From Colwellia polaris (GTDB lineage Bacteria > Pseudomonadota > Gammaproteobacteria > Enterobacterales > Alteromonadaceae): 64,000 nt of DNA. Both the position numbers and the translations under genes were made by a program. The notes beneath the pieces were generated by a model. The model was not told the origin of the DNA. It saw only the letters and a program-made list of their open reading frames with translations, and did no database searches. The stretch spans positions 186,001 through 250,000 of the forward strand of contig NZ_NBOE01000004.1 in assembly GCF_002104515.1 (NCBI RefSeq), written 5' to 3'. Below, piece by piece: positions 1 through 64,000 of the stretch (position 1 is its first letter; the number at the start of each line of letters is the position of its first letter).

Positions 1-1097
1 GTACTTCAGCCGATAAAGGCGAAAATTACCTGCTCGAGGTTGATCGCCATTTAGTGATTCCTACTAACAAAAAAGTACGCTTTGTTATTACCTCTGATGA
101 TGTTATTCACGCTTGGTGGGTGCCAGCATTTGCAGTTAAACAAGATGCTAACCCAGGTTTTATTAACGAAGCTTGGACTAAGGTTGATGAACCCGGTATT
201 TATCGCGGTCAGTGTGCTGAGCTATGTGGTAAAGATCATGGCTTTATGCCGATTGTTGTGGAAGTTAAGTCTGAAGCAGATTACGCCATTTGGCTTGACG
301 AACAAAAGCAACTTAAAGCTAATGCTGCCGCTGCTGAAGCTGCGTCATTAAATGCTTCTGTACCTTTAGAAGAGTTAATGCAACTGGGTGAAACCACTTA
401 CACAGCTTATTGTGCGGCTTGTCATCAAGTGAGTGGCCAAGGTTTACCACCAGCATTTCCAGCACTTAAAGGCAGTGCCATTGCAACTACAGGCCCAGTT
501 AGTGAGCACATAGATATTGTGTTCAATGGTAAAGCGGGCACAGGTATGCAAGGTTACGGCAAGCAACTTAGCTTAAAAGAAATTGCTGCAGTGGTTACCT
601 ACGAGCGTAATGCTTGGGGTAATAATACTGGCGATGCGGTACAAGCTGCTGATGTTAAAGCTGTATCGGGCGGTGAAGATGCAAGTATCTTAGGCGCTGT
701 TGAAGATGCCGTTGAAAATGTTACAGAACAAGTAACAGAAGTAGTTGAAGAAATTATACCTGCCGAAGATTTAGCCAAGGTTTATAGCGAAGCTGAATTA
801 ATGACCATGGGTGAAGAAGTTTACATGAATGCTTGTGCTGCTTGTCATCAAGCAAATGGAACAGGCATGGCACCGGTATTTCCTGCACTGGTAAATAGCC
901 CAATTATTAAAGGTGACGTAAAAGTACATCTCGACATGGTATTGAATGGCAGTAAGAAAAATCCAGCGATGGCGGCATTTGCTAGCCAATTAACTAAAAC
1001 GCAAATTGCTGCGGTTGTAACTTATGAGCGAAATGCTTGGGGTAACAACACCGGTGATTTAGTCCAGCCAGCAGATGTTGCTGCTAGCGCGAAGTAG
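1..1097 (+). CDS. coxB: Cytochrome c oxidase subunit II fused to two cytochrome c domains (5' partial)
   Basis: Subunit II receives electrons from cytochrome c and passes them through CuA to subunit I. The reading frame is open from the first bases of the window, so the N-terminal membrane hairpin lies upstream; the GTG at 54 is internal. The CuA centre is visible as C-x3-C-x3-H-x2-M (residues CAELCGKDHGFM) with the upstream His in DVIHAWW. Beyond the normal end of the cupredoxin domain are two cytochrome c domains with CxxCH heme sites at 411-425 and 834-848. Both contain the same TYERNAWGNNTGD segment, which points to tandem duplication. Candidate axial Met residues occur in GTGMQGYG and NPAMAAF. 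The gene ends 12 bp before coxA. Fused c domains suggest electron entry through covalently tethered hemes, as in caa3-type enzymes; that role is inferred. Confidence 0.95.
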   Translation, partial: TSADKGENYLLEVDRHLVIPTNKKVRFVITSDDVIHAWWVPAFAVKQDANPGFINEAWTKVDEPGIYRGQCAELCGKDHGFMPIVVEVKSEADYAIWLDEQKQLKANAAAAEAASLNASVPLEELMQLGETTYTAYCAACHQVSGQGLPPAFPALKGSAIATTGPVSEHIDIVFNGKAGTGMQGYGKQLSLKEIAAVVTYERNAWGNNTGDAVQAADVKAVSGGEDASILGAVEDAVENVTEQVTEVVEEIIPAEDLAKVYSEAELMTMGEEVYMNACAACHQANGTGMAPVFPALVNSPIIKGDVKVHLDMVLNGSKKNPAMAAFASQLTKTQIAAVVTYERNAWGNNTGDLVQPADVAASAK

Positions 1098-1109
1098 GGA
1101 GGCGTTAAA

Positions 1110-2714
1110 ATGACTACAGATGTAATTAATGATCAATCAGAACATGATCCACATGACGGTGATCACCATGATCATAAAATGACCGGCCTGAAACGCTGGT
1201 TATATACTACTAACCACAAAGACATCGGGTCGATGTACTTATGGTTCTCATTTATTATGTTTTTAACTGGCGGAGTTATGGCGCTGGTTATCCGCGCAGA
1301 GTTATTTCAGCCCGGTTTACAAATAATTGAGCCTGACTTCTTTAACCAAATGACGACTGTACACGGTCTTATCATGGTTTTCGGTGCAATAATGCCAGCC
1401 TTTACAGGATTAGCTAACTGGATGCTACCTATGATGGTAGGTGCGCCAGACATGGCATTGCCACGATTGAATAACTGGAGCTTTTGGATTCTCCCATTTG
1501 CGTTCGCTATTTTATTGTCGACTTTCTTTCTAGAAAGTGGCGCGCCAAATTTCGGTTGGACCTTCTACGCACCATTATCAACAACTTACAGCAACGGTAG
1601 TACGGCACTGTTTGTATTTGCGGTACATATTATGGGGATTTCCTCAATAATGGGCGCAATTAATATCGTTGTTACCATTATGAATATGCGTGCGCCAGGT
1701 ATGACCTACATGAAAATGCCATTATTTGTTTGGACATTTTTCATCACAGCATACTTATTAATCGCGGTAATGCCGGTGCTCGCGGGCACGGTAACTATGG
1801 TGTTAACCGATACGTATTTTGGTACCAGTTTCTTTGATGCCGCCGGTGGTGGTGACCCTGTAATGTTCCAGCATATTTTCTGGTTCTTTGGTCATCCTGA
1901 AGTTTACATTATGATTTTGCCTGCGTTTGGTATTGTATCTACAACTATTCCTGCGTTTGCGCGCAAACCACTGTTTGGTTATAGCTCTATGGTTTACGCA
2001 ACGGCATCGATTGCCTTCTTATCGTTTATTGTTTGGGCGCATCACATGTTTACCACAGGCATGCCACTATTTGGCGAACTGTTTTTCATGTATTGCACCA
2101 TGTTAATTGCCGTACCAACGGGTGTTAAAGTCTTTAACTGGGCGGCAACTATGTGGCGTGGCTCAATTAGTTTTGAAACACCAATGCTATTCTCTATTGC
2201 CTTCGTGATTTTGTTCACTATTGGTGGCTTTTCTGGCTTGATGCTAGCGATGACTCCAGTCGATTTTCAATATCATGATACTTACTTTGTGGTCGCTCAT
2301 TTCCATTATGTATTGGTTACCGGTGCGCTTTTCTCTATTTTTGCAGGCGCATATTACTGGTTACCAAAATGGACTGGCTACATGTACAACGATACCTTAA
2401 GTAAGTGGCATTTTTGGTGTTCACTAGTTTCAGTGAATTTACTGTTTTTCCCTATGCACTTTTTAGGATTAGCGGGTATGCCTCGTCGTATTCCTGATTA
2501 CGCTTTGCAATTCGCTGACTTTAATAAATGGGTCAGTATTGGTGGCTTTGCTTTTGGACTTTCACAGTTAATCTTCTTGGTATTGGTTATCAAGTGTATT
2601 AGAGGTGGCGACAAAGCACCGGCGAAACCTTGGGATGGTGCAGAAGGATTGGAATGGACAGTGCCTAGCCCTGCGCCGTATCACACGTTTGAAACACCAC
2701 CAAAAATTGATTAA
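1110..2714 (+). CDS. coxA: Cytochrome c oxidase subunit I (aa3-type)
   Basis: Catalytic subunit of the proton-pumping heme-copper oxidase, 534 aa with about twelve membrane helices. The metal ligands are all present: H85 for low-spin heme a, H262 with Y266 in the GHPEVY motif (CuB ligand and cross-linked Tyr), H311-H312 for CuB, and H397/H399 in AHFHY for heme a3 and heme a. The GHPEVY form places it in the A1 family of heme-copper oxidases. A strong GGAGG lies at 1098-1102, 7 nt before the ATG and directly behind the coxB stop codon, so the pair is co-transcribed. The N-terminus (residues 11-23) is unusually rich in His and Asp, which could hold metal, though this is only a guess. Confidence 0.98.
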   Translation: MTTDVINDQSEHDPHDGDHHDHKMTGLKRWLYTTNHKDIGSMYLWFSFIMFLTGGVMALVIRAELFQPGLQIIEPDFFNQMTTVHGLIMVFGAIMPAFTGLANWMLPMMVGAPDMALPRLNNWSFWILPFAFAILLSTFFLESGAPNFGWTFYAPLSTTYSNGSTALFVFAVHIMGISSIMGAINIVVTIMNMRAPGMTYMKMPLFVWTFFITAYLLIAVMPVLAGTVTMVLTDTYFGTSFFDAAGGGDPVMFQHIFWFFGHPEVYIMILPAFGIVSTTIPAFARKPLFGYSSMVYATASIAFLSFIVWAHHMFTTGMPLFGELFFMYCTMLIAVPTGVKVFNWAATMWRGSISFETPMLFSIAFVILFTIGGFSGLMLAMTPVDFQYHDTYFVVAHFHYVLVTGALFSIFAGAYYWLPKWTGYMYNDTLSKWHFWCSLVSVNLLFFPMHFLGLAGMPRRIPDYALQFADFNKWVSIGGFAFGLSQLIFLVLVIKCIRGGDKAPAKPWDGAEGLEWTVPSPAPYHTFETPPKID

Positions 2715-2725
2715 TTGGAAATAAA

Positions 2726-3310
2726 ATGACTAACGGCGAATCGCAAAATAAGTTGTCGGAACAAACACAAGCAAAAACACATGATGCATCAGTGAAAAAA
2801 ACAGTTAAAAAGCTGATGCTCATCGTTTTTGGCATGTTTGGTTTTGGTTTTGCGATGGTACCGTTATATGACGTGTTTTGTGATATCACAGGTTTAAACG
2901 GCAAAACGTCTAATGTGGCAGCAAGTTACAATGCTGTATCGGTAGATACCGAACGTACGATTACGGTGCAATTTTTGACAAGAACCGCCAAGGGTATTCC
3001 TTGGCGGTTTGAGCCAATGATTAACGAAGTAAAAGTACACCCAGGTGAGCGTAAGGTCGTAAAGTTTTACGCGAAGAATGAATCGGTTAGTAATATTGTT
3101 GGCCAAGCCGTGCCGTCAGTATCACCGGGTCGGGCTGCGGTTTATTTTCAAAAGATTGAATGCTTTTGTTTTAATAATCAGCCGCTAAAAGCCAGTGAAG
3201 ATGTTGAAATGGGTTTGCAATTTTATGTTGATGTAGACTTGCCAGACGATGTTTCAACCATCACGTTATCTTACACCTTATACGATATTACAAGCTCAGT
3301 TGATTCTTAA
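2726..3310 (+). CDS. ctaG: Cytochrome c oxidase assembly protein CtaG/Cox11
   Basis: Copper chaperone that delivers Cu to the CuB site of subunit I. It is 194 aa with an N-terminal cytoplasmic tail, one membrane helix near residues 28-48 and a periplasmic beta-rich domain. The copper-binding CFCF motif appears in QKIECFCFNNQ, as in other Cox11 proteins. It starts 11 bp after coxA, preceded by GGAAA, in the usual coxB-coxA-cox11-coxC order. Length and motif agree with the family. Confidence 0.95.
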   Translation: MTNGESQNKLSEQTQAKTHDASVKKTVKKLMLIVFGMFGFGFAMVPLYDVFCDITGLNGKTSNVAASYNAVSVDTERTITVQFLTRTAKGIPWRFEPMINEVKVHPGERKVVKFYAKNESVSNIVGQAVPSVSPGRAAVYFQKIECFCFNNQPLKASEDVEMGLQFYVDVDLPDDVSTITLSYTLYDITSSVDS

Positions 3311-3340
3311 GTGCTTGGCACTTAATTGAGGGGAACAACA

Positions 3341-4225
3341 ATGACAACCAAAGAATACGAAAGTTATTACGTACCAGCGCAAAGTAAATGGCCAATAATT
3401 GGGGCGATAGCGCTGTTTTTAATTGCCGTGGGTGCTGGCAATTATGTTTCAAATTTAAATAATCCTGAAGCTAGCGGTGGCGGTTGGGTTTTACTGGCCG
3501 GTATTGCTTTGATTATATATATGGTTTTTGGCTGGTTTAACAATGTTATTACCGAGTCAATGGCTGGAAAGTATAGTCATCAAATGGACAACTCTTTCCG
3601 CCAAGGTATGAGCTGGTTTATTTTTTCAGAAGTGATGTTTTTTGCGGCATTTTTTGGTGCCTTACTTTACGCCCGTACTTTTTCAGTACCGTGGCTTGAT
3701 GGTGCAGGAAACAATGCAGCAACGGCAGCCATTTTATGGCCAGACTTTACGGCAACTTGGCCGTTAATTAAAACGCCTGATGGTACTGAAACCACTGCTA
3801 TGGGTTGGTATGGCTTACCATTAATTAATACTATTTTGTTGTTAACTTCTTCAATTACAGCACATTTTGCTCATGTTTCACTCGAGCAAGAAAAACGTGG
3901 ATTATTGAAGTTTTGGTTAGGACTCACCGTGGTATTAGGTGTCGTATTTTTGTTTTGCCAAGGCTTAGAGTATGCACATGGTTATGCTGATGAAATGAAG
4001 CTGTACTTAGATAGTGGCATTTACGGTAATACCTTTTACTTGTTGACCGGCTTTCATGGTATGCATGTAACCTTAGGGACTATTATGCTATTGGTTATGC
4101 TGATCCGCGTATTTAAAGGACATTTTACCCCGAAAAACCACTTTGCGTTCCAAGCCGCAAGTTGGTATTGGCATTTTGTTGATGTAGTTTGGGTAATTTT
4201 ATTTGTTTTTGTTTATATCATTTAA
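3341..4225 (+). CDS. coxC: Cytochrome c oxidase subunit III
   Basis: Third core subunit of the aa3 oxidase, an all-helical membrane protein of 294 aa with seven predicted helices. Family segments include SWFIFSEVMFFAAFFGALLYAR, the helix with EYAHG, and FHGMHVTLGT followed by a C-terminal WYWHFVDVVW helix. I chose the ATG at 3341, which follows GAGGGG at 3328-3333, rather than the upstream in-frame TTG at 3326. It closes the structural-subunit operon; a hairpin follows at 4269-4297. Confidence 0.96.
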   Translation: MTTKEYESYYVPAQSKWPIIGAIALFLIAVGAGNYVSNLNNPEASGGGWVLLAGIALIIYMVFGWFNNVITESMAGKYSHQMDNSFRQGMSWFIFSEVMFFAAFFGALLYARTFSVPWLDGAGNNAATAAILWPDFTATWPLIKTPDGTETTAMGWYGLPLINTILLLTSSITAHFAHVSLEQEKRGLLKFWLGLTVVLGVVFLFCQGLEYAHGYADEMKLYLDSGIYGNTFYLLTGFHGMHVTLGTIMLLVMLIRVFKGHFTPKNHFAFQAASWYWHFVDVVWVILFVFVYII

Positions 4226-4268
4226 CGTTATGAATAACGGCAATGTTATGCAGCCCGTGTAAGTGTTT

Positions 4269-4297
4269 GAAGGTACGGTAAAGTAATCCGTACCTTC
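4269..4297. terminator. Hairpin between convergent coxC and the small membrane gene
   Basis: A perfect 10-bp inverted repeat (4269-4278 with 4288-4297, loop 9 nt) lies between the stop codons of two convergent genes. There is no long T run on either side, so it is probably a shared, weak or factor-assisted terminator. Confidence 0.6.
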
Positions 4298-4303
4298 AAC
4301 TAT

Positions 4304-4513
4304 TTAGAAAGGGCGAGGGTTTGGGGTGATAACCCCAGTGTATATGCCAAGTACTAGCAGTAAAATTATCACAACCGATGTTATTACCCTGCGACCAATA
4401 AACTTAGACATAGGTGGCTTGTCAGGATCATTTTTATTCATAATGAACAATGCCCTAAATAAGTTGTAAATCATAAAGGCTAGTAAGCCAACAACAATAA
4501 TTTTAATTAACAC
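4304..4513 (-). CDS. Small twin-helix membrane protein, DUF2909 type
   Basis: A 69-aa protein with two hydrophobic helices (about residues 3-25 and 47-64) separated by a short charged loop containing NDPDKPPMSK. The layout and FIGRRV-type second helix match small DUF2909 proteins commonly found on the opposite strand inside proteobacterial oxidase clusters. Its function is unknown; the location suggests a link to oxidase assembly or stability. It shares the 51-bp gap at 4514-4564 with the divergent SURF1 gene, which must hold both promoters. Confidence 0.8.
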   Translation of the reverse strand: MLIKIIVVGLLAFMIYNLFRALFIMNKNDPDKPPMSKFIGRRVITSVVIILLLVLGIYTGVITPNPRPF

Positions 4514-4564
4514 AGCATTCTCTCTTTTATAGTCTGTTTTTAGTTAGTGAACATGCGGTAGTCT

Positions 4565-5302
4565 ATGAATCTGGTATCAATTCAGCACAAGTTAAAGCAA
4601 CTTAATTGGCTAATGGTTATATTTACCATGCTAGTATTTTCATCATTAATCAAGCTCGGATTTTGGCAAATTGAACGGGCACTTGAAAAAGAGCAACGCC
4701 AAGAACGTATACAAGCATTAAGTCAGCGTGATGCTCTCTCATTAGCCCAAGTAAAAGCACTTGAAGGCTTACAAGATGGCATTAACGATTTACCGATTAA
4801 GCTTACAGGTACTTTTGATGCTGAGAAAGTTTTCTTACTTGATAATCAACCCGACAAAGGGCGATTAGGTTATCGGGTGTATCAAATTATTGTAAGTAAT
4901 GGCGATACCATATTAGTGAATTTAGGCTGGGTGCAAGGGTCTATAGACAGAAATGTTTTGCCTGAAATAACACCGGTAACCGGACAGCACACAATCTCAG
5001 GCCATATAAGAGAAATTGAAGTGGGCATTCAATTACAAGCGCAAAACTTAACTGATGCAACATGGCCTTTGCGAGTACAACAAATTGAATTAGATAAATT
5101 TTCGGCATTAATCAACAAGAAACTATTGCCCTTTGTTGTTTACTTAGATACAAAAGAAACACTGGGTTATAAAAAAAATTGGCAGCCCATCGTAATGCCA
5201 CCTGAAAAGCATCGAGGATACGCTTTTCAATGGTTTAGTTTGGCATTGGCTTGGATCAGTTTAATGATTTGGGCAGCGATAAAAATGACTAAGCATAAAT
5301 AA
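4565..5302 (+). CDS. SURF1 family cytochrome oxidase biogenesis protein
   Basis: Inner-membrane assembly factor that helps place heme a in subunit I. It is 245 aa with the SURF1 plan: an N-terminal helix at about residues 17-35, a periplasmic domain, and a C-terminal helix at about 218-238. Family segments present are LGFWQIERALEKEQ, the GTFD turn, DNQPDKGRLGYRVYQ, and the C-terminal HRGYAFQWFSLAL. It opens the second, assembly-factor part of the cluster. Confidence 0.93.
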   Translation: MNLVSIQHKLKQLNWLMVIFTMLVFSSLIKLGFWQIERALEKEQRQERIQALSQRDALSLAQVKALEGLQDGINDLPIKLTGTFDAEKVFLLDNQPDKGRLGYRVYQIIVSNGDTILVNLGWVQGSIDRNVLPEITPVTGQHTISGHIREIEVGIQLQAQNLTDATWPLRVQQIELDKFSALINKKLLPFVVYLDTKETLGYKKNWQPIVMPPEKHRGYAFQWFSLALAWISLMIWAAIKMTKHK

Positions 5303-5382
5303 CTAAACGAATCATAAATATACATTAGCAAGTAGAGTAGAAAATACCGACATTAAATAATAAGAAAAAAAGGCTGAGTTGT

Positions 5383-5943
5383 ATGAGTTCTTCAGAGTTA
5401 AATAAATCGCGCCGCAGTATGCTAATTCTCTTAGCGGTATTTATTATCCCCGTTGTGCTAGCTAAATTAGCATTAAATCAACAATGGTTTAATTATGGTG
5501 TAACTAACCAAGGGCAGTTAATTGCTAATGAATTAACGTTGGCAAAACTGGGATTGAATGTCGACGACTTTGAGCATCAATGGTTAATGTTGTACACCTT
5601 ACCTGCGCAGTGCGATGTACAGTGCGAAAAAGTATTAGTTAGCGTTAACAATACTTATATTGCACTTGGTAAAGAAATGCCACGCGTAAAACCCGTTGCT
5701 TTAACTCAAGCGGGCTTAACGACGTCGCAAGCAGAAAAAATTAATAGTAAAAAATGGCATATTCAAGCTATGCCAGCATTAGCAAAAATAGAAATAAAGC
5801 AATCTCAAGTACTTATTGTTGACCCTTTAGGTAACGTTATTTTAAGCCATATACCGCCAAAAAGTGATAAACAATTACCGCAGTTTGGTAAGTCGATATT
5901 AGCTGACTTTAAGAAGTTATTGAAATATTCGAGGATTGGCTAA
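5383..5943 (+). CDS. Membrane-anchored SCO-like orphan of the oxidase cluster
   Basis: A 186-aa protein with one N-terminal helix (about residues 13-31) and a periplasmic domain. I know related genes only as uncharacterised oxidase-cluster proteins. The domain resembles a reduced thioredoxin/SCO fold: a strand followed by C77-x3-C81 (PAQCDVQCEK), the spacing used by SCO copper sites, and a later VLIVDPLGNVIL strand. The His ligand expected of a true SCO protein is not obvious. It lies just upstream of ctaA, its stop codon falling at the ctaA start. A role in copper or thiol handling is inferred. Confidence 0.75.
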   Translation: MSSSELNKSRRSMLILLAVFIIPVVLAKLALNQQWFNYGVTNQGQLIANELTLAKLGLNVDDFEHQWLMLYTLPAQCDVQCEKVLVSVNNTYIALGKEMPRVKPVALTQAGLTTSQAEKINSKKWHIQAMPALAKIEIKQSQVLIVDPLGNVILSHIPPKSDKQLPQFGKSILADFKKLLKYSRIG

Positions 5944-5944
5944 T

Positions 5945-6952
5945 ATGAGAACGCAAAGCTCGTCTGACATTAAAAAGCTGGTTTTTGTTAGTATTCTATT
6001 AGCTATAGTAGTGGTTAGTTTGGGTGCTTATACTCGTCTAACACATGCAGGGCTAGGCTGTCCTGATTGGCCTGGCTGTTACGGTTTTATTGACGTGCCA
6101 AAAACCAGTGAACAAATTACTCTTGCTGAACAAGCATTTCCCGATCGCCCAGTAGAGCAGCAAAAAGCTTGGAATGAAATGATCCATCGTTACTTTGCTG
6201 GCGCTTTAGGCTTATTAATTTTATTGATTGCACTATTATCGATAAAACGACGTGCTCAAGGCGGCCCAGTGCGTTTACCTATTTTGATATTATTGGTGGT
6301 GATTTTTCAAGCCGCGCTAGGGATGTGGACCGTGACTATGATGCTTATGCCTGTGGTGGTAATGGGGCATTTACTCGGTGGGTTTACCACCTTATGTTTA
6401 CTATTTTTATTGTATTTGCGCTTGAGTGCTCATCGAGTACCCGGTGGTGATTTCGCTTTGAAAAAATATGCTAAGTTTAGCGTTATTGGCATTTTTATTT
6501 TAGCTGGGCAAATTAGTTTAGGTGGTTGGACATCGTCAAATTATGCGGCGTTAACATGTACTGAGCTGCCTATTTGTCAAGATGGCTGGATTCAACAGCT
6601 AAATTTTGAGCATGCACTAGACCTTATTCCGCCAGAAAAAGACAGTTACGAATTTGGTCACTTAGATCATGCATCGCGTTTAACCATTCATGTTATGCAT
6701 CGTATTGGTGCTATAGTAACTACGCTTTATTTAATGTGGCTTGCTATCAGTATATATCGTAACGCTCAGTCGCCATTTTTTAGAAATGCAGCATTGAGTT
6801 TAGGTTTTATACTTAGCGTACAAGTAGGTTTAGGCATAAGTAATGTTTGGTTTTCTTTACCGCTGAGCGTTGCAGTTAGTCACAATGTGGTAGCGGCAAT
6901 GTTAATGATGTCATTAATTAGTATGACATACAGTTTAAAACGGAAAATTTAG
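5945..6952 (+). CDS. ctaA: Heme A synthase (COX15/CtaA)
   Basis: Oxidises the C8 methyl of heme O to the formyl group of heme A. It is a 335-aa protein of about eight helices. Diagnostic segments are GAYTRLTHAGLGCPDWPGC near the N-terminus, the heme-binding HRYFAGALGLL, and MHRIGAIVTTLY in the second half, followed by a late SHNVVAAML. I chose the ATG at 5945, which has GAGG at 5931-5934, over the in-frame TTG at 5936. It is tightly followed by ctaB. Confidence 0.95.
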   Translation: MRTQSSSDIKKLVFVSILLAIVVVSLGAYTRLTHAGLGCPDWPGCYGFIDVPKTSEQITLAEQAFPDRPVEQQKAWNEMIHRYFAGALGLLILLIALLSIKRRAQGGPVRLPILILLVVIFQAALGMWTVTMMLMPVVVMGHLLGGFTTLCLLFLLYLRLSAHRVPGGDFALKKYAKFSVIGIFILAGQISLGGWTSSNYAALTCTELPICQDGWIQQLNFEHALDLIPPEKDSYEFGHLDHASRLTIHVMHRIGAIVTTLYLMWLAISIYRNAQSPFFRNAALSLGFILSVQVGLGISNVWFSLPLSVAVSHNVVAAMLMMSLISMTYSLKRKI

Positions 6953-6961
6953 GGGCATAGT

Positions 6962-7879
6962 ATGAGTCAAAGTAATACGGTAGAAGCGAGTCATAGCGCA
7001 CCTAGTACGCCAGTTTGGCGAGATTATTATGAAATAACCAAACCCCGCGTAGTGGCATTGTTGGTATTAACGGCATTAGTAGGTATGTGTTTATCCGTAC
7101 CGGGCGTTATTCCTTGGCAAGTGTTAGTACCATCGATGATCGGTATTGGCTTTTTATCGTCAGCTGCTGCTGCCATAAATCACATTGTAGATGAACGAAT
7201 AGATAAAGTGATGGGGCGCACCTATAATCGCCCATTGCCTAATGGCCGACTTACAGCTCGCAGCGCTACTATTTTTGCTATTAGTTTAGCTGTTGTAGGC
7301 TTTGTTGTGTTATACAGCTTAGTAAATCCACTAACAGCTTGGTTAACTTTTTCCGGTTTAGTGGGCTATAGCTTTATATATACAATGTATTTAAAGCGCG
7401 CTACACCACAAAATATTACTATTGGCGGTTTAGCTGGCGCAATTCCTCCTTTATTAGGTTGGACAGCCATGACCAATGAAGTGCATCCTAATGCCTTATT
7501 GTTAGTGCTATTAATCTTCACTTGGACACCACCACATTTTTGGGCTTTAGCCATTCATCGTAAAGACGAATACGCTAAAGTTAACATTCCGATGTTGCCA
7601 GTAACTCACGGGGTAAATTTCACCAAAACTCAAATTTTACTGTATACCGTACTATTGTTTGTTGTTGGTTTATTGCCTTATCTAGTTGGCATGAGTAATT
7701 GGTTATATTTAATTGGCGCTGTAGTTTTAAACTTGGTGTTTTTTGCTTATGCTTGGAAGTTAAAGTTTAATGCCGATGAGGAAACTGCCATGGACACCTT
7801 TAAATTTTCGATTGTACATTTAATGGCGTTATTTATTATTTTGTTACTTGATCACTATTTATTACCGGTGACGGGCTAA
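6962..7879 (+). CDS. ctaB: Protoheme IX farnesyltransferase (heme O synthase)
   Basis: Transfers a farnesyl group to heme B to give heme O, the substrate of the preceding ctaA product. It is a 305-aa UbiA-family membrane prenyltransferase. The first Asp-rich motif is [23 protein letters not shown], and the second loop has [19 protein letters not shown]. It overlaps the SCO gene as TAATG, implying translational coupling. Confidence 0.96.
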
Positions 7880-8550
7880 TGAATAAAATTGTTACGGTAA
7901 TAGTTGCACTAGGTGCGCTTGCAGCAGGCTTAGTATTATTTAGTCAACTAAATCAAAAATCACCAGTTGAATTTGCTTTACATTATCAACAAGCTAGAGA
8001 TGTAAAAGCATTTGAATTAACTGATCACCTAGGCGAAAAGTTTAACAATGAATCGCTCAAAGGTAAGTGGAATTGGGTATTTTTTGGTTATACATCGTGT
8101 CCTGATGTTTGCCCAACAACGCTACAAGAATTGAACTTTATTTACGATGATTTGCAAGCGGTAACAGATAACAACCAAGTACTGTTAGTTTCTGTTGATC
8201 CCATGCGCGATACACAAGAAAAACTAGCCAGTTATATTGGTTATTTTAATCCTGAATTTAAGGCCTTGTATGGCGATCATGGCATGTTATTTCCATTTGC
8301 CCGAAACTTAGGCTTAATGTATGCGATAACCGAACCCGAAGTTGATTTACCAGCAAATAGCGATGCCATAGAAAATCACGGAGCAACAGTATCGAATTAC
8401 TTGGTTGATCATAGCGCTTCGTTAGTGTTAATTAATCCTAATGGCAAAGTTGAAGCGATATTTAAACCTAAACAAGCCTTAGGTGCAGTGCCTGTGATTG
8501 AAGGTGATAAGCTGGTGAGTGATTTTGCAAAAATAGTTGCTTTGTACTGA
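7879..8550 (+). CDS. SCO1/SenC family copper chaperone
   Basis: Membrane-anchored thioredoxin-fold protein (223 aa) that loads copper into the CuA site of CoxB. One N-terminal helix (about residues 4-22) precedes the domain. The copper ligands are present: C74 and C78 in TSCPDVCPT, and H178 in VDHSASLVLI. DPMRDT and a terminal VIEGDKLVSDF segment also fit the family. It is the last gene of the oxidase locus, with a hairpin behind it. Confidence 0.93.
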   Translation: MNKIVTVIVALGALAAGLVLFSQLNQKSPVEFALHYQQARDVKAFELTDHLGEKFNNESLKGKWNWVFFGYTSCPDVCPTTLQELNFIYDDLQAVTDNNQVLLVSVDPMRDTQEKLASYIGYFNPEFKALYGDHGMLFPFARNLGLMYAITEPEVDLPANSDAIENHGATVSNYLVDHSASLVLINPNGKVEAIFKPKQALGAVPVIEGDKLVSDFAKIVALY

Positions 8551-8580
8551 GTTTAGCTTCAACGCAGAAAAGTAAAATTG

Positions 8581-8622
8581 AGCTCAGCCCTTATCATTGT
8601 TTTCAGTGAAAATGGCTGAGCT
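8581..8622 (+). terminator. Hairpin after the oxidase locus
   Basis: A perfect 9-bp stem (8581-8589 with 8614-8622) with a 24-nt loop is followed by a T-rich tract. It sits 30 bp after the SCO stop and probably ends the oxidase assembly operon. Confidence 0.5.
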
Positions 8623-8711
8623 TATGTTTATTTTGATAGATAAAGTACGGGATAACTTGTTACATAGCCAGTAATCAAGCTAAGTTATCTAGCCAAGTTA
8701 TCTCGCCGTTG

Positions 8712-9761
8712 TTATAACGGATACCATTCACGATTTTCCTTAAGAATAAACCAAGGTTTTGAAAACCAATAATAACGTCCTGGCTCACTTATACTCGGTG
8801 CAGTACAGTTGCAACGTACACGGCCTGGCTTTAGAGGCGCGCTAAAATTAATAACAAAGGTTTTATCATCTTGCCATTCGATTTTTTGTCTACCTAGCCC
8901 TGAAATATAGCAATGCAGTTGGTCTGGCGAGAAATCCTCTTCCTCAACAGTCATGGTAATTGAAGTTGCTTGACCTTGTTCAAAAATGGTTTTCAAGTTG
9001 TCGCCCTTTAATTGAATATTAAAAGGCAATGATTCTAACTTGTCACGTAGGCTTGAAAGTTGGTCATACGGTTGTGATGCAGGGAAACGTGGAATACTGG
9101 TTAGGTCAGTATGTACACCAACAGCGCCTGATTGTTGAGAAAAAGCGACAAAATTATTATCACGTACCCATTGCTGAACTTCAGGACTAAATTCACCATA
9201 AGGGTAAGCAAAATAACGCCAACTTTGGCCGGTTTCAGCTTTAATAATTTCTTCAGCGCGTAATAAGCTTTCTGTATTTTTTGCTAACCAAGCTTGGCTG
9301 GTTACGCCGTCTGGTATACGCGCTAGTGAATCATGCTCCATGCCATGATTGGCAATAATTACCCCGTCATCAGCCATTGCTTTTAGTTGTTGCCATGACA
9401 GAAAGTGTGAAGTGTTTTGTCCAACAATGCCGGGATTTATAAATATGGTAAAAGGAAAGTTATGTTTATCTAGTATAGGTTTACCATTGGTTAAAATATC
9501 TATGTAGGCATCATCGAATGTGATCACCACCGTTTTGTCAGGTAAGGTCTTTTGCTGTTGTATAGCGTCCATTACCGTCGATAGAGCAACAACTTTAAAG
9601 TTATTGTCTTGCAAATATTGCATATGCTTTGAAAATTGCTCGGGCGAAATACTCGTACTTGCTGGCGTGTCTTCACTTACATGATGATATTGCAATATAA
9701 CAGTAGCAAAACTAGAGAAGTGTAAGCACAAGCACAATGCTGCCAAGAGACGGTATTTCAT
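8712..9761 (-). CDS. Secreted polysaccharide deacetylase (NodB-type, CE4)
   Basis: A 349-aa exported protein with a signal peptide (residues 1-19, ending in FSSFA). The NodB fold carries the CE4 signature: TFDD with D83-D84, and the metal ligands H139 and H143 in NHGMEHD, followed by FAYPYGEFSP. The C-terminal 120 residues form a separate beta-rich region. It should remove N- or O-acetyl groups from a cell-surface or environmental glycan; the substrate cannot be read from sequence. It is transcribed divergently from the MATE exporter across a 98-bp gap. Confidence 0.88.
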   Translation of the reverse strand: MKYRLLAALCLCLHFSSFATVILQYHHVSEDTPASTSISPEQFSKHMQYLQDNNFKVVALSTVMDAIQQQKTLPDKTVVITFDDAYIDILTNGKPILDKHNFPFTIFINPGIVGQNTSHFLSWQQLKAMADDGVIIANHGMEHDSLARIPDGVTSQAWLAKNTESLLRAEEIIKAETGQSWRYFAYPYGEFSPEVQQWVRDNNFVAFSQQSGAVGVHTDLTSIPRFPASQPYDQLSSLRDKLESLPFNIQLKGDNLKTIFEQGQATSITMTVEEEDFSPDQLHCYISGLGRQKIEWQDDKTFVINFSAPLKPGRVRCNCTAPSISEPGRYYWFSKPWFILKENREWYPL

Positions 9762-9859
9762 GGTAATCTTCCTGCAAAATAAGAGACATTAAAAGCACAG
9801 GTAAAATAGCTTTTTTTTCGCTATAGATACAGCCCAATTCATAACAAAGGTCAGTTTTT

Positions 9860-11191
9860 TTGAAATTCAATGATATAGAACAGCATAAACAACTGTTCGT
9901 ACTTGCGTTACCGATGATTTTATCAAATATTACCGCACCATTATTGGGGTTGGTAGACACCGCGGTTATCGGGCATTTATCTCATTCTTATTATTTGGGT
10001 GGCAGTACAGTAGGTGCGATGATTATTACAGTTATTACATGGCTGTGTGGTTTTTTGCGTATGTCGACTACCGGACTATCAGCACAAGCATTTGGTGAAA
10101 AAAATGACCAAAGAAACTGTTTGATTTTACTCCGTGGCATTATTGTCGCTTTTAGTATTGGCTTAACCGTTATTTTACTGCAAGGTGTTTACCTTGATGT
10201 AGCGCTAGCACTTGCCGGTGGCTCCGAACAAGTGCAATTTTATGCGAAAGAATACAGTGCTATACGCATTTGGGGCTTACCTGCGGCTTTAGCAAATTTA
10301 GTCATTATGGGTTGGCTACTTGGTAACCATCAAGCAAAAGCCGTAATGTGGCTCATTATTGCCACAAACTTAATAAATTTAGGCTTAGATTTATTGTTTG
10401 TTATGGGCTTTGGCTGGCAAGTTAAAGGTGTGGCATTTGCGACACTTATTTCAGAATACAGTGGTTTGCTTATTGGTTTAGCCTTTGTATTTAAAAACTT
10501 TCAGCAAAAGTTTATTGGCTTGTTTAGCAGTTTTCAGCACTTATTAAGCGAGGTAGCTGAGCGCTCAGCTTTACTTAGCTACTTTAAGCTTAATCGAGAT
10601 ATTTTAATTCGAACTTTATGCTTAGAAGTTTGCTTTGTTTTTATGACCTTCCAAGGAGCAAGGTTAGGTGATGACGTTATAGCTGCTAATGCCATTTTAA
10701 TGAATTTTTTATTGTTAATATCGTTTGGGCTAGATGGAATTGCTAATGCCGCCGAAGTCATGGTTGGAAAAGCAAAAGGTGAGAACAACCAAAAAAGCAT
10801 GTTTGTCAGCGTAAATATTGCCTTGTTCTGGACTGGAATTTTTGCCCTTTGCTACAGCGTGTTATTTTATCTTGCTGGCCGATATTTCATTTTAGCTATT
10901 AGTGATATAACTGCCGTAGTTGACTATGCTCAGCAACATTTATTCTGGATAGTAGCGCTGCCATTATTGGCGTGTTGGTGTTATTTATACGACGGTGTTT
11001 ATGTAGGTTTAATGCAAGCACATATTATGAGAAACAGTATGCTTATTGCTACCTTTGGCTGCTTTTTCCCCGTATGGTGGTTATTACAAGATTACGGAAA
11101 CCATGGGCTGTGGGCGGCATTTTGTGTGTTTATGTTAGCGCGTGGCGTAACTTTGGCTTGGCATTATCAACGTAATAAAAATGCATTTTAA
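9860..11191 (+). CDS. MATE family efflux transporter, DinF-like
   Basis: A 443-aa, twelve-helix exporter expected to use a Na+ or H+ gradient. The N-terminus carries the MATE pattern LPMILSNITAPLLGLVDTAVIGHL, and the two halves repeat the fold. It resembles DinF-type members more than NorM. The start appears to be TTG at 9860, supported by AAAGG at 9846-9850 with 9-nt spacing; no in-frame ATG occurs before the first helix. Confidence 0.88.
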   Translation: MKFNDIEQHKQLFVLALPMILSNITAPLLGLVDTAVIGHLSHSYYLGGSTVGAMIITVITWLCGFLRMSTTGLSAQAFGEKNDQRNCLILLRGIIVAFSIGLTVILLQGVYLDVALALAGGSEQVQFYAKEYSAIRIWGLPAALANLVIMGWLLGNHQAKAVMWLIIATNLINLGLDLLFVMGFGWQVKGVAFATLISEYSGLLIGLAFVFKNFQQKFIGLFSSFQHLLSEVAERSALLSYFKLNRDILIRTLCLEVCFVFMTFQGARLGDDVIAANAILMNFLLLISFGLDGIANAAEVMVGKAKGENNQKSMFVSVNIALFWTGIFALCYSVLFYLAGRYFILAISDITAVVDYAQQHLFWIVALPLLACWCYLYDGVYVGLMQAHIMRNSMLIATFGCFFPVWWLLQDYGNHGLWAAFCVFMLARGVTLAWHYQRNKNAF

Positions 11192-11239
11192 CGACTTTAG
11201 GGGTTAAGGGTTTTAACGCTTTATTATACTACTTGTACT

Positions 11240-11476
11240 TTATGGCTTGGTGCGATTAAAAATATGATACAACCGATTAGCAAATAACCCGACATAACCA
11301 TAAATAGCCAATAAACACCCACAAGCTAAAATAATAAGACCTATTATTTGCCAAATATGGCTGTAATAAAGGCCTAGAAATATAAAACAAGCGCCAATAA
11401 TAAAAAGGCCAAGTCCTCTGAGAAAACGCTGCATTGAACGTTGAGGATCTTGGCCAAGTTTTTCTAATAATGACAT
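11240..11476 (-). CDS. Small two-helix membrane protein, unknown
   Basis: A 78-aa protein. A polar N-terminus (MSLLEKLGQDPQRSMQRF) is followed by two close hydrophobic helices at about residues 20-40 and 44-64 and a basic tail. I do not recognise a family. It lies 22 bp downstream of nfuA on the same strand and may be read from the same transcript. Confidence 0.65.
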   Translation of the reverse strand: MSLLEKLGQDPQRSMQRFLRGLGLFIIGACFIFLGLYYSHIWQIIGLIILACGCLLAIYGYVGLFANRLYHIFNRTKP

Positions 11477-11498
11477 TTGTAACGAGTGCTAATTGTGT

Positions 11499-12080
11499 TT
11501 AGTAATAAGAATGCTCACCACGTTCGTGTTCAGTCATATCTTTAACACCTTTAATCTCATCACCCATCATGTCGATTAACTGTTTTTCTATGCCGTCTTT
11601 AACCGTAACATCAATTTGAGCACAACCATTACAGCCACCGCCAAATTGTAATACCGCATAACCGTCATCGGTAATTTCCATTAAAGTACATTCACCGCCA
11701 TGGCCAGCCAATTGTGGATTTACTTCAGACTTTAAGAAATAATCAACACGTTCAAATAAAGGCGCGTCATCACCTACTTTACGTAGTTTAGCATTTGGCG
11801 CTTTTAGGGTTAATTGAGAACCCATTTGGTCGGTGGTGAAATCAATTTCAGCTTCTTCTAAAAATGATTTGCTATCGGCATCAATGTAAGCAGAAAAATG
11901 TTCAAATTTTAGTTCAATATCGTCAGCTTCAACAGCGTCAGCTGGACAGTACGATACACCACATTCTGCGCTTGCTGTGCCCGGGTTTACAACAAAAACG
12001 CGGATACTTGTACCTTCTGCTTGACCAGAAAGTAGTTTTACAAAATGTTCTTGTGCAGTTTCTGAAATGTTAATCATCAT
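11499..12080 (-). CDS. nfuA: Fe-S biogenesis protein NfuA
   Basis: Carrier that receives [4Fe-4S] clusters and passes them to client enzymes, especially under oxidative or iron stress. The 193 aa comprise an N-terminal degenerate A-type domain and a C-terminal Nfu domain with the cluster-binding C150-x2-C153 in [18 protein letters not shown]. Length matches the E. coli protein. In enterobacteria nfuA lies beside comF/gntX and bioH; here a peptidase gene separates them. Confidence 0.96.
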
Positions 12081-12329
12081 ACTAGTTTACTCTCACTACT
12101 GGGTGGAACTTTTTACAGGCATTGAATTTTCAATACCCGACTATTTTACTCAAGTATCTTCATTTTACTCTGCTCTGTCGTTTGGCGCTAGTCCTAGATG
12201 GCATAATTTATACAGCTAAAATTTTAAAAATTATCTAACCAAAAGATAAACCCTTAATTCTGAGAAGAAAACTAGTTCAAACGCCATAATTTTGTTATTT
12301 TATCAGGTAACTAATTAAGGAATGCTCGT

Positions 12330-14882
12330 ATGTCGTTATCGCTGTGTCGAATTGTAATTTTTTGTTTATTTAGTCTCTCGTTTACTGTTTTAAGTGCCAG
12401 CGTAAGTACGTATTTACCCAAAGGTAGTGATTATCAGCAAACAATACCTACGCCAGAGTCTGTATTAGGCTTTGGTATCGGTGAACGTCATCCTCGCCAT
12501 GATCAAATCTTAAGTTATTTACATCAAGTAGCGGCAACTGCTGATCGCGTTAATATTGCTGAAATGGGCCGAACCACGCAATTTCGTTCACAAGTATTAC
12601 TCACTATTTCTAGTCCAGAAAACCTTAGCAATATAGATGATATTCTAGCAAGACGCTCAGACATAGCGGCCTCATCTAAAGATCCTATTGTTGTTTGGCT
12701 TGGATACAGTGTACATGGCGATGAAATAAGTGGCACTAATGCTGCCATGGTAGTGGCATATCATTTAGCCGCTTCACAAGATAAAGCTGTGGCTGATATG
12801 CTCGACGATACGATTATCGTGATAGAGCCCAGTTTAAACCCCGATGGTATGGACAGATTTGTAAATTGGGTAACAACCCATCGCGGTATCTCGGAAAATT
12901 CGGATCCAAATCATATTGAGCATCATCAATCTTGGCGCACTGGTCGTACTAATCATTTTGGCTTTGATTTAAACCGTGATTGGTTGTTGTTATCTCAAAA
13001 AGAGAGTCAAAATCGTTTACCCTATTTTCACCAATACCAACCCAATGTCTTGGGCGACTTTCATGAAATGGGCGCAAACGGTAGTTATTTCTTTCAGCCC
13101 GGTATTCCAACGCGAACTCATCCATTAACACCAGCCAAAAATACTGAATTAACGCAGTTGTTAGCGACTTATCATGCTAAAGCACTTGATACGCAAGATC
13201 GTTTATATTACAGCGAAGAAAGCTTTGACGACTTTTATTACGGCAAGGGCTCTACTTATCCTGACATTAATGGCGGTATTGGCGTTTTGTTTGAACAGGC
13301 AAGTAGTCGAGGCCTACAGCAAGATACAGTGAATGGTTTATTAACCTTTGAGTACGGCATTCAAAATCAAGTATTAACGTCGTTATCAACCATTGAAGGG
13401 GCATGGAAAAACCAAGCGAAATTCAAAGATTATCGTCGAGACTTTTTTAAACAAGCCCAAAAGCAAGCCAGTGATGAAAACTTTAACGGTTATATTTTTA
13501 CTGAAACACAAGACAATTACCGCTTAAAAACTTTTCTAAGCAAGTTGCAGCAACATCAAATTAAAGTTTATCCGCTCAAGCAAGATTACAAACGCCATGA
13601 ACTCACCTATATCGCTGAACAAAGCTACTATGTTCCATTAGCACAGCCTCAGTATCGTGTAATTAAAGCCTTATTTAATCAAGATAAAAACTTTAAAGAT
13701 AATACCTTTTATGATGTCTCTGGTTGGACATTACCGCTAGCGATGAATATAAAGTTTGATCAAGTTAGCAGCACTTGGGGCTTAAAAACTCAAGATAAGC
13801 CTTGGCGAGAAATGGTGGTAGAAACAGCCGAATTTGATAACTCTGCTTACGCTTATGTATTTGAGTGGCATGAATTCTTAGCCCCAAAACTGTTACACAA
13901 AATTGCTCAAGCTAACATCAAAGCAAAGGTGGCTACTAAAGACTTCTCCGCGGCAGTTAACGGCGAAGTTAAAACGTTCAGCCCTGGTACTATTATTGTA
14001 CCTGCAGGGATTCAAAATGTTGAAAATTGGCGCAAAATTTTAGCTGACTTTGCTACACAAAGCCAAATACCACTGAACGCTTTAGTTACAGGATTAACCA
14101 CCAAAGGCATTGATATTGGTAGCAGCTCGTTTCGTCCAATATCAGCACCGAAAGTATTGTTAGTTGGCGGTAAAGGTGTATCTCAATATGAAGCGGCTGA
14201 AATGCTTTATTATCTCGACAATTTACTAGAAATACCGGTAACTGTAGTTGAAATGCAAAGGTTAGCGGCCATTGATTTAGCCAGTTATAGCCACATTATT
14301 ATGGTTGACGGTAAGTACAAAGCATTAAGCACTCAGTTCGTAGGTAAGTTTGCCTCATGGATGGCAAATGGTGGCGTTATTTTTAGCCAGAAAAGTGCAG
14401 CTAAATGGCTGTCGTCGAATGAGATCTTAAAAATGGATTTTGTTAGCAAAAACCATATTGACCAATTGTTTGACACTGAAAAGCTCACTTATGGTGATAA
14501 AGAAAAACTGTCGGCTAGAAAACGCATTGCCGGCGCAATTTTTCAAGCCGAACTTGATATTAGTCATCCACTTGCCTTCGGTTATGAACAAAGTGATTTA
14601 CCAGTATTTCGTAACAGTACAATCATTATGCAGCAAACAAACGAGCCTTTTATTACCGTTGCAAAATACAGTAAAAGCCCTTTATTAAGTGGCTATTCGG
14701 ATAAAAATTTAGTTAATCGTTTAGCAAATAACCCAACACTTGTTGCTCATAATGTCGGTAAAGGACGCGTTATTGCGAGTACAGATAATTTAGTTTTTAG
14801 AGGTTACTTTTTAGGTAGTATGAAAATAGTGGCAAACAGTCTATTTTTTGCGAAAGCATTTAGTGCAACCTTAGCAGAGTAA
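12330..14882 (+). CDS. Secreted M14-family zinc carboxypeptidase
   Basis: An 850-aa exported metallopeptidase with a signal peptide at residues 1-23. The zinc site is intact: H129 and E132 in YSVHGDEISG, and H245 in LGDFHEMG. Substrate-binding NPDGMDRF and FDLNRDW motifs lie between them, and the likely catalytic Glu is E322 in VLFEQASSRG. The C-terminal half (after about residue 400) lacks catalytic motifs and has a glutamine-amidotransferase-like strand pattern. Marine Alteromonadales carry many such large M14 proteins for peptide scavenging. A strong terminator follows inside the convergent comF gene. Confidence 0.9.
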   Translation: MSLSLCRIVIFCLFSLSFTVLSASVSTYLPKGSDYQQTIPTPESVLGFGIGERHPRHDQILSYLHQVAATADRVNIAEMGRTTQFRSQVLLTISSPENLSNIDDILARRSDIAASSKDPIVVWLGYSVHGDEISGTNAAMVVAYHLAASQDKAVADMLDDTIIVIEPSLNPDGMDRFVNWVTTHRGISENSDPNHIEHHQSWRTGRTNHFGFDLNRDWLLLSQKESQNRLPYFHQYQPNVLGDFHEMGANGSYFFQPGIPTRTHPLTPAKNTELTQLLATYHAKALDTQDRLYYSEESFDDFYYGKGSTYPDINGGIGVLFEQASSRGLQQDTVNGLLTFEYGIQNQVLTSLSTIEGAWKNQAKFKDYRRDFFKQAQKQASDENFNGYIFTETQDNYRLKTFLSKLQQHQIKVYPLKQDYKRHELTYIAEQSYYVPLAQPQYRVIKALFNQDKNFKDNTFYDVSGWTLPLAMNIKFDQVSSTWGLKTQDKPWREMVVETAEFDNSAYAYVFEWHEFLAPKLLHKIAQANIKAKVATKDFSAAVNGEVKTFSPGTIIVPAGIQNVENWRKILADFATQSQIPLNALVTGLTTKGIDIGSSSFRPISAPKVLLVGGKGVSQYEAAEMLYYLDNLLEIPVTVVEMQRLAAIDLASYSHIIMVDGKYKALSTQFVGKFASWMANGGVIFSQKSAAKWLSSNEILKMDFVSKNHIDQLFDTEKLTYGDKEKLSARKRIAGAIFQAELDISHPLAFGYEQSDLPVFRNSTIIMQQTNEPFITVAKYSKSPLLSGYSDKNLVNRLANNPTLVAHNVGKGRVIASTDNLVFRGYFLGSMKIVANSLFFAKAFSATLAE

Positions 14883-14895
14883 GCAGAACGAGATA

Positions 14896-15675
14896 TTAGC
14901 CAACAGGAATGGCGATACAAATACTGAGGAGTGTAATATGTTGCACTCCTTTTTTTTTCAATATTTTACAGATTTCATTCGCTGTGGTGCCTGTCGTTAC
15001 TACGTCATCTATTAAAATAATATTTTTTGGTAAATCGTTAATGTGCTCAAGATTGACACTAAAAGCATTTTTTAAATTCTTACGGCGTTCAAATCCCGAC
15101 TTTCCTACCTGATTTTCAGTACATTTTTCTCTCGTTACTACACTAGCCTGATAAGGGTATTCAAATTTTTTAGCGAATTTTTGAGCAATTAAATGTGCTT
15201 GATTAAAGCCGCGAGTTTGCCATTTTTTAATGTGCAACGGCACCGATATGACTAAGGTATTAGTAGGAGTTAAATCGACATTTTCAACCACTAATAAATT
15301 ATGCCAATGATTAATAAGTAATTGACTTAACAGCTCAGAAAGTTCTGTTTTATATTGATATTTTAACTGACTAATCCAAGTGTCGAACGGCCACACATAA
15401 GGCGCGATAGCGACAAGATGGTCAAAATTATTTTTTGGAATAAGTTTTGTTACCGCAGGCCAAGTAAGCAGATCATAAGGCAAATATTGATAATTAAAAT
15501 AAGGTAAATCTGCTTGGCAAAACTGGCAAAGTAAAGGGTGAGTTTGGCAATCATTACCACATAAAAGGCAGCAGCTTATCTTCAGTCTAAAGCTTGAAAA
15601 CTGTTGGTGTAGTGTTAAAGCTAAATATTTTAGTATTGTCCTGTTTAAAGTATTGCCAAATTCCATTTTTAGCAT
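14896..15675 (-). CDS. comF: ComF family protein (GntX-like)
   Basis: A 259-aa phosphoribosyltransferase-like protein related to ComFC, needed for DNA uptake and recombination in naturally competent bacteria. An N-terminal zinc-ribbon carries CCLLCGNDC and CQFC. The C-terminal PRPP-binding motif is IILIDDVVTTGTTANE. The annotated ATG begins MLKMEFGN; a later start inside the first 30 residues is possible. Divergent from bioH, an arrangement conserved in gammaproteobacteria. Confidence 0.92.
   Translation of the reverse strand: MLKMEFGNTLNRTILKYLALTLHQQFSSFRLKISCCLLCGNDCQTHPLLCQFCQADLPYFNYQYLPYDLLTWPAVTKLIPKNNFDHLVAIAPYVWPFDTWISQLKYQYKTELSELLSQLLINHWHNLLVVENVDLTPTNTLVISVPLHIKKWQTRGFNQAHLIAQKFAKKFEYPYQASVVTREKCTENQVGKSGFERRKNLKNAFSVNLEHINDLPKNIILIDDVVTTGTTANEICKILKKKGVQHITLLSICIAIPVG
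14926..14958 (+). terminator. Rho-independent terminator of the M14 gene, embedded in comF
   Basis: A 7-bp stem AGGAGTG/CACTCCT (14927-14933 with 14944-14950) is followed by eight T residues. It serves the plus-strand peptidase gene but lies inside the 3' coding end of convergent comF. Confidence 0.85.
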
Positions 15676-15720
15676 CCATTGGTTAAACTATGCGCCAACC
15701 CGTTGTGGAGATTATAAGGC

Positions 15721-16515
15721 GTGATAAATAGCATGGCACAAAGATTAAAAATTGCGAGTAAAGGGCATGGCATTCCATTAGTGTTTATTCATGGTTGGGG
15801 ACTTAACTCTGCGGTTTGGCAGCCTTGCCTGGCGAATTTACAAGCAGACTTTGAAGTTATTACGGTTGATCTTCCCGGTTTTGCCAGCAATAGCGCAATG
15901 CAACTTGAGCAATATTCTTTAGTTGAAATAGCGAAAGAAATTATCTTGGCTGTGGGAAAACCCGCCATTTATGTCGGTTGGTCTTTAGGCGGATTAGTGG
16001 CTAGCCAAATAGCGATAAGTCATTCATCACAATTATTAGGACTGGTAACCGTTGCCAGCTCACCGCAATTTGTTGAACGCGATAATTGGCCGGGGATTAA
16101 AGCAAGTGTGTTGGCTTTATTTCATCAACAACTGGCGCAAGATACCACAAAAACCATCAGTAACTTTTTAAAAATTCAAGCCATGGGCAGCCCGCATATT
16201 CGCCAAGATATTAAAACTATTCGTGAATTAGTGATGCAGCACGAACAACCCACTCAGCAAGTGTTAGATAACTCATTAAGTTTATTAGAAACCTCAGATA
16301 TATCTGAGCAGTTACCTGGTATTCATCAACCATTTTTACGATTGTATGGCAAGCTTGATGGCTTAGTGCCTAAGCAAGTTATTAAGCTAGTCGATGAAAT
16401 TGTGCCAAGCAGCCAGTGTTATGTATTTGAGCAAGCTTCTCATGCACCCTTCATATCTCACCAGCGTGAGTTTTTAACGATATTAAAAAGCTGGGTTCTT
16501 AAAAGTTTTCCTTAA
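15721..16515 (+). CDS. bioH: Pimeloyl-ACP methyl ester carboxylesterase
   Basis: Alpha/beta hydrolase (264 aa) that removes the methyl group from pimeloyl-ACP methyl ester, ending the disguised fatty-acid stage of biotin synthesis. The catalytic triad is visible: S88 in GWSLGG, Asp in YGKLDGLVP and His in ASHAPFISH. FIHGWGLNSAVWQP gives the oxyanion region. Two starts are possible, GTG at 15721 with GGAG 10 nt upstream, or ATG at 15733; I kept the longer form. The position opposite comF supports BioH over a generic esterase. Confidence 0.93.
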   Translation: MINSMAQRLKIASKGHGIPLVFIHGWGLNSAVWQPCLANLQADFEVITVDLPGFASNSAMQLEQYSLVEIAKEIILAVGKPAIYVGWSLGGLVASQIAISHSSQLLGLVTVASSPQFVERDNWPGIKASVLALFHQQLAQDTTKTISNFLKIQAMGSPHIRQDIKTIRELVMQHEQPTQQVLDNSLSLLETSDISEQLPGIHQPFLRLYGKLDGLVPKQVIKLVDEIVPSSQCYVFEQASHAPFISHQREFLTILKSWVLKSFP

Positions 16516-16592
16516 AAAATACTCAGTTTACTTTTTGGCTGTTTTGGTTAATAATTAAACAGGTAACTAAAGGTAATAATTTAGGAGTTTTC

Positions 16593-16892
16593 ATGGAAAT
16601 TCAATCTGCTTTTAATGCCGGCGTGCAAGGCTTTCAAAAAGCTAATGAAAGTGCTTATAAGGCTGCCGAAGAAATAGCCACCAATGTTGGTATTACACCT
16701 GAAACTTATGGCATAGGTGGGCAAAGTAGCAACCAAGTTGCAGGGGCTACACCCGAAAGTTTAAACACCACAACGAATCTTACACAATCTGTGGTTGATT
16801 TACACGTGGCAGAATTTCAAGCTAAAGCATCTGCTAACGTAATTGAATCAGCAGATGAAAACCTTGGCACATTGTTAGACGTGCGCGTTTAA
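16593..16892 (+). CDS. Small protein with a flagellar-rod-like C-terminus
   Basis: A 99-aa protein preceded by AGGAG at good spacing. The C-terminal 40 residues (SVVDLHVAEFQAKASANV followed by IESADENLGTLLDVRV) resemble the C-terminal helix of rod and hook proteins such as FlgC, where VxLxxAQxxYxANxKVIxTADExLGxLxD is typical. The rod N-terminal motif is missing and no flagellar genes are nearby. It ends 5 bp before the HExxH protein gene, so the two are probably co-expressed. Function unknown. Confidence 0.75.
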   Translation: MEIQSAFNAGVQGFQKANESAYKAAEEIATNVGITPETYGIGGQSSNQVAGATPESLNTTTNLTQSVVDLHVAEFQAKASANVIESADENLGTLLDVRV

Positions 16893-16897
16893 TTACT

Positions 16898-17881
16898 ATG
16901 AATATCACGCCGCAAAGCAATCAACTTCCATTACCAACTGCTGTTAATTTGCAGACCGATAGCTTGCGCCGTGATAACCAACAAAGAGAAATAATTACCC
17001 GGCCAGAACCTTCTAGCCAATCAGCCGCTGAAAAAGGCGTTGCTTCAGATAAAGAGCGAGGTCGTACACCTGCTCAAAATAATCAACAAGTAGACTTCGC
17101 GAGTTTACGTAAACAAGCAGAGCTTGCTAACGATGTTATTGGCAATGGCTCAGGCCGTAATGCAGGTAACAATGAAAATTCAGAGCAAGGATCAGATCAA
17201 GAAAATAAAGATAGTTCTGCCGATTCAAAACAAGGTCAAAACGCTGCAACTGATTCGCAAAAATCTGATGCTGAAGTCTTAGCAGAAAAAGAGATTATTC
17301 GCGATTTAGAACTTCGTGATAAAGAAGTACGAACCCATGAAAGAGCCCATGCATCTGTGGGTGGTGCACATACTGGCGCACCAACTTACACGTATGAAAC
17401 TGGGCCTGATGGCAAAAAATATGCTGTTGAAGGAGAAGTCTCTGTAGACTTAACTCCCGTTGCTGGTGACCCGAAAGAAACCATTGCTAAAATGAAGCAA
17501 GTACAGGCTGCTGCTTTAGCACCTGTAGATCCATCTTCGCAAGATATTAGGGTTGCGGCATCTGCGGCAAGTATTATTATAGAAGCACAGTCAGAGTTAA
17601 TTAAAGCCAATGCAAACGCTGACAATGAAAAAGATGAACGTAGAAGCGGCGATTTATATCGCAACCAAGATTTACTGCAAAGTGATGAGAGCTTTGCAAA
17701 TAATGAAAGTAGTAAAGCGTTCGATCTACAAATCGAGCAAACTTTATCAGCACAAGAAATTATTGCGCCAAGTCGGTCTTTAGCGGTAGATCAAAGGGCG
17801 AACCGAATTGAACAATTTTATGCAAATATTAATCAAGCATACGAAAAACCAACAAGTCATCAGTTTGAGTTAACCGCTTAA
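16898..17881 (+). CDS. Putative metalloprotease, SprA-related family
   Basis: A 327-aa protein without an obvious signal peptide. A low-complexity, Gln/Asn/Ser-rich N-terminal half (about residues 1-125) precedes a conserved core. That core, starting near EKEIIRDLELRDKEVRTHERAHASVGG, carries H147-E148-x2-H151, a gluzincin-type HExxH zinc motif. GPDGKKYAVEGEVSVDLTPVAGDPKETIAKM follows, then an Ala-rich helix (AASAASIIIEAQSEL). These features match the SprA-related family, whose members are annotated as putative metalloproteases without proven substrate. It pairs with the preceding small gene, and a strong terminator follows. Confidence 0.82.
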   Translation: MNITPQSNQLPLPTAVNLQTDSLRRDNQQREIITRPEPSSQSAAEKGVASDKERGRTPAQNNQQVDFASLRKQAELANDVIGNGSGRNAGNNENSEQGSDQENKDSSADSKQGQNAATDSQKSDAEVLAEKEIIRDLELRDKEVRTHERAHASVGGAHTGAPTYTYETGPDGKKYAVEGEVSVDLTPVAGDPKETIAKMKQVQAAALAPVDPSSQDIRVAASAASIIIEAQSELIKANANADNEKDERRSGDLYRNQDLLQSDESFANNESSKAFDLQIEQTLSAQEIIAPSRSLAVDQRANRIEQFYANINQAYEKPTSHQFELTA

Positions 17882-17930
17882 CGCAAATAAAAACTTTAAA
17901 AATTGCCTTTAAATATCAGTTTCAATAAAT

Positions 17931-17957
17931 AAAAAGCCTGCAAATGCAGGCTTTTTT
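17931..17957. terminator. Bidirectional rho-independent terminator
   Basis: A perfect stem GCCTGCA/TGCAGGC (17936-17942 with 17945-17951) is flanked by A5 on the left and T6 on the right. It lies between the plus-strand SprA-related gene and minus-strand pyrE and can stop transcription both ways. Confidence 0.92.
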
Positions 17958-17990
17958 GTTTTATATGTTTTTCTTGGCTATTAAAGTTAT

Positions 17991-18632
17991 TTAAATACCA
18001 AAATTCTCACGATATTTTCTGATACTTACCAAACTATCAACCATGTCAGGTTGCTCTTCTAAGTAGCTGATCACGTCTGCTAGTGTCACGATAGAAATTA
18101 CTTTGGTATTAAAGTCACGTTCTACTTCTTGAATAGCAGAAAGCTCAGCTTGACCTTTTTCTTGTCGGTCTAAAGCAATTAATACACCTGATAACTCAGC
18201 GCCGTGTGCTTGAATAATTTCCATAGACTCACGAATGGCCGTTCCTGCAGTGATTACATCATCAACCAACATTACTTTACCTTCGAGGGCCGAGCCGACT
18301 AAACTACCGCCTTCACCGTGTTTTTTTGCTTCTTTACGGTTGAAACAATAAGGCATGTCGATATCGTAACTATCGGCAAGTGCTACTGCTGTGGTTGTGG
18401 CAATCGGAATACCTTTATATGCTGGGCCAAACAATAAATTATATTCTATTTTTGAATCTTGTAATGCCGCAGCGTAAAAACGCCCTAAACGGGCTAAGTC
18501 ACGACCTGTATTAAATAAACCAGCATTAAAGAAGTACGGGCTTGTTCTACCCGACTTTAATGTAAACTCGCCAAAACGTAATACTTGTTTAGCTAAAGCA
18601 AATTCAATAAATTCGCGTTGATAATCTTTCAT
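17991..18632 (-). CDS. pyrE: Orotate phosphoribosyltransferase
   Basis: Converts orotate and PRPP to orotidine 5'-phosphate in pyrimidine synthesis. It is 213 aa with the PRPP-binding motif [16 protein letters not shown] and the family loop [17 protein letters not shown]. It lies 18 bp downstream of rph in the rph-pyrE operon known from E. coli. I saw no clear attenuator in the gap. Confidence 0.97.
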
Positions 18633-18650
18633 TTTCAGCTCCTAAATTGT

Positions 18651-19364
18651 TTAGTTTAAAGCGGTTTTTTGTATGTCGAATAACTCGTTAATACTGTTTT
18701 TAGCTAATGCTAACATTGCTTGCATTTCGTCGAAGCTAAAAGGCTCTTCTTCTGCTGTACCTTGCACTTCAATTAACTTACCTGTTTCAGTCATTACCAC
18801 ATTCATGTCGGTATCGGCTGAAGAGTCTTCAACGTAATCTAAGTCAGAAACCGCTTCACCTTGGTAGATGCCAACAGAAACAGCAGCAATCATGTGTTTA
18901 AGTGGGTTACTATTAATAATACCTTTTGCGCGCATATGGTTTAAAGCATCAACTAAAGCAACACAAGCGCCAGTAATTGAAGCGGTGCGAGTACCACCGT
19001 CAGCCTGAATTACATCGCAATCAACAGTAATGGTGTTTTCACCTAAAGCGACTAAATCAACTGCTGCGCGCAAAGAGCGAGCAATTAAACGAGATATTTC
19101 TAATGTTCTACCACTTTGCTTGCCATTGGCCGCTTCACGACGCATACGCGTGTGAGTAGAGCGAGGTAACATGCCATATTCAGCTGTGATCCAGCCTTTA
19201 CCTTGGCCTTTAAGAAAACGTGGAACACCCGTTTCAACCGTTGCGGTACAAATAACTTTGGTGTCACCAAACTCAATAAGTACTGAGCCTTCTGCATGAG
19301 CTGTAAATTGACGAGTAATAGTTACAGGACGAATTTGCCCTAAAGTTCTGCCGCTTGGACGCAT
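18651..19364 (-). CDS. rph: Ribonuclease PH
   Basis: Phosphorolytic 3'-5' exoribonuclease that trims tRNA precursors (237 aa). The start [14 protein letters not shown] at 19364 is the family start and has AGGAAA just upstream; the frame is open 21 codons further but that part is not conserved. Key segments include [41 protein letters not shown] and [19 protein letters not shown]. It leads the rph-pyrE operon. Confidence 0.97.
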
Positions 19365-19530
19365 GTTACATTTCCTATCGTAGTATAATTGCTGCGCATT
19401 ATAATCGTTCGACTGGCAATTTGACATAATGACCTAACAAGTATTTTGAAATATAGTTAATTAAACTAAGGTCATACTATTAAGCGTTTGTTGTTATTAC
19501 CCTTAAATGTTATCGAAATTGAGAGTGTGT

Positions 19531-20076
19531 ATGAAATTTCAGTTGTTTATTATCTTATTTTTAACCAGTGTATTTATGGCTAAATTAGCCAATGCGCAAC
19601 AACCAGCGAGCCAAGTTACTAGCTTGTCAAATAACTTACCTTTGTACAGCAAAGTTTATGACGACAAGCGCGATCCCTTTAAAGACGCGCAAGCAGCTAT
19701 AATGTTAGCTCAGCAAACCCAACGAAATGTATTAATTGAAATTGGCGGTAATTGGTGTACATGGTGTCATAAAATGGATGCGTTTTTAGAAAAAAATCCT
19801 AATATTTATCAAGCCTTACATAACAACTACGTATTGTTGAAAATTAACGTCAGTGACACTAATGAAAACGAAGCCTTCATGAAATCATTGCCGCCAGTGC
19901 AAGGTTACCCTCATATGTATGTATCAACTAATACAGGCCAAATGTTACTGTCAAAAGATACTGCCGAGCTACTTGATGACCTAGAATATTCTGCTGAATA
20001 TTGGTTGAGTTTTCTAGATAAGTGGCAGGTTAAAAATAATAAGGACAACGTACATGAAACCAATACAAACGGCTAA
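19531..20076 (+). CDS. Exported thioredoxin-like protein with CxxC
   Basis: About 181 aa from the ATG at 19531, which gives the clean signal peptide MKFQLFIILFLTSVFMAKLANA; an upstream in-frame ATG at 19507 would add eight residues. The domain has the thioredoxin-7/DUF255-like pattern IEIGGNWCTWCHKMDAFL with a WCxxC pair, and a cis-Pro region VQGYPHMYV. It is the first of three coupled genes: the next starts inside its last 23 bases. It may keep thiols reduced or help assemble the redox partner proteins; that role is inferred. Confidence 0.8.
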   Translation: MKFQLFIILFLTSVFMAKLANAQQPASQVTSLSNNLPLYSKVYDDKRDPFKDAQAAIMLAQQTQRNVLIEIGGNWCTWCHKMDAFLEKNPNIYQALHNNYVLLKINVSDTNENEAFMKSLPPVQGYPHMYVSTNTGQMLLSKDTAELLDDLEYSAEYWLSFLDKWQVKNNKDNVHETNTNG

Positions 20077-20836
20077 AGTTCAGGTGAGAAAGAAACTAAC
20101 GAGTAAAGCGCTTTCGCAAATCACCTCATTTTTTGACGAAAGCTTTAGCACGCCAATATGGTTACAAAAAAAAGTGTCACGCCGTAGTGCTTTAAAATCT
20201 GCTGCGGGTGCTACTATGATTGCCGCCACGCCATTAAGTGCTTGGTCAGCAATGGCTAATGAGCAACTAACGAAAGTATTGCAAACCGATCCTTGGTTAA
20301 CGCTCAACGCCGTACTTGCACACTTGTTGCCTGAGTCGCCAACCGGTCCAAGCGCCAAAGAAATTCAAGCAACGCAGTATTTATACAATGTTGTTTATCA
20401 ACAACCCACCGATAACGCCGAAATTGAATTTATTTACAAAGGTGTAGGTTGGTTAAACGGTTTTAGTCAAAGCCAATTGAAAAAAAACTTTGTTATGCTG
20501 ACACTGCAAGAAAAAGAAACAATATTGCGAGCAATAAGTAAGTCGCGTGCAGGAGAGAATTGGTTAAGCAACTTAGTGGGCTATATTTTCGAAGCCATGC
20601 TGTCACCGCCAAGTTACGGCGGCAATCCTGATGGTATAGGCTGGCAATGGTTAGAACACCAAGCCGGTTTCCCTTTACCGCCTATGGGTAAACGATATTA
20701 CGAATTGCCGGGGCAGCAAGCTATTTTCAGCAGCAATACTAAGTCGACAAGTAAAACCGCACCTGTAAATAAAGCCACTACAGTGGTAAGTCATCAACAT
20801 TATATTCGTTCGCAAATAGGAACTAAAAAAGCATGA
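20054..20836 (+). CDS. Gluconate 2-dehydrogenase subunit 3 family protein
   Basis: A 260-aa protein with a twin-arginine signal at residues 42-67 (SRRSALKSAAGATMIAATPLSAW). The body resembles the small (gamma) subunit of membrane FAD sugar dehydrogenases: LNAVLAHLLPESPTGPSAKEI near the start and FEAMLSPPSYGGNPDGIGWQWL near the end. Such subunits travel through Tat bound to a cofactor-loaded GMC subunit. The GMC gene follows with an ATGA overlap. No cytochrome subunit gene is adjacent. Confidence 0.85.
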   Translation: MKPIQTAKVQVRKKLTSKALSQITSFFDESFSTPIWLQKKVSRRSALKSAAGATMIAATPLSAWSAMANEQLTKVLQTDPWLTLNAVLAHLLPESPTGPSAKEIQATQYLYNVVYQQPTDNAEIEFIYKGVGWLNGFSQSQLKKNFVMLTLQEKETILRAISKSRAGENWLSNLVGYIFEAMLSPPSYGGNPDGIGWQWLEHQAGFPLPPMGKRYYELPGQQAIFSSNTKSTSKTAPVNKATTVVSHQHYIRSQIGTKKA

Positions 20837-22557
20837 AATATGATATTTGTATCGTAGGCAGTGGTGCAGGCGCATCACCCGTGGCTTATACCTTAGCAAA
20901 TGCAGGCGCCAAGGTTTTAGTACTAGAAAAAGGCGCTTGGTTAACCGAAAAAGAATTTTACAAAGACGAATTAGCCATTAGCTTACGCGATGTATACAAC
21001 CCTAAGCTTGAAGACGAACAGCACGTTATTGAAGAAGAATACGAAAACGAAGCTGGCGAAAGCTTTTGGCAAGGCGAGGCAACAAGTGAGTCAGGTTGGA
21101 GCTTTTGGAATGGCACTGTAGTTGGTGGCTCATCAAACTTTATGAGTGGCTATTTTCATCGTTTAAAGCCAGTAGATTTTCGCTTAAAATCTGAATTTGG
21201 CGCAATTGACGGAGCAAATGTCGAAGATTGGCCGTTAAGTTACGAAGAGCTAGAGCCTTATTATGCACAAGTAGAAAAAGTGGTAGGTGTTTCAGGTCGA
21301 GTTACAAAGCATCCGCATCAAGAGCCTCGTTCAACAGATTTTCCTTACCCTCCGGTTGCTGAACACGCTATATCTTCTTGGATAGATGAAAGTGCAGAAA
21401 ATATCGGGTATCACGCCGTACCTGTGCCAAGAGCAATATTGTCGCAACCGGCAATGGGCAGAAATAGTTGCGAATATTCAGGATATTGCAGTAGTTATGG
21501 CTGTTCGTCAGGCGCAAAGGGTAGTGGCAGAGCCGCTCTGCTAAACCACGCAGTAGCTACCGGAAATTGCACCATTACACCCCATGCAAAAGTTTACAAC
21601 ATTGCCACAGATAGCCAAGGTGAAATATCTGGTGTGCATTACTATGACAAAGCTGGACGTAAAAAAGTGGTTCAAGCCAAGTATTACGTTGTGGCTTGCC
21701 AAGCGGTTGAAACATCTCGTTTATTATTAGCATCAAAAGGCGAAAAATTTCCAAACGGATTAGCTAATAATTCAGGCAATGTGGGTAAAAATTTAATCTT
21801 TAGTGGTGGTGGCACTGGTCGAGGAGATTTTTTCTATAAAGATTTAACGGCCGAGAAAAAAGCACAATTAACCCAAGTAGGGCCATTTATAAACCGTGCT
21901 TTGCAAGACTGGTATCAAATTGACGATAAAGCCTTTACTGGTGTTAATCGCAACGGCAAAGCCAAAGGCGGCACGATAGACTTTTTGTTTTATCAAAACC
22001 CGATTTCACGTGCGCAAAGTACAAAATGGCAATACGATGAAAACCAAGGTAGCGAACAGTTAATTTGGGGTGAAGAGCTTAAACAAAGCATGAAAACTGA
22101 ATTTACTACCTATAAAACATTACGCTTTGAAGTATTTAACGATTGGCTACCCAACGATAATTGTTTTGTTGATTTAGATGAAGAAGTTACCGACAAGTGG
22201 GGTGACCAAGTGGCTAAAATACGTATTGGCGCGCACAACCATGATTTAGATGTAGGTGAATACTTAGCTGAAAAAGCAGAAAAACTGTTAAGCGAAATGG
22301 GCGCAAGCAACATAAGATCTTCAATTAGCAGCTCGCCAGCATCAAATTTAATGGCTGGCGGTTGTCGTTTTGGCGATAACCCTAAAACCTCAGTACTGAA
22401 TAAAAATTGTCAAACCCATGAAGTTGATAACTTATTTGTTACCGATGCGTCATTTATGCCAACCGGTGGCAGTGTACCTTATACATTTACCATCTATGCA
22501 AATGCATTTCGAGTGGCAGAACATATTCAAGCACGTTGGCAACAAGCAAACGCTTAA
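20833..22557 (+). CDS. GMC family FAD-dependent oxidoreductase
   Basis: A 574-aa flavoprotein that should oxidise a sugar or alcohol. The N-terminal dinucleotide fold is CIVGSGAGASPVAYTLANAGAKVLVLEKG, and the GMC C-terminus is present as FVTDASFMPTGGSVPYTFTIYANAFRVAEHI. It has no signal of its own, consistent with export in complex with its Tat-targeted partner. A cluster of cysteines (CEYSGYCSSYGCSSG) resembles the Cys-rich loop of dehydrogenase large subunits that bind a 3Fe-4S cluster. Substrate unknown. Confidence 0.87.
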   Translation: MKYDICIVGSGAGASPVAYTLANAGAKVLVLEKGAWLTEKEFYKDELAISLRDVYNPKLEDEQHVIEEEYENEAGESFWQGEATSESGWSFWNGTVVGGSSNFMSGYFHRLKPVDFRLKSEFGAIDGANVEDWPLSYEELEPYYAQVEKVVGVSGRVTKHPHQEPRSTDFPYPPVAEHAISSWIDESAENIGYHAVPVPRAILSQPAMGRNSCEYSGYCSSYGCSSGAKGSGRAALLNHAVATGNCTITPHAKVYNIATDSQGEISGVHYYDKAGRKKVVQAKYYVVACQAVETSRLLLASKGEKFPNGLANNSGNVGKNLIFSGGGTGRGDFFYKDLTAEKKAQLTQVGPFINRALQDWYQIDDKAFTGVNRNGKAKGGTIDFLFYQNPISRAQSTKWQYDENQGSEQLIWGEELKQSMKTEFTTYKTLRFEVFNDWLPNDNCFVDLDEEVTDKWGDQVAKIRIGAHNHDLDVGEYLAEKAEKLLSEMGASNIRSSISSSPASNLMAGGCRFGDNPKTSVLNKNCQTHEVDNLFVTDASFMPTGGSVPYTFTIYANAFRVAEHIQARWQQANA

Positions 22558-22568
22558 TATCGTATATA

Positions 22569-22594
22569 GCGAGATTATCACTGCATAATCTCGC
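22569..22594 (+). terminator. Hairpin after the GMC operon
   Basis: A perfect 10-bp stem (22569-22578 with 22585-22594) with a 6-nt loop lies 11 bp after the oxidoreductase stop codon. The following T tract is short, so termination is likely but not certain. Confidence 0.65.
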
Positions 22595-22679
22595 CGTTTA
22601 CACGCTATTAGTGTAGATACCAAGTATCAGCTAGGGCATAATTCATCACAATATTAATTTTAACTCTTTAGGTAATTCT

Positions 22680-23543
22680 ATGATCCACAGCATGACAGCA
22701 TTTGCGCGCTATGAAGTAAAAGGCGAGTGGGGCAATGCGGTTTGGGAAATTCGCTCTGTAAATCAACGTTTTCTCGAAACTTACTTTCGTTTGCCTGAGC
22801 AATTTAGAAGCATAGAGCCAGTATTGCGCGAGCGCTTTCGTAAGCAACTTAATCGCGGAAAAGTTGAATGTAATTTACGTTTCAATGCTAACCCAGGTGA
22901 AAAAAGCAATTTATCGATGAATACAGCGCTTGCAGAGAATTTACTTAAGCATGCAAACTGGATCAATGAACAAACGCTAAATAGCCAAATTAACCCACTA
23001 GAAATCATGCGCTGGCCTGGTGTTATGGAAGCCGAAGAGTCAGACATGAATGCCATTCAAGCTGAAATTCTTGCCGGTTTCGACCAAGCATTAAAAGACT
23101 TTATAGTTGCCCGCGCTGATGAAGGCGGCAATATGAAAGCGCTAATCGAACAGCGTTTAGACGGCATAATTGAACAAGCCGAAATTGTTAAAGGCCACAT
23201 GCCTGAAATTATTCAATGGCAACGTAAACGCATTACCGACAAGTTTGCTGATGCAAACATCGAACTAGAATCATCACGCGTTGAGCAAGAACTGGTATTA
23301 CTTGCGCAAAAAATGGATGTCGACGAAGAAATTGACCGTCTATTTAGCCACGTCAAAGAAACTCGCAGCATTTTGAAAAAGGGCGGAGCACAGGGTCGTC
23401 GCTTAGACTTTATGATGCAAGAATTTAATCGCGAAGCGAATACCTTGGGCTCTAAATCTATCAATGCTGATATTACTAATTCAGCGGTAGAGTTAAAGGT
23501 TTTAATTGAACAGATGAGAGAGCAGATCCAGAATATTGAATAG
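22680..23543 (+). CDS. yicC: YicC family endoribonuclease
   Basis: A 287-aa protein with the conserved N-terminus MIHSMTAFARYE and the C-terminal block RLDFMMQEFNREANTLGSKSINADITNSAVELKVLIEQMREQIQNIE. YicC and its Bacillus homologue have been described as endoribonucleases acting on small RNA and other transcripts. In many gammaproteobacteria it lies directly opposite rph; here a three-gene redox operon sits between them. Confidence 0.95.
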   Translation: MIHSMTAFARYEVKGEWGNAVWEIRSVNQRFLETYFRLPEQFRSIEPVLRERFRKQLNRGKVECNLRFNANPGEKSNLSMNTALAENLLKHANWINEQTLNSQINPLEIMRWPGVMEAEESDMNAIQAEILAGFDQALKDFIVARADEGGNMKALIEQRLDGIIEQAEIVKGHMPEIIQWQRKRITDKFADANIELESSRVEQELVLLAQKMDVDEEIDRLFSHVKETRSILKKGGAQGRRLDFMMQEFNREANTLGSKSINADITNSAVELKVLIEQMREQIQNIE

Positions 23544-23594
23544 TGTTTTTACTTTATATACTCATAAAAATTGTAAAATTTAGTATTTTGTTCA

Positions 23595-23641
23595 GGGGGT
23601 TACTGTTTCGGGAAGAGCATGTTCCTGTAGAGTAATCCCCC
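23595..23641. other. Two-tier stem-loop at the edge of the accessory region
   Basis: An outer 10-bp stem (23595-23604 with 23631-23640, one G-U pair as RNA) encloses short internal loops and a second 6-bp stem (23609-23614 with 23622-23627) topped by a 7-nt loop. It lies 51 bp after yicC and 113 bp before the end of the next gene. It could be a terminator for either strand, a structured RNA, or the trace of an insertion boundary; no T run follows. Confidence 0.5.
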
Positions 23642-23753
23642 ATTTTCAATGGCGATCTGTAGTAGATTAACAGTGAAATAGTCCATAAACACAAAAAGTA
23701 GAACCTTTGCCTTTCACGTGATTAAATTGTTTTATATTCTATTCTTCCCATTC

Positions 23754-25571
23754 TTATTTACACAAATAGGCGCCAACACGTTCTTTATTCCAAGTATTAA
23801 ATTTATTGCCCATTTTCCCTAAAAAGCCATGATACCAAGTGCCGTTTTTATGGTAGATGACGTGATCACTCCCACCAGTACACTCTACTCTAAATGATGG
23901 AACATTGCTGACTCGCCCGTTACTCACAATTCTTTTTATCTCACGCTTGTTGGTAGGCGATTTACTCGTCGAATTTGAGGTATTCGATGAGCTAGCTGTA
24001 GAGGTACTTGATGATGACCTGCTTGGCGCATCACTATAGCTATTTGTTCCAATTTGAGAAGGCTCTGGATAAATTAATGTGGCATATTTAAACTCAGAGC
24101 GTGACCAATGAGTTCGAGAGACAATTTTATTAAAATCACTTTGTGAGTTCATAACCTGAGTGAATTTTTCTATTCGGTTAATAGCAGTTTGAGGTAATTT
24201 GCAACTATAAACATCGTAATGATTAATTGCTTCAGACGCGCCTCTCATTGCTTGAAAGAAAGAGGCACTATCTCGGCTTGAGGTTGCATAGTTATATTCA
24301 CAAATGCCACTAAATGAAGTGCGGAATGATTGCCCACCAGCAGAAAGTCTTAAGCTAAATGTATTTTCTGATGAATATGCACTGATGTTATAGGGCAAAT
24401 GTTTAACGACATATTGATATATAAGGCGATTTCGAAATTTTTCTATGTCGAGGTTTAAGTTGAGTTTTGGTAGTTGAAGTATTTTCTTATAATAAGCCTG
24501 GCTATCACAACGCTGTTGGCATTTTGCTAGCACGGTGTTAAAGAATTTAGGTAAGTCACTTTCAAAGCTAACGGCATAATCAAAGTATTTTTCAACAATT
24601 TCATGATAGGGAAAATGTTTCAACACATAATTATATTCAATCGATTCGAAAAAGTTTCTCGCTTTACTACCAAATCCGTTTGTTTTCACTAGGTTTCTAT
24701 AGGTGCTAGGTTTATCACAGTTTGAACAAGTACTTAACACGCTATCGATAAAATAAGGAATTTCACTGACATTAGTTACTAGTAATTTTTGATAGCGATT
24801 TGATAGTGATTTATTCACCCAACCTGCACTAATACTAGGCTTGAAGATGTATTTGTATTCAATTGATGTTCGGGGTAAGCCAGCAACAATATTTTTACCA
24901 TAACCAGGTAACTTGTGAAATTTAGATATATATTCGCGGCGATCACACAAGGTACACATCGACAGTACTTTATCGAAAAAAACAGGTAGGGATGAAATAT
25001 TATTTACTCTATTTTTATAGTAAGTTTTAGCGATAAGTGTTCCAAATACTTCATTTTCAGTATTGTCTTTTTGCATTGCTGATTTTATTAAAAACGTTGA
25101 TTTTCGATGATATTTAGGTGTTGATATGTACTTAAAAAAATTCGAACTTTTTAAATTTAATGAATACACCTTATCAAGTAGTCTTTTAGGAATACGTTCA
25201 ACCAATCCGTATTCATTTCTCTCAAAATGTAGTGCATGAAGGCTATTTTTTTCATTATTAGTTAACCGCTCATCGGTCAAAATCTCTTTGTCTTTTAATA
25301 CATACTCAATGAGGTAGTTAGACAATGCCATTTGTTTTTGAAGGTTTAGGTTTTTGGTGATTTCGTTGAAATATATGTCTTTGTCATTTCCAATGATGAG
25401 GTCAACACAAGACTCAACTTTATGTTGCTTTATACACAAGGTATGAGGAGAATTACTCTTTATTTTAGTTAACTTGGCTTTTACTTCAGCTAAATTAAGC
25501 TTTTTCGCGTAGGGGGCTGTTGGCGATAAAAGTAAGATCAAAGCCAAAATATAGACGTAATGTTTAAGCAT
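23754..25571 (-). CDS. Exported orphan protein with three CxxCD-type repeats
   Basis: A 605-aa protein I do not recognise. A signal peptide (residues 1-22, ending PYA) implies export. The middle holds a threefold repeat near residues 195-244, 270-323 and 339-395. Each has the pattern LPxFF-x-x-VLS-x-C-x2-C-D, then a Gly/Leu-rich turn and IEYxYVxKHLPY. The third repeat has one extra residue between its cysteines (CQQRCD). A Ser/Thr-rich linker at about 513-540 leads to a small C-terminal domain with one Cys near each end (564 and 604). The Cys pairs may bind metal or form disulfides. It is the last gene of a four-gene minus-strand operon of exported proteins. Confidence 0.8.
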   Translation of the reverse strand: MLKHYVYILALILLLSPTAPYAKKLNLAEVKAKLTKIKSNSPHTLCIKQHKVESCVDLIIGNDKDIYFNEITKNLNLQKQMALSNYLIEYVLKDKEILTDERLTNNEKNSLHALHFERNEYGLVERIPKRLLDKVYSLNLKSSNFFKYISTPKYHRKSTFLIKSAMQKDNTENEVFGTLIAKTYYKNRVNNISSLPVFFDKVLSMCTLCDRREYISKFHKLPGYGKNIVAGLPRTSIEYKYIFKPSISAGWVNKSLSNRYQKLLVTNVSEIPYFIDSVLSTCSNCDKPSTYRNLVKTNGFGSKARNFFESIEYNYVLKHFPYHEIVEKYFDYAVSFESDLPKFFNTVLAKCQQRCDSQAYYKKILQLPKLNLNLDIEKFRNRLIYQYVVKHLPYNISAYSSENTFSLRLSAGGQSFRTSFSGICEYNYATSSRDSASFFQAMRGASEAINHYDVYSCKLPQTAINRIEKFTQVMNSQSDFNKIVSRTHWSRSEFKYATLIYPEPSQIGTNSYSDAPSRSSSSTSTASSSNTSNSTSKSPTNKREIKRIVSNGRVSNVPSFRVECTGGSDHVIYHKNGTWYHGFLGKMGNKFNTWNKERVGAYLCK

Positions 25572-25580
25572 TAAAAATTT

Positions 25581-26075
25581 CTACTCTTCAATAGCGTTTA
25601 AACGATAAGAGAAAAAAACACGCCGTGTCCAGTTGCAATGAATCACCTCATTCTCAACGGGGTCATCTAAGTTGCATTGTGTTTGATGAGCAAGGTATAA
25701 ATTTCCTTCTTCTTGATATAACCGTGTGCATGGTAACCAACTGAACTCTTCTTTAGACGTTACATTAACAGCAATACAAATAACTGGCTTTCCCTTGAGT
25801 TCTTGTTTGGTAGGTTCAAAATCTTGATAAGGAGAAGGACTGTCGTAATTGAAAGTTGCTTGTTTAATAAACCAAAGGCCACTAGTGAAATTTTCGTTAT
25901 CTAATTCTTGATAAAGCAGCGTACCATCTTCCATAAAATAAAAATGTTCTAAATTTGAGGTGAGGCGCTGGTTTACGATAAGGCGCTTTAAGTCATTCTT
26001 ATTATCTATTAGTGTTTTTGCTAATAAATGTGATGAAAATAACGACAGTGCTAAAAAGGAAAGTAATAATTTCAT
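25581..26075 (-). CDS. Small exported orphan protein
   Basis: A 164-aa protein with a signal peptide (MKLLLSFLALSLFSSHLLA). The mature part has aromatic residues and two Cys-containing segments (GKPVICIAVNV and HQTQCNLDDPVENEVIHCNWTRRVFFSY). No family was recognised. It ends 9 bp before the start of the 605-aa gene, so the two are surely co-transcribed. Confidence 0.75.
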   Translation of the reverse strand: MKLLLSFLALSLFSSHLLAKTLIDNKNDLKRLIVNQRLTSNLEHFYFMEDGTLLYQELDNENFTSGLWFIKQATFNYDSPSPYQDFEPTKQELKGKPVICIAVNVTSKEEFSWLPCTRLYQEEGNLYLAHQTQCNLDDPVENEVIHCNWTRRVFFSYRLNAIEE

Positions 26076-26160
26076 AGCATAATTTTTCTGAGGCTGAATT
26101 TAAGATAGAGAAAAGAGCTAGTTTGTTTACCAGCTCTCACTTAAGCTAATTTTACAAAAA

Positions 26161-26958
26161 TTAACCATTTCGTTCTTTTATAAAGTCATCCCAATTAAAT
26201 TTACAGTAACGGCCAAACTTCAAATAATCAGAGCTTTGTGGTTTGAATTGCTTATTACTCCATGCGTAGTCACAATACATATTAGCTAACAATACCAAAC
26301 TCTGAGTACTTTGAGGCTTATCAAAGTTCTCTAAATGTGCTGCTCTTAACTTGTCTATGTTCAAGTTTTTGCCTGCACGTTGGCCATAATATTTAGTGAC
26401 CGATGTGTTACCACCGCCCACCGCCCAACTTAACAAATCACTACCATCAGCATCTTTGGCAAAGAATACTTTATCTGTTAAATCATGAAAAAACTCATAG
26501 CTAATGCCGCTATACGCTGCTCTCATATAGGGCGTAATTTGGTTATAGTCAGCCTTGCTTGCCAACTTAGGCGTAGCTATTTTTAAAAACCTAAAGGTGC
26601 CAGGTTGATTACCTTGAGCTGCTGCATGAAAAGCAGTTTCTCCATCTTTATTCTTTAAACTAATTTTTGCGCCATTTTTTAGTAAGTATTCAATTGTTTT
26701 GTCTTGCCCTTTGAAAGCAGCCATCATTAAAGGTGTATTACCAATATCGTTTCTACTGTTGATAACATCATTACCTTTTTCTGCAACCAGCGCTTTTATG
26801 CCATTAACATCGCCTTTGGCCGCTAAACCATGAATACCATTGCCTGGCATAACACTTTTTAAGCCTGCTGTGGCGCTATTAAGTAATTCTGACGTGCTTT
26901 TGCAGCCAGTAGCCAACAAAGACAAGACTACCAATATTAAGAATTTATTCGTTTTCAT
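26161..26958 (-). CDS. Ankyrin-repeat lipoprotein
   Basis: A 265-aa protein with a lipobox (LLATGC, Cys at residue 19). Residues 40-150 contain ankyrin repeats, clearest in IGNTPLMMAAFKGQDKTIEYLLKNGA and DGETAFHAAAQGNQPGTFRFLK. The C-terminal third has two Cys in MYCDYAW and GRYCKFNW. Ankyrin repeats bind other proteins, and here the binding would take place on the periplasmic side of a membrane. It lies 15 bp downstream of the 504-aa lipoprotein gene in the same operon. Confidence 0.85.
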   Translation of the reverse strand: MKTNKFLILVVLSLLATGCKSTSELLNSATAGLKSVMPGNGIHGLAAKGDVNGIKALVAEKGNDVINSRNDIGNTPLMMAAFKGQDKTIEYLLKNGAKISLKNKDGETAFHAAAQGNQPGTFRFLKIATPKLASKADYNQITPYMRAAYSGISYEFFHDLTDKVFFAKDADGSDLLSWAVGGGNTSVTKYYGQRAGKNLNIDKLRAAHLENFDKPQSTQSLVLLANMYCDYAWSNKQFKPQSSDYLKFGRYCKFNWDDFIKERNG

Positions 26959-26973
26959 AAGGATACCCTCAAG

Positions 26974-28488
26974 TTATTTGTTTTTTAGTTTGATGTTTAG
27001 TGCTTCATAGACATGAGGGATATACTTGTTATCCTTAGAGTCTGATATGATAAATCGACCTTCAATTCCTTTGAGCTTAAAGCTAGAAACAAAGAATAGG
27101 CTTCTAGTTCCTGTTCCTCTATGCAGATCGTCTGTTTTTAAGTATTTTAAGGTCACCTCTTCGATACTAGGTTTACCCGCGGTTTTCTTTCCTATCGCCG
27201 TTATTAGTGCTTCGCTGATATCTAATTTAAAAGACATGCCTCCTCTATCACGATAGGAGTTATAGCCTTCAGCGATTAGTTCTGTGCCAAAAGCGAACCT
27301 TTGGTCTTGGTTTTTCAAATGAGGGGTTATTTCTTTTGATGCGATATTTACGGCCAGTTTTGTTGAAATGGTATAAAGACCAAATAGAGGTTCAATATGT
27401 TCCCGTGTATCTGAATGAGCAACCCTCAACCAGCCTTTTTTATTAAATGATGTGGGTATATTTAAGTCTTTGACTTTAACTTGCGAGTCTAAAAGCTCTT
27501 TTTGGGAGTAAGTTTTCTTAAACTCAGTAACTTTTGCTTTGTGCTTTTTCAATAAATCATCTAAAGCAAATTCATTAATGCCTTTATAAACTAACCTTGA
27601 ACAAAAAGCTCCTAAGCATATATATTCAGCTGATAAGGAAAACCCTTCTCCATCACCATTTTGGGCGGTATAAGCAAAGATATTATCAATCTCTGAAAAA
27701 TACTTTAAATCTTTAACAACGGGGGCGCTTTCGTAAGACTTAATTTGCTCTGCTCTTTTTTTCTTTTTAGCAACTTCTTCTGCTTTCTTTTTAGCTAGAG
27801 ATTCAGCAATACGATCTTTGATGGCTTGCTTTCTTGTTAGTTCTTTCTCTTTACCGTCACTATCTTCTTCTGCAACATTGAACGTCCAATAAGCGCCATC
27901 GTAGTACCAACCGTAAAAATCAACTGCAACGTGCGGTGATTTTCTGCTGCCTTTACCTGCTTCTTTATACGATGCCAACTGACAAAATTTATACGCTTCC
28001 TTTTCTGTATCAGGCAGGGCAAATAGGTACATGTTCTCTTGAAGTTTCTTGTAGCTCATACCATCCGCTTGAGCGCAAGACCAACCTTGGTCAAGGTATG
28101 TTTCTTCGTTTACAGCTCCTTTACCATTATTATCAAAAAACTTACCGTTAAATGACATTGCATCAGCAAAGTATTTTATTCTTACGTTTTTGTCTGGCTG
28201 CTTTTCACCGAAAACAATAAAGCCTTCAACTTCATCCATTTCGATAGTTGTATTAGGCTTACGTAAGATATAATTAAATCGCGGGGCCTTTATTGCTTCG
28301 CTCATACTAATACTTGAGCTATTGCCAAAAAACACCATTTTCGTATTTTGAATCTCTCCTTCTCTATCAAGCTGAACTAAATCGCCATTTGTTAGGCGAG
28401 CATATACACCATAAGTTTCAGGGACTTCAGGTTCACCACAAGCAGTCAACCATAAGGTTGCTATAAGTGGGGCTAGTTTTTTTATCAT
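26974..28488 (-). CDS. Large orphan lipoprotein
   Basis: A 504-aa protein with a lipobox (LWLTAC, Cys at residue 17). The N-terminal half is beta-rich. A Lys/Glu-rich helix at about residues 222-250, probably a coiled coil, separates it from a C-terminal half that I cannot assign. AAGGA lies upstream of the ATG. It is the first gene of the exported-protein operon and lies opposite the AraC-type regulator, with both promoters in the 211-bp gap. Confidence 0.8.
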   Translation of the reverse strand: MIKKLAPLIATLWLTACGEPEVPETYGVYARLTNGDLVQLDREGEIQNTKMVFFGNSSSISMSEAIKAPRFNYILRKPNTTIEMDEVEGFIVFGEKQPDKNVRIKYFADAMSFNGKFFDNNGKGAVNEETYLDQGWSCAQADGMSYKKLQENMYLFALPDTEKEAYKFCQLASYKEAGKGSRKSPHVAVDFYGWYYDGAYWTFNVAEEDSDGKEKELTRKQAIKDRIAESLAKKKAEEVAKKKKRAEQIKSYESAPVVKDLKYFSEIDNIFAYTAQNGDGEGFSLSAEYICLGAFCSRLVYKGINEFALDDLLKKHKAKVTEFKKTYSQKELLDSQVKVKDLNIPTSFNKKGWLRVAHSDTREHIEPLFGLYTISTKLAVNIASKEITPHLKNQDQRFAFGTELIAEGYNSYRDRGGMSFKLDISEALITAIGKKTAGKPSIEEVTLKYLKTDDLHRGTGTRSLFFVSSFKLKGIEGRFIISDSKDNKYIPHVYEALNIKLKNK

Positions 28489-28699
28489 TACGATAGGTTC
28501 CTTGTCTGATTTATATTTTAATTATTCACCTGAACTGATGAATTTTTCTTCTATTAAAACATCAAGATAAAAAATAAACCTTCCTTTAATCGCGCATTAA
28601 AAAATAATTTATTTTTTGGAAAAATTGGTGCGTTTTTCTTAGCTAGTGAATCGCTAAGGCGTTTGCCAAATTAAACCATCACTTTTTTAACTGACTGAG

Positions 28700-29119
28700 A
28701 TGATGGCAAAACCTAAACCATTTACCCCCGAGCTATTTGAAATAAGAGTTAAGCATGCAATGGAACGACTTATTGCTGATAAGCAACCTTTGATTGGTGA
28801 GGAAAGAGGGGATATTCGGGTTACTGACATCGCTGATATTTTTAAGGTAAATGTGGCTACCTTTCGCCGCTGGTGTATAACCTATGTCAACCAAAGTCCG
28901 AGTCAGTATTTAGCAAATTATCGAATTGAAAGGGCTAAACAGTTACTTAAACAAGGGGTTAAGCCTTCAAAAGTGTCTGAAATGTTGGCATTTGGTGAGC
29001 ATAAAATATTTTCAACCACATTTAAGCGATATCAAGGGAATACACCTTCAGAGGTTATGAAAATGCAATTTAGTACTTATTCGCCCAATCATACAGCATC
29101 GAATAAAAAGGGACTGTAA
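28700..29119 (+). CDS. AraC-type HTH regulator without a sensor domain
   Basis: A 139-aa protein made almost entirely of a DNA-binding domain. The first helix-turn-helix is seen in VTDIADIFKVNVATFRRWCITYVNQSPSQYLANYRIERAKQLLKQG, and the second in KPSKVSEMLAFGEHKIFSTTFKRYQGNTPSEVMKMQF. The order and FxxxTP-type end match the AraC family. It lacks the usual ligand-binding or dimerisation domain, so another protein may control it or it may act constitutively. It is divergent from the lipoprotein operon, which it may regulate. Confidence 0.85.
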   Translation: MMAKPKPFTPELFEIRVKHAMERLIADKQPLIGEERGDIRVTDIADIFKVNVATFRRWCITYVNQSPSQYLANYRIERAKQLLKQGVKPSKVSEMLAFGEHKIFSTTFKRYQGNTPSEVMKMQFSTYSPNHTASNKKGL

Positions 29120-29442
29120 AAAATAAAAAAGGCTTTAGCTATAGGCAGATTGGTATTTCAAATGCATATGCGGGGAGTCAAACACCTGAAGTAACCACCA
29201 TATGAGTGGCCATATTTTAACCTTGTAGGATGTTTATCAGGTAGTCATTAGGCTATTTGTTAGAGAAATATTCCTTGGTATCGTGATGGTTGTAGTCATC
29301 AGGGTATAAGTATTATTCGTAGCTAAAAGTGAAGTTGCTAATTATTGTTATAGCGAGTTTATTAGATAGCAGTAACCTTGTGTGAGAAGGCTACTGCTAA
29401 TTAACGTATTTCCCCTTTCGGAGTATGTGTTGTGATACAACG
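29120..29442. other. Gene-free 323 bp between the AraC gene and the kinase operon
   Basis: No convincing ORF is present. It contains an imperfect 11-bp stem (29369-29379 with 29387-29397) and a short GTTGT/ACAAC hairpin near the kinase stop codon. Both could help end the minus-strand operon, but neither has a T tract. Confidence 0.5.
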
Positions 29443-31764
29443 CTAGGGGCTACTATCGATAGATGAAAGTTTGTTCACAAGTTTTTCAAACCTTGCCAGA
29501 TATTGGTTGGTAGGAGCAGACATTTTTAACATTGCTATGGCCTGGTTCAAGTAGTTAAGAGCATTCGCGTTATCTTCAACTTTTACTAAGGTTTCACCAT
29601 ATCCTCCTAATTGTACAGCTCTGATATATCCTTGAATGTTTAGGTTTTCTGTTGTCTTTAATGATTTTTTGTGCCACTCAATAGAGGTTTTATATTCGCC
29701 AATATCTCTATTGTTTGCAGCGATATTATGATAAATCACTGCCAATGCAATAGAGTCTTTAAGGTCTTCTCCTTTTAACGAGTTCAGTGCCATCATTGAA
29801 TACTCCAATGCTTGTTTAGGCTTTTTTAAATCTCGCCCATAAATGGTGGCAATATTGTTGTAAGTTGCATGAACTCTTGGGTGACCTTCAGGTGAAATTT
29901 CCTGAAACATTTCAGCGGCTTTCTTTAAGTTTGTTAAACCCATGGCGAAGTTACCAAGCCCAGCTTGCACAGCTCCAAACTGTTGTAAATGTAATGCTGT
30001 TCGTGGATGACTGACATCCCCATACATACGAATGTCTAAATCAACTGCTTTTGCAAAATATTCAAGTGCTTCTTCATTTTTTCCTTCCATCATGAATGAG
30101 CTACCTAAGTTACCAAGCACCGTTGCCACCATAAAATTATCGATTGGTAACAATGATTTATATCCACTAAGAGATTTTTGATAAAAACGTCTGCTTTCTT
30201 GATAAGTTCCACCTGAGTGCAATGCTAATCCCATTAAATTATAAGCTTCATAAATAATTTTTTCGGTATTGGCATTATTGATGCTGTTTTCAATTGCTGT
30301 TTTTGCATCACTTTTTCTGCCTGAAGATATATAAACTTGTGCAAGTTCATTTTGCGCAATATAAAAAGACTCATCATTTTTATCAAATAATGGAAGCGCT
30401 TTATTGTATAACTCTTCGGATTCTTTCAGTAAACCTCGCCCTTGATAAACCTTAGCAATAGCCTTAAGTAAATGTGCTTTAACTTTTGGACTTTTATTTA
30501 CGCTTTCAAGTGCTTTCTTACTACTGTTATCAATAAGTTCTTCAACAGTTAATACGCTGTTTTTATCAATATCTGAAGCATCAAACATATCAGTTAAAAA
30601 AGACGTAACTTCTTCGCTTACTTCAACTTGCTCAATGAGCTTTGTATTGCTGCTATATAGCGAATAAGAGCTAATAGCAATGGTAATAATGAGTGATAAT
30701 GAAATACTTGAGACTAGTTTATTTCTTTGAAAAAACTTTGAGATTTTGTACATCAAAGTATTGCTGTATTCGCTAATAGGCTGTTTATTAATAAATTTAG
30801 TGATGCTCTGTGATAACTCGAAAGAAGATGAATATCGCTTTTCGATATCACTTTCAGTTGATTTTGAAATTATTGCCTTAACTTCATTGGGAATGACCAT
30901 ATCCGAACCGAGCATTGCTGTGAGGTTTTTACCAAGAGCATAAACGTCACTCGTAGTTGATAACTTATTTCCTGCCAATTGTTCAGGGCTAGCGTAGTCT
31001 CTGCTTACAGCTTTTAGGTGGTTATATTTTTGTTCATTTTTTAAAGTATTACCATTCATTGTGCTGTTGATATTTTGAGCGATACCAAAATCCATTAATT
31101 TGGGTTCACCTTGTTTATCAACTAGGATATTCGATGGTTTAATATCTGCGTGAATGACCATATGTTGATGAGCAAACTGTACAGCCTTACAGACTTTCTT
31201 AAATAGTTTTAAGCGTTCTTGGAACCTTAGCGCATTTGCGTTGCAGAATTGATCAATAGCAATGCCATCAACATATTCCATCACCATGTAAGGGAGATTG
31301 TTTTCTGTTTTATCAACCGTATATATTTTGGCGATATTTGTATGATCTAGGTTAGCTAAATGCTGTGCTTCTTTTTGTAAGAAATCCTCACCTGCTAACG
31401 CTGCAATAGAAGGATAGACAAATTTTATTGCAACTTTTTGTGCTAATTGACCATCATTGCGTTCGCCAAGATATACTGCGCCCATTCCGCCTTGGCCTAA
31501 TTTTCTAGTTAACTTATATACGCTAACTTGTGTGTTGATTAAATCATGAATTATATTGTCATCAACTAGTTGTTCGGCCTGTTTTCCGATGAGTTGCTTA
31601 AAGGTTGTTTGTTTTTTATTTTCTTCATGCGCGGTAATTAAGGCGGTTGTTTCAGTATAAAATTCATGTTCACTACTCATTAAAATAGATAGTTGAACTG
31701 CCATGTTATCTTCATCAATTGCCAGTAAATGTTGAAATAATGCTAGTGGAGTATCAAAGTTCAT
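29443..31764 (-). CDS. Membrane Ser/Thr protein kinase with C-terminal TPR repeats
   Basis: A 773-aa protein. Residues 84-325 form a Hanks-type kinase: GQGGMG loop at 90-95, K114, E132, HAD at 205-207 within HADIKPSN, DFG at 225-227 and SPEQ in place of APE. The usual Arg before the catalytic Asp is Ala, making it a non-RD kinase. One helix (about 350-371) follows, then about 380 residues of TPR repeats (for example VATVLGNLGSSFMMEGKNEEALEYFAKAVDL), probably periplasmic. It lies 30 bp behind an ECF sigma gene. In Vibrio parahaemolyticus a comparable kinase, PknT, activates its sigma factor EcfP by phosphorylation, which suggests the same logic here. Confidence 0.92.
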   Translation of the reverse strand: MNFDTPLALFQHLLAIDEDNMAVQLSILMSSEHEFYTETTALITAHEENKKQTTFKQLIGKQAEQLVDDNIIHDLINTQVSVYKLTRKLGQGGMGAVYLGERNDGQLAQKVAIKFVYPSIAALAGEDFLQKEAQHLANLDHTNIAKIYTVDKTENNLPYMVMEYVDGIAIDQFCNANALRFQERLKLFKKVCKAVQFAHQHMVIHADIKPSNILVDKQGEPKLMDFGIAQNINSTMNGNTLKNEQKYNHLKAVSRDYASPEQLAGNKLSTTSDVYALGKNLTAMLGSDMVIPNEVKAIISKSTESDIEKRYSSSFELSQSITKFINKQPISEYSNTLMYKISKFFQRNKLVSSISLSLIITIAISSYSLYSSNTKLIEQVEVSEEVTSFLTDMFDASDIDKNSVLTVEELIDNSSKKALESVNKSPKVKAHLLKAIAKVYQGRGLLKESEELYNKALPLFDKNDESFYIAQNELAQVYISSGRKSDAKTAIENSINNANTEKIIYEAYNLMGLALHSGGTYQESRRFYQKSLSGYKSLLPIDNFMVATVLGNLGSSFMMEGKNEEALEYFAKAVDLDIRMYGDVSHPRTALHLQQFGAVQAGLGNFAMGLTNLKKAAEMFQEISPEGHPRVHATYNNIATIYGRDLKKPKQALEYSMMALNSLKGEDLKDSIALAVIYHNIAANNRDIGEYKTSIEWHKKSLKTTENLNIQGYIRAVQLGGYGETLVKVEDNANALNYLNQAIAMLKMSAPTNQYLARFEKLVNKLSSIDSSP

Positions 31765-31794
31765 TGTTGTTCTTATTATTTTTATTTTATCCGT

Positions 31795-32367
31795 TTAACA
31801 CTGGGTGCGTAAGTAAGCTTTTGCAGCTGAAAGTTCACTATAAATGGTTGATTTTTTTAGTGTCAGCTCAGAGCCAATATCTTCAATATCATAACCTAAA
31901 AAGTAATGTAGTAAAGCAACTTGGTATGATCTAGGAGCGATCTTAGCTAGCTTAGATAATGCACTATCGAAAATAATATAGGGCTCAGGATCTTCTGATA
32001 GTGAAATAAACTTTGCTATATTTTCGCTGTTATTCGACCTTTTTTGTGCACCTTTAGCTTTTAAATCGTCGAGCAACATCCATCTTACAAAAGAGGCTAA
32101 CGACAGAAAAAACTGCTCTCTATTATCAAAAACTTCTTTGGGTGGAGATAATTGAACAAGCACCTCGTGCAAAAGTGAGGTAGTGTTGGGTAGCTGCTCT
32201 AATATGCTATGAGATGAAGCTTTATAAGTAATTTGCTTTTTAACTATACCCTTTAGATGATAGTAAATAATACTTCGTAGCTGATTCGCACTTTTTAAAT
32301 CATTATGAACTATCCAGCTATTTAACAACTCGGTAACAGGTTCGTGTTGTGCAGTATCTATTGTCAT
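31795..32367 (-). CDS. ECF-type RNA polymerase sigma factor
   Basis: A 190-aa protein of the ECF-like class usually paired with Ser/Thr kinases. Region 2 is seen around FFLSLASFVRWMLLDDLKAKGAQKR, and region 4 near SYQVALLHYFLGYDIEDIGSELTLKKSTIYSELSAAKAYLR. No anti-sigma gene is adjacent; the downstream kinase is the likely activator. It is separated by 30 bp from each neighbour and should be co-translated with them. Its promoters cannot be predicted from this window. Confidence 0.88.
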   Translation of the reverse strand: MTIDTAQHEPVTELLNSWIVHNDLKSANQLRSIIYYHLKGIVKKQITYKASSHSILEQLPNTTSLLHEVLVQLSPPKEVFDNREQFFLSLASFVRWMLLDDLKAKGAQKRSNNSENIAKFISLSEDPEPYIIFDSALSKLAKIAPRSYQVALLHYFLGYDIEDIGSELTLKKSTIYSELSAAKAYLRTQC

Positions 32368-32397
32368 ATTATTCTCTCAAAGCAATAAACTAATCGA

Positions 32398-34293
32398 TTA
32401 TTCGTGTTCAATTAAAGCTAATGACTCAGCAATATGATAAATATTTTTATAATCATACTTGATGGTATCAGGCCTTTTTTCTTCTAAATCTGACCAACTT
32501 AATAAGCAATCGTGGGTTTTCATTGCTTCGTTTTTTGATTCTCCATATCGCCAATTATTGACAATATGAAATGCATTCCATCTATTATGTTCAGTTTTTG
32601 CTAGCGCATGAATTCGATGGGTGAGTTGCTCATTATTGAGTCCCGTTTGTTTTTTAATAAATTTCATCCAGCGCTGAATTAAAGCCATGTTTAGATCTGA
32701 AAATTCATTTAAATACGGCAAATAGTCCAAAGCTTCTTGTTTTGTTGCATCTGAATCATCAAAGGTGATCGTAGGTATTGAGCCACCTAAAACTAATAGT
32801 TTCATGGGAAAATGACGTTTTTCAGTAAAGTTTGATTTACGCTTAAAAAGAGGTTGGTTAACCCAATGTAGCCACTGAGTTGAGTCTACTGTTTCTTGGT
32901 CGTGTTTTTCTATTAGAACGGATAATGCGTCAGGCGTTAAAGCACTTAAGCCGAGTTCTGTTTTTGCATAAGTGTTATGGCTTCGCTGCGCAAGTACTTC
33001 GCTGTTGCTATCTAATAGTTGGTTGAAACTTAATACTTTCTTTAAAGCGCCGAATGATCTTATTTGTTGATGCTCTATATTGTGATTTAAGGCGTTGTAA
33101 TAATGAAATGTTGTTGTGTTATCCGTTGTTTTCGACTGCGCCAAGGTGCACATATCATATAAGCGTAATATGCTTTTTAAGGCGATATTTTCATCTTCAT
33201 CACTGACAATAATATGATTAAAATTCGACGGGTTTTGAAGCTGCTGTTCAGAGCTTACAAAAGTAATGTCCCATAAATCTAAGCCTTTACCATTACAATG
33301 CTCAAACACTTGATGATGAGTAATAAAAAAGTCATTGGGCTGAGTTGATAAAACCGTGATCTCGATTTTTTTATGATTACAAAAGTGAGCCAAAAGCAAC
33401 AGCTCTCTGAGAATAGATTCTCCTATTTCACCAAAACCTGAAATAAGCACACTTACCGGTTCGCTAGTAATAGAGCTCGTATCTGTGTTTTCTCCTAGCC
33501 CCATAGATTGCACTAAGTCGATAGCTATTTTTTCGCTTAAGTTAAATATATTAATTAACAAGCCAGTAGATTGTTTTTTAATATTATCAATTGAATAAAA
33601 AGCGCTAGGTTCAAAGAGTTTGTAGCTCATTACATTGTCTATTCCAATATGACAATGAAGCTCAGGTTTATAAGGTGACTCAACTAAGGTTTTTAAAATA
33701 GCTAAATTAGTTAAGTCGCAGCCTGTTATAGCGACCATTGCTTTTGCGTTTAAAATAGCGGCTTTTAATTGAATAGCGATATCTGAAGCATCGCCCAGTA
33801 TCAGAGTAACTTTTTTCTTTTTATACTGAGTAATTAATGGATTGCTATGATCTTTCTCTATAATAACGACTTTTTCTTTTTTATTGAGTAAATCATCAAT
33901 TAAATAGGCGCTCTCGCTATTTAAGCCGAAAATAATGTAATGATTTTTGTAATATTTAACTAATATGTTGCTTTTAAACCAGCTACCAGCGGCAAAAAAG
34001 GTTGCAAATGCAATAGAGAAAAACACAGTGCAAACCGCAGAAAGTCTTGCTGCTGAAATTGCCCAATGCTTTAATGCTTCATCGGCAGGGGAAGAAATTA
34101 AAGAAAATAATTTAAATGTACTGTAAAAAACATCAAACCAACGGGTTAATTCTGGGTGAGAGATATTGTTTTTAACAACATATACCGAGCTAAAACCATA
34201 AATTCCTAAGGTAATCGTAGCGACCACAAAAAATGCTAAAATGATAATGCCTCTAATACTTAGCGGGGCAGATGCACTTTTATTAGCTTTCAT
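32398..34293 (-). CDS. Membrane protein with tandem RCK/TrkA-N-like folds and a RyR domain
   Basis: A 631-aa protein. Two hydrophobic helices (about residues 13-35 and 83-103) flank a 45-residue loop, like a two-helix channel but without a K+ selectivity filter. Residues 118-215 form a TrkA-N/RCK-like Rossmann fold (YIIFGLNSESAYLIDDLL, VVIIEKD, LILGDASD). A second begins at about 281 (VLISGFGEIGESILREL). The last 75 residues match the RyR domain known from ryanodine receptors and prokaryotic proteins: HNRWNAF at 569-575, WRYG at 581-584 and KTHDCLLSW at 592-600. RyR domains are thought to bind nucleotide-derived ligands. It is second in the TIR-led operon. Confidence 0.85.
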   Translation of the reverse strand: MKANKSASAPLSIRGIIILAFFVVATITLGIYGFSSVYVVKNNISHPELTRWFDVFYSTFKLFSLISSPADEALKHWAISAARLSAVCTVFFSIAFATFFAAGSWFKSNILVKYYKNHYIIFGLNSESAYLIDDLLNKKEKVVIIEKDHSNPLITQYKKKKVTLILGDASDIAIQLKAAILNAKAMVAITGCDLTNLAILKTLVESPYKPELHCHIGIDNVMSYKLFEPSAFYSIDNIKKQSTGLLINIFNLSEKIAIDLVQSMGLGENTDTSSITSEPVSVLISGFGEIGESILRELLLLAHFCNHKKIEITVLSTQPNDFFITHHQVFEHCNGKGLDLWDITFVSSEQQLQNPSNFNHIIVSDEDENIALKSILRLYDMCTLAQSKTTDNTTTFHYYNALNHNIEHQQIRSFGALKKVLSFNQLLDSNSEVLAQRSHNTYAKTELGLSALTPDALSVLIEKHDQETVDSTQWLHWVNQPLFKRKSNFTEKRHFPMKLLVLGGSIPTITFDDSDATKQEALDYLPYLNEFSDLNMALIQRWMKFIKKQTGLNNEQLTHRIHALAKTEHNRWNAFHIVNNWRYGESKNEAMKTHDCLLSWSDLEEKRPDTIKYDYKNIYHIAESLALIEHE

Positions 34294-34358
34294 TAAATTT
34301 CCCTTTATTTATAACGTTTATAATATTCAATTTTTATATCAACATGGCCAAACAGAGT

Positions 34359-37300
34359 TTATTCACTGGTAAAGTGCGCGCAACCTCTGTCTTGCCATTG
34401 CTGCGCTGATAGTGCGGGTAAAAAGAATGCTCTTCTTTCTGCTGGCGTTAGGCAGCTTCTATTTATTGGTAAGCTGTTAATTGCTTGTTGTTCATAGTCT
34501 TTAATACTAACCATTTTTTTATCAGTTTTTTTATCAGTTTTTTTATCAGTTTTTTTCAGCATTTTTTGGAAAATGGGGGTGACTTTTGCGGTAGGAAAGC
34601 GAGCGTTAGGTGTTAAATACTCTGTAGTAACAATACTCTTGCTATCATTTGAAAATTTAGAAGGTAAATCTTTAGTCACTTGTGAAAAAGTCTCAATTTT
34701 CTCCATGGTATTTACATCCCATAAAACGCTGGTATTACGCTCGGGGTTAACAGTACTCGATGTTGTTAATAAATATTGTTGATCACTGGAAATGCTAACA
34801 TCCACCAGAAAAACATTATCTAAAGAGTGTCTTTTTAACATACTTGGTTGTTCGTCTTTAAACTTCCAAACAGCAACATAGCTACCATCTATAAAAATTG
34901 CACCATTACCGTCAGGGTGGAAAATAAAATCTCTTATCCAGTGTCCATCCGAATAGAAAAGGGTGGATAAATTTTCAACAAAATCAGCAGAGAATAAGCT
35001 TAATTTCTTAGTATCATGTTGCACTAATATTTTGTCGTCAAAAGGGCTGAAAATAGCTATTTTGGGGTTTACTAAATCAGAATATGTTGCCTCGCGCTTA
35101 CCGGAAATAAGGTCAAATAATATAACCTCAGAAGGTAAGTTTTGTTTCTTAAGGTCTGAAGAAAAATAGTCAAAGGTTGAAACTAACAGTACCTTTTTGC
35201 CTGCTTGGTTAAACTCATAAGAGGGTATTAAATTATTGCTAGCTATACTTTTAGTCACCCCTGTTAGTAAGTTTCTATGTTGTAACACTTCGTTTTTAAA
35301 TGCCTGTTGTTCTTGCGGTTTTTGAAGTACGTAAATTATGCTATCGCCATCAGGTGAGAATTTAATATCGCGATAGAGTTCTCCTTCAAATATAAATTCA
35401 TCAAGCTTTTCTCCTGTTTGTAAATCATAAACCAATGCTTCACTTTCGAATTTATTGTTAACTTCTCTGGTAATTAATAGTTTATTCTGCTTCGGAAAAA
35501 TATAACTTTGTAGTGTGTTTTTACCAAAATCAAATTCGTGTATTACGGTATTTTTTTTAATATCCCATATAAAATGTTTACCATTACGTTGGCTAACAAC
35601 AACAAATTCATTATCAAAACTGTAATGTATATTTTTGATAAAGTAAGACTCTTTTTTCAAAAATAATGGACTGTTTGCCTTACTCGTTAGTGACCACGAT
35701 ACTATTTTCTCGCCAAAAACTGTAAAAAAATTACCCTTGATAATGGTAGAAAATATGTCAATTAAGTTTGTTGCTTCCAAGCTATGATCAATAACTTTAA
35801 TTAGTTCATGTGATTGAGTTGACCAGAGTATGCTTTTTTTGTCGTTAACAGACGAGGCTAATACCAAGTCGCTGCCAGGGCTATAGCTGGCATAAGAAAG
35901 GTGACTTTCGTTGAGCTGATAACGATGCAAAATTTCTCCAGTGGCTATCGACCACTCTACAGCTTGATTACTATAATCTGATAACGTTAGCAGTTTTTTG
36001 TTATCTTGACTGAACTGTGCACTTAACAACTTAGACGATTTTTCAGATATTTTAATGGTTTGGAGTATTTCTCCTGTATCAGCTGACCATATCGCAACTT
36101 TACTTCTGTCTATTTCACTAAATATCATTGCTCCGTTTGGACTAAAGTGTGCTTTTAAAGTGCCACGGTTACGCTTAGTATTAATATCAGAAAAATCATT
36201 AATAAATTTATGCTGAATAAGTTCACCGGTTTCTAATGACCATACATAAGTGCCGTGATTTACTGCCACGCTGAGTATTTTTGTGCCATCAAGGCTGAAA
36301 ATAGGCTTTATCGGGATAACATTTTTTATGCTGATAGTAGTGGTTTTTTCTGCGCTCTCAGCGTCAAATACATCTATATAGCTAGTAACGGCGCTCTCAG
36401 CTTTGCTTTTATTAGTTTGTAACCATGCGGGGATTGTTTTTTCGGGCATTACAGAGGTAATGGCCAGCAAATTTTTAACGGGATGAAACGCAACGCGATT
36501 TAATTGCCTATCAGGGTAATCAAACTGCTGTACTTGTTCTCCTGTTAATACTGACCAAACGTCTACTGCCTTTGCACTTGTGAAAATAAAGCGGCTATCG
36601 TAACTAAAGTCAAAATTTAATATTCTTGATTCAGCGGTGATTTTAGTCACAGGCTGGCCATCATCAAGTGACCATATAGTTAATGTTTGATTTTTTACCA
36701 TCGCAACATAGCGGCCGGTCTTGTCAAACTTTACTGAATGTCTCGATAGTGGGTGTTGGGCATTAATGTTCATAAGCCGATTGATTTTTTTTAAGGGCTC
36801 ATGGAAAGACAACTCTATGCCTTTGAGCAAAGGCCTATCACCGCCATACAGGCCTGGAATAGCATTTAACGATAATAGTAATGCTGTGTCATATTCCCCT
36901 TGCTCGCTTTGGTTTTTCGACATTTGAGTAAGAAATTCACTCTGTAAAACCAGTGCACCATTTTTTTCTTTTATCGCAAGTTGTTGTTGAAAAATAGCTT
37001 CCTCTTTCTGAAAATAAGCAAACACACCAGCCCCAACAGCCAAAATAGCTAATATTGCAACAGCAGCTAACCAACGTCGCAGTTTTTTTGCTTTTAAGCG
37101 CTCTTGCTCTAATTGATATTCTTTATCACGTTGAGTAAGTTCACCTAAAGGAACACCTAAAATTCCGGCGATGACTTTCAGTAACATTAAATGCAGTTGT
37201 TGTTGATAGGCATTTACCTTTGCAGTGATTGACTTTTTATCAAGCTGTGTGGTGTTTTTTAGGTGCTCGCGATAAGCGGCCGGCGTAGTAAAGCCTTGCT

Positions 37301-37853
37301 CGGGTTTACCATTATTATTTATTCTAAAATCTGCAGCGATTGGCTCCGCGTGCTTATCAGTAGCATTACCTTCTTGATCGTATTCGTACTGTAAAGGAAC
37401 CGGAAAACACTCATCTGCTTTAGTAAAGCCTAACTTTTGTTTACCTTCGTCCCAACTGGTATTGGGCTCTCCATCTATCATGGCAGCAATGATGTGCTGA
37501 GAGTTGCCTAATTTTTTGAAATAATCTATTTCGTCGGCAACATACGTTGATGCTACAGCTCTAGGTGAACATAAAACAATTAATAAGTTTGTTTGCTCTA
37601 ATGCACTAACAATTGATGTACCTAAATCGGCATGCGCAGGCAGTTCTTGCTCGTCTCTAAATACGGGATAAATACGAGGGGGAATAGTATCTCCTCGGCT
37701 ATTTTTCTGCCCGACTAAATCATTTGGCACTTCATAAGTTTCAATGGCTTGGTGTAGCCATGTAGCCCACTTTCTACCTTGTGTTTTATTATCTGCATGG
37801 CGGTATGAGATAAACGCGTGGTATTTGAAAGATGAATTTTTACTGTTTGCCAT
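34359..37853 (-). CDS. TIR domain - transmembrane - WD40 repeat protein
   Basis: A 1164-aa protein. The N-terminal TIR domain (about residues 9-150) starts with YHAFISYRHAD, has FRDEQEL at 65-71, and carries the putative NADase Glu as E108 in STYVADEIDYF. Residues 210-258 are helical and basic, followed by one membrane helix at 261-281. The rest (about 350-1090) consists of WD40 blades, with repeated motifs such as ILNFDFSYDSRFIFTSAKAVDVWS and SAQFSQDNKKLLTLSDYSNQAVEWS. The end, with CLTPAERRAFFLP and a final WQDRGC, is a tail common on prokaryotic WD40 sensor proteins. TIR domains in bacteria cleave NAD+ or make cyclic ADP-ribose signals. First gene of a four-gene operon. Confidence 0.9.
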   Translation of the reverse strand: MANSKNSSFKYHAFISYRHADNKTQGRKWATWLHQAIETYEVPNDLVGQKNSRGDTIPPRIYPVFRDEQELPAHADLGTSIVSALEQTNLLIVLCSPRAVASTYVADEIDYFKKLGNSQHIIAAMIDGEPNTSWDEGKQKLGFTKADECFPVPLQYEYDQEGNATDKHAEPIAADFRINNNGKPEQGFTTPAAYREHLKNTTQLDKKSITAKVNAYQQQLHLMLLKVIAGILGVPLGELTQRDKEYQLEQERLKAKKLRRWLAAVAILAILAVGAGVFAYFQKEEAIFQQQLAIKEKNGALVLQSEFLTQMSKNQSEQGEYDTALLLSLNAIPGLYGGDRPLLKGIELSFHEPLKKINRLMNINAQHPLSRHSVKFDKTGRYVAMVKNQTLTIWSLDDGQPVTKITAESRILNFDFSYDSRFIFTSAKAVDVWSVLTGEQVQQFDYPDRQLNRVAFHPVKNLLAITSVMPEKTIPAWLQTNKSKAESAVTSYIDVFDAESAEKTTTISIKNVIPIKPIFSLDGTKILSVAVNHGTYVWSLETGELIQHKFINDFSDINTKRNRGTLKAHFSPNGAMIFSEIDRSKVAIWSADTGEILQTIKISEKSSKLLSAQFSQDNKKLLTLSDYSNQAVEWSIATGEILHRYQLNESHLSYASYSPGSDLVLASSVNDKKSILWSTQSHELIKVIDHSLEATNLIDIFSTIIKGNFFTVFGEKIVSWSLTSKANSPLFLKKESYFIKNIHYSFDNEFVVVSQRNGKHFIWDIKKNTVIHEFDFGKNTLQSYIFPKQNKLLITREVNNKFESEALVYDLQTGEKLDEFIFEGELYRDIKFSPDGDSIIYVLQKPQEQQAFKNEVLQHRNLLTGVTKSIASNNLIPSYEFNQAGKKVLLVSTFDYFSSDLKKQNLPSEVILFDLISGKREATYSDLVNPKIAIFSPFDDKILVQHDTKKLSLFSADFVENLSTLFYSDGHWIRDFIFHPDGNGAIFIDGSYVAVWKFKDEQPSMLKRHSLDNVFLVDVSISSDQQYLLTTSSTVNPERNTSVLWDVNTMEKIETFSQVTKDLPSKFSNDSKSIVTTEYLTPNARFPTAKVTPIFQKMLKKTDKKTDKKTDKKMVSIKDYEQQAINSLPINRSCLTPAERRAFFLPALSAQQWQDRGCAHFTSE
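34514..34559. repeat. 12-bp tandem repeat in the TIR-WD40 gene
   Basis: Three full 12-bp units (T7 followed by ATCAG) and a partial fourth. On the coding strand they encode successive KKTD units near the C-terminus. Whole-unit changes keep the frame, but slippage in any of the four 7-base homopolymers would shift it. Confidence 0.9.
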
Positions 37854-38464
37854 TGAAAAGCCTGTTGTCGTTATTTGAGGTTCATTATTTTTAGGAAGGG
37901 AGGAGTGCTTATTTGCATGTAAAACTTTATTTTTTGCCCACGAGGGAAAATGGCCAGTAAAAGCACGTTAATAGCTAAAGAAACTCTCTCACTAATTTCA
38001 GCTTTAAATATGGCTACGGCATCTGTAAAGCAGCATAAATTAGTGCTATTAAAACAATTATTTTGCACTAATCTGCAACTAAAGAAGCCCATACTTAATT
38101 TTACTTTCACTTTACTCCACAGCTTGCATATTTTATTTTAATTCTGTACAACCTTAGCACAACTGATTGATTTATCACCATGATTTTTTAATTGGTCCGT
38201 TATATTCGGCGTAAATTCTTATAGCTTTGTTGTGGTTAATACTGCTGTAAACCGTTTTATAACACTTAGCGAACTTGGCTTATTTGTTCATTGTAAAAGC
38301 GAGTTATTTTTCAATATGCGTATTCGCTATTATGATGCACAAACAATTACTGTTAGCTTTTATAACCAGTTAAAAATGATTAGCTATGGCATGTGGGCTT
38401 GCCTTTGATTCGTTTTCTTTGTCTAAACGGTATACATAGAAACTTAACCAGTGTAATTAAACAT
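37854..38464. other. Gene-poor 611-bp spacer between divergent genes
   Basis: This stretch holds the promoters of the leftward TIR operon and the rightward HD gene. Two overlapping small frames (37871-38110 minus and 37950-38141 plus) look accidental. The plus frame has GAGGG before its ATG and encodes 63 aa, so I cannot fully exclude it. No repeat or RNA was recognised. Confidence 0.55.
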
Positions 38465-39676
38465 ATGAATATACATTTATTTACTGAAAGCAAACCACCA
38501 GAGTCATATAATCAAACCTATTGGCTATGCTTAAAGCAACGTATGGCTTGGCTATTGCAGAATTGGTTAAATAAAAGCGGCGATCCGTATTTATATTTTG
38601 ATCTATTAAAAACGCCATTATTTATAAGTGATGAAGTAGCGTTTAATTCGCTTTTTTCGGGAGAGTTTTATCATCAAGAGCAATTCGTTAGTCGCTTTAT
38701 TGATGATTGTTATTGGATTATTTGGCGAGTTACACAAGGCGATACCACTTACTTTTTTTTCTTGCGTGCAGAAAATTTTTATAAAGGTAGTATGTTAGAC
38801 CAATATACTTTCCCTTATCAGTTTGATAAAACTCAATTGATTGCACAACGTGAGCAAGTAGAAAACTTGTTAATCGAGTTAGACCAATATGGTGCAAAAA
38901 GCCAGTCATTATTGCCCTTTCAAAAGCCAAATAATAGTGCTGATAGTTCAGCTGTATACGCTCAACTCTCAGAAAATAAACCGTCAGATATGCCGCAATG
39001 TAATCAGCATGAAAGCAGGTTTTTAACATTACACCGTGACAAGTTAACTTATCAACTGCCTCTAATTGAATTAAATAAACAATTAATTTATCTGAGTAAA
39101 ATAGATAATGGACAATGGCAACAAGATACCTACATAAAAGCGTGGAATTTTGCTAGCAAAGCACATTGTAAACAGTTTATACCTGGTAGCGATGTTCCAT
39201 ATATCAACCATGTTGGCCTAGTTGCCATGGAGGTTATATCCGCACTTGCACAGCCGCAAATAGATAAAATGTTACATTACCAACCGATTAAGTTTCAAAA
39301 CCTTGCGGTGGTTTGCGCGTTATTACACGATACAATTGAAGACACTGCAGTTACATTTGAAGATATTAAAACTGCATTTAATCAATATGTTGCTGCAGGT
39401 GTTTTAGCGTTAACCAAAAACACTAATTTAGCCACTAAGCGAGATCAAATGATCGATAGCTTAGCGCGTATAAAAGCGCAACCTTTAGAAATAAGCATGG
39501 TAAAAATGGCTGATAGAATAACTAACTTACAGCCACCGCCAGCTCACTGGACAAAAGATAAAATAAGGAATTATCGTAACGAGGCGCAATTGATTCTTGA
39601 AACGTTAGGTACGAAAAATGAATATTTAGCACAGCGGCTAAAAGAAAAAATTGATAACTATCAACAGTATTGTTAA
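38465..39676 (+). CDS. SpoT-like HD-domain hydrolase with a novel N-terminal half
   Basis: About 403 aa from the ATG at 38465 (MNIHLFTESKPPE); a GTG at 38393 would add 24 residues. The C-terminal 190 residues form an HD domain of the RelA/SpoT hydrolase type: a first His in PYINHVGLVAM, the HD pair in CALLHDTIEDTAVTFEDI, and the late Asp in MVKMADRITNL. No synthetase domain is present, so it resembles small alarmone hydrolases of the MESH1 kind. The N-terminal 200 residues, aromatic-rich with WIIWRVTQGDTTYFFFL, match nothing I know. Removal of phosphates from (p)ppGpp or a related nucleotide is inferred from the motifs only. Confidence 0.82.
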   Translation: MNIHLFTESKPPESYNQTYWLCLKQRMAWLLQNWLNKSGDPYLYFDLLKTPLFISDEVAFNSLFSGEFYHQEQFVSRFIDDCYWIIWRVTQGDTTYFFFLRAENFYKGSMLDQYTFPYQFDKTQLIAQREQVENLLIELDQYGAKSQSLLPFQKPNNSADSSAVYAQLSENKPSDMPQCNQHESRFLTLHRDKLTYQLPLIELNKQLIYLSKIDNGQWQQDTYIKAWNFASKAHCKQFIPGSDVPYINHVGLVAMEVISALAQPQIDKMLHYQPIKFQNLAVVCALLHDTIEDTAVTFEDIKTAFNQYVAAGVLALTKNTNLATKRDQMIDSLARIKAQPLEISMVKMADRITNLQPPPAHWTKDKIRNYRNEAQLILETLGTKNEYLAQRLKEKIDNYQQYC

Positions 39677-39764
39677 ATAAGATCGCCTAACATCAACCAG
39701 GTAATTGAGGTATTCAGTTTTCACAAAGGGTTTTTCTGTTGATAACTATATTGGGGAGGTATTA

Positions 39765-39869
39765 GTGCACATAGAACGAAAAAATAGCTTGCTAGCACAT
39801 GATTTGAACAACTTGGTTTTAAATAAACAGCCAAAAAATAAACAGCATTTAATGCCCAATAGCAAATGA
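39765..39869 (+). CDS. 34-codon ORF translationally coupled to the next gene
   Basis: GTG start at 39765 with a near-perfect Shine-Dalgarno GGGGAGG at 39753-39759, 5 nt upstream. The product begins MHIERKNSLLAHDLNN and is polar and basic. Its TGA overlaps the ATG of the following gene as ATGA, the classic coupling arrangement. It may be a functional small protein or a leader that sets translation of the membrane protein. Confidence 0.55.
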   Translation: MHIERKNSLLAHDLNNLVLNKQPKNKQHLMPNSK

Positions 39870-40480
39870 ACAAACCAGTAAATAAAGACAAAATAAAAAT
39901 AAGTGCAAAGCGAAAAGCTAAGCTGATAGGGAAAATATCTTACATATCACCTTGTACGCAAGCTGATATAAATCACTGGTATCGACGCAATACACTGGTA
40001 TTTTCTACCTTACTCGTCGTCTTTATATGGTTAATTTATGCCGCTTTAAGTCGAGAGACACAGTTTCAGCGTTTTAATCAATTAAGTCTTATGTGGACTG
40101 ATAATTCAAATGTATTTGATTTAATTGCATTTATAGCGAATTATTTTGTAGCAGAACTGATTTTGTGCTTTTTTACTTACTTTTTGATTAAAAACTTATT
40201 TGCTCAATGCCCAATCAAAATTGTTGGTGAAAAAGGTTTTGCTTTTGTTGGCGTAAAACGAAACTATACCGTTACATCTGCAAATATCGCATTGTTCTCA
40301 TCAGTTAAAAGAATGACGATAACCATTCCTCGAGGGGGTATTGGCAAACACTATAAATGGTATGGCGATAGTCGGTTGAGTGTGTTTGATTACGCTTATC
40401 ACCCTTTTTTGGAAAGTACTCATTTTATTCACGCAGTGCTCGAAAGTTGGCACAAACATCGAATATTAAAAACGCTTTAA
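39866..40480 (+). CDS. Two-helix membrane protein, unknown
   Basis: A 204-aa protein with a basic N-terminus (about 40 residues), helices at about residues 45-65 and 88-111, and a C-terminal soluble part (AFVGVKRNYTVTSANIALFSS and IPRGGIGKHYKWYGDSRLSVFDYAYHP). No family was recognised. Its start overlaps the preceding small ORF, and an alpha/beta hydrolase gene follows 23 bp later, so all three may form one unit. Confidence 0.7.
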   Translation: MNKPVNKDKIKISAKRKAKLIGKISYISPCTQADINHWYRRNTLVFSTLLVVFIWLIYAALSRETQFQRFNQLSLMWTDNSNVFDLIAFIANYFVAELILCFFTYFLIKNLFAQCPIKIVGEKGFAFVGVKRNYTVTSANIALFSSVKRMTITIPRGGIGKHYKWYGDSRLSVFDYAYHPFLESTHFIHAVLESWHKHRILKTL

Positions 40481-40503
40481 GTGGCAATGAAAACGGAGTA
40501 AAC

Positions 40504-41010
40504 ATGAAAGTTATATTCTCACATGGCAAAGAAAGTGGCCCTTGGGGTAGTAAAATAACCCAACTTGCAAACATAGCCAAAGCGGCAGGTTTTAGTGTCG
40601 ATAGTATTGACTACAGCAATATAGTAAGCCCCGATGAGCGGGTGACAAAGTTGAATACTTATTTAGCAAGCGAGCTTGAACCTTATATTTTAGTCGGCTC
40701 AAGCATGGGCGGTTACGTTTCATTAGTCGCATCATTAAGTAACCAACCACTGGGCGTATTTTTATTGGCGCCAGCTTTGTATATGCAGGGTTATCAGCAG
40801 CAAAGTTATAATACTAAGCTTAACAATATTGAGATTGTACATGGTTGGTCTGACGATATTGTGCCCGTAGCTAGCTCTATAAAATATGCTCAGCAAACGC
40901 AGTGTTCCTTGCACCTGATTGATGGCGATCACCGTTTAAACTCATCTATTACACAAGTTATCGCGTTATTTGAATCGTTTTTATTAACAACTAAAGCTCA
41001 CCATGGTTAA
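40504..41010 (+). CDS. Small alpha/beta hydrolase
   Basis: A 168-aa protein from the ATG at 40504, which follows GGAG; the frame is open 19 codons further but without conserved sequence. The nucleophile elbow is LVGSSMGGYVSL. The remaining catalytic residues are probably the Asp in VHGWSDDIVP and the His in DGDHRLN. The N-terminal FSHGKESGPWG gives the oxyanion region. It resembles compact YqiA-type esterases. Substrate unknown. Confidence 0.82.
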   Translation: MKVIFSHGKESGPWGSKITQLANIAKAAGFSVDSIDYSNIVSPDERVTKLNTYLASELEPYILVGSSMGGYVSLVASLSNQPLGVFLLAPALYMQGYQQQSYNTKLNNIEIVHGWSDDIVPVASSIKYAQQTQCSLHLIDGDHRLNSSITQVIALFESFLLTTKAHHG

Positions 41011-41127
41011 GAAAGGTTACTAGTATAATTATTTGATGTACAGAGTTTATTTTTGCTTTCTACGCTTTTGTTTTTGTTTATCCAGTAAAAAAGATAGACT
41101 TATATTTTCAATAAGGATGCCTTCAAA

Positions 41128-41829
41128 ATGATCACATTATCCGCAGAGCAATGCCGTGTTATTGGCGTAATGTTAGAAAAAGAGACCACCACACCAGAGC
41201 AATATCCACTGTCGGTAAATGCTATAACCGCTGGCTGTAATCAAAAAAGTAACCGCGAACCTGTTATGTCGCTTAGCGAAAATGATTGGCAAAACACGGT
41301 AGATGAACTGGTACAAATGAATCAGCTGATGGTTGACCAAAAAGCGTCAAGCCGAGTAAATAAATACTTTCATCGCTTTTGTAACACCGAGTTTGGCAAC
41401 TTACAATTTACAGCGCAACAACGCGCGATTATTTGCGTATTATTTCTAAGAGGCCCGCAAACACCAGGAGAATTAAGAACCCGCACCAATCGCTTAGCAG
41501 ATTTTGCCGATGTAAATGAAGTAGAAGTAGTATTACAACAACTGCAAAACCTAAATAACCAAACCTTAGTGCAGAAGCTTGAGCGAGAACCCGGTAAACG
41601 TGAATCTCGTTATCTACATTTATTCTCAGATCATGATGAAACCCACTCAGTAGCGGCTAACATCAGCACACCAACAGGTGATACAGAGCACAAAGCAGAT
41701 AACACAAACATAGCAACACCATCAAAAAGTGAGCACGCACTTACTCAAAGGGTTACGGTTTTAGAACAACAAGTCGCAACATTAACCGAGCAAGTGGCTT
41801 GTTTGACTGAGTTGCTTGAGGATAAGTGA
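41128..41829 (+). CDS. yceH: YceH/DUF480 family protein
   Basis: A 233-aa protein with two winged-helix domains. Diagnostic segments are RVIGVMLEKETTTPEQYPLSVNAITAGCNQKSNREPV at the start and ICVLFLRGPQTPGELRTRTNRLADFADVNEVE in the middle. A linker and a short C-terminal coiled coil (VTVLEQQVATLTEQVACLTELL) follow. The family is widely conserved in gammaproteobacteria without a settled role; the fold suggests nucleic-acid or protein binding. Confidence 0.93.
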   Translation: MITLSAEQCRVIGVMLEKETTTPEQYPLSVNAITAGCNQKSNREPVMSLSENDWQNTVDELVQMNQLMVDQKASSRVNKYFHRFCNTEFGNLQFTAQQRAIICVLFLRGPQTPGELRTRTNRLADFADVNEVEVVLQQLQNLNNQTLVQKLEREPGKRESRYLHLFSDHDETHSVAANISTPTGDTEHKADNTNIATPSKSEHALTQRVTVLEQQVATLTEQVACLTELLEDK

Positions 41830-42109
41830 TGATTGTTTGATGAAAAGAGGATTTTAATTTGAGTTATTTTATCTTTTGTAATGCATATTGTACCTACAAC
41901 AATATAAAAAATTAAAATGTTAATAGGGATAAGAATTCGCCATGGAACTGATGTCATATAATTGATAAAACAGTGAAAGTAATTTTTAAATTTATGTATA
42001 TTAAATGAATCTGAATGAGACCATACTTCAAATTAAATGCTAGAGTAAATTTTAAAAAATTTAATTGTTTTCTCTATTTATATAATTTAATAATGAAAAG
42101 AGTAACTAA

Positions 42110-42937
42110 ATGATTAAAAGTTCATTCTCCAGCTATATCAAAGCAACAAATGTTGCTGGTAGCCAAAAAGCCATATCGTATATTCGGGCTATAGATATCT
42201 TGAATCAGTTAATAGCGAATGAGTCATTTGGTTTTGATGACTGTAAAAATGTTTGGATGGTTTCTTCAATAGATCGTTTAAACGAGTTATACACTTTTGT
42301 GCTTCGGCAAAATAGAATTCAAGTGAACAACCTATGGCATATTGAAGGTATTCCAAAAAGTTACTTGGCAAATGGTTTTTGTTCTGCGGCTTTAAATTGT
42401 TTGATAAAATTTTTAGTAGAATTTAGGTTTGAACAAAGACTCTTCAGTAATATTGATCTGGATAGTCAGGCAGTTACTGAGGTAAATTTGGATTACCCTA
42501 GCTATTTATTGGATGGTCTTGAAAAATACGAAGGTAAAGAAGTTGTAAGGGAAGTTACAACGCGCACTAATCAAAATGTATTTAGGAAAATAATACTAAA
42601 AATCTACAATAGTACTTGTTGTATTACGGGGTTAAATATTCCAGAGGTTAATATTGCAAGTCATATAGTCCCGTGGGTCGAAGATAAAAAAATAAGATTA
42701 GATCCCGCTAATGGCCTGTGTTTATCAGCAACCTATGATGCCGCTTTTGATAAACATTTAATTAGTTTAGATGAAGACTATCGACTCATTATTAGTAAAA
42801 ATATTAATGATTTTTTTACTTCAAGCAGTGTAGATGAGTATTTTAAGAAGAAGCAAGGAATGAAAATAGCCTTACCATGTCATTATCAGCCTAAGCAAAC
42901 TTATTTAGAGGTACACAGGAGCAATTGTAACTTTTAA
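42110..42937 (+). CDS. HNH endonuclease (HNH_2-like)
   Basis: A 275-aa protein. The C-terminal part carries a beta-beta-alpha metal site of the HNH_2 kind: CCITGLNIPEVNIASHIVPW with the first His, then DPANGLCLSATYDAAFDKHLISLD with the Asn and last His. The N-terminal 140 residues are unassigned and may recognise DNA. The flanking DNA, especially 41830-42109, is strikingly AT-rich, suggesting acquisition. No methyltransferase is adjacent, so it is not part of a normal restriction-modification pair. Target unknown. Confidence 0.83.
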   Translation: MIKSSFSSYIKATNVAGSQKAISYIRAIDILNQLIANESFGFDDCKNVWMVSSIDRLNELYTFVLRQNRIQVNNLWHIEGIPKSYLANGFCSAALNCLIKFLVEFRFEQRLFSNIDLDSQAVTEVNLDYPSYLLDGLEKYEGKEVVREVTTRTNQNVFRKIILKIYNSTCCITGLNIPEVNIASHIVPWVEDKKIRLDPANGLCLSATYDAAFDKHLISLDEDYRLIISKNINDFFTSSSVDEYFKKKQGMKIALPCHYQPKQTYLEVHRSNCNF

Positions 42938-43037
42938 AGCAATCATTGGTGCGGGTCGCTAGATAACAATCACCTTTGCGCTATAACTTATTTAACAGCT
43001 ACAATAGCTTTATCACTAGGCCAATAAAAATATTCTC

Positions 43038-44249
43038 ATGAACAATATCATTCCCGAGTTAAGTAAATTCAGTGCTGAAAATAAAAAGAATAAGCCGTCT
43101 AGTACCTTGTCTTCTTTGTGGATAAAAATAGAGAAACATCAAAAGCGTAATGCTAATTTCACTAAAAAAAGAAGTAAGTTGTTTGAGCAATTTAAACAGC
43201 AAGCCCAGCCTGCTGAACAAAAGTTAGCTGATGCTATTACTGCGCAAGTTGAGCATTTAATACGCTTTCTGTCCAAAAAATCATTAACCGATAAGCAAAG
43301 AAATGAGCTGTTAGGTTGGGTTTCGGATGATATCGATTATTTAGCTACACATCTTTTCTCTGAAGGTATTGATGTTGCTGATTTACGTGAACAAATAAAT
43401 ACAGAATTGACACTATTGACTGAAAGTTTAGACCAAGCGGTAGATGAAGAGAGTATTGTCGAGCTAGCTAACATGTTAGATGAAATGTTTGACGGTGAAA
43501 TGCAGTTTAATCGCGAGGAGCTAATTGAGATAATTAAAAATCCTGCTCTGATCCAAGAGCATGTTCAACGTTTTCACGAAAAAATGAATGAAGAAGAAAT
43601 CGAGAAGGATGACTATAGCGAAGAGTTTGATCAGGGCTTTGAAGAAGATTTTGACTACCAGTACAATAGAAGTTTTTCGAAAAGAAACAGCAAGGAAGAG
43701 CTAGGTATTCTTGAAAAATTATTTAAAGGCAGTCAATTAAATAAAATGTATAAGCGCCTTGCCGCTAAGTTACATCCGGATAAAGAAAGTGATGCCACTA
43801 AAAAAGCGATTAAGCATGATTTAATGCAGCAGCTTGCCAGTGCTAGAGAAAATAAAGATGTGTTTACACTGCTAACGCTTTACCACGAGCACATTGACGA
43901 CGACTCTTTCAATTTTGACGCTGAAACACTAGCGGCAATTGAAGCTTTGCTATCGAAAAAGGTCAGTGAATTAAACGCTGAACTTAAGGCGCTAAAGTCG
44001 GCCGACACGCCTGAAGCTATTGTTTGGGAACATTTTCATGGTAGAAGTAATAAAATAACCACAGAGAATATCGTGATACATGCCGAACGGTTAGAAGATG
44101 AAGTGATGTCTATTAACCAGTTTATTGTTAGTACTTCAACGTTAAAAGCACTAAAGACTGAGTTAAACACTCGCATTAAGCAACGCGAATCGTCACCTTT
44201 TTTTAACTTTGATGATGACTTAGAGTCAATGCTAGGGGTGCCATTTTAA
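43038..44249 (+). CDS. J-domain protein with a charged helical N-terminus
   Basis: A 403-aa protein. Residues 1-215 are helical and highly charged, with an acidic stretch near 185-208. A J domain follows at about 221-280, with the HPD motif at 246-248 in LAAKLHPDKES. The C-terminus has more coiled-coil-like helix. J domains stimulate Hsp70 ATPase activity, so this should recruit DnaK to an unknown client. It has no Gly/Phe or zinc region, unlike DnaJ. Confidence 0.8.
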   Translation: MNNIIPELSKFSAENKKNKPSSTLSSLWIKIEKHQKRNANFTKKRSKLFEQFKQQAQPAEQKLADAITAQVEHLIRFLSKKSLTDKQRNELLGWVSDDIDYLATHLFSEGIDVADLREQINTELTLLTESLDQAVDEESIVELANMLDEMFDGEMQFNREELIEIIKNPALIQEHVQRFHEKMNEEEIEKDDYSEEFDQGFEEDFDYQYNRSFSKRNSKEELGILEKLFKGSQLNKMYKRLAAKLHPDKESDATKKAIKHDLMQQLASARENKDVFTLLTLYHEHIDDDSFNFDAETLAAIEALLSKKVSELNAELKALKSADTPEAIVWEHFHGRSNKITTENIVIHAERLEDEVMSINQFIVSTSTLKALKTELNTRIKQRESSPFFNFDDDLESMLGVPF

Positions 44250-44432
44250 GCGTGCCATTTTAGGCTGTTTAGCTAGTATGTTTGTTATGCTTAAAGTCGC
44301 AACCTAGTCGGTATTATTTACTGGCTAGTTTGCCCGTTAACTTGATGGAATAGGCATGTGAGTTGAATAAAACACTCAAACTTATAACCATTATTGATTA
44401 TTATTTGATTGTAAATCCTAGCACACTTGCTT

Positions 44433-44512
44433 ATTGCGAATGCACCAAGCCCACTGAAAAAGTAAAGGGATTAGCATTGTAATTAGCATAGGATTGCTCT
44501 GCGCCGTTTTGA
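44433..44512 (-). pseudogene. Remnant duplicate of the 45189-45593 gene
   Basis: About 80 bp closely match two separated parts of the 3' half of the next-but-one gene (45191-45206 and about 45291-45356), with the roughly 85 bp between them missing. With the full gene it brackets the hip locus. It is a decayed partial copy and codes for nothing. Confidence 0.8.
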
Positions 44513-44584
44513 GCTTGTCTTTAGTCTTTAGATAGGCGACCTAATCCCTTGTCACCATCGCCATTACCATCATCAACTCGAAAT

Positions 44585-44602
44585 AACAGCTTATAAGTTG
44601 TT
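44585..44602. promoter_or_regulatory. hipB operator 1
   Basis: An 18-bp imperfect palindrome, AACAGCTTATAAGTTGTT. It is the first of three similar sites whose starts are exactly 27 bp apart. The likely ligand is the XRE protein encoded just downstream. Confidence 0.75.
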
Positions 44603-44611
44603 TTTATGAAA

Positions 44612-44629
44612 TACAGCTTATATACTGTT
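44612..44629. promoter_or_regulatory. hipB operator 2
   Basis: TACAGCTTATATACTGTT, the second palindromic site of the array, 27 bp after the first. It is the least conserved at its outer bases. Confidence 0.7.
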
Positions 44630-44638
44630 TTTCATAAT

Positions 44639-44656
44639 AACAGGTTATAGGTTGTT
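44639..44656. promoter_or_regulatory. hipB operator 3
   Basis: AACAGGTTATAGGTTGTT, 27 bp after site 2 and ending 7 bp before the ATG of the regulator gene. Binding here would also block the ribosome-binding region or early transcript. Confidence 0.72.
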
Positions 44657-44663
44657 TTTAAGA

Positions 44664-44939
44664 ATGAAAATTAATTACACTATTAATACTCTAGATCAGC
44701 TCAAACCTATTTTAGTAGGATTTAGAAAGTCTCATGGCCTTTCACAAAAGGCACTGGCTGAAAAACTCAATATTAGTCAGCAGAGCTATCAAACACTAGA
44801 AAGTGCACCACAAAAAGCCACGTTAGAACGTTTGTATAAAGTACTAATCGTTTTAGGTATTAAATTACAATTTGTAGATAATACCAAAGAGCTTAATGGA
44901 AATTCTTGTAGCCAAAAACAACATCAGGATGAATGGTAA
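44664..44939 (+). CDS. hipB: HipB-like XRE antitoxin/repressor
   Basis: A 91-aa protein from the ATG at 44664; a TTG at 44652 lies inside operator 3 and is less likely. The XRE helix-turn-helix is FRKSHGLSQKALAEKLNISQQSYQTLES, followed by LERLYKVLIVLGIKLQF as in HipB. In a normal locus HipB neutralises the HipA kinase and represses the operon. Here its stop overlaps the start of a gutted hipA as TAATG, so it persists as an orphan regulator. Confidence 0.88.
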   Translation: MKINYTINTLDQLKPILVGFRKSHGLSQKALAEKLNISQQSYQTLESAPQKATLERLYKVLIVLGIKLQFVDNTKELNGNSCSQKQHQDEW

Positions 44940-45161
44940 TGGCGAAGCGCAAGGTAAACTCATTAACTATATGGATGAATGGTGAATTTGTAGGTTATTG
45001 GCGAATAAAAGCCGGTACTGATGAACTGCAATATACTGATGAATGGCACTGTTATTAAAAACATTACCTTTATGTTGCCCAAAGGCTTTCCTACTGAGCT
45101 ATCAGATAAAATTTTTCAAGGGATGAAAATTCAAGCTAAAAAACTAACGCTGCAGAGCTAA
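44939..45161 (+). pseudogene. hipA: hipA remnant, kinase core deleted
   Basis: From 44939 the frame reads MAKRKVNSLTIWMNGEFVGY, then WRIKAGTDELQYTDEW, the N-terminus of HipA-type Ser/Thr kinases, and stops at 45058. From about 45060 a different frame gives ITFMLPKGFPTELSDKIFQG and then MKIQAKKLTLQS before TAA at 45161, the HipA C-terminus. Roughly 350 central residues, including the whole kinase active site, are gone. It cannot be toxic. Confidence 0.9.
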
Positions 45162-45188
45162 ACTTTGCTACGGTTGATACTTAAAGTA

Positions 45189-45593
45189 CTACTGCGAATG
45201 CACCAACCCCGTATCATCCCGCTCAAAACCATGACAAACATAGCCCACTAGTTGGCGCTTTTTCTTCGATATTTGATGAAAATGTTCAAAGCCGACTGAA
45301 AAGGCAAAGGGATTAGCATTGTAGTCGGCATAAGATTGGTCTGCGCCGTTCTTTGCTTCACGCACACCTGCAGCGAATGAGCTTAAAAAGTCGTCGCGAT
45401 TATTGAGTAAAATAACGGTAGCGCCGGTATCGCTTTCAACAAGCTCTAGTGCACCTAGTTCAATATACTTATCGACTACCGTGTTATTGAAAAAACCACT
45501 GTATTGCTCGGTTTCTACATCGTAAATAACGGCGGAGTCGTCTGTTGCTTCCATTAAAGAGACAAACAATTCTCTTACTTTTTTTGAGATCAA
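45189..45593 (-). CDS. Conserved-looking hypothetical protein
   Basis: A 134-aa soluble protein starting at TTG (MISKKVRELFVSLMEA) behind AAGGA. No family was recognised. The C-terminal part (VGFEHFHQISKKKRQLVGYVCHGFERDDTGLVHSQ) is aromatic and His-rich. Part of its 3' half is duplicated as a remnant 680 bp away, on the other side of the hip locus. Confidence 0.65.
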   Translation of the reverse strand: MISKKVRELFVSLMEATDDSAVIYDVETEQYSGFFNNTVVDKYIELGALELVESDTGATVILLNNRDDFLSSFAAGVREAKNGADQSYADYNANPFAFSVGFEHFHQISKKKRQLVGYVCHGFERDDTGLVHSQ

Positions 45594-45930
45594 ACCTTAT
45601 TCCTTTTTACTTTGAATTTTGTTTTAGATGTATTTTATTCATTATTGTCAGTCGTTAGCATAGAGGTCAAAAAGTAATGACAGATCGCCGGCATCTATGG
45701 TTATTAGCGCAGCATATCAATAGATTTATGAATTCACCACTTTGCAAGAATTTAAATAATTATAGGTAATACATTGATATAAATTAATTATATATAAGGA
45801 ATATTAATAATTAATTTCCATATATATAAGGATTTTAAGGTGGTTATACTGACTACAAGAGGAATAAAAGCTGATATCAGAGTCGATATCAGCGAATCGT
45901 TACTATCATGTTATTTGAATCTATAAACTA
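45594..45930. other. AT-rich 337-bp intergenic region
   Basis: No ORF was found. It contains two exact copies of the 12-mer TATATATAAGGA (45789-45800 and 45821-45832), 32 bp apart, and the terminator of the M50 gene. The repeated element may be promoter-related, but its role is unknown. Confidence 0.55.
45870..45893 (-). terminator. Rho-independent terminator of the M50 protease gene
   Basis: A perfect 9-bp stem GCTGATATC/GATATCAGC (45870-45878 with 45885-45893). Read on the minus strand it is followed by TTTTATT, and it lies 37 bp behind the protease stop codon. Confidence 0.75.
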
Positions 45931-47010
45931 TTAACTACCTAATATTTTAAGCGGTAGTGATAAGGCGTCGTTGCCCGTTTGGCCTACAAGCCAAATAATA
46001 GCGCTTAAACCACCAACGGTAACCACATACCATATTGCAGATACTACTTGTGCATAGCGATTAAGTGGCAGTAATTGGCTTAGGTGTCGACGTTTATATT
46101 CAAAAAATATTTCAATGCTACCAATCGCTAATAAAAAGCCGAGTAACGCTAAACCAAATTTGTAGCTAAGATAAATACCCAATGCAGCGCCAAGGGCACA
46201 AGCGACTAAGCCAAGTTTAGAGTTAATAGAGAAAGCGACACTTTTAAGTACATGGCCGCCATCTAGTGGCAATATGGGCAACAAGTTAAATAAGTTCAGC
46301 AGGGCGTTGAATACCGCTAAACCGGCGAGTATTTCTAGGTCAGTTATCCAGTAGCCAATTAAACAGGCAAGTGAGAGTATTAAGCCAAAAAATGGGCCCA
46401 TAATGGAAATAACTACGTCTTGCCAGCGTGTATTAATTTTGTCGTCACTCAGTGCTAAACCACCAACAAAAGGGATCAGGTAAATGCCTTTGGTTTTTAA
46501 ACCGAAGTACTTCATGGCTTTAATATGACCATACTCGTGAAAAACTAAACAGAGGATAAGTGCGATGGCGAATTCGATAGAGAATAACCAGCTATAAGCG
46601 GCTAAGCTGCCGGCGGCAAATAACACTTTTATGACTTTGGCACTTTTTAGTAACTTTAAGCCAAGACCTGCCATGCCAACCAAGCTAAATTTTAATGGCT
46701 GTTTTTCACGAACAATAACGTCTTGTTGCTCAATGTCTTTTTCTTCTAATGATTTTTTTTGTATTTCTTGACCATTGATTAACAGTTGATATTGCAGCGC
46801 AAAAGGCTGCCACTGTAATGTGCCATTAAGCTCTACTTGTAACTCGCCTTGCTCACTTTGCAGGGAAAACTGATGTAAAAATGTATCGCTATCGGCATTT
46901 GCATCTATTTGCGATACACATTGGTCGTCCCAAAATAGCTGTTGCCAGCCCGCAATAGAACCTTCTAATCTTAATGTTTTGCCTAAACACTCTGTTACTA
47001 ATAACTGCAC
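45931..47010 (-). CDS. M50 family site-2-like membrane protease
   Basis: A 359-aa intramembrane zinc protease. The N-terminal 110 residues are a soluble beta-rich domain. Helices follow from about residue 128, with the zinc motif HEYGH at 158-162 and the second metal motif LDGG at 249-252 in PILPLDGGHVLKS. Family members cleave membrane-bound regulators or signal-peptide remnants. The soluble N-terminal domain in front of the core is unusual and may bind the substrate. No anti-sigma gene is next to it. Confidence 0.88.
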   Translation of the reverse strand: MQLLVTECLGKTLRLEGSIAGWQQLFWDDQCVSQIDANADSDTFLHQFSLQSEQGELQVELNGTLQWQPFALQYQLLINGQEIQKKSLEEKDIEQQDVIVREKQPLKFSLVGMAGLGLKLLKSAKVIKVLFAAGSLAAYSWLFSIEFAIALILCLVFHEYGHIKAMKYFGLKTKGIYLIPFVGGLALSDDKINTRWQDVVISIMGPFFGLILSLACLIGYWITDLEILAGLAVFNALLNLFNLLPILPLDGGHVLKSVAFSINSKLGLVACALGAALGIYLSYKFGLALLGFLLAIGSIEIFFEYKRRHLSQLLPLNRYAQVVSAIWYVVTVGGLSAIIWLVGQTGNDALSLPLKILGS

Positions 47011-47140
47011 TGCATTACCTTTACGTGAAAGCTTACCTTAAAGCCTTGCAAGACTATCGCCGGTTGTTTGCCGAAGTTGCGAAGGTCCAAGACTTTGGAA
47101 AATAATAATTTTTTATAGCTAATAAGTGACCCAACGTAGC

Positions 47141-48466
47141 TTATTCTTGGTCGCTATGACCAGCCCAAATATCAGCATTAATGGTTTTTTTCTTTTTACG
47201 TTTTTTCTTGCCGCTACCTTCAGGTGCTGCCATCGGTTTACTTTCAGCTAGCAATTGAGCTAATAGTTCGTCATTAAGGGCCTCGTCAACTTCAAAACCC
47301 TCAACTTGTTCGCGCTCTAAACGAATTTTATGCTTCTTTTCTATCACTTTAAAGTGATGATAATCTTCATAATCGATCAGTGATAAGGCTAAGCCTACTT
47401 CACCAGCGCGACCACTTCGACCAATACGATGCATGTAATCTGACGGGCTTCTGGGTAAATCAAAGTTGATAACAACCGGCAGTTTTTCAATGTCTAAACC
47501 ACGGGCAGCAATGTCGGTAGCAATTAATACGTCAATCTCACCAGCTTTAAATGCTTCAAGCACTCTACTACGTGCACCTTGGCCTTTATCACCATGAAAC
47601 ACTTCAGCAGTAATGCCACGTTTAGAGAGTTTTGACGCTAAATGTTCACAGCTGTTTTTAGCATTAACAAAAATAAGTGCTTGTCGCCATTTATGTTGCT
47701 GAATTAGATAAGCTAAAAGGGCGGTTTTTTCGCCTTTATTTACAGTGAAAACTCGCTGTACTAAAGTACTGCTATCAGCGTTTTGTACTTGTATTTCAAT
47801 TGGGTTATTAAGTAAGGCTTGGGTTAATAGTTTTACTTGCTCAGGAAAAGTTGCTGAAAAAAGTAAGGTTTGTTTTTTGCTAGGTAGTAGCGCTAACAGT
47901 GCAGACAGCTCTTCAGTAAATCCTAAACTTAACATTCTGTCGGCTTCATCAAGCACTAAGGTATTTACTTTATCGAGCTTAATCGCGTTACTTGAAATTA
48001 AATCGAGTAAACGGCCAGGTGTTGCTACTAAAATATCACTACCGCCACGTAATGCTAGCATTTGTGTGTTGGTAGATACGCCGCCAAAAACCGCAACGGT
48101 TTTAATTTTTCCGTTAAAGTGTGCGGCGTAAGATTTAATGCTATCAGCCACTTGTTTAGCGAGTTCGCGGGTAGGTACTAAAATGAGACCCGTAACAAAA
48201 TTACCTTTTTGTGCTTGCTCTGTGTTTGATTTTTCTGCCTGCACTTTTTGCAAGTGTATTTTCTGCAACATAGGCAAGGCAAAAGTGGCGGTTTTACCTG
48301 AGCCGGTATTTGCTCCTGCAATTAAGTCTTGTCCAGCTAACACACTAGGAATAGCTTGCGCTTGAATAGGTGTTGGTTGCTGATAATCTAGCTCGGTTAA
48401 GCGAGCTAATAAAACTGGCACAAGGTTAAGTGCTTTAAAGTTGGCAGGCAAAGTTGCAGTGGTCAT
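47141..48466 (-). CDS. DEAD-box RNA helicase, RhlE-like
   Basis: A 441-aa ATP-dependent RNA helicase with every motif in order: Q motif (PTPIQAQAIP), ANTGSGKT, PTRELA, TPGRL, DEAD, SAT, ARGLDI and HRIGRSGR. The C-terminal tail is short and Lys-rich (GSGKKKRKKKKTINADIW), which favours RhlE-type over DeaD or SrmB. Such helicases act in ribosome assembly and mRNA decay, often in the cold. Confidence 0.9.
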   Translation of the reverse strand: MTTATLPANFKALNLVPVLLARLTELDYQQPTPIQAQAIPSVLAGQDLIAGANTGSGKTATFALPMLQKIHLQKVQAEKSNTEQAQKGNFVTGLILVPTRELAKQVADSIKSYAAHFNGKIKTVAVFGGVSTNTQMLALRGGSDILVATPGRLLDLISSNAIKLDKVNTLVLDEADRMLSLGFTEELSALLALLPSKKQTLLFSATFPEQVKLLTQALLNNPIEIQVQNADSSTLVQRVFTVNKGEKTALLAYLIQQHKWRQALIFVNAKNSCEHLASKLSKRGITAEVFHGDKGQGARSRVLEAFKAGEIDVLIATDIAARGLDIEKLPVVINFDLPRSPSDYMHRIGRSGRAGEVGLALSLIDYEDYHHFKVIEKKHKIRLEREQVEGFEVDEALNDELLAQLLAESKPMAAPEGSGKKKRKKKKTINADIWAGHSDQE

Positions 48467-48808
48467 TAATGTTGGGGCTCAAACAAGGGTAATTGGGTAT
48501 TATTTTAGCGTATTTATGGCTTGCTGAGTAAGTTAATTTTGTTAATGCTAACGAGATAAACAGGTTTGCCATTTAGCTAAATTAATGATGATATTGGTGA
48601 ATCTTTAAATTTAAATTTATTTTTATCGTTTATGCCAATGCTGTACTTATGCATAAGTAGTGATTATGTTACTATTCGTATGAAATATGAGTAATCTGTT
48701 GTTAGTTATAGCGCTTAAAAGTACTATAGCTACTTTATCTTTTGAGAAGAAAATCGTCTTAACTTTTCAACTTACCAATAGGCTTAAGTTCTTAATAATT
48801 AAAATCTT

Positions 48809-51800
48809 ATGGCAATAAATATCTTCACACCTGAACTACTTGAACGACACTTTAGTAAAAATGAATGGAAAAAAGGCGCGAGAATTTTTCAATCTAAAGG
48901 CGTAAAAACATGTGCGCTTGACGGTGAAACTATTCGCGGTGTTGTATCAAGTGAGCGCGCCAATCAGTCAACGTATTTAACACGTTTAGTTTTTGAAGGA
49001 AAAAACGGTGATATTGCCAGTTATTGTGATTGTTATATTGGCCGAGATTGCAAGCATGGTGCTGCGTTAGCACAACGCTTTATCGATCAACACTTTGATC
49101 CAAACAGCACGGCGTCGCCAGAAAAAGTGATTGAAAAATGGCTTAATCGTTTTCAAGCACAGCCGACGAGATATCAGCCGAATAATCTCCAAAAATCGTT
49201 GTTATATTTCTTAAAGCCAAATAGTTACGTTGACGACGATTATTACACTTTATCGATTAAATCTTCGCGCGCTAAAGTCAGTGGTGGTTGGAGTCAAACA
49301 TTAAGCACTGAACATTCTGCCAGCTCATTAATTAATAGCGCTTACGCGAATAACGATGACGTATCAATAATTACCGAGCTTATGCGTACCAATCAGTTTG
49401 GCGATAATATTAAGTATTTTGATTTATTTGAACAAATTATCAAAACTAATCGTTGTTTCTGGCAAACAAGTTTCAATTTAGACGAGGCGATTACCTTAGG
49501 TGAACCCCTAGAGGCGCAATGGCAATGGCAAGCGCTGGGTAACCATTTGCACACATTAGAGCTCGTTTTTAATAAGCCAACTGACCATATTATTATCATT
49601 AAAGCACAGCCATTGTGTTACTACGATGAGCTAGAAAATTGTTTCGGAAAAATTAATACCAATACTCAATGTGACTTTGAAGCTGATTTACTTAATTCAC
49701 CAATTTTTGAAGAAGATAAATTACCTTGGGTAATGAATAAACTGTCAATGTCGCTAGGTGATGCAGTACAGCGTTTACCTAAGCCAAAAACAGAATTCTC
49801 GCAAGAATTAACTAAACCTGAGGTTTATTTACATTTTTCAACGCCTTCAGAAACTAACCCTGAAACCGGATATGTAAAAGTTAATTTTTCTTACCAGGGA
49901 AGCTTAGTAAATCCACATGACAAAAATGTCACTATTTCGCCAGACAATATCAGTAACGCTAAAGTTAAGTTGTATCGAGATTTGGCTTATGAACAAAGTG
50001 TTGTAGATAAATTAACCAGCCTAAAGTTTAGTGTTCAGCCTGAGCCGAAGCGCTACACTTTTACTAATGAAGACTATTTAAATAAAAAGAAAACACCGAA
50101 ATTTTCAATGCTAATGCAAGGGCGATTTTTTTGGCAAGCACTTGTGCATCAAGAAATTCCTTTACTGAAAGAACTCGGTTGGCATATTAGTTTTGCTGAC
50201 AATTTTTATTATAAAGCCCTTTCAACTGATAGTATTTTTGATGCAGAAGTTATTGAAACCGATGATCATGACTTTTTCTCGTTGGGGTTAAACTTAACGG
50301 TTGATGGCAGAAAAATGCCGGCATTCCCTATCTTACTAGGCGCTATTGAACAATTACCAAAGTCAGCTTTGCTTGACCGAGAAAAAGAGCAACTTATTGC
50401 GCCAGAGTCACTTATTTATGTTGATTTAGACAAGGGCGATTTTGTTGCTTTGCGTTACAAAAGCATTCAGCCCTTATTAAAACAGTTTATAGAATTGTTT
50501 ATGCCGAATGCTTTAAATAGTGACGGCACATTGCAGCTTTCGCGTTTTCAGGGCCATCAAACATTATCAATGTTAGACGACCAAGGCATGATCGCTACGG
50601 GTACCAGTAAACTAAGAGCATTGGCTGATAAATTAAAAGGTTTTCAAAAGGTCACTACTGTACCTGTGCCAACGGGCTTAAACGCAGCCTTAAGAACATA
50701 TCAGCATCAAGGGTTAAATTGGTTACAGTTTTTGCGCGAATACCAGTTAAACGGTATTTTGGCTGATGATATGGGTTTAGGTAAAACCATTCAAACCTTG
50801 GCGCATTTGTTAATTGAAAAACAGCAAGGCCGATTAACCAAGCCTGTTTTAATTGTTGCACCTACCAGTGTTATTTTTAACTGGGCCAACGAAATTGAGA
50901 AATTTACGCCACAGCTTTCATATCAGGTTTTACACGGTAGTAAACGCCAGCAGCATTTTAATTGTTTAGACCGAGATGAAGGCCAAGAGCCAGTTGATAT
51001 TATTATTACTAGCTATGCCCTGATTATTAAAGATTTAGAGCTATATCGTGAACAGCCGTTTTATTATCTTATTCTTGATGAAGCGCATTATATTAAAAAT
51101 ACTAAAACTCAATTGTACCAAGCGTTTTTATTGCTTAAAGCTCAACATAAGTTGTGCTTAACCGGTACACCAATGGAAAACCATCTTGGTGAGTTTTGGG
51201 CGCAATTTAACTTTTTATTACCGGGCTTTTTAGGCGGGCAAAAGCAATTTACTAAACTCTTTAGAACGCCAATTGAAAAACATGCAGATCACGAGCGTAA
51301 ATTATTGCTAAATCAGCGTATTAAGCCATTTATATTACGTCGAACTAAAGACAAAATTGCCACAGAATTGCCGCCAAAAACCGAGATTATTCAAAAACTA
51401 CGTATTGAAGGTAAACAAGCCGAACTTTACGAGTCAGTTAGGCTCGCAATGGACAGCCGCTTAAAAGATATTATTGCTGAAAAAGGCTTAAAACGTAGCC
51501 AGATTGAAGTGCTTGATGCATTGTTAAAATTAAGACAAGTTTGTAACCACCCTAAGTTGTTATCGCTTGATGGTGCTCAAAAGGTAGAACAGTCAGCAAA
51601 ACTTGATTATTTAATGGAAACATTGCCTGAACAAATTGATGAAGGCCGGAGAATTTTAATCTTTTCGCAGTTCACTAGCATGCTGGGCTTAATTGAAGAG
51701 GCGCTAATAGCCGCTAATATTGGCCATGTAAAATTAACCGGTTCAACCACGAAAAGACAAGAAGTTGTTGATAAATTTCAGCGCGGTGATGTGCCGGTAT

Positions 51801-52108
51801 TTTTAATCAGCTTACGTGCGGGTGGTGTAGGTTTAAACCTGACGACTGCTGATACAGTGATACATTTTGACCCTTGGTGGAACCCTGCGGTAGAAAACCA
51901 AGCTACAGATAGAGCGCATCGTATAGGGCAAAATAAACCTGTTTTTGTTTATAAATACATTATTGAAAATTCAATTGAAGAAAAAATTCAACGTATACAA
52001 CAAAACAAGGCAGAGCTAGCAAAAGCGCTATTGTCAGAAGAGGTTAGTGATAATAAGCTGAGCTTAACCGATGATATTTTAACGTCGTTACTAGCGCCAT
52101 TAGATTAG
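48809..52108 (+). CDS. SWIM zinc-finger SNF2/RapA-like helicase
   Basis: A 1099-aa SWI2/SNF2 ATPase. A SWIM zinc finger lies near the N-terminus (C73-x-C75 with C81-x-H83). A long divergent middle region follows, then the ATPase from about residue 630: LADDMGLGKTIQ, DEAH, TGTPMEN, and the second lobe with QFTSMLGLIEEAL, SLRAGGVGLNLTTAD and DRAHRIGQ. It likely remodels DNA-protein complexes or moves along duplex DNA. Similar SWIM-SNF2 proteins are widespread in bacteria, usually as solitary genes. Confidence 0.92.
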   Translation: MAINIFTPELLERHFSKNEWKKGARIFQSKGVKTCALDGETIRGVVSSERANQSTYLTRLVFEGKNGDIASYCDCYIGRDCKHGAALAQRFIDQHFDPNSTASPEKVIEKWLNRFQAQPTRYQPNNLQKSLLYFLKPNSYVDDDYYTLSIKSSRAKVSGGWSQTLSTEHSASSLINSAYANNDDVSIITELMRTNQFGDNIKYFDLFEQIIKTNRCFWQTSFNLDEAITLGEPLEAQWQWQALGNHLHTLELVFNKPTDHIIIIKAQPLCYYDELENCFGKINTNTQCDFEADLLNSPIFEEDKLPWVMNKLSMSLGDAVQRLPKPKTEFSQELTKPEVYLHFSTPSETNPETGYVKVNFSYQGSLVNPHDKNVTISPDNISNAKVKLYRDLAYEQSVVDKLTSLKFSVQPEPKRYTFTNEDYLNKKKTPKFSMLMQGRFFWQALVHQEIPLLKELGWHISFADNFYYKALSTDSIFDAEVIETDDHDFFSLGLNLTVDGRKMPAFPILLGAIEQLPKSALLDREKEQLIAPESLIYVDLDKGDFVALRYKSIQPLLKQFIELFMPNALNSDGTLQLSRFQGHQTLSMLDDQGMIATGTSKLRALADKLKGFQKVTTVPVPTGLNAALRTYQHQGLNWLQFLREYQLNGILADDMGLGKTIQTLAHLLIEKQQGRLTKPVLIVAPTSVIFNWANEIEKFTPQLSYQVLHGSKRQQHFNCLDRDEGQEPVDIIITSYALIIKDLELYREQPFYYLILDEAHYIKNTKTQLYQAFLLLKAQHKLCLTGTPMENHLGEFWAQFNFLLPGFLGGQKQFTKLFRTPIEKHADHERKLLLNQRIKPFILRRTKDKIATELPPKTEIIQKLRIEGKQAELYESVRLAMDSRLKDIIAEKGLKRSQIEVLDALLKLRQVCNHPKLLSLDGAQKVEQSAKLDYLMETLPEQIDEGRRILIFSQFTSMLGLIEEALIAANIGHVKLTGSTTKRQEVVDKFQRGDVPVFLISLRAGGVGLNLTTADTVIHFDPWWNPAVENQATDRAHRIGQNKPVFVYKYIIENSIEEKIQRIQQNKAELAKALLSEEVSDNKLSLTDDILTSLLAPLD

Positions 52109-52213
52109 GGCGGTTAGGGTTTGTCGTTATTAATATATTGCTAATACTGCTGGGTTAAACATATACAGCTAGTCATACTAAGTTATTTTATACCTTAAGG
52201 ACTTAACACTATT

Positions 52214-52255
52214 TCAGTAATATAAATCTTAGAAGTTATTGATTTATATTGCTGA
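52214..52255. terminator. Long hairpin between convergent genes
   Basis: A 15-bp stem with one mismatch (52214-52228 with 52241-52255) and a 12-nt loop lies between the SNF2 stop and the end of the cold-shock gene. It is probably a bidirectional terminator. Confidence 0.65.
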
Positions 52256-52282
52256 ATTCATATCGACATTTTAGCTTAAACC

Positions 52283-52888
52283 TCAGTTAAAAATTGCTAA
52301 AAATTTAGCTCCAGCCGAAGTATGTAACCCTATTAACATGCCAAGGTTAATCATAACGGTTAGCCAAAATATAACGCGAAAGTCACGCTTTGATGATTTA
52401 TGTCGTAATAGTTGCTGGGCTAATGCCGCACCTGGCCAACCGCCAGCTAAAGCAAGTATATGTAAAGTGCCTTCAGATGTTCGCCAAGCTTTGCGCTTTG
52501 CTTTAGATTTATCAAAGGCATAAATAAGATACGTTATAAAGCTGAGAGAAAGATAGAACAGCATTATTTTTTGCGGAAAATAACCTAAAAACGCTGTAAT
52601 CACGAGCAACGCAAGAAAAGTAAGTGATAAGAAAATTGAGAATAGACTAACTTTTTTAGGCTTTTTTTGCTTTAATTTTTCACCGGAAAATGTTGCCTCA
52701 CACGCGCAATATCTATTGTCGCTATCTTTGGTGATTGAAAAGGTAATAACGTCTTTTAATTTTGGCTCTCTTTGGCGATTTTCAAAAGCGGATTTATGAA
52801 TAAACACATGGCTTCCGCCGCCAGTAGGAGCAATAAACCCATATGCTTTATCAGCATGCCATTTAATTAACTGTCCTTTTAAACGCAC
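52283..52888 (-). CDS. Cold-shock domain plus DUF1294 membrane protein
   Basis: A 201-aa protein if the GTG at 52888 is used; that start has AAGGA 8 nt upstream, whereas the ATG at 52915 would place this Shine-Dalgarno inside the gene. Residues 1-60 form a cold-shock OB fold (KGQLIKWHADKAYGFIAP and HVFIHKSAF). Hydrophobic helices and the DUF1294 block follow, with TLHILALAGGWPGAALAQQLLRHK. This CSD-DUF1294 fusion is frequent in marine gammaproteobacteria; its function is unknown. Confidence 0.88.
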   Translation of the reverse strand: MRLKGQLIKWHADKAYGFIAPTGGGSHVFIHKSAFENRQREPKLKDVITFSITKDSDNRYCACEATFSGEKLKQKKPKKVSLFSIFLSLTFLALLVITAFLGYFPQKIMLFYLSLSFITYLIYAFDKSKAKRKAWRTSEGTLHILALAGGWPGAALAQQLLRHKSSKRDFRVIFWLTVMINLGMLIGLHTSAGAKFLAIFN

Positions 52889-53128
52889 TGTATTGATCCT
52901 TCTATACGATATCATCCATGATAAGTTTATAATGAGGTTCCTGGTAAACCAGTTTGGTTTACTTATTTAAGACTACCCCATAATGTAAAAAATAACACTA
53001 TGGCTAAATATGAATTTAGTAACAAAAAATATCAAATAATATTTAATTATGATTTATAGATGTCTGTGCTAGCGTAGTTTTTTAGATTGTCATACCATGG
53101 TGTTCTCTTTTAATTAGTGATTTTACTG

Positions 53129-54265
53129 ATGCGATTTTCTTTTTCTTTATATTTTTCTTTGCTCTTCTCTATAACAGCAACAGCTCATGCCTTCACAGAA
53201 GCCCCAGTGAGTTTTTTTGCGCTAGATAAAGCCCCTGAACTTGGAAAGATGGCAAATTTTAAAGCTAGTGCACTATGCAATGTAGCGGATAAAACTCAGT
53301 ATTATTTAGCGAATTTTAGTGAAGATAAATTTGCAGTACATGCTGGAAAGGTATTTGATGAAAGCGTTACGCTTTCGAGGGTTGAGCAAACTTTAGCGTT
53401 TATTTGCCAAACTTATCGTGAAGATGTTCGAGCTAATCGCCATAGTCGTTTACATGACCCTGACTTTCTCACTAGTTACTTTGATTTCTATCGTTGGACA
53501 CCTGATATTGCAAGCGCACGCTCAATCGCCCTTAAAAGTACCAACGCTAGAAAAACAAGTATGTTAAATGATATTCCTACAGACAAAATATTTTTAACTA
53601 AGTATTACACTAAATTATTAACTGCCAGCGATGTTAAAACCTCGGTTTATAATCAGGCTTTATATGCGTTGCCCTATGATGAGCTAGGCTTAACGTTAGC
53701 TGAAGCGAATAATGACCCAACCATTACCCGTAATAAGTTTACTCGCCAAGAAATAATTTCTGGCGTATTAGAAGAGAAAAAATTAGCTAAAGCGTTAATT
53801 TGGTTAACAGAAGAAGCACTGCATGACGTGCTATTGCAAGGCACAGGTGTTGTTGACGTTAACGGTGTGCGACGTTACTTTAATGTTCATCGTAATAACG
53901 GCATTGCTTATGATTATGCGATAGGTAAGCGTGATCAAGCGCGCTATTGGTATTTTTCAGAAGTGCCTAGCATTATGGGTTATGGTGAAACGCTTGAAAA
54001 TAAAATAGCGATTCAACCACAAGTGTCTTTTGCAGGCAATGTTGCTGATCTCGGCTTAGGTAAGTTATTTATGGTGAGCTATAAACAAGCAGATAATGAA
54101 GTATCACGTTTAGGGGTACTGTCTGATCAAGGTGGTGCTTTTGACAATAATTTATTTCAATTAGATTTATTAGTTGATAGTTACTTTGGCTGGAAAGATT
54201 ATCATCAAGCTAATAAACAGTTACCTGATTATGCCAACGCTTGGCTAATGCTTATTAAGCTGTAG
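53129..54265 (+). CDS. Exported protein of unknown function
   Basis: A 378-aa protein from the ATG at 53129, giving a clean signal peptide (MRFSFSLYFSLLFSITATAHA); an upstream GTG at 53117 adds four residues. The mature protein is soluble, with conserved-looking segments RWTPDIASARSIA, FLTKYYTKLLTAS and GKRDQARYWYFSEVPSIMGYGE. I do not recognise the family with confidence. It is a single gene, with the polysaccharide locus starting on the other strand just beyond it. Confidence 0.7.
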   Translation: MRFSFSLYFSLLFSITATAHAFTEAPVSFFALDKAPELGKMANFKASALCNVADKTQYYLANFSEDKFAVHAGKVFDESVTLSRVEQTLAFICQTYREDVRANRHSRLHDPDFLTSYFDFYRWTPDIASARSIALKSTNARKTSMLNDIPTDKIFLTKYYTKLLTASDVKTSVYNQALYALPYDELGLTLAEANNDPTITRNKFTRQEIISGVLEEKKLAKALIWLTEEALHDVLLQGTGVVDVNGVRRYFNVHRNNGIAYDYAIGKRDQARYWYFSEVPSIMGYGETLENKIAIQPQVSFAGNVADLGLGKLFMVSYKQADNEVSRLGVLSDQGGAFDNNLFQLDLLVDSYFGWKDYHQANKQLPDYANAWLMLIKL

Positions 54266-54321
54266 CTCACTTTTAGTGCTAACGGCGTAAGCGCTATTTA
54301 AATAGAGCAAGAGAGTATTAG

Positions 54322-56226
54322 CTAAGCCACAATACTACAAACAGGTTGCTTTTTTTCTGCTTGGTTTATAGTTTCAATTGTTGGTTTGTAATCAAGTGGT
54401 GCCGCGATTAATATTTGACGAATTTTAGCTTCATCTTCATCACACATAGCGTCTTTTAATTGATCAATTATTTTTGCCACATCACTATAATGCAATGAAC
54501 GCTCGTTGGCGGTTAATATACGCTGGTGTTTAGTTTTACTTGCCTGATCACCAATAAGTAATTCCTCGTACAGTTTTTCCCCCGGTCGTAAACCGCTGTA
54601 CTGTATTTCAATATCACCGAGTGGGTTGGCAACATCTTTAACTGTTAAGCCCATTAAATGCGTCATTTTATATGCTAAGTCGACTATTTTTACTGGTTTA
54701 CCCATGTCTAATACAAAAACGTCACCACCAGTGCCCATAGCTCCTGCTTGAATTACTAACTGTGCAGCTTCTGGAATGGTCATAAAGTAACGAATAATAT
54801 CGGGATGGGTAATGGTGATAGGGCCGCCACGCTTAATTTGCTTTTTAAATAGCGGTACTACTGAGCCAGAAGAGCCTAATACATTGCCAAAACGTACCAT
54901 GATAAAACGCGTGTTATGATCTTTTTTAGCAAAACCTTGTAGTACCAATTCAGCTAAGCGTTTAGTGGCACCCATTACATTGGTAGGCCTTACTGCTTTA
55001 TCGGTAGAAATAAGCACGAAAGTCTCTACTTCACAGTAGATAGCAGCTTGAGCGATTTCATATGTGCCCAATACGTTATTAGTTACCCCAGCAATAACGT
55101 TATTCTCAACCATAGGAACATGTTTGTATGCCGCGGCATGATAGATAGTTTGTACTTTGTGCTTATGAAAAATATGGCTCATTAACATGCCATTTTGCAC
55201 ATTGCCAATTAAAGGCTCTATGTGCAGAAGGTTAAGGCTTTCTGCTAAAGTTTCAGTTAATTCTTGGTGAATTTCGTATAATAACGCCTCACTCACATCA
55301 AGTAATATCAGTGCCTTGGGCTTGTTTAGTACGATTTGTCGACACAGCTCTTTACCTATTGAACCACCAGCACCCGACACCATAACGACTTTGTCAGTAA
55401 TATTGGCACTGAGTAATTCTGCAATGGGCTCAACCGGCTTGCGGCCAAGTAATTCATCAACAGAAACTTCTCTTAATTCATCTATACCACGTTTGCCCGA
55501 TACTATATCTGACATGTCAGGCACAATTAATAACTCAAGGGCATAGGGCTCTAAGTGCGCAACAATTTGCTTTAAGCGCGCTGGGTCAACGGTAGGTATG
55601 GCAATTAATACTTTGAATTGACCATGCTTTTTAATTAACTTTGCAATATCTTGATGCGAGTGGATTTTAAGCCCTAAAACTCTACGACCTACATAGCGTT
55701 TCTTTTCATCTAGAAAAGCTAATGGTTGATACTTTTTACCTTGAGATAAGGCATGCACCAGTTGCCTGCCTGCACTACTGGCGCCGTAGATAACCACACC
55801 TTCTCGTTCATCAAATAAATTCTTTCTTGAAATTATGCTAACTAATGCTCTTGCCCCAGCAATGTTGATACTGGCAATAACGAAAAATACTATCGGTACA
55901 GAACGAGGAATGAATGCGTCAAAAACTAGGCTGCTTAAATAAAAAATAAAACAGGCAACAAGCAGTAATACTTGAACTTTGAGGAAGGCTTTGGCATTGA
56001 AAAACCGTACAAAAGAGCTGTAAACATCGAAAATATAAAACAGTGTTAGTGTTGATGTTGCTACTGCAACGAAAGCAATGTTTTCGTGAAGAGAAAATTC
56101 AATATTCTCGATACCTAAGCGAATAATATAAGCAAAATAAAATGCTACTGCTAGAGAGAATAAATCGTATATTACTGCTAATAACAACTTAATAGCACTT
56201 GGAATTAAGTCAATTCGTCTAACCAT
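54322..56226 (-). CDS. NDP-sugar 4,6-dehydratase, PglF/WbpM-like
   Basis: A 634-aa membrane dehydratase. Four N-terminal helices (residues 12-125) anchor it, followed by a first Rossmann fold (VIYGASSAGRQLV at 145-157). The catalytic SDR domain starts with VSGAGGSIGKEL at 283-294. The usual Tyr-x3-Lys is Met-x3-Lys (M418 and K422 in STDKAVRPTNVMGATKR), as in the WbpM/FlaA1/PglF group. It should convert UDP-GlcNAc to the 4-keto-6-deoxy sugar, the first step toward bacillosamine or related sugars. Last gene of the leftward sugar operon. Confidence 0.93.
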   Translation of the reverse strand: MVRRIDLIPSAIKLLLAVIYDLFSLAVAFYFAYIIRLGIENIEFSLHENIAFVAVATSTLTLFYIFDVYSSFVRFFNAKAFLKVQVLLLVACFIFYLSSLVFDAFIPRSVPIVFFVIASINIAGARALVSIISRKNLFDEREGVVIYGASSAGRQLVHALSQGKKYQPLAFLDEKKRYVGRRVLGLKIHSHQDIAKLIKKHGQFKVLIAIPTVDPARLKQIVAHLEPYALELLIVPDMSDIVSGKRGIDELREVSVDELLGRKPVEPIAELLSANITDKVVMVSGAGGSIGKELCRQIVLNKPKALILLDVSEALLYEIHQELTETLAESLNLLHIEPLIGNVQNGMLMSHIFHKHKVQTIYHAAAYKHVPMVENNVIAGVTNNVLGTYEIAQAAIYCEVETFVLISTDKAVRPTNVMGATKRLAELVLQGFAKKDHNTRFIMVRFGNVLGSSGSVVPLFKKQIKRGGPITITHPDIIRYFMTIPEAAQLVIQAGAMGTGGDVFVLDMGKPVKIVDLAYKMTHLMGLTVKDVANPLGDIEIQYSGLRPGEKLYEELLIGDQASKTKHQRILTANERSLHYSDVAKIIDQLKDAMCDEDEAKIRQILIAAPLDYKPTIETINQAEKKQPVCSIVA

Positions 56227-56253
56227 GAAAATGTACCCTACTACACGCCGTTT

Positions 56254-56272
56254 TTAATGCAAACTGCATTAA
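56254..56272. repeat. Perfect short palindrome upstream of the dehydratase gene
   Basis: TTAATGCA and TGCATTAA arms with a 3-nt centre, 28 bp before the dehydratase start. The arm length fits a dimeric repressor site; a weak hairpin is the alternative. Confidence 0.45.
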
Positions 56273-56363
56273 CGATCTTGATTAAGTATTCTTGCAACAT
56301 ATGGTTACATTGTCATTACTTAATTTAACAAATGCTATAGATATTTACTCTCGATACAGCGAT

Positions 56364-57545
56364 TTACAGTTTGTTATTAATAATATCAAGCGCTTGGGTG
56401 AGTGATTCACACACATTACTTATTTCACTATTAGTAATTGTTGGGTGCACTAAGAACATTAAACTTGTTTCACCAAGCATTTTTGCTTGTTTTAACGCCA
56501 CTTTTGGCTGAAGCTCTGTATTATCGAAAGCCTTTTCTTTATAAACTTCTGAGCAGCTTCCAGAATAACAAGGTACATTAAGCGCATTAATTGCAGTGAG
56601 AACATCGTCTCGTAAGACACCTGCAGGTAGTTTGCTTTGATCGACAAATACGTAACACTTGTAGTAAGCATGTTGAATATAATTTGGCACTGTTGGTACG
56701 ATTAACCATGAATATTGACGACATACTTGGAATATTTTTTCCGCATTTTCATTACGTAGTTTGGTCCAAGTTGGCATACGCTTAAGCTGGATGCGACCAA
56801 TTGCTGATTGCATTTCAGTAAGGCGCCAATTGGTACCAAAACTCTCATGTAACCAACGATAACCAGGTGGGTGCTGTTTTTCATAAACCGCCGCATACGA
56901 TTTTCCATGATCTTTAAAAGCCCATGCTTTGCGCCAAAGGTTTTCGTCGTTAGTTGTTAACATTCCACCTTCACCACCCGTGGTCATTATTTTATCTTGG
57001 CAAAATGACCAAGCACCAATATGGCCAATACTTCCAACCGATTTTCCTTTGTACTTGGTACCATGAGCTTGCGCGCAATCTTCTATTACATATAAATTAT
57101 GCCGCGTGGCTAGTGCCATAATATCATCCATTTCACAAGGCCAACCGGCTAAGTGAACACATATAATGGCTTTGGTTTTATCGGTTATTACGGGGTTAAT
57201 TGTTGCAGCGCTAATGTTTTGACTGTCAAGTTCAACATCGGCAAAAATAGGCGTTGCACCCGCATTAATAATACTACTGATGGAAGCGATAAAGGTTCTG
57301 GAAGTTACAATAACTTCATCACCTTGGCTAATATTTAAAGCATGTAAAGCCAAGTCTAACGCCAAAGTACCATTAGCAACGGCCACGGCATATTTACAGT
57401 CAGTATACTCGGCAAACTCTTTTTCAAACTCTCGGCCTTGTTGGCCAGTCCAGTAATTAACTTTATTTGATTGTAAAACTTGGCTAACCGCAGTTATTTC
57501 TTCTTCGCTAAAGCTAGGCCATGGTGACAGATGCGTATTGAGCAC
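56364..57545 (-). CDS. DegT/DnrJ-family PLP aminotransferase, PglE-like
   Basis: A 393-aa aminotransferase that should add an amino group at C4 of the keto sugar made by the dehydratase. The PLP site is intact, with the Schiff-base Lys K185 in WSFCQDKIMTTGGEGGM and IEDCAQAHG at 154-162. Other family segments include VANGTLALDLAL and FGTNWRLTEMQSAIGRIQL. It lies between the acetyltransferase and dehydratase genes in a biosynthetically sensible order. Confidence 0.92.
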   Translation of the reverse strand: MLNTHLSPWPSFSEEEITAVSQVLQSNKVNYWTGQQGREFEKEFAEYTDCKYAVAVANGTLALDLALHALNISQGDEVIVTSRTFIASISSIINAGATPIFADVELDSQNISAATINPVITDKTKAIICVHLAGWPCEMDDIMALATRHNLYVIEDCAQAHGTKYKGKSVGSIGHIGAWSFCQDKIMTTGGEGGMLTTNDENLWRKAWAFKDHGKSYAAVYEKQHPPGYRWLHESFGTNWRLTEMQSAIGRIQLKRMPTWTKLRNENAEKIFQVCRQYSWLIVPTVPNYIQHAYYKCYVFVDQSKLPAGVLRDDVLTAINALNVPCYSGSCSEVYKEKAFDNTELQPKVALKQAKMLGETSLMFLVHPTITNSEISNVCESLTQALDIINNKL

Positions 57546-57562
57546 AGGTGATCCTATAAAAT

Positions 57563-58201
57563 TTAAATGAGTGAACGAACAGGGAGGGCAGGTACGCCCA
57601 TGTACAGTTGATTACTTTGGGTAGATTTTGTGATTACTGCGCCTGCACCAGATTGGGTGTTTGGGGCAATGGTAATATATTCAACAACGGCACTGCCGAT
57701 ACCCAACCATGATAATTTGCCAACCTTAACACCGCCGGCAATATTGACTCCTGGAGAAATATGGCAATAAGCCTGAATATGACAATCGTGATCTATAGTT
57801 GCCGCGGTGTTAATAATACAACCTTCATCAATGCGTGCGCCAATATTAACCACAGCATTGGCAAAAATAACGACGCCATAGCTAATCGAACTATGTTGGC
57901 TAACAAAGGCCGTAGGATGAATTAATGTTGCTAGGTGGCACTGTTTGGCCACGAGCTGCGCTATTAATTTAGCCCGTATTGTGTTGCTGCCAATAGCAAC
58001 AATAAAATCGGCGTTTTCACGGTAATTAACCCAGTTGGCGGTAGGGCCAGACACTTGCCAATGGCTATTCGCGTTGAGTTTATCTAAGCAGTCATCAAGA
58101 AATATAATGTTATTGTAGTAACCTAGGCTTAAGGCACAGTCGGCGACAACCAAGCCATGACCACCAGCACCAATAATTACTAAAGTTTTGTTTTTATTCA
58201 T
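57563..58201 (-). CDS. Sugar acetyltransferase, PglD-like
   Basis: A 212-aa left-handed beta-helix acetyltransferase with a small N-terminal Rossmann-like domain (IIGAGGHGLVVADCALSLGY). The hexapeptide region includes INTAATIDHDCHIQAYCHISPG, where the first His is the probable general base, as in PglD and NeuD. It should N-acetylate the 4-amino sugar. It overlaps the sugar-phosphate transferase gene by 4 bp (ATGA). Confidence 0.9.
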   Translation of the reverse strand: MNKNKTLVIIGAGGHGLVVADCALSLGYYNNIIFLDDCLDKLNANSHWQVSGPTANWVNYRENADFIVAIGSNTIRAKLIAQLVAKQCHLATLIHPTAFVSQHSSISYGVVIFANAVVNIGARIDEGCIINTAATIDHDCHIQAYCHISPGVNIAGGVKVGKLSWLGIGSAVVEYITIAPNTQSGAGAVITKSTQSNQLYMGVPALPVRSLI

Positions 58202-58800
58202 GATTGGCCTGTAAATTTGCTCATGGTAGCTTCACCTTCGGCGTTAATGTCGGCTTGTGAGAAAACCTTTTTAATGGTCAGGTAGATAATTTTAATATCT
58301 AACCACAAAGATTGGTTCTCAACATACCAAACATCGAGTTCGAATTTTTCTTGCCAGCTGATCGCGTTACGGCCATTAACCTGTGCCCAGCCGGTAATAC
58401 CTGGTTTTACGTCATGCCTTTTTGCTTGTACTTCAGAATATAATGGCAAGTATTCAATCAGTAACGGTCGAGGACCCACTAAGCTCATATCACCTTTTAG
58501 TACGGACAAAAGTCCTGGTAGTTCATCTAAACTGGAATTTCTGAGTTTTATGCCAAAAGGCGTTAAACGTTCTTGATCTGGTAAAATATTACCATTTTTG
58601 TCTTGAGCATCTCGCATGGAACGAAATTTTTTCATGGTAAAGATTTGACCATTCAATCCAGGACGTTTTTGGCTGAAAAGTACTGGTTTACCAAGGTTTT
58701 TAGCAACTTTAAAAGCAACAAAAATATATACAGGTGAGAGAATAATTAGCGCTGATAAGGCCGCTAATATATCAATAATTCGTTTGATAATTTTATACAT
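58198..58800 (-). CDS. Initiating phosphoglycosyl transferase, PglC-like
   Basis: A 200-aa monotopic transferase that moves a sugar-1-phosphate onto undecaprenyl phosphate, starting the repeat unit. One reentrant N-terminal helix (about 8-30) precedes VLFSQKRPGLNGQIFTMKKFRSM. The catalytic Asp-Glu pair is D92-E93 in SSLDELPGL, and VGPRPL follows. The size is that of the minimal PglC core, without the extra membrane domain of WcaJ or WbaP. First gene of the leftward operon. Confidence 0.93.
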   Translation of the reverse strand: MYKIIKRIIDILAALSALIILSPVYIFVAFKVAKNLGKPVLFSQKRPGLNGQIFTMKKFRSMRDAQDKNGNILPDQERLTPFGIKLRNSSLDELPGLLSVLKGDMSLVGPRPLLIEYLPLYSEVQAKRHDVKPGITGWAQVNGRNAISWQEKFELDVWYVENQSLWLDIKIIYLTIKKVFSQADINAEGEATMSKFTGQS

Positions 58801-58886
58801 AATAACTGGCCAGCCTTCAGGAAACCGAAAGCTGAAATGTTCCGTTTTCGCTTTTTGACTTTATTTTCCAATATAACAGGAGTAAA

Positions 58887-59366
58887 TTGAACAGTACAAT
58901 AATAACAAATCGATTTTCATATCTAAGTTTTCTTATGCACGCTGTTGTTCGTTTATATTATTTATCACGTTGGTGCTATTTAAAAAAAATCCCTTTATTA
59001 CCAAAACTAATTCACTATTTTATTCGTATTATTTTTGCCTGTGACGTTAAGTATACCGCCGAAATTGGTGAAAACGTTGGTTTCTTCCATAATGGCTTGG
59101 GTGTTGTAATTCATAAGCACGCTAAAATAGGTGACGGTACCTGTTTATACCAAAATGTTACCATAGGTGGGAATGGTAAATCTGAAGCAGAAAATGGTAT
59201 TCCCGTGATCGGTAAAAATGTATTTATTGGTGCCGGAGCGGTAATACTAGGTCCTGTTACCATTGGAGATAATGCTCGCATTGGTGCTAATTCGGTCGTA
59301 TTAAATGACGTTGCAGCAAATACTACCGTGGTAGGATCTCCGGCTAAGATAATTACAAAACGCTAA
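58887..59366 (+). CDS. Serine-acetyltransferase-like hexapeptide protein
   Basis: A 159-aa left-handed beta-helix acyltransferase. A TTG start at 58887 follows AGGAG; the next in-frame ATG is at 58935. The C-terminal coils read LGVVIHKHAKIGDGTCLYQNVTIGG and NARIGANSVVLNDVAANTTVVGSPAKII, as in CysE-type enzymes. Its place at the head of the glycosyltransferase operon suggests it acetylates a polysaccharide sugar, not serine. Confidence 0.82.
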   Translation: MNSTIITNRFSYLSFLMHAVVRLYYLSRWCYLKKIPLLPKLIHYFIRIIFACDVKYTAEIGENVGFFHNGLGVVIHKHAKIGDGTCLYQNVTIGGNGKSEAENGIPVIGKNVFIGAGAVILGPVTIGDNARIGANSVVLNDVAANTTVVGSPAKIITKR

Positions 59367-59375
59367 GGTATAGAT

Positions 59376-60512
59376 GTGAATAAACCTAATAAAATAAGCG
59401 TTTTACATGTGTTTATGAATTTAAACCTAGGCGGTGCAGAAAGCCGTATTATGGATTTATTTCGTAGCCAAGACCCTGATGTTTTGACCAATGACTTTGT
59501 CATCATGACCGATGAGCATTGTTATTTTACTGATGAAGTTCTCGATAAAGGCGGTAATATCCATGTAATTGATAGTCCGCGTAAGGGAATTGTCAAAAAT
59601 CTTAGGCAGTTATATCAACTACTCAAGACTAACCCTCAATATGATGCGCTGCACGCCCATACTTCTTACTATTCTGGTTTGTGTGTTTTTATTGCTTTTT
59701 TGGCAGGCATTCCAGCGAGAATAACCCATGCTCGCAATACGAGTACTGGCGCAAATAATTTATCATCTAAAGTTATGCTACTGGTAGGTCGATTGCTAAG
59801 TTCGGCATTTGCTACTAAACGTTTTGCTATTTCAACCGACGCTGGCATTTTTTTGTATGGTAAGGGCAAAAACAAAAGACATTTTGAAGTGGTGCCTAAT
59901 GCTTTTGATTTTCGCAAAGTAAGACATAAAAGTGCTATTAATGATCAAGAAAAAATAACATTCAACCTCAAGCCTAATCAACTTAATATTGTTTGTGTTG
60001 GCCGTTTTTATACGGTTAAAAATCATGATTTTTTATTATCAGTGATCAGTAAATTCGTGCAAGTACGCCAAGATTTTTGTTTGCACTTAATTGGTGATGG
60101 CGAGCTAAAAGAAAAACTACAAGCTCAGGTTATAGCTTTGAAACTTGAAAACCATGTAAAGTTTTGGGGTAAAAGAGCTGATGTGGATCAGTTATTGTCT
60201 TTATTTGATGTGATGGTGATGACTTCAAAAAATGAGGGTCTTGGTGTTGCCGCATTAGAAGCACAAGCCGCTGGGTTGCCTTGTGTGTTATCAACGGGTA
60301 TTCCTGAAGAAGCCGATATGAGGTTGGGGTTATGTCGTTATATTGATTTAAATGCTGGGTTTGAGCCTTGGGTAAAAGCCATTGAAGAACAAGCTGAGTT
60401 AGCAACCGTGAGTAAAGTGGTGATTGACCAACAATTTGAACAACGTGGTTACAGTTTATCAGCAACTCGTCAGCGCTATTTGGATGCATATTTACGTAAT
60501 GAAAAAAATTAG
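59376..60512 (+). CDS. GT4-type glycosyltransferase
   Basis: A 378-aa GT-B glycosyltransferase starting at GTG (59376) with AAGG upstream. The N-terminal domain begins VLHVFMNLNLGGAESRIMDL, and the donor-binding domain has IVCVGRFYTVKNHDFLL and the EGLGVAALEAQAAGLPCVLS loop typical of family 4. It adds one sugar to the growing lipid-linked repeat; donor and linkage are unknown. It overlaps the next gene by 14 bp. Confidence 0.9.
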   Translation: MNKPNKISVLHVFMNLNLGGAESRIMDLFRSQDPDVLTNDFVIMTDEHCYFTDEVLDKGGNIHVIDSPRKGIVKNLRQLYQLLKTNPQYDALHAHTSYYSGLCVFIAFLAGIPARITHARNTSTGANNLSSKVMLLVGRLLSSAFATKRFAISTDAGIFLYGKGKNKRHFEVVPNAFDFRKVRHKSAINDQEKITFNLKPNQLNIVCVGRFYTVKNHDFLLSVISKFVQVRQDFCLHLIGDGELKEKLQAQVIALKLENHVKFWGKRADVDQLLSLFDVMVMTSKNEGLGVAALEAQAAGLPCVLSTGIPEEADMRLGLCRYIDLNAGFEPWVKAIEEQAELATVSKVVIDQQFEQRGYSLSATRQRYLDAYLRNEKN

Positions 60513-61602
60513 AATATTGCAGGTTATTCCTGCGCTGACCTTAGGCGGTATATCGTCTGTGGTGATGAATTGGTATCGACATTTAGATGACAGCAAATAT
60601 CAGTTTGATTTTATTAGTTTTAATGATGGTCCACTCAGAGCTGAAATTACAGCACTTGGGGGGAATATATTTATTATTCCTACGATAAAGCAAAAACCTT
60701 TTCAGCACTTAAAAGCGCTAAATGAAATTCTTTCCAACCAGAATAAGTACGATGTTGTGCATGTACATAACAGCTTTAAAAATGGTGTTTTACTGGGGTT
60801 GGCAAAACAAAAAGGTATTAAGGTAAGAGTGTGTCACTCTCATACCAGTGGTGTTGAAAACAAATTTTTATTGCCATTTATGTCGTTATTTAAAGCAATT
60901 GTTACTCGCGCAAGTAATGTGCATTTAGCCTGCGGTAAGGAAGCGGGTGAGTTTTTGTATGGCAATAAGTCTTTTACGGTGATCAATAATGCTATATCAG
61001 TACAGCGATATTTAGCAGATAAACAAGATACGAATAACATAAAAACGCAGTTTTCTTTACCAAAGAATAAACAATTAGTGTTACATGTTGGGCGTTTTTC
61101 AATAGTAAAAAATCATCAGTTTTTATTAGAGCTAGCAAAAGATAAAACACTCAACCCTGCTATACATTTTGTTTGTGTTGGCGAAGGGCCATTAAAAGCC
61201 GATTTTGCTGAAGCTATTCAACAAGAAGCTGTGCAGGCTCGTTTCACGTTATTAACTGCAACACCTGATATACCTTTATTATTAAAAAGTGCAGATGCTT
61301 TTATTATGCCGTCGCTATTTGAAGGCATATCGGTAGCTTTATTAGAAGCACAAGCAGCCGCGCTACCTTGTTTAATTTCAAATACAATCGCGAAAGCATC
61401 AGACATGGGTTTAGCGCTAGTAACTTTTAACCCGCTTGACGATCTATCACCTTGGCTGATGCAATTAAATAATTTACCTTTGGTTGAGTTAACCGCAGAT
61501 AAAGTTACTGAAGCATTTTTAGAGAAAGGTTTTTCTACCGAAAGCGTGTTAGCACAATTAACCAATATTTATAGCTCGCGTGATAAGTATGCTCGCAACT
61601 AA
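60499..61602 (+). CDS. GT4-type glycosyltransferase
   Basis: A 367-aa GT-B enzyme resembling EpsF-type transferases. I placed the start at the ATG 60499 (MKKIRILQVIPALTLGGISS), which overlaps the previous gene's end, not at the upstream ATG 60424. The donor site is VLHVGRFSIVKNHQFLLEL and SLFEGISVALLEAQAAALPCL. It shares clear sequence similarity with its neighbour, so the two probably arose by duplication. Confidence 0.9.
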   Translation: MKKIRILQVIPALTLGGISSVVMNWYRHLDDSKYQFDFISFNDGPLRAEITALGGNIFIIPTIKQKPFQHLKALNEILSNQNKYDVVHVHNSFKNGVLLGLAKQKGIKVRVCHSHTSGVENKFLLPFMSLFKAIVTRASNVHLACGKEAGEFLYGNKSFTVINNAISVQRYLADKQDTNNIKTQFSLPKNKQLVLHVGRFSIVKNHQFLLELAKDKTLNPAIHFVCVGEGPLKADFAEAIQQEAVQARFTLLTATPDIPLLLKSADAFIMPSLFEGISVALLEAQAAALPCLISNTIAKASDMGLALVTFNPLDDLSPWLMQLNNLPLVELTADKVTEAFLEKGFSTESVLAQLTNIYSSRDKYARN

Positions 61603-62914
61603 ATTATCGCAACTATTGAAGGTAGAGGTTGGGTTATGCGCTTTGCTTATTGTGTTATATGGCATCACTAATAGCGCACCTTTATTATTAATTGTTGTGC
61701 TAATTGGTGTTATTTGTGCATTTTTATTACCCTTTGGGCGTAGCATTCAATTAGCTATTTTTTTGTTGCCTTGTACGGAAGTTTTTACCCAGTCACCTTA
61801 TATTTCCATATCATTACTTACTTGCATTTTTCTGGCGATGTTTGGTCGATATTTAATGACGCATGTGGCACATACACATTACTCTCAGCCTGGCTTGTTA
61901 TTAATGTTATTGGTACTTGTGTATGAGCTAATGCATATATTATATAACCCAGCAATGGCTTCATTTGTAACTGTGCGTTGGTCTATATTTTTTATTTTTA
62001 CGTCCTTGCTTTTATTTGATAAGAATAAATATTGTACGTTTTCTCAGTTGCGTTTTGTGTTGTTATGCGGGGTAATTACCTCAACACTGTTTGGTTTAGT
62101 GCATCAGTATTTTGGTGCTGCAGCTGCACACTCTGTGAAAACTATTGCTCGATTTGCAGGTGGTGCGGGTGATCCTAATAACTTTGGGTTGTTTTGTTTA
62201 TTACTGATTTATTTCTACTTACCCGTAGTACCAAGAGCAAAGGTCTCGAGATCAACATTTTTAATTATTTTACTTATGCTAGCTTTTGGGGCACTTACCG
62301 TATCTCGTAGTTTTTTTATTGTTGCGACTTTAAGTTTATTTACCTATTTTATTTTTTATTTTCGTTCGGCAATAGGCGATATCTTTGTAAGATTCCTGCT
62401 GTTATTAAATTTTCTCCTGATATTATTTTGTTTATATTGGATAAGCGGTGCGTCGTTTATCGGCGATTTAGATATATTTGTTCGATTCAATGGCAATAAT
62501 TTATCCGACTTAACGGGCTCTCGAAGTGATATATTACAAGCTTATCTGCAATTATTTTTAGATTTACCTTATAATTTTGTGCTATTTGGTGCCGGCATTA
62601 ATGGTTACTTAGTGCATTATAATCACTATTTTTTACAGGCTGGCCTATTTAACGAAGTTGTAGGGCCGCACAATACCTTACTTGAAATAATGATAAGTTT
62701 TGGCGTAATAGGTTTTACCTTGTTTGCAACTTATATCTATTTCGGCTTTCGGGCAGAAAGGAACCGTGTAGCTAGTAGTCATATATTTCGTTTAGCTTGG
62801 TTACCCATTTTAGTCTTTTTATTATACTGCTTTAGCCTGCAAAACATTGGAAAATATAGTGGATACTTTATATTAATGTTGATCGTATATAACACCTATA
62901 GAAAAGACACCTAG
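61589..62914 (+). CDS. O-antigen polymerase/ligase-like membrane protein (Wzy candidate)
   Basis: A 441-aa protein of ten or more helices. The large loop and following motif (GSRSDILQAYLQLF, FGAGINGYLVHYNHYF, VGPHNTLLEIMISFGVIGF) match the Wzy_C-type polymerase/ligase family, including the PHN element. Its place between glycosyltransferases and a flippase gene favours a Wzy polymerase over a WaaL ligase. The start used is the ATG at 61589; a GTG at 61580 is also possible. Confidence 0.85.
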   Translation: MLATKLSQLLKVEVGLCALLIVLYGITNSAPLLLIVVLIGVICAFLLPFGRSIQLAIFLLPCTEVFTQSPYISISLLTCIFLAMFGRYLMTHVAHTHYSQPGLLLMLLVLVYELMHILYNPAMASFVTVRWSIFFIFTSLLLFDKNKYCTFSQLRFVLLCGVITSTLFGLVHQYFGAAAAHSVKTIARFAGGAGDPNNFGLFCLLLIYFYLPVVPRAKVSRSTFLIILLMLAFGALTVSRSFFIVATLSLFTYFIFYFRSAIGDIFVRFLLLLNFLLILFCLYWISGASFIGDLDIFVRFNGNNLSDLTGSRSDILQAYLQLFLDLPYNFVLFGAGINGYLVHYNHYFLQAGLFNEVVGPHNTLLEIMISFGVIGFTLFATYIYFGFRAERNRVASSHIFRLAWLPILVFLLYCFSLQNIGKYSGYFILMLIVYNTYRKDT

Positions 62915-64000
62915 ATGACAGATTTAAGCCGTGAAAGGCGCAATGGCATCTTATTAAGCTATGGCTCAATCGCCATTCGAAATATAGCTGCCTTACTTTT
63001 AATCCCTTTTATTATAAATCACTTAGGGGTTAGCGATTATGGCATTTATAGCTTGGTTTCTGCCTTGGCTGGTTACCTTATTGTATTGGAGTTTGGTTTA
63101 GCAAATACCACGATTCGCTTTTTATCTGTTTATCAGGCAAATAACGAAAAAGACAAAGCTTCTGAATTTATCAGTAGTATGGTTGTGATATATGGTGCTT
63201 TAGCAACCTTTGTTGTTGGTGTCGGTTTAATTGTTTGGTACAAATTGCCAGCGATTTTTCAGCAGTCTATGACCCTAGCTGAAATTCAATTACTGCAGGC
63301 CGCTTTTTTAGTATTGCTAGTAAATGTAGTGATTACGTTAATGAGTAATTCGCTTACCGGTATTATTAGTACGTACCAACGTTTTCGCTTCCAAAAGACC
63401 ACGGATATCTTAGTATTCATTGCTCGTTGCAGTATTGTTGTTGGCTGTTTGGAGGCAGGTTATGGCGTATTGGCTATTGTTGTTATCGATACCTTTACCA
63501 ACCTGGTGCACAGCATCATTCGTTTTTGCTATATAAAACAGAATATTGATATTCAATTCAAGGCAAAGTTACCGAATAAAGCGACGTTAAAAGAGATATT
63601 TATCTATTCATCTTTTATTGCGCTCAATGTGTTAGTTAACCAAATCAACTGGCGCGTAGACAACTTAATTATTGGCACATTAACCAACAGTAAATCTTTG
63701 GGTATTTTCAATATTGGAAGCCAGTTGCTGTTCAGTTTTATTGCATTCTCCAGTGCTATTTCGAATATTTTTGTCCCTAAAATTGTTCAAATGGTTAAAC
63801 AAGAAGTATCGAATACTGTACTAATGTCACAATTGTGCATTATTGGTCGGTATCAAATGATAGTACTAGGTTATGTATTTGCTGTATTTGCTGCTTTTGG
63901 TGAGTTATTTATCCAGCTATTTGTTGGTGATGACTTCTCTCAGGCTTATTGGATTGCGTTAATTCCTATGCTGCCCTTTATGTTCGTATTGGCTCAAACG
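62915..64000 (+). CDS. Oligosaccharide flippase (Wzx-like), 3' partial
   Basis: The frame opens with ATG immediately after the polymerase stop codon and stays open for 362 codons to the window end. It begins MTDLSRERRNGILLSYGSIA and then PFIINHLGVSDYGIYSLVSALAGYL, the start typical of the polysaccharide-flippase superfamily. At least nine hydrophobic helices are visible. It should move the lipid-linked repeat unit across the inner membrane. The C-terminal part lies outside the window. Confidence 0.9.
   Translation, partial: MTDLSRERRNGILLSYGSIAIRNIAALLLIPFIINHLGVSDYGIYSLVSALAGYLIVLEFGLANTTIRFLSVYQANNEKDKASEFISSMVVIYGALATFVVGVGLIVWYKLPAIFQQSMTLAEIQLLQAAFLVLLVNVVITLMSNSLTGIISTYQRFRFQKTTDILVFIARCSIVVGCLEAGYGVLAIVVIDTFTNLVHSIIRFCYIKQNIDIQFKAKLPNKATLKEIFIYSSFIALNVLVNQINWRVDNLIIGTLTNSKSLGIFNIGSQLLFSFIAFSSAISNIFVPKIVQMVKQEVSNTVLMSQLCIIGRYQMIVLGYVFAVFAAFGELFIQLFVGDDFSQAYWIALIPMLPFMFVLAQT

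Follow-up and report, generated by a model that had tools for sequence, protein, structure and literature searches.

In Thoeris systems, a TIR gene is adjacent to one whose product has a domain that receives an ADP-ribose signal, and a similar arrangement is present in the 64,000-nucleotide stretch of Colwellia polaris DNA analysed here (the window), where a TIR protein matching ThsB_TIR over its cut-off, with a catalytic-type Glu, is encoded next to a candidate receiver. A relative of this locus, L024, also has a SLOG-like domain, the kind used by the SIR2-SLOG ThsA (PMC11204291, available portion). The window differs from Thoeris in that it has neither a SIR2-SLOG nor a Macro-type ThsA, its receiver being a protein with two transmembrane helices, an RCK domain and a RyR domain, and in that its TIR protein is predicted to sit in the membrane as a receptor, with WD40 exposed on the outer side. 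No Thoeris model for the window TIR protein was found in PADLOC, and filing the locus under Thoeris was ruled out, as the neighbouring protein matches TrkA_N and RyR only and no ThsA is present.

Two other described groups of proteins are close to this pair. The RyDEP proteins of phages carry a RyR/R12 domain (PF02026) with ligand residues H75, W78, H100 and D117, of which H75 and D117 form a catalytic dyad (preprint PMC13232231, as given in the accessible part of the article). The window protein has the same domain with the H, W, H, D residues; unlike RyDEP, it is host-encoded, its RyR domain is fused to transmembrane helices and RCK, and it adjoins a putative signal maker instead of being carried by a phage. 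The Swarozyc systems use DUF4062, a TIR-like NADase, in defence (preprint PMC13174449, available portion), and a DUF4062 gene lies 26 bp from an RCK-RyR-like protein in a further locus, L029. In contrast, the window gene encodes TIR_2/ThsB_TIR, a transmembrane helix and a WD40 part, and gave no match to a STAND NTPase in Pfam.

Four open reading frames, all on the minus strand, were recovered from the window sequence at the positions given in an earlier note on this DNA, and the successive gaps from gene 1 to gene 4 are 65, 30 and 30 bp, within the 30-65 bp given in that note. Its account of their domain content also agrees with the Pfam profile matches, which were judged against gathering cut-offs. 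Gene 1 (34359..37853, minus strand, 1164 aa; defined by ORF, Pfam and relatives) encodes the TIR-TM-WD40 protein, where TIR_2 and ThsB_TIR score over cut-off and place the TIR domain at residues 14-130 (37464..37814, minus strand). Its Glu108 is invariant in 12 of 12 TIRs in one set and in 10 of 10 in another, the two overlapping. A single-sequence search of the PDB gave no TIR match, and a profile search matched plant, animal and bacterial TIRs. A hydropathy scan places a transmembrane helix at residues 261-279 (37017..37073, minus strand), with six K/R in the 15 residues before it and one after, and because of this bias the TIR domain is predicted to lie inside and the WD40 part outside. ANAPC4_WD40 is the only propeller model over cut-off, the WD40 repeat model being slightly under (26.4 vs 27), and PADLOC returned only a weak SAVED-TIR match for this protein (E 0.0017).

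The WD40 part (residues about 290-1164; 34362..36986, minus strand) behaves as a cassette. Between the window and the related locus L011, identity is 23% in WD40 as opposed to 83% in the TIR part and 81% in the RyR protein, and the DNA similarity ends 30 bp past the transmembrane helix and returns 13 bp before the RyR ATG. This comparison indicates that the putative WD40 sensor is swapped out between a conserved TIR and a conserved RyR gene.

Gene 2 (32398..34293, minus strand, 631 aa; defined by ORF, Pfam, transmembrane scan and relatives) encodes the membrane protein with two transmembrane helices, in which TrkA_N and RyR are the only Pfam families over cut-off. The earlier note had read two RCK-like folds in this protein; one is borne out by profile as TrkA_N (residues 119-205; 33679..33939, minus strand), while the second has no profile match, and a possible second Rossmann-like stretch at about residues 280-365 rests on a reading of the sequence and a low-confidence model. 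The AlphaFold models of the two proteins of the pair, built from three close sequences for each, were poor (mean pLDDT 38.7 and 56.4). RCK-gated K+ channels have a TVGYG-type selectivity filter between two transmembrane helices, and none was seen by eye in the loop of gene 2 (YSTFKLFSLIS). The R12-type RyR domain (residues 555-608; 32470..32631, minus strand) scores 34.4 bits against a gathering score of 27.4 and contains H569, W572 and H594, which match RyDEP H75, W78 and H100 at equal spacing (0, +3, +25), and D614 follows just after the domain at an offset of +45 instead of the +42 of D117, a correspondence by spacing and not by direct alignment. All four ligand residues thus appear to be kept. 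The RyR protein had no match in PADLOC or, by tblastn, in plasmid and phage records, and no relative was confirmed in viral contigs.

Three other loci (L010, L011 and L024) have the TIR-WD40 and RCK-RyR genes together but lack the sigma/kinase pair; they come from Cognaticolwellia aestuarii, Pseudoalteromonas lipolytica and a third genome, in which the TIR-RyR pair is divergent. In L024 the TIR/RyR order is reversed, and the RyR protein is distantly related and fused to the SLOG-like domain. Among 196 family genomes, a TIR of at least 83% and a RyR protein of at least 64% identity are found in the same three. Across ten lineages of RyR membrane proteins, grouped by hand, nine include at least one member with a gene of TIR, TIR-like DUF4062 or SLOG-like type no more than 2.2 kb away: TIR in five, DUF4062 in one further (L029) and a SLOG-like gene in three more. 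Five of ten would be expected from TIR number alone with a chance of about 1e-8, for a 14-kb span and with the clustering of defence genes ignored. The reading of neighbourhoods excluded six further matches limited to the query's first half or to its TrkA portion (G051, G154, G162, G010, G019 and G113) and one on a 3.5-kb contig (G546). The SLOG-like family had no Pfam match in four whole proteins; pieces of the domain gave weak profile matches to DprA (5/8), YAcAr (4/8) and YpsA (2/8), below cut-off in the one table listed, and a profile search of the PDB gave a weak DprA match only.

The reading that we favour, and hold at an even balance, is that two distinct modules are arranged head to tail here, a TIR-RyR nucleotide-alarm circuit and an independent sigma/kinase regulator. 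In the first of these, made up of the TIR-WD40 and RCK-RyR genes, the periplasmic WD40 propeller would detect a disturbance at the envelope, for instance phage attack, and the TIR domain in the cytosol would cleave NAD+ to an ADP-ribose-type signal (a cADPR isomer or ADPR). This signal would be bound by the RyR domain of the RCK protein with its two transmembrane helices, and a resulting change of state in the channel-like membrane part would stop growth or kill the cell. That a TIR signal is read by RyR/RCK, as the earlier note proposed, is supported by the recurrence of the pair and by the apparent retention of signal-making and signal-binding residues. More tentatively, cyclic ADP-ribose made by a membrane-spanning TIR receptor, whose outside WD40 sensor can be swapped, may directly gate a RyR-domain membrane channel, forming a bacterial immune circuit; it is just as speculative that such a circuit represents a prokaryotic form of the animal cADPR-to-ryanodine-receptor axis.

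Since the phage RyR works against such signals, the RyR domain of gene 2 might act as a brake instead of an effector, hydrolysing or soaking up the TIR product while RCK senses NAD or ADPR and resets or tunes the response. His569 and Asp614 correspond to the catalytic dyad of RyDEP, and the Rossmann fold of TrkA_N/RCK is frequently an NAD-binding one. However, a soluble sponge would have no need of two transmembrane helices, the Asp is not evident in the TIR-linked L024 protein (GNNE), and in the accessible part of PMC13232231 none of eight tested RyDEP homologs cleaved the signals and six of eight bound them; we consider a brake improbable. It is also unlikely that the TIR-WD40 protein works by itself as a suicide receptor that depletes NAD, with RyR a loosely associated neighbour in a defence island. 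RyR pairing accounts for a minority of TIR places, 3 of 19 in the family genomes (the window, G730 and G675), and the flanks read at ten places with 52-85% identical TIRs contain no RyR, so the TIR protein may work without a partner. On plasmids the TIR domain occurs in 12 records, and no RyR lies beside it in the 3 of 12 neighbourhoods that were profile-scanned. In G604 the closest TIR and RyR homologs are on one contig about 123 kb apart, and its RyR protein (locus L023) has other neighbours, with a TIR gene of a different kind only at 4.9 kb. Against this stand the independent re-association in L024, across a 2-bp gap and with a divergent RyR protein, and the other TIR types that adjoin RyR in L022, L084 and L078.

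The single four-gene system of the earlier note, in which a TIR signal is read by RyR/RCK and the kinase and sigma factor give a transcriptional output, is very improbable. While the genes share a strand at gaps of 30-65 bp and the terminator scan lists none between RyR and sigma, the two pairs each recur apart, and a sigma homolog was found in 1 of the 35 further loci with TIR or RyR that were scanned. The C. aestuarii DNA homology (95.4%, blastn) ends at position 32376, 22 bp past the RyR gene and just before the sigma start codon, and this module boundary falls between the two pairs. The four-gene system was rejected on this pattern of recurrence. Its transcriptional output was not borne out either, as the TIR-RyR pair stands without the sigma factor and kinase in the three genomes named above, and the co-occurrence check in relatives found the outcome that the note had itself set against its model, with the sigma/kinase pair lacking any recognisable TIR or RyR in all five loci read (L060-L064). 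In L029, a sigma/kinase pair of its own lies 2.7 kb from the SLOG/RyR/DUF4062 cluster, which favours the four-gene system and may reflect a residual link to TIR-RyR type loci. As a practical correction, models of TIR-RyR action should leave out the sigma factor and kinase unless new evidence emerges.

Whether cADPR acts directly on ryanodine receptors has long been debated for animal cells. A bacterial system in which a putative signal maker is paired with a membrane protein bearing a RyR domain would make this testable with two purified proteins, and the same question is raised in the accessible part of PMC13232231. If the TIR-RyR circuit is real, TIR-based immunity would gain a new class of receiver, and the swapping of sensors offers a route to asking what such TIR receptors recognise. 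Burroughs et al. 2015 (NAR) reportedly treated SLOG, TIR and nucleotide systems and may already have noted a TIR-RyR link. Among the papers listed, none but PMC13232231, in its available portion, connects microbial RyR domains with Thoeris-type signals, and text searches of PMC9503650 and PMC7159879 gave no occurrence of RyR.

The second module of the favoured reading, made up of an ECF43-like sigma factor, a TPR kinase and an AraC-like gene, would be an independent, phosphorylation-controlled regulator. In the EcfP-PknT and EcfK-PknS systems (ECF43), Thr replaces the DAED motif, with STTA at this position in EcfP, and a membrane Ser/Thr kinase adjoins the sigma factor (PMC8999054 and PMC13147305, available portions). 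Gene 3 (31795..32367, minus strand, 190 aa; ORF and Pfam) matches Sigma70_ECF over cut-off, and TIGR02999 below its curated cut-off (100.6 vs 126.15), and has NTTS in place of DAED in region 2.2 (residues 61-64), which is common to the window and L060, L061, L062 and L063. Gene 4 (29443..31764, minus strand, 773 aa; ORF and Pfam), the membrane Ser/Thr kinase of the module, matches Pkinase and TPR families over cut-off, and the same adjoining pair is present in L060-L064. The replacement of DAED and the adjoining kinase mark this pair, on sequence grounds, as of the EcfP-PknT (ECF43) kind, from which it differs in that the TPR part of the kinase is predicted to lie outside the cell, an AraC-like gene lies nearby and the likely target is a lipoprotein-like gene. 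The AraC-type small regulator (28700..29119, plus strand; Pfam) has a homolog beside the three closest pairs (L060, L061 and L062) and none in L063 or L064. The lipoprotein-like gene (26974-28488) behind the module is probably the target of the sigma factor. It is preceded by a conserved non-coding element (28552..28584, minus strand), a candidate target promoter, and this placement of the sigma-module element, whose core has a single exact match in the genome, is a further point against the four-gene system. In promoter and terminator scans, counts were not above those of shuffles. A longer form of the element occurs once in the window with three mismatches allowed, and the element is also present at L061:6382-6409.

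The four minus-strand genes stand in a row with intergenic gaps of 65, 30 and 30 bp, and Pfam assigns to them, gene by gene, TIR with beta-propeller repeats (TIR-WD40, 34359-37853), TrkA_N with RyR (RCK-RyR, 32398-34293), Sigma70_ECF (31795-32367) and Pkinase with TPR (29443-31764), so that reading frames, spacing and domains bear out the content and layout described in an earlier note. That note had also taken the four genes for one system, a view that was not supported, since each pair recurs alone and the homology with Cognaticolwellia aestuarii breaks between the pairs; the four genes are two modules, not one. In a single scan of genome contigs with the RyR protein, two relatives were found, one in C. 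aestuarii (94%) and one in Pseudoalteromonas lipolytica (81%), and in both a TIR-WD40 gene directly precedes the RyR gene, with no sigma factor or kinase after it in the available sequence (a contig of only 6.2 kb for P. lipolytica). The DNA homology with C. aestuarii (95.4%) stops 22 bp past the RyR stop, just ahead of the sigma start codon, and similarity in the outer flanks is 80.6% and 89.2%. Co-occurrence of the four families, which had been proposed as a check, was hardly seen: when 35 other TIR or RyR loci were scanned by profile, one sigma homolog came up (in L029, 2.7 kb from a SLOG gene), itself a member of the scanning profile, and the TIR and RyR profiles matched none of five sigma/kinase loci (L060-L064), where one weak BLAST match to RyR (E 7e-4) falls within the L062 kinase. 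Kinases without this sigma factor are present in loci L025 and L111. The HD-domain gene that flanks the TIR-RyR pair opposite the sigma factor is present in only 3 of 17 genus genomes, with one match partial, and the block around the pair is thus variable. In C. aestuarii, integrase-domain and reverse-transcriptase-domain ORFs (L010:14072-15450), fragment-like and about 2.2 kb beyond the pair, look like signs of past mobility.

By its sequence, the sigma/kinase module looks like an ordinary ECF43-type pair. In the ECF43 group, published work describes a threonine at the DAED position that is phosphorylated by a neighbouring kinase (PMC8999054; PMC13147305); the window sigma factor is alike in that the canonical DAED is replaced, here by NTTS, and a kinase is adjacent. 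Sigma-factor matches, mostly weak, were obtained in 45 of 196 family genomes, and the five neighbourhoods read (19.5 kb each) hold sigma factor and kinase, joined in the closest three (L060, L061 and L062; 74%, 79% and 48% sigma identity) by an AraC-like gene homologous to that at 28700-29119, with sigma factor and kinase only in L063 and L064 (34%). A non-coding element (28552-28584, minus strand) upstream of a lipoprotein-like gene (26974-28488) recurs in L061 (6382-6409, minus strand), upstream of a secreted-protein-like gene by the sigma/kinase module. The element sits in an 82-bp stretch with 85% similarity to L061, and the 4.43-Mb genome has a single exact copy of its core; it is the likely target promoter of the ECF43-like sigma factor. 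A search of the window allowing three mismatches found no copy before the TIR gene; with the pairs also occurring apart, the suggestion that the sigma/kinase pair is the transcriptional output of TIR-RyR was not sustained. An ankyrin-repeat protein with a lipoprotein-like start, judged by eye, is encoded near this module (26161-26958, minus strand).

The RyR domain (PF02026) is rare: in overlapping samples it was found in 8 of 196 genomes from the family, 4 of 394 from the order and 8 of 299 from the phylum, and the surroundings of all these matches, plus L029, were read. Membrane-type RyR proteins were grouped by hand into ten lineages (window/L010/L011/L023, L024, L022, L084, L078, L029, L025, L080/L081, L083 and L079, the last locus ending at a contig end). 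By Pfam, the proteins of the window, L022, L024, L025, L079 and L083 carry TrkA_N together with RyR, that of L029 has TrkA_N alone, and those of L078 and L081 have RyR alone; the RyR domain of L084 is encoded by its own gene, adjoining a TM protein without a Pfam match. In five of the ten lineages a TIR gene, confirmed by Pfam, lies within 2.2 kb (window, 65 bp; L024, 2 bp; L022, 1397 bp; L084, 57 bp; L078, 2175 bp and on the opposite strand), and the nearest TIR is 4.9 kb away in L023, of the window lineage, and 9.4 kb away in L025. The chance of five such lineages in ten is about 1e-8, given a 14-kb span and TIR numbers per genome and ignoring defence-gene clustering and hand grouping; because defence genes cluster and the grouping was hand-chosen, this value shows association, not a fixed pair. 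In L029 a DUF4062-STAND gene lies at 26 bp, and DUF4062 is described in a recent report as a TIR-like NADase (PMC13174449).

Among related TIRs in the 196 family genomes, RyR is adjacent at 3 of 19 places (window, G730 and G675), and ten places with 52-85% TIR identity have no RyR in the flanks read, which were limited on one side by a contig end for L109, L110 and L114. The genomes with a TIR of at least 83% identity are the same three as those with an RyR protein of at least 64%; in one of them, G604, the closest RyR (64%) and TIR (83%) relatives share a contig, about 123 kb apart.

The residues expected of such a pair are kept. Glu108 of the TIR domain is invariant in two overlapping alignments (12 of 12 and 10 of 10 TIRs) and its column aligns with the catalytic Glu of the S-x-W-C-x-x-E motif in plant TIRs; against the PDB, the TIR profile matched plant, animal and bacterial TIRs, several of them named NAD+ hydrolases. 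In the RyR domain, H569, W572 and H594 have the same spacing as H75, W78 and H100 of the phage protein RyDEP, with D614 for D117, as compared by published positions; the report on RyDEP has these four residues contacting ligand, the one founding protein cleaving 2'- and 3'-cADPR, and, of eight homologs tested, six binding ligand and none cleaving it (PMC13232231). Two TM-like stretches are seen in the RyR protein, which lacks a recognisable K+ filter, and the AlphaFold models of the TIR and RyR proteins are both low-confidence. Charges flanking the TM helices suggest that the TIR and kinase domains would be inside and WD40 and TPR outside. In the most likely mechanism, the TIR would make an ADP-ribose signal that the RyR/RCK membrane protein would receive, with growth arrest or cell death as the outcome; the enzymatic activity of the pair, its ligand, its action as a channel and its role in immunity are all putative. 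The earlier idea of a TIR signal read by RyR keeps the recurrence of the pair, Glu108 and the RyDEP-type residues in its favour; the small number of related TIRs with an adjoining RyR speaks against a fixed pair. The pair would work like Thoeris, but it is not filed as such because ThsA, a Thoeris component, is absent at the window.

The sensor part varies most. In eight TIR-WD40 relatives (L010, L024, L105-L109 and L111; L110 and L112-L114 lie outside this set), the TIR is 60-98% identical, whereas the WD40 part is 21-27% identical except in C. aestuarii (94%). Compared with P. lipolytica, whose TIR gene starts beyond the contig end so that the comparison covers the end of TIR onward, DNA similarity spans the TIR end and TM, stops 30 bp after TM and restarts 13 bp before the RyR start, with protein identity of 87/105 residues in the TIR part, 23% in WD40 and 81% in RyR. 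Comparison of the window with C. aestuarii gives dN/dS ratios of about 0.05 (TIR), 0.13 (RyR) and 0.23 (WD40). Such a picture would be expected if the recognition domain changes while the signalling parts stay constant.

A third recurrent neighbour is a SLOG-like protein, adjacent to RyR or one gene off in L025, L080/L081 and L083, with a patatin also in L080/L081 and L083 (confirmed for L081 and L083); this combination of a membrane RyR protein, a patatin phospholipase and a SLOG-like protein looks like another nucleotide-triggered membrane-attack system. A profile built without L025 and L083 recovers both (E 5e-15 and 2e-32), and the SLOG label is supported by Pfam matches, all weak, to DprA, YAcAr and YpsA. 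Beside more distant TIRs (32-36% identity, BLAST; 637-742 aa), a SLOG-like GxTGHR protein occurs in five of six loci (L115-L119, with L118 and L119 almost identical to each other, and not L120), and this is a recurrent pair in the family. The L024 RyR protein ends in a domain homologous to the free-standing SLOG-like proteins. TIR-SLOG, SLOG-RyR and TIR-RyR neighbours all exist.

Several RyR proteins fall outside the ten lineages. Small or phage-like ORFs of 129-313 aa (L085:1099-1488, L026:9693-10085, L027:9285-9998 and L082:8734-9675) carry the domain, those of L085 and L027 among phage-structure-like genes, by eye, in a setting resembling that of phage RyDEP. A single 840-aa protein (L077:7041-9563) has RelA_SpoT near its start and RyR at its end, possibly tying an alarmone synthetase to an ADP-ribose sensor. 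In L028 (9183-15858), a standalone RyR gene, a TPR-S gene and an nSTAND1-WD40 gene, whose start is DUF4062-like by eye, form a tight row with gaps of 55 and 24 bp.
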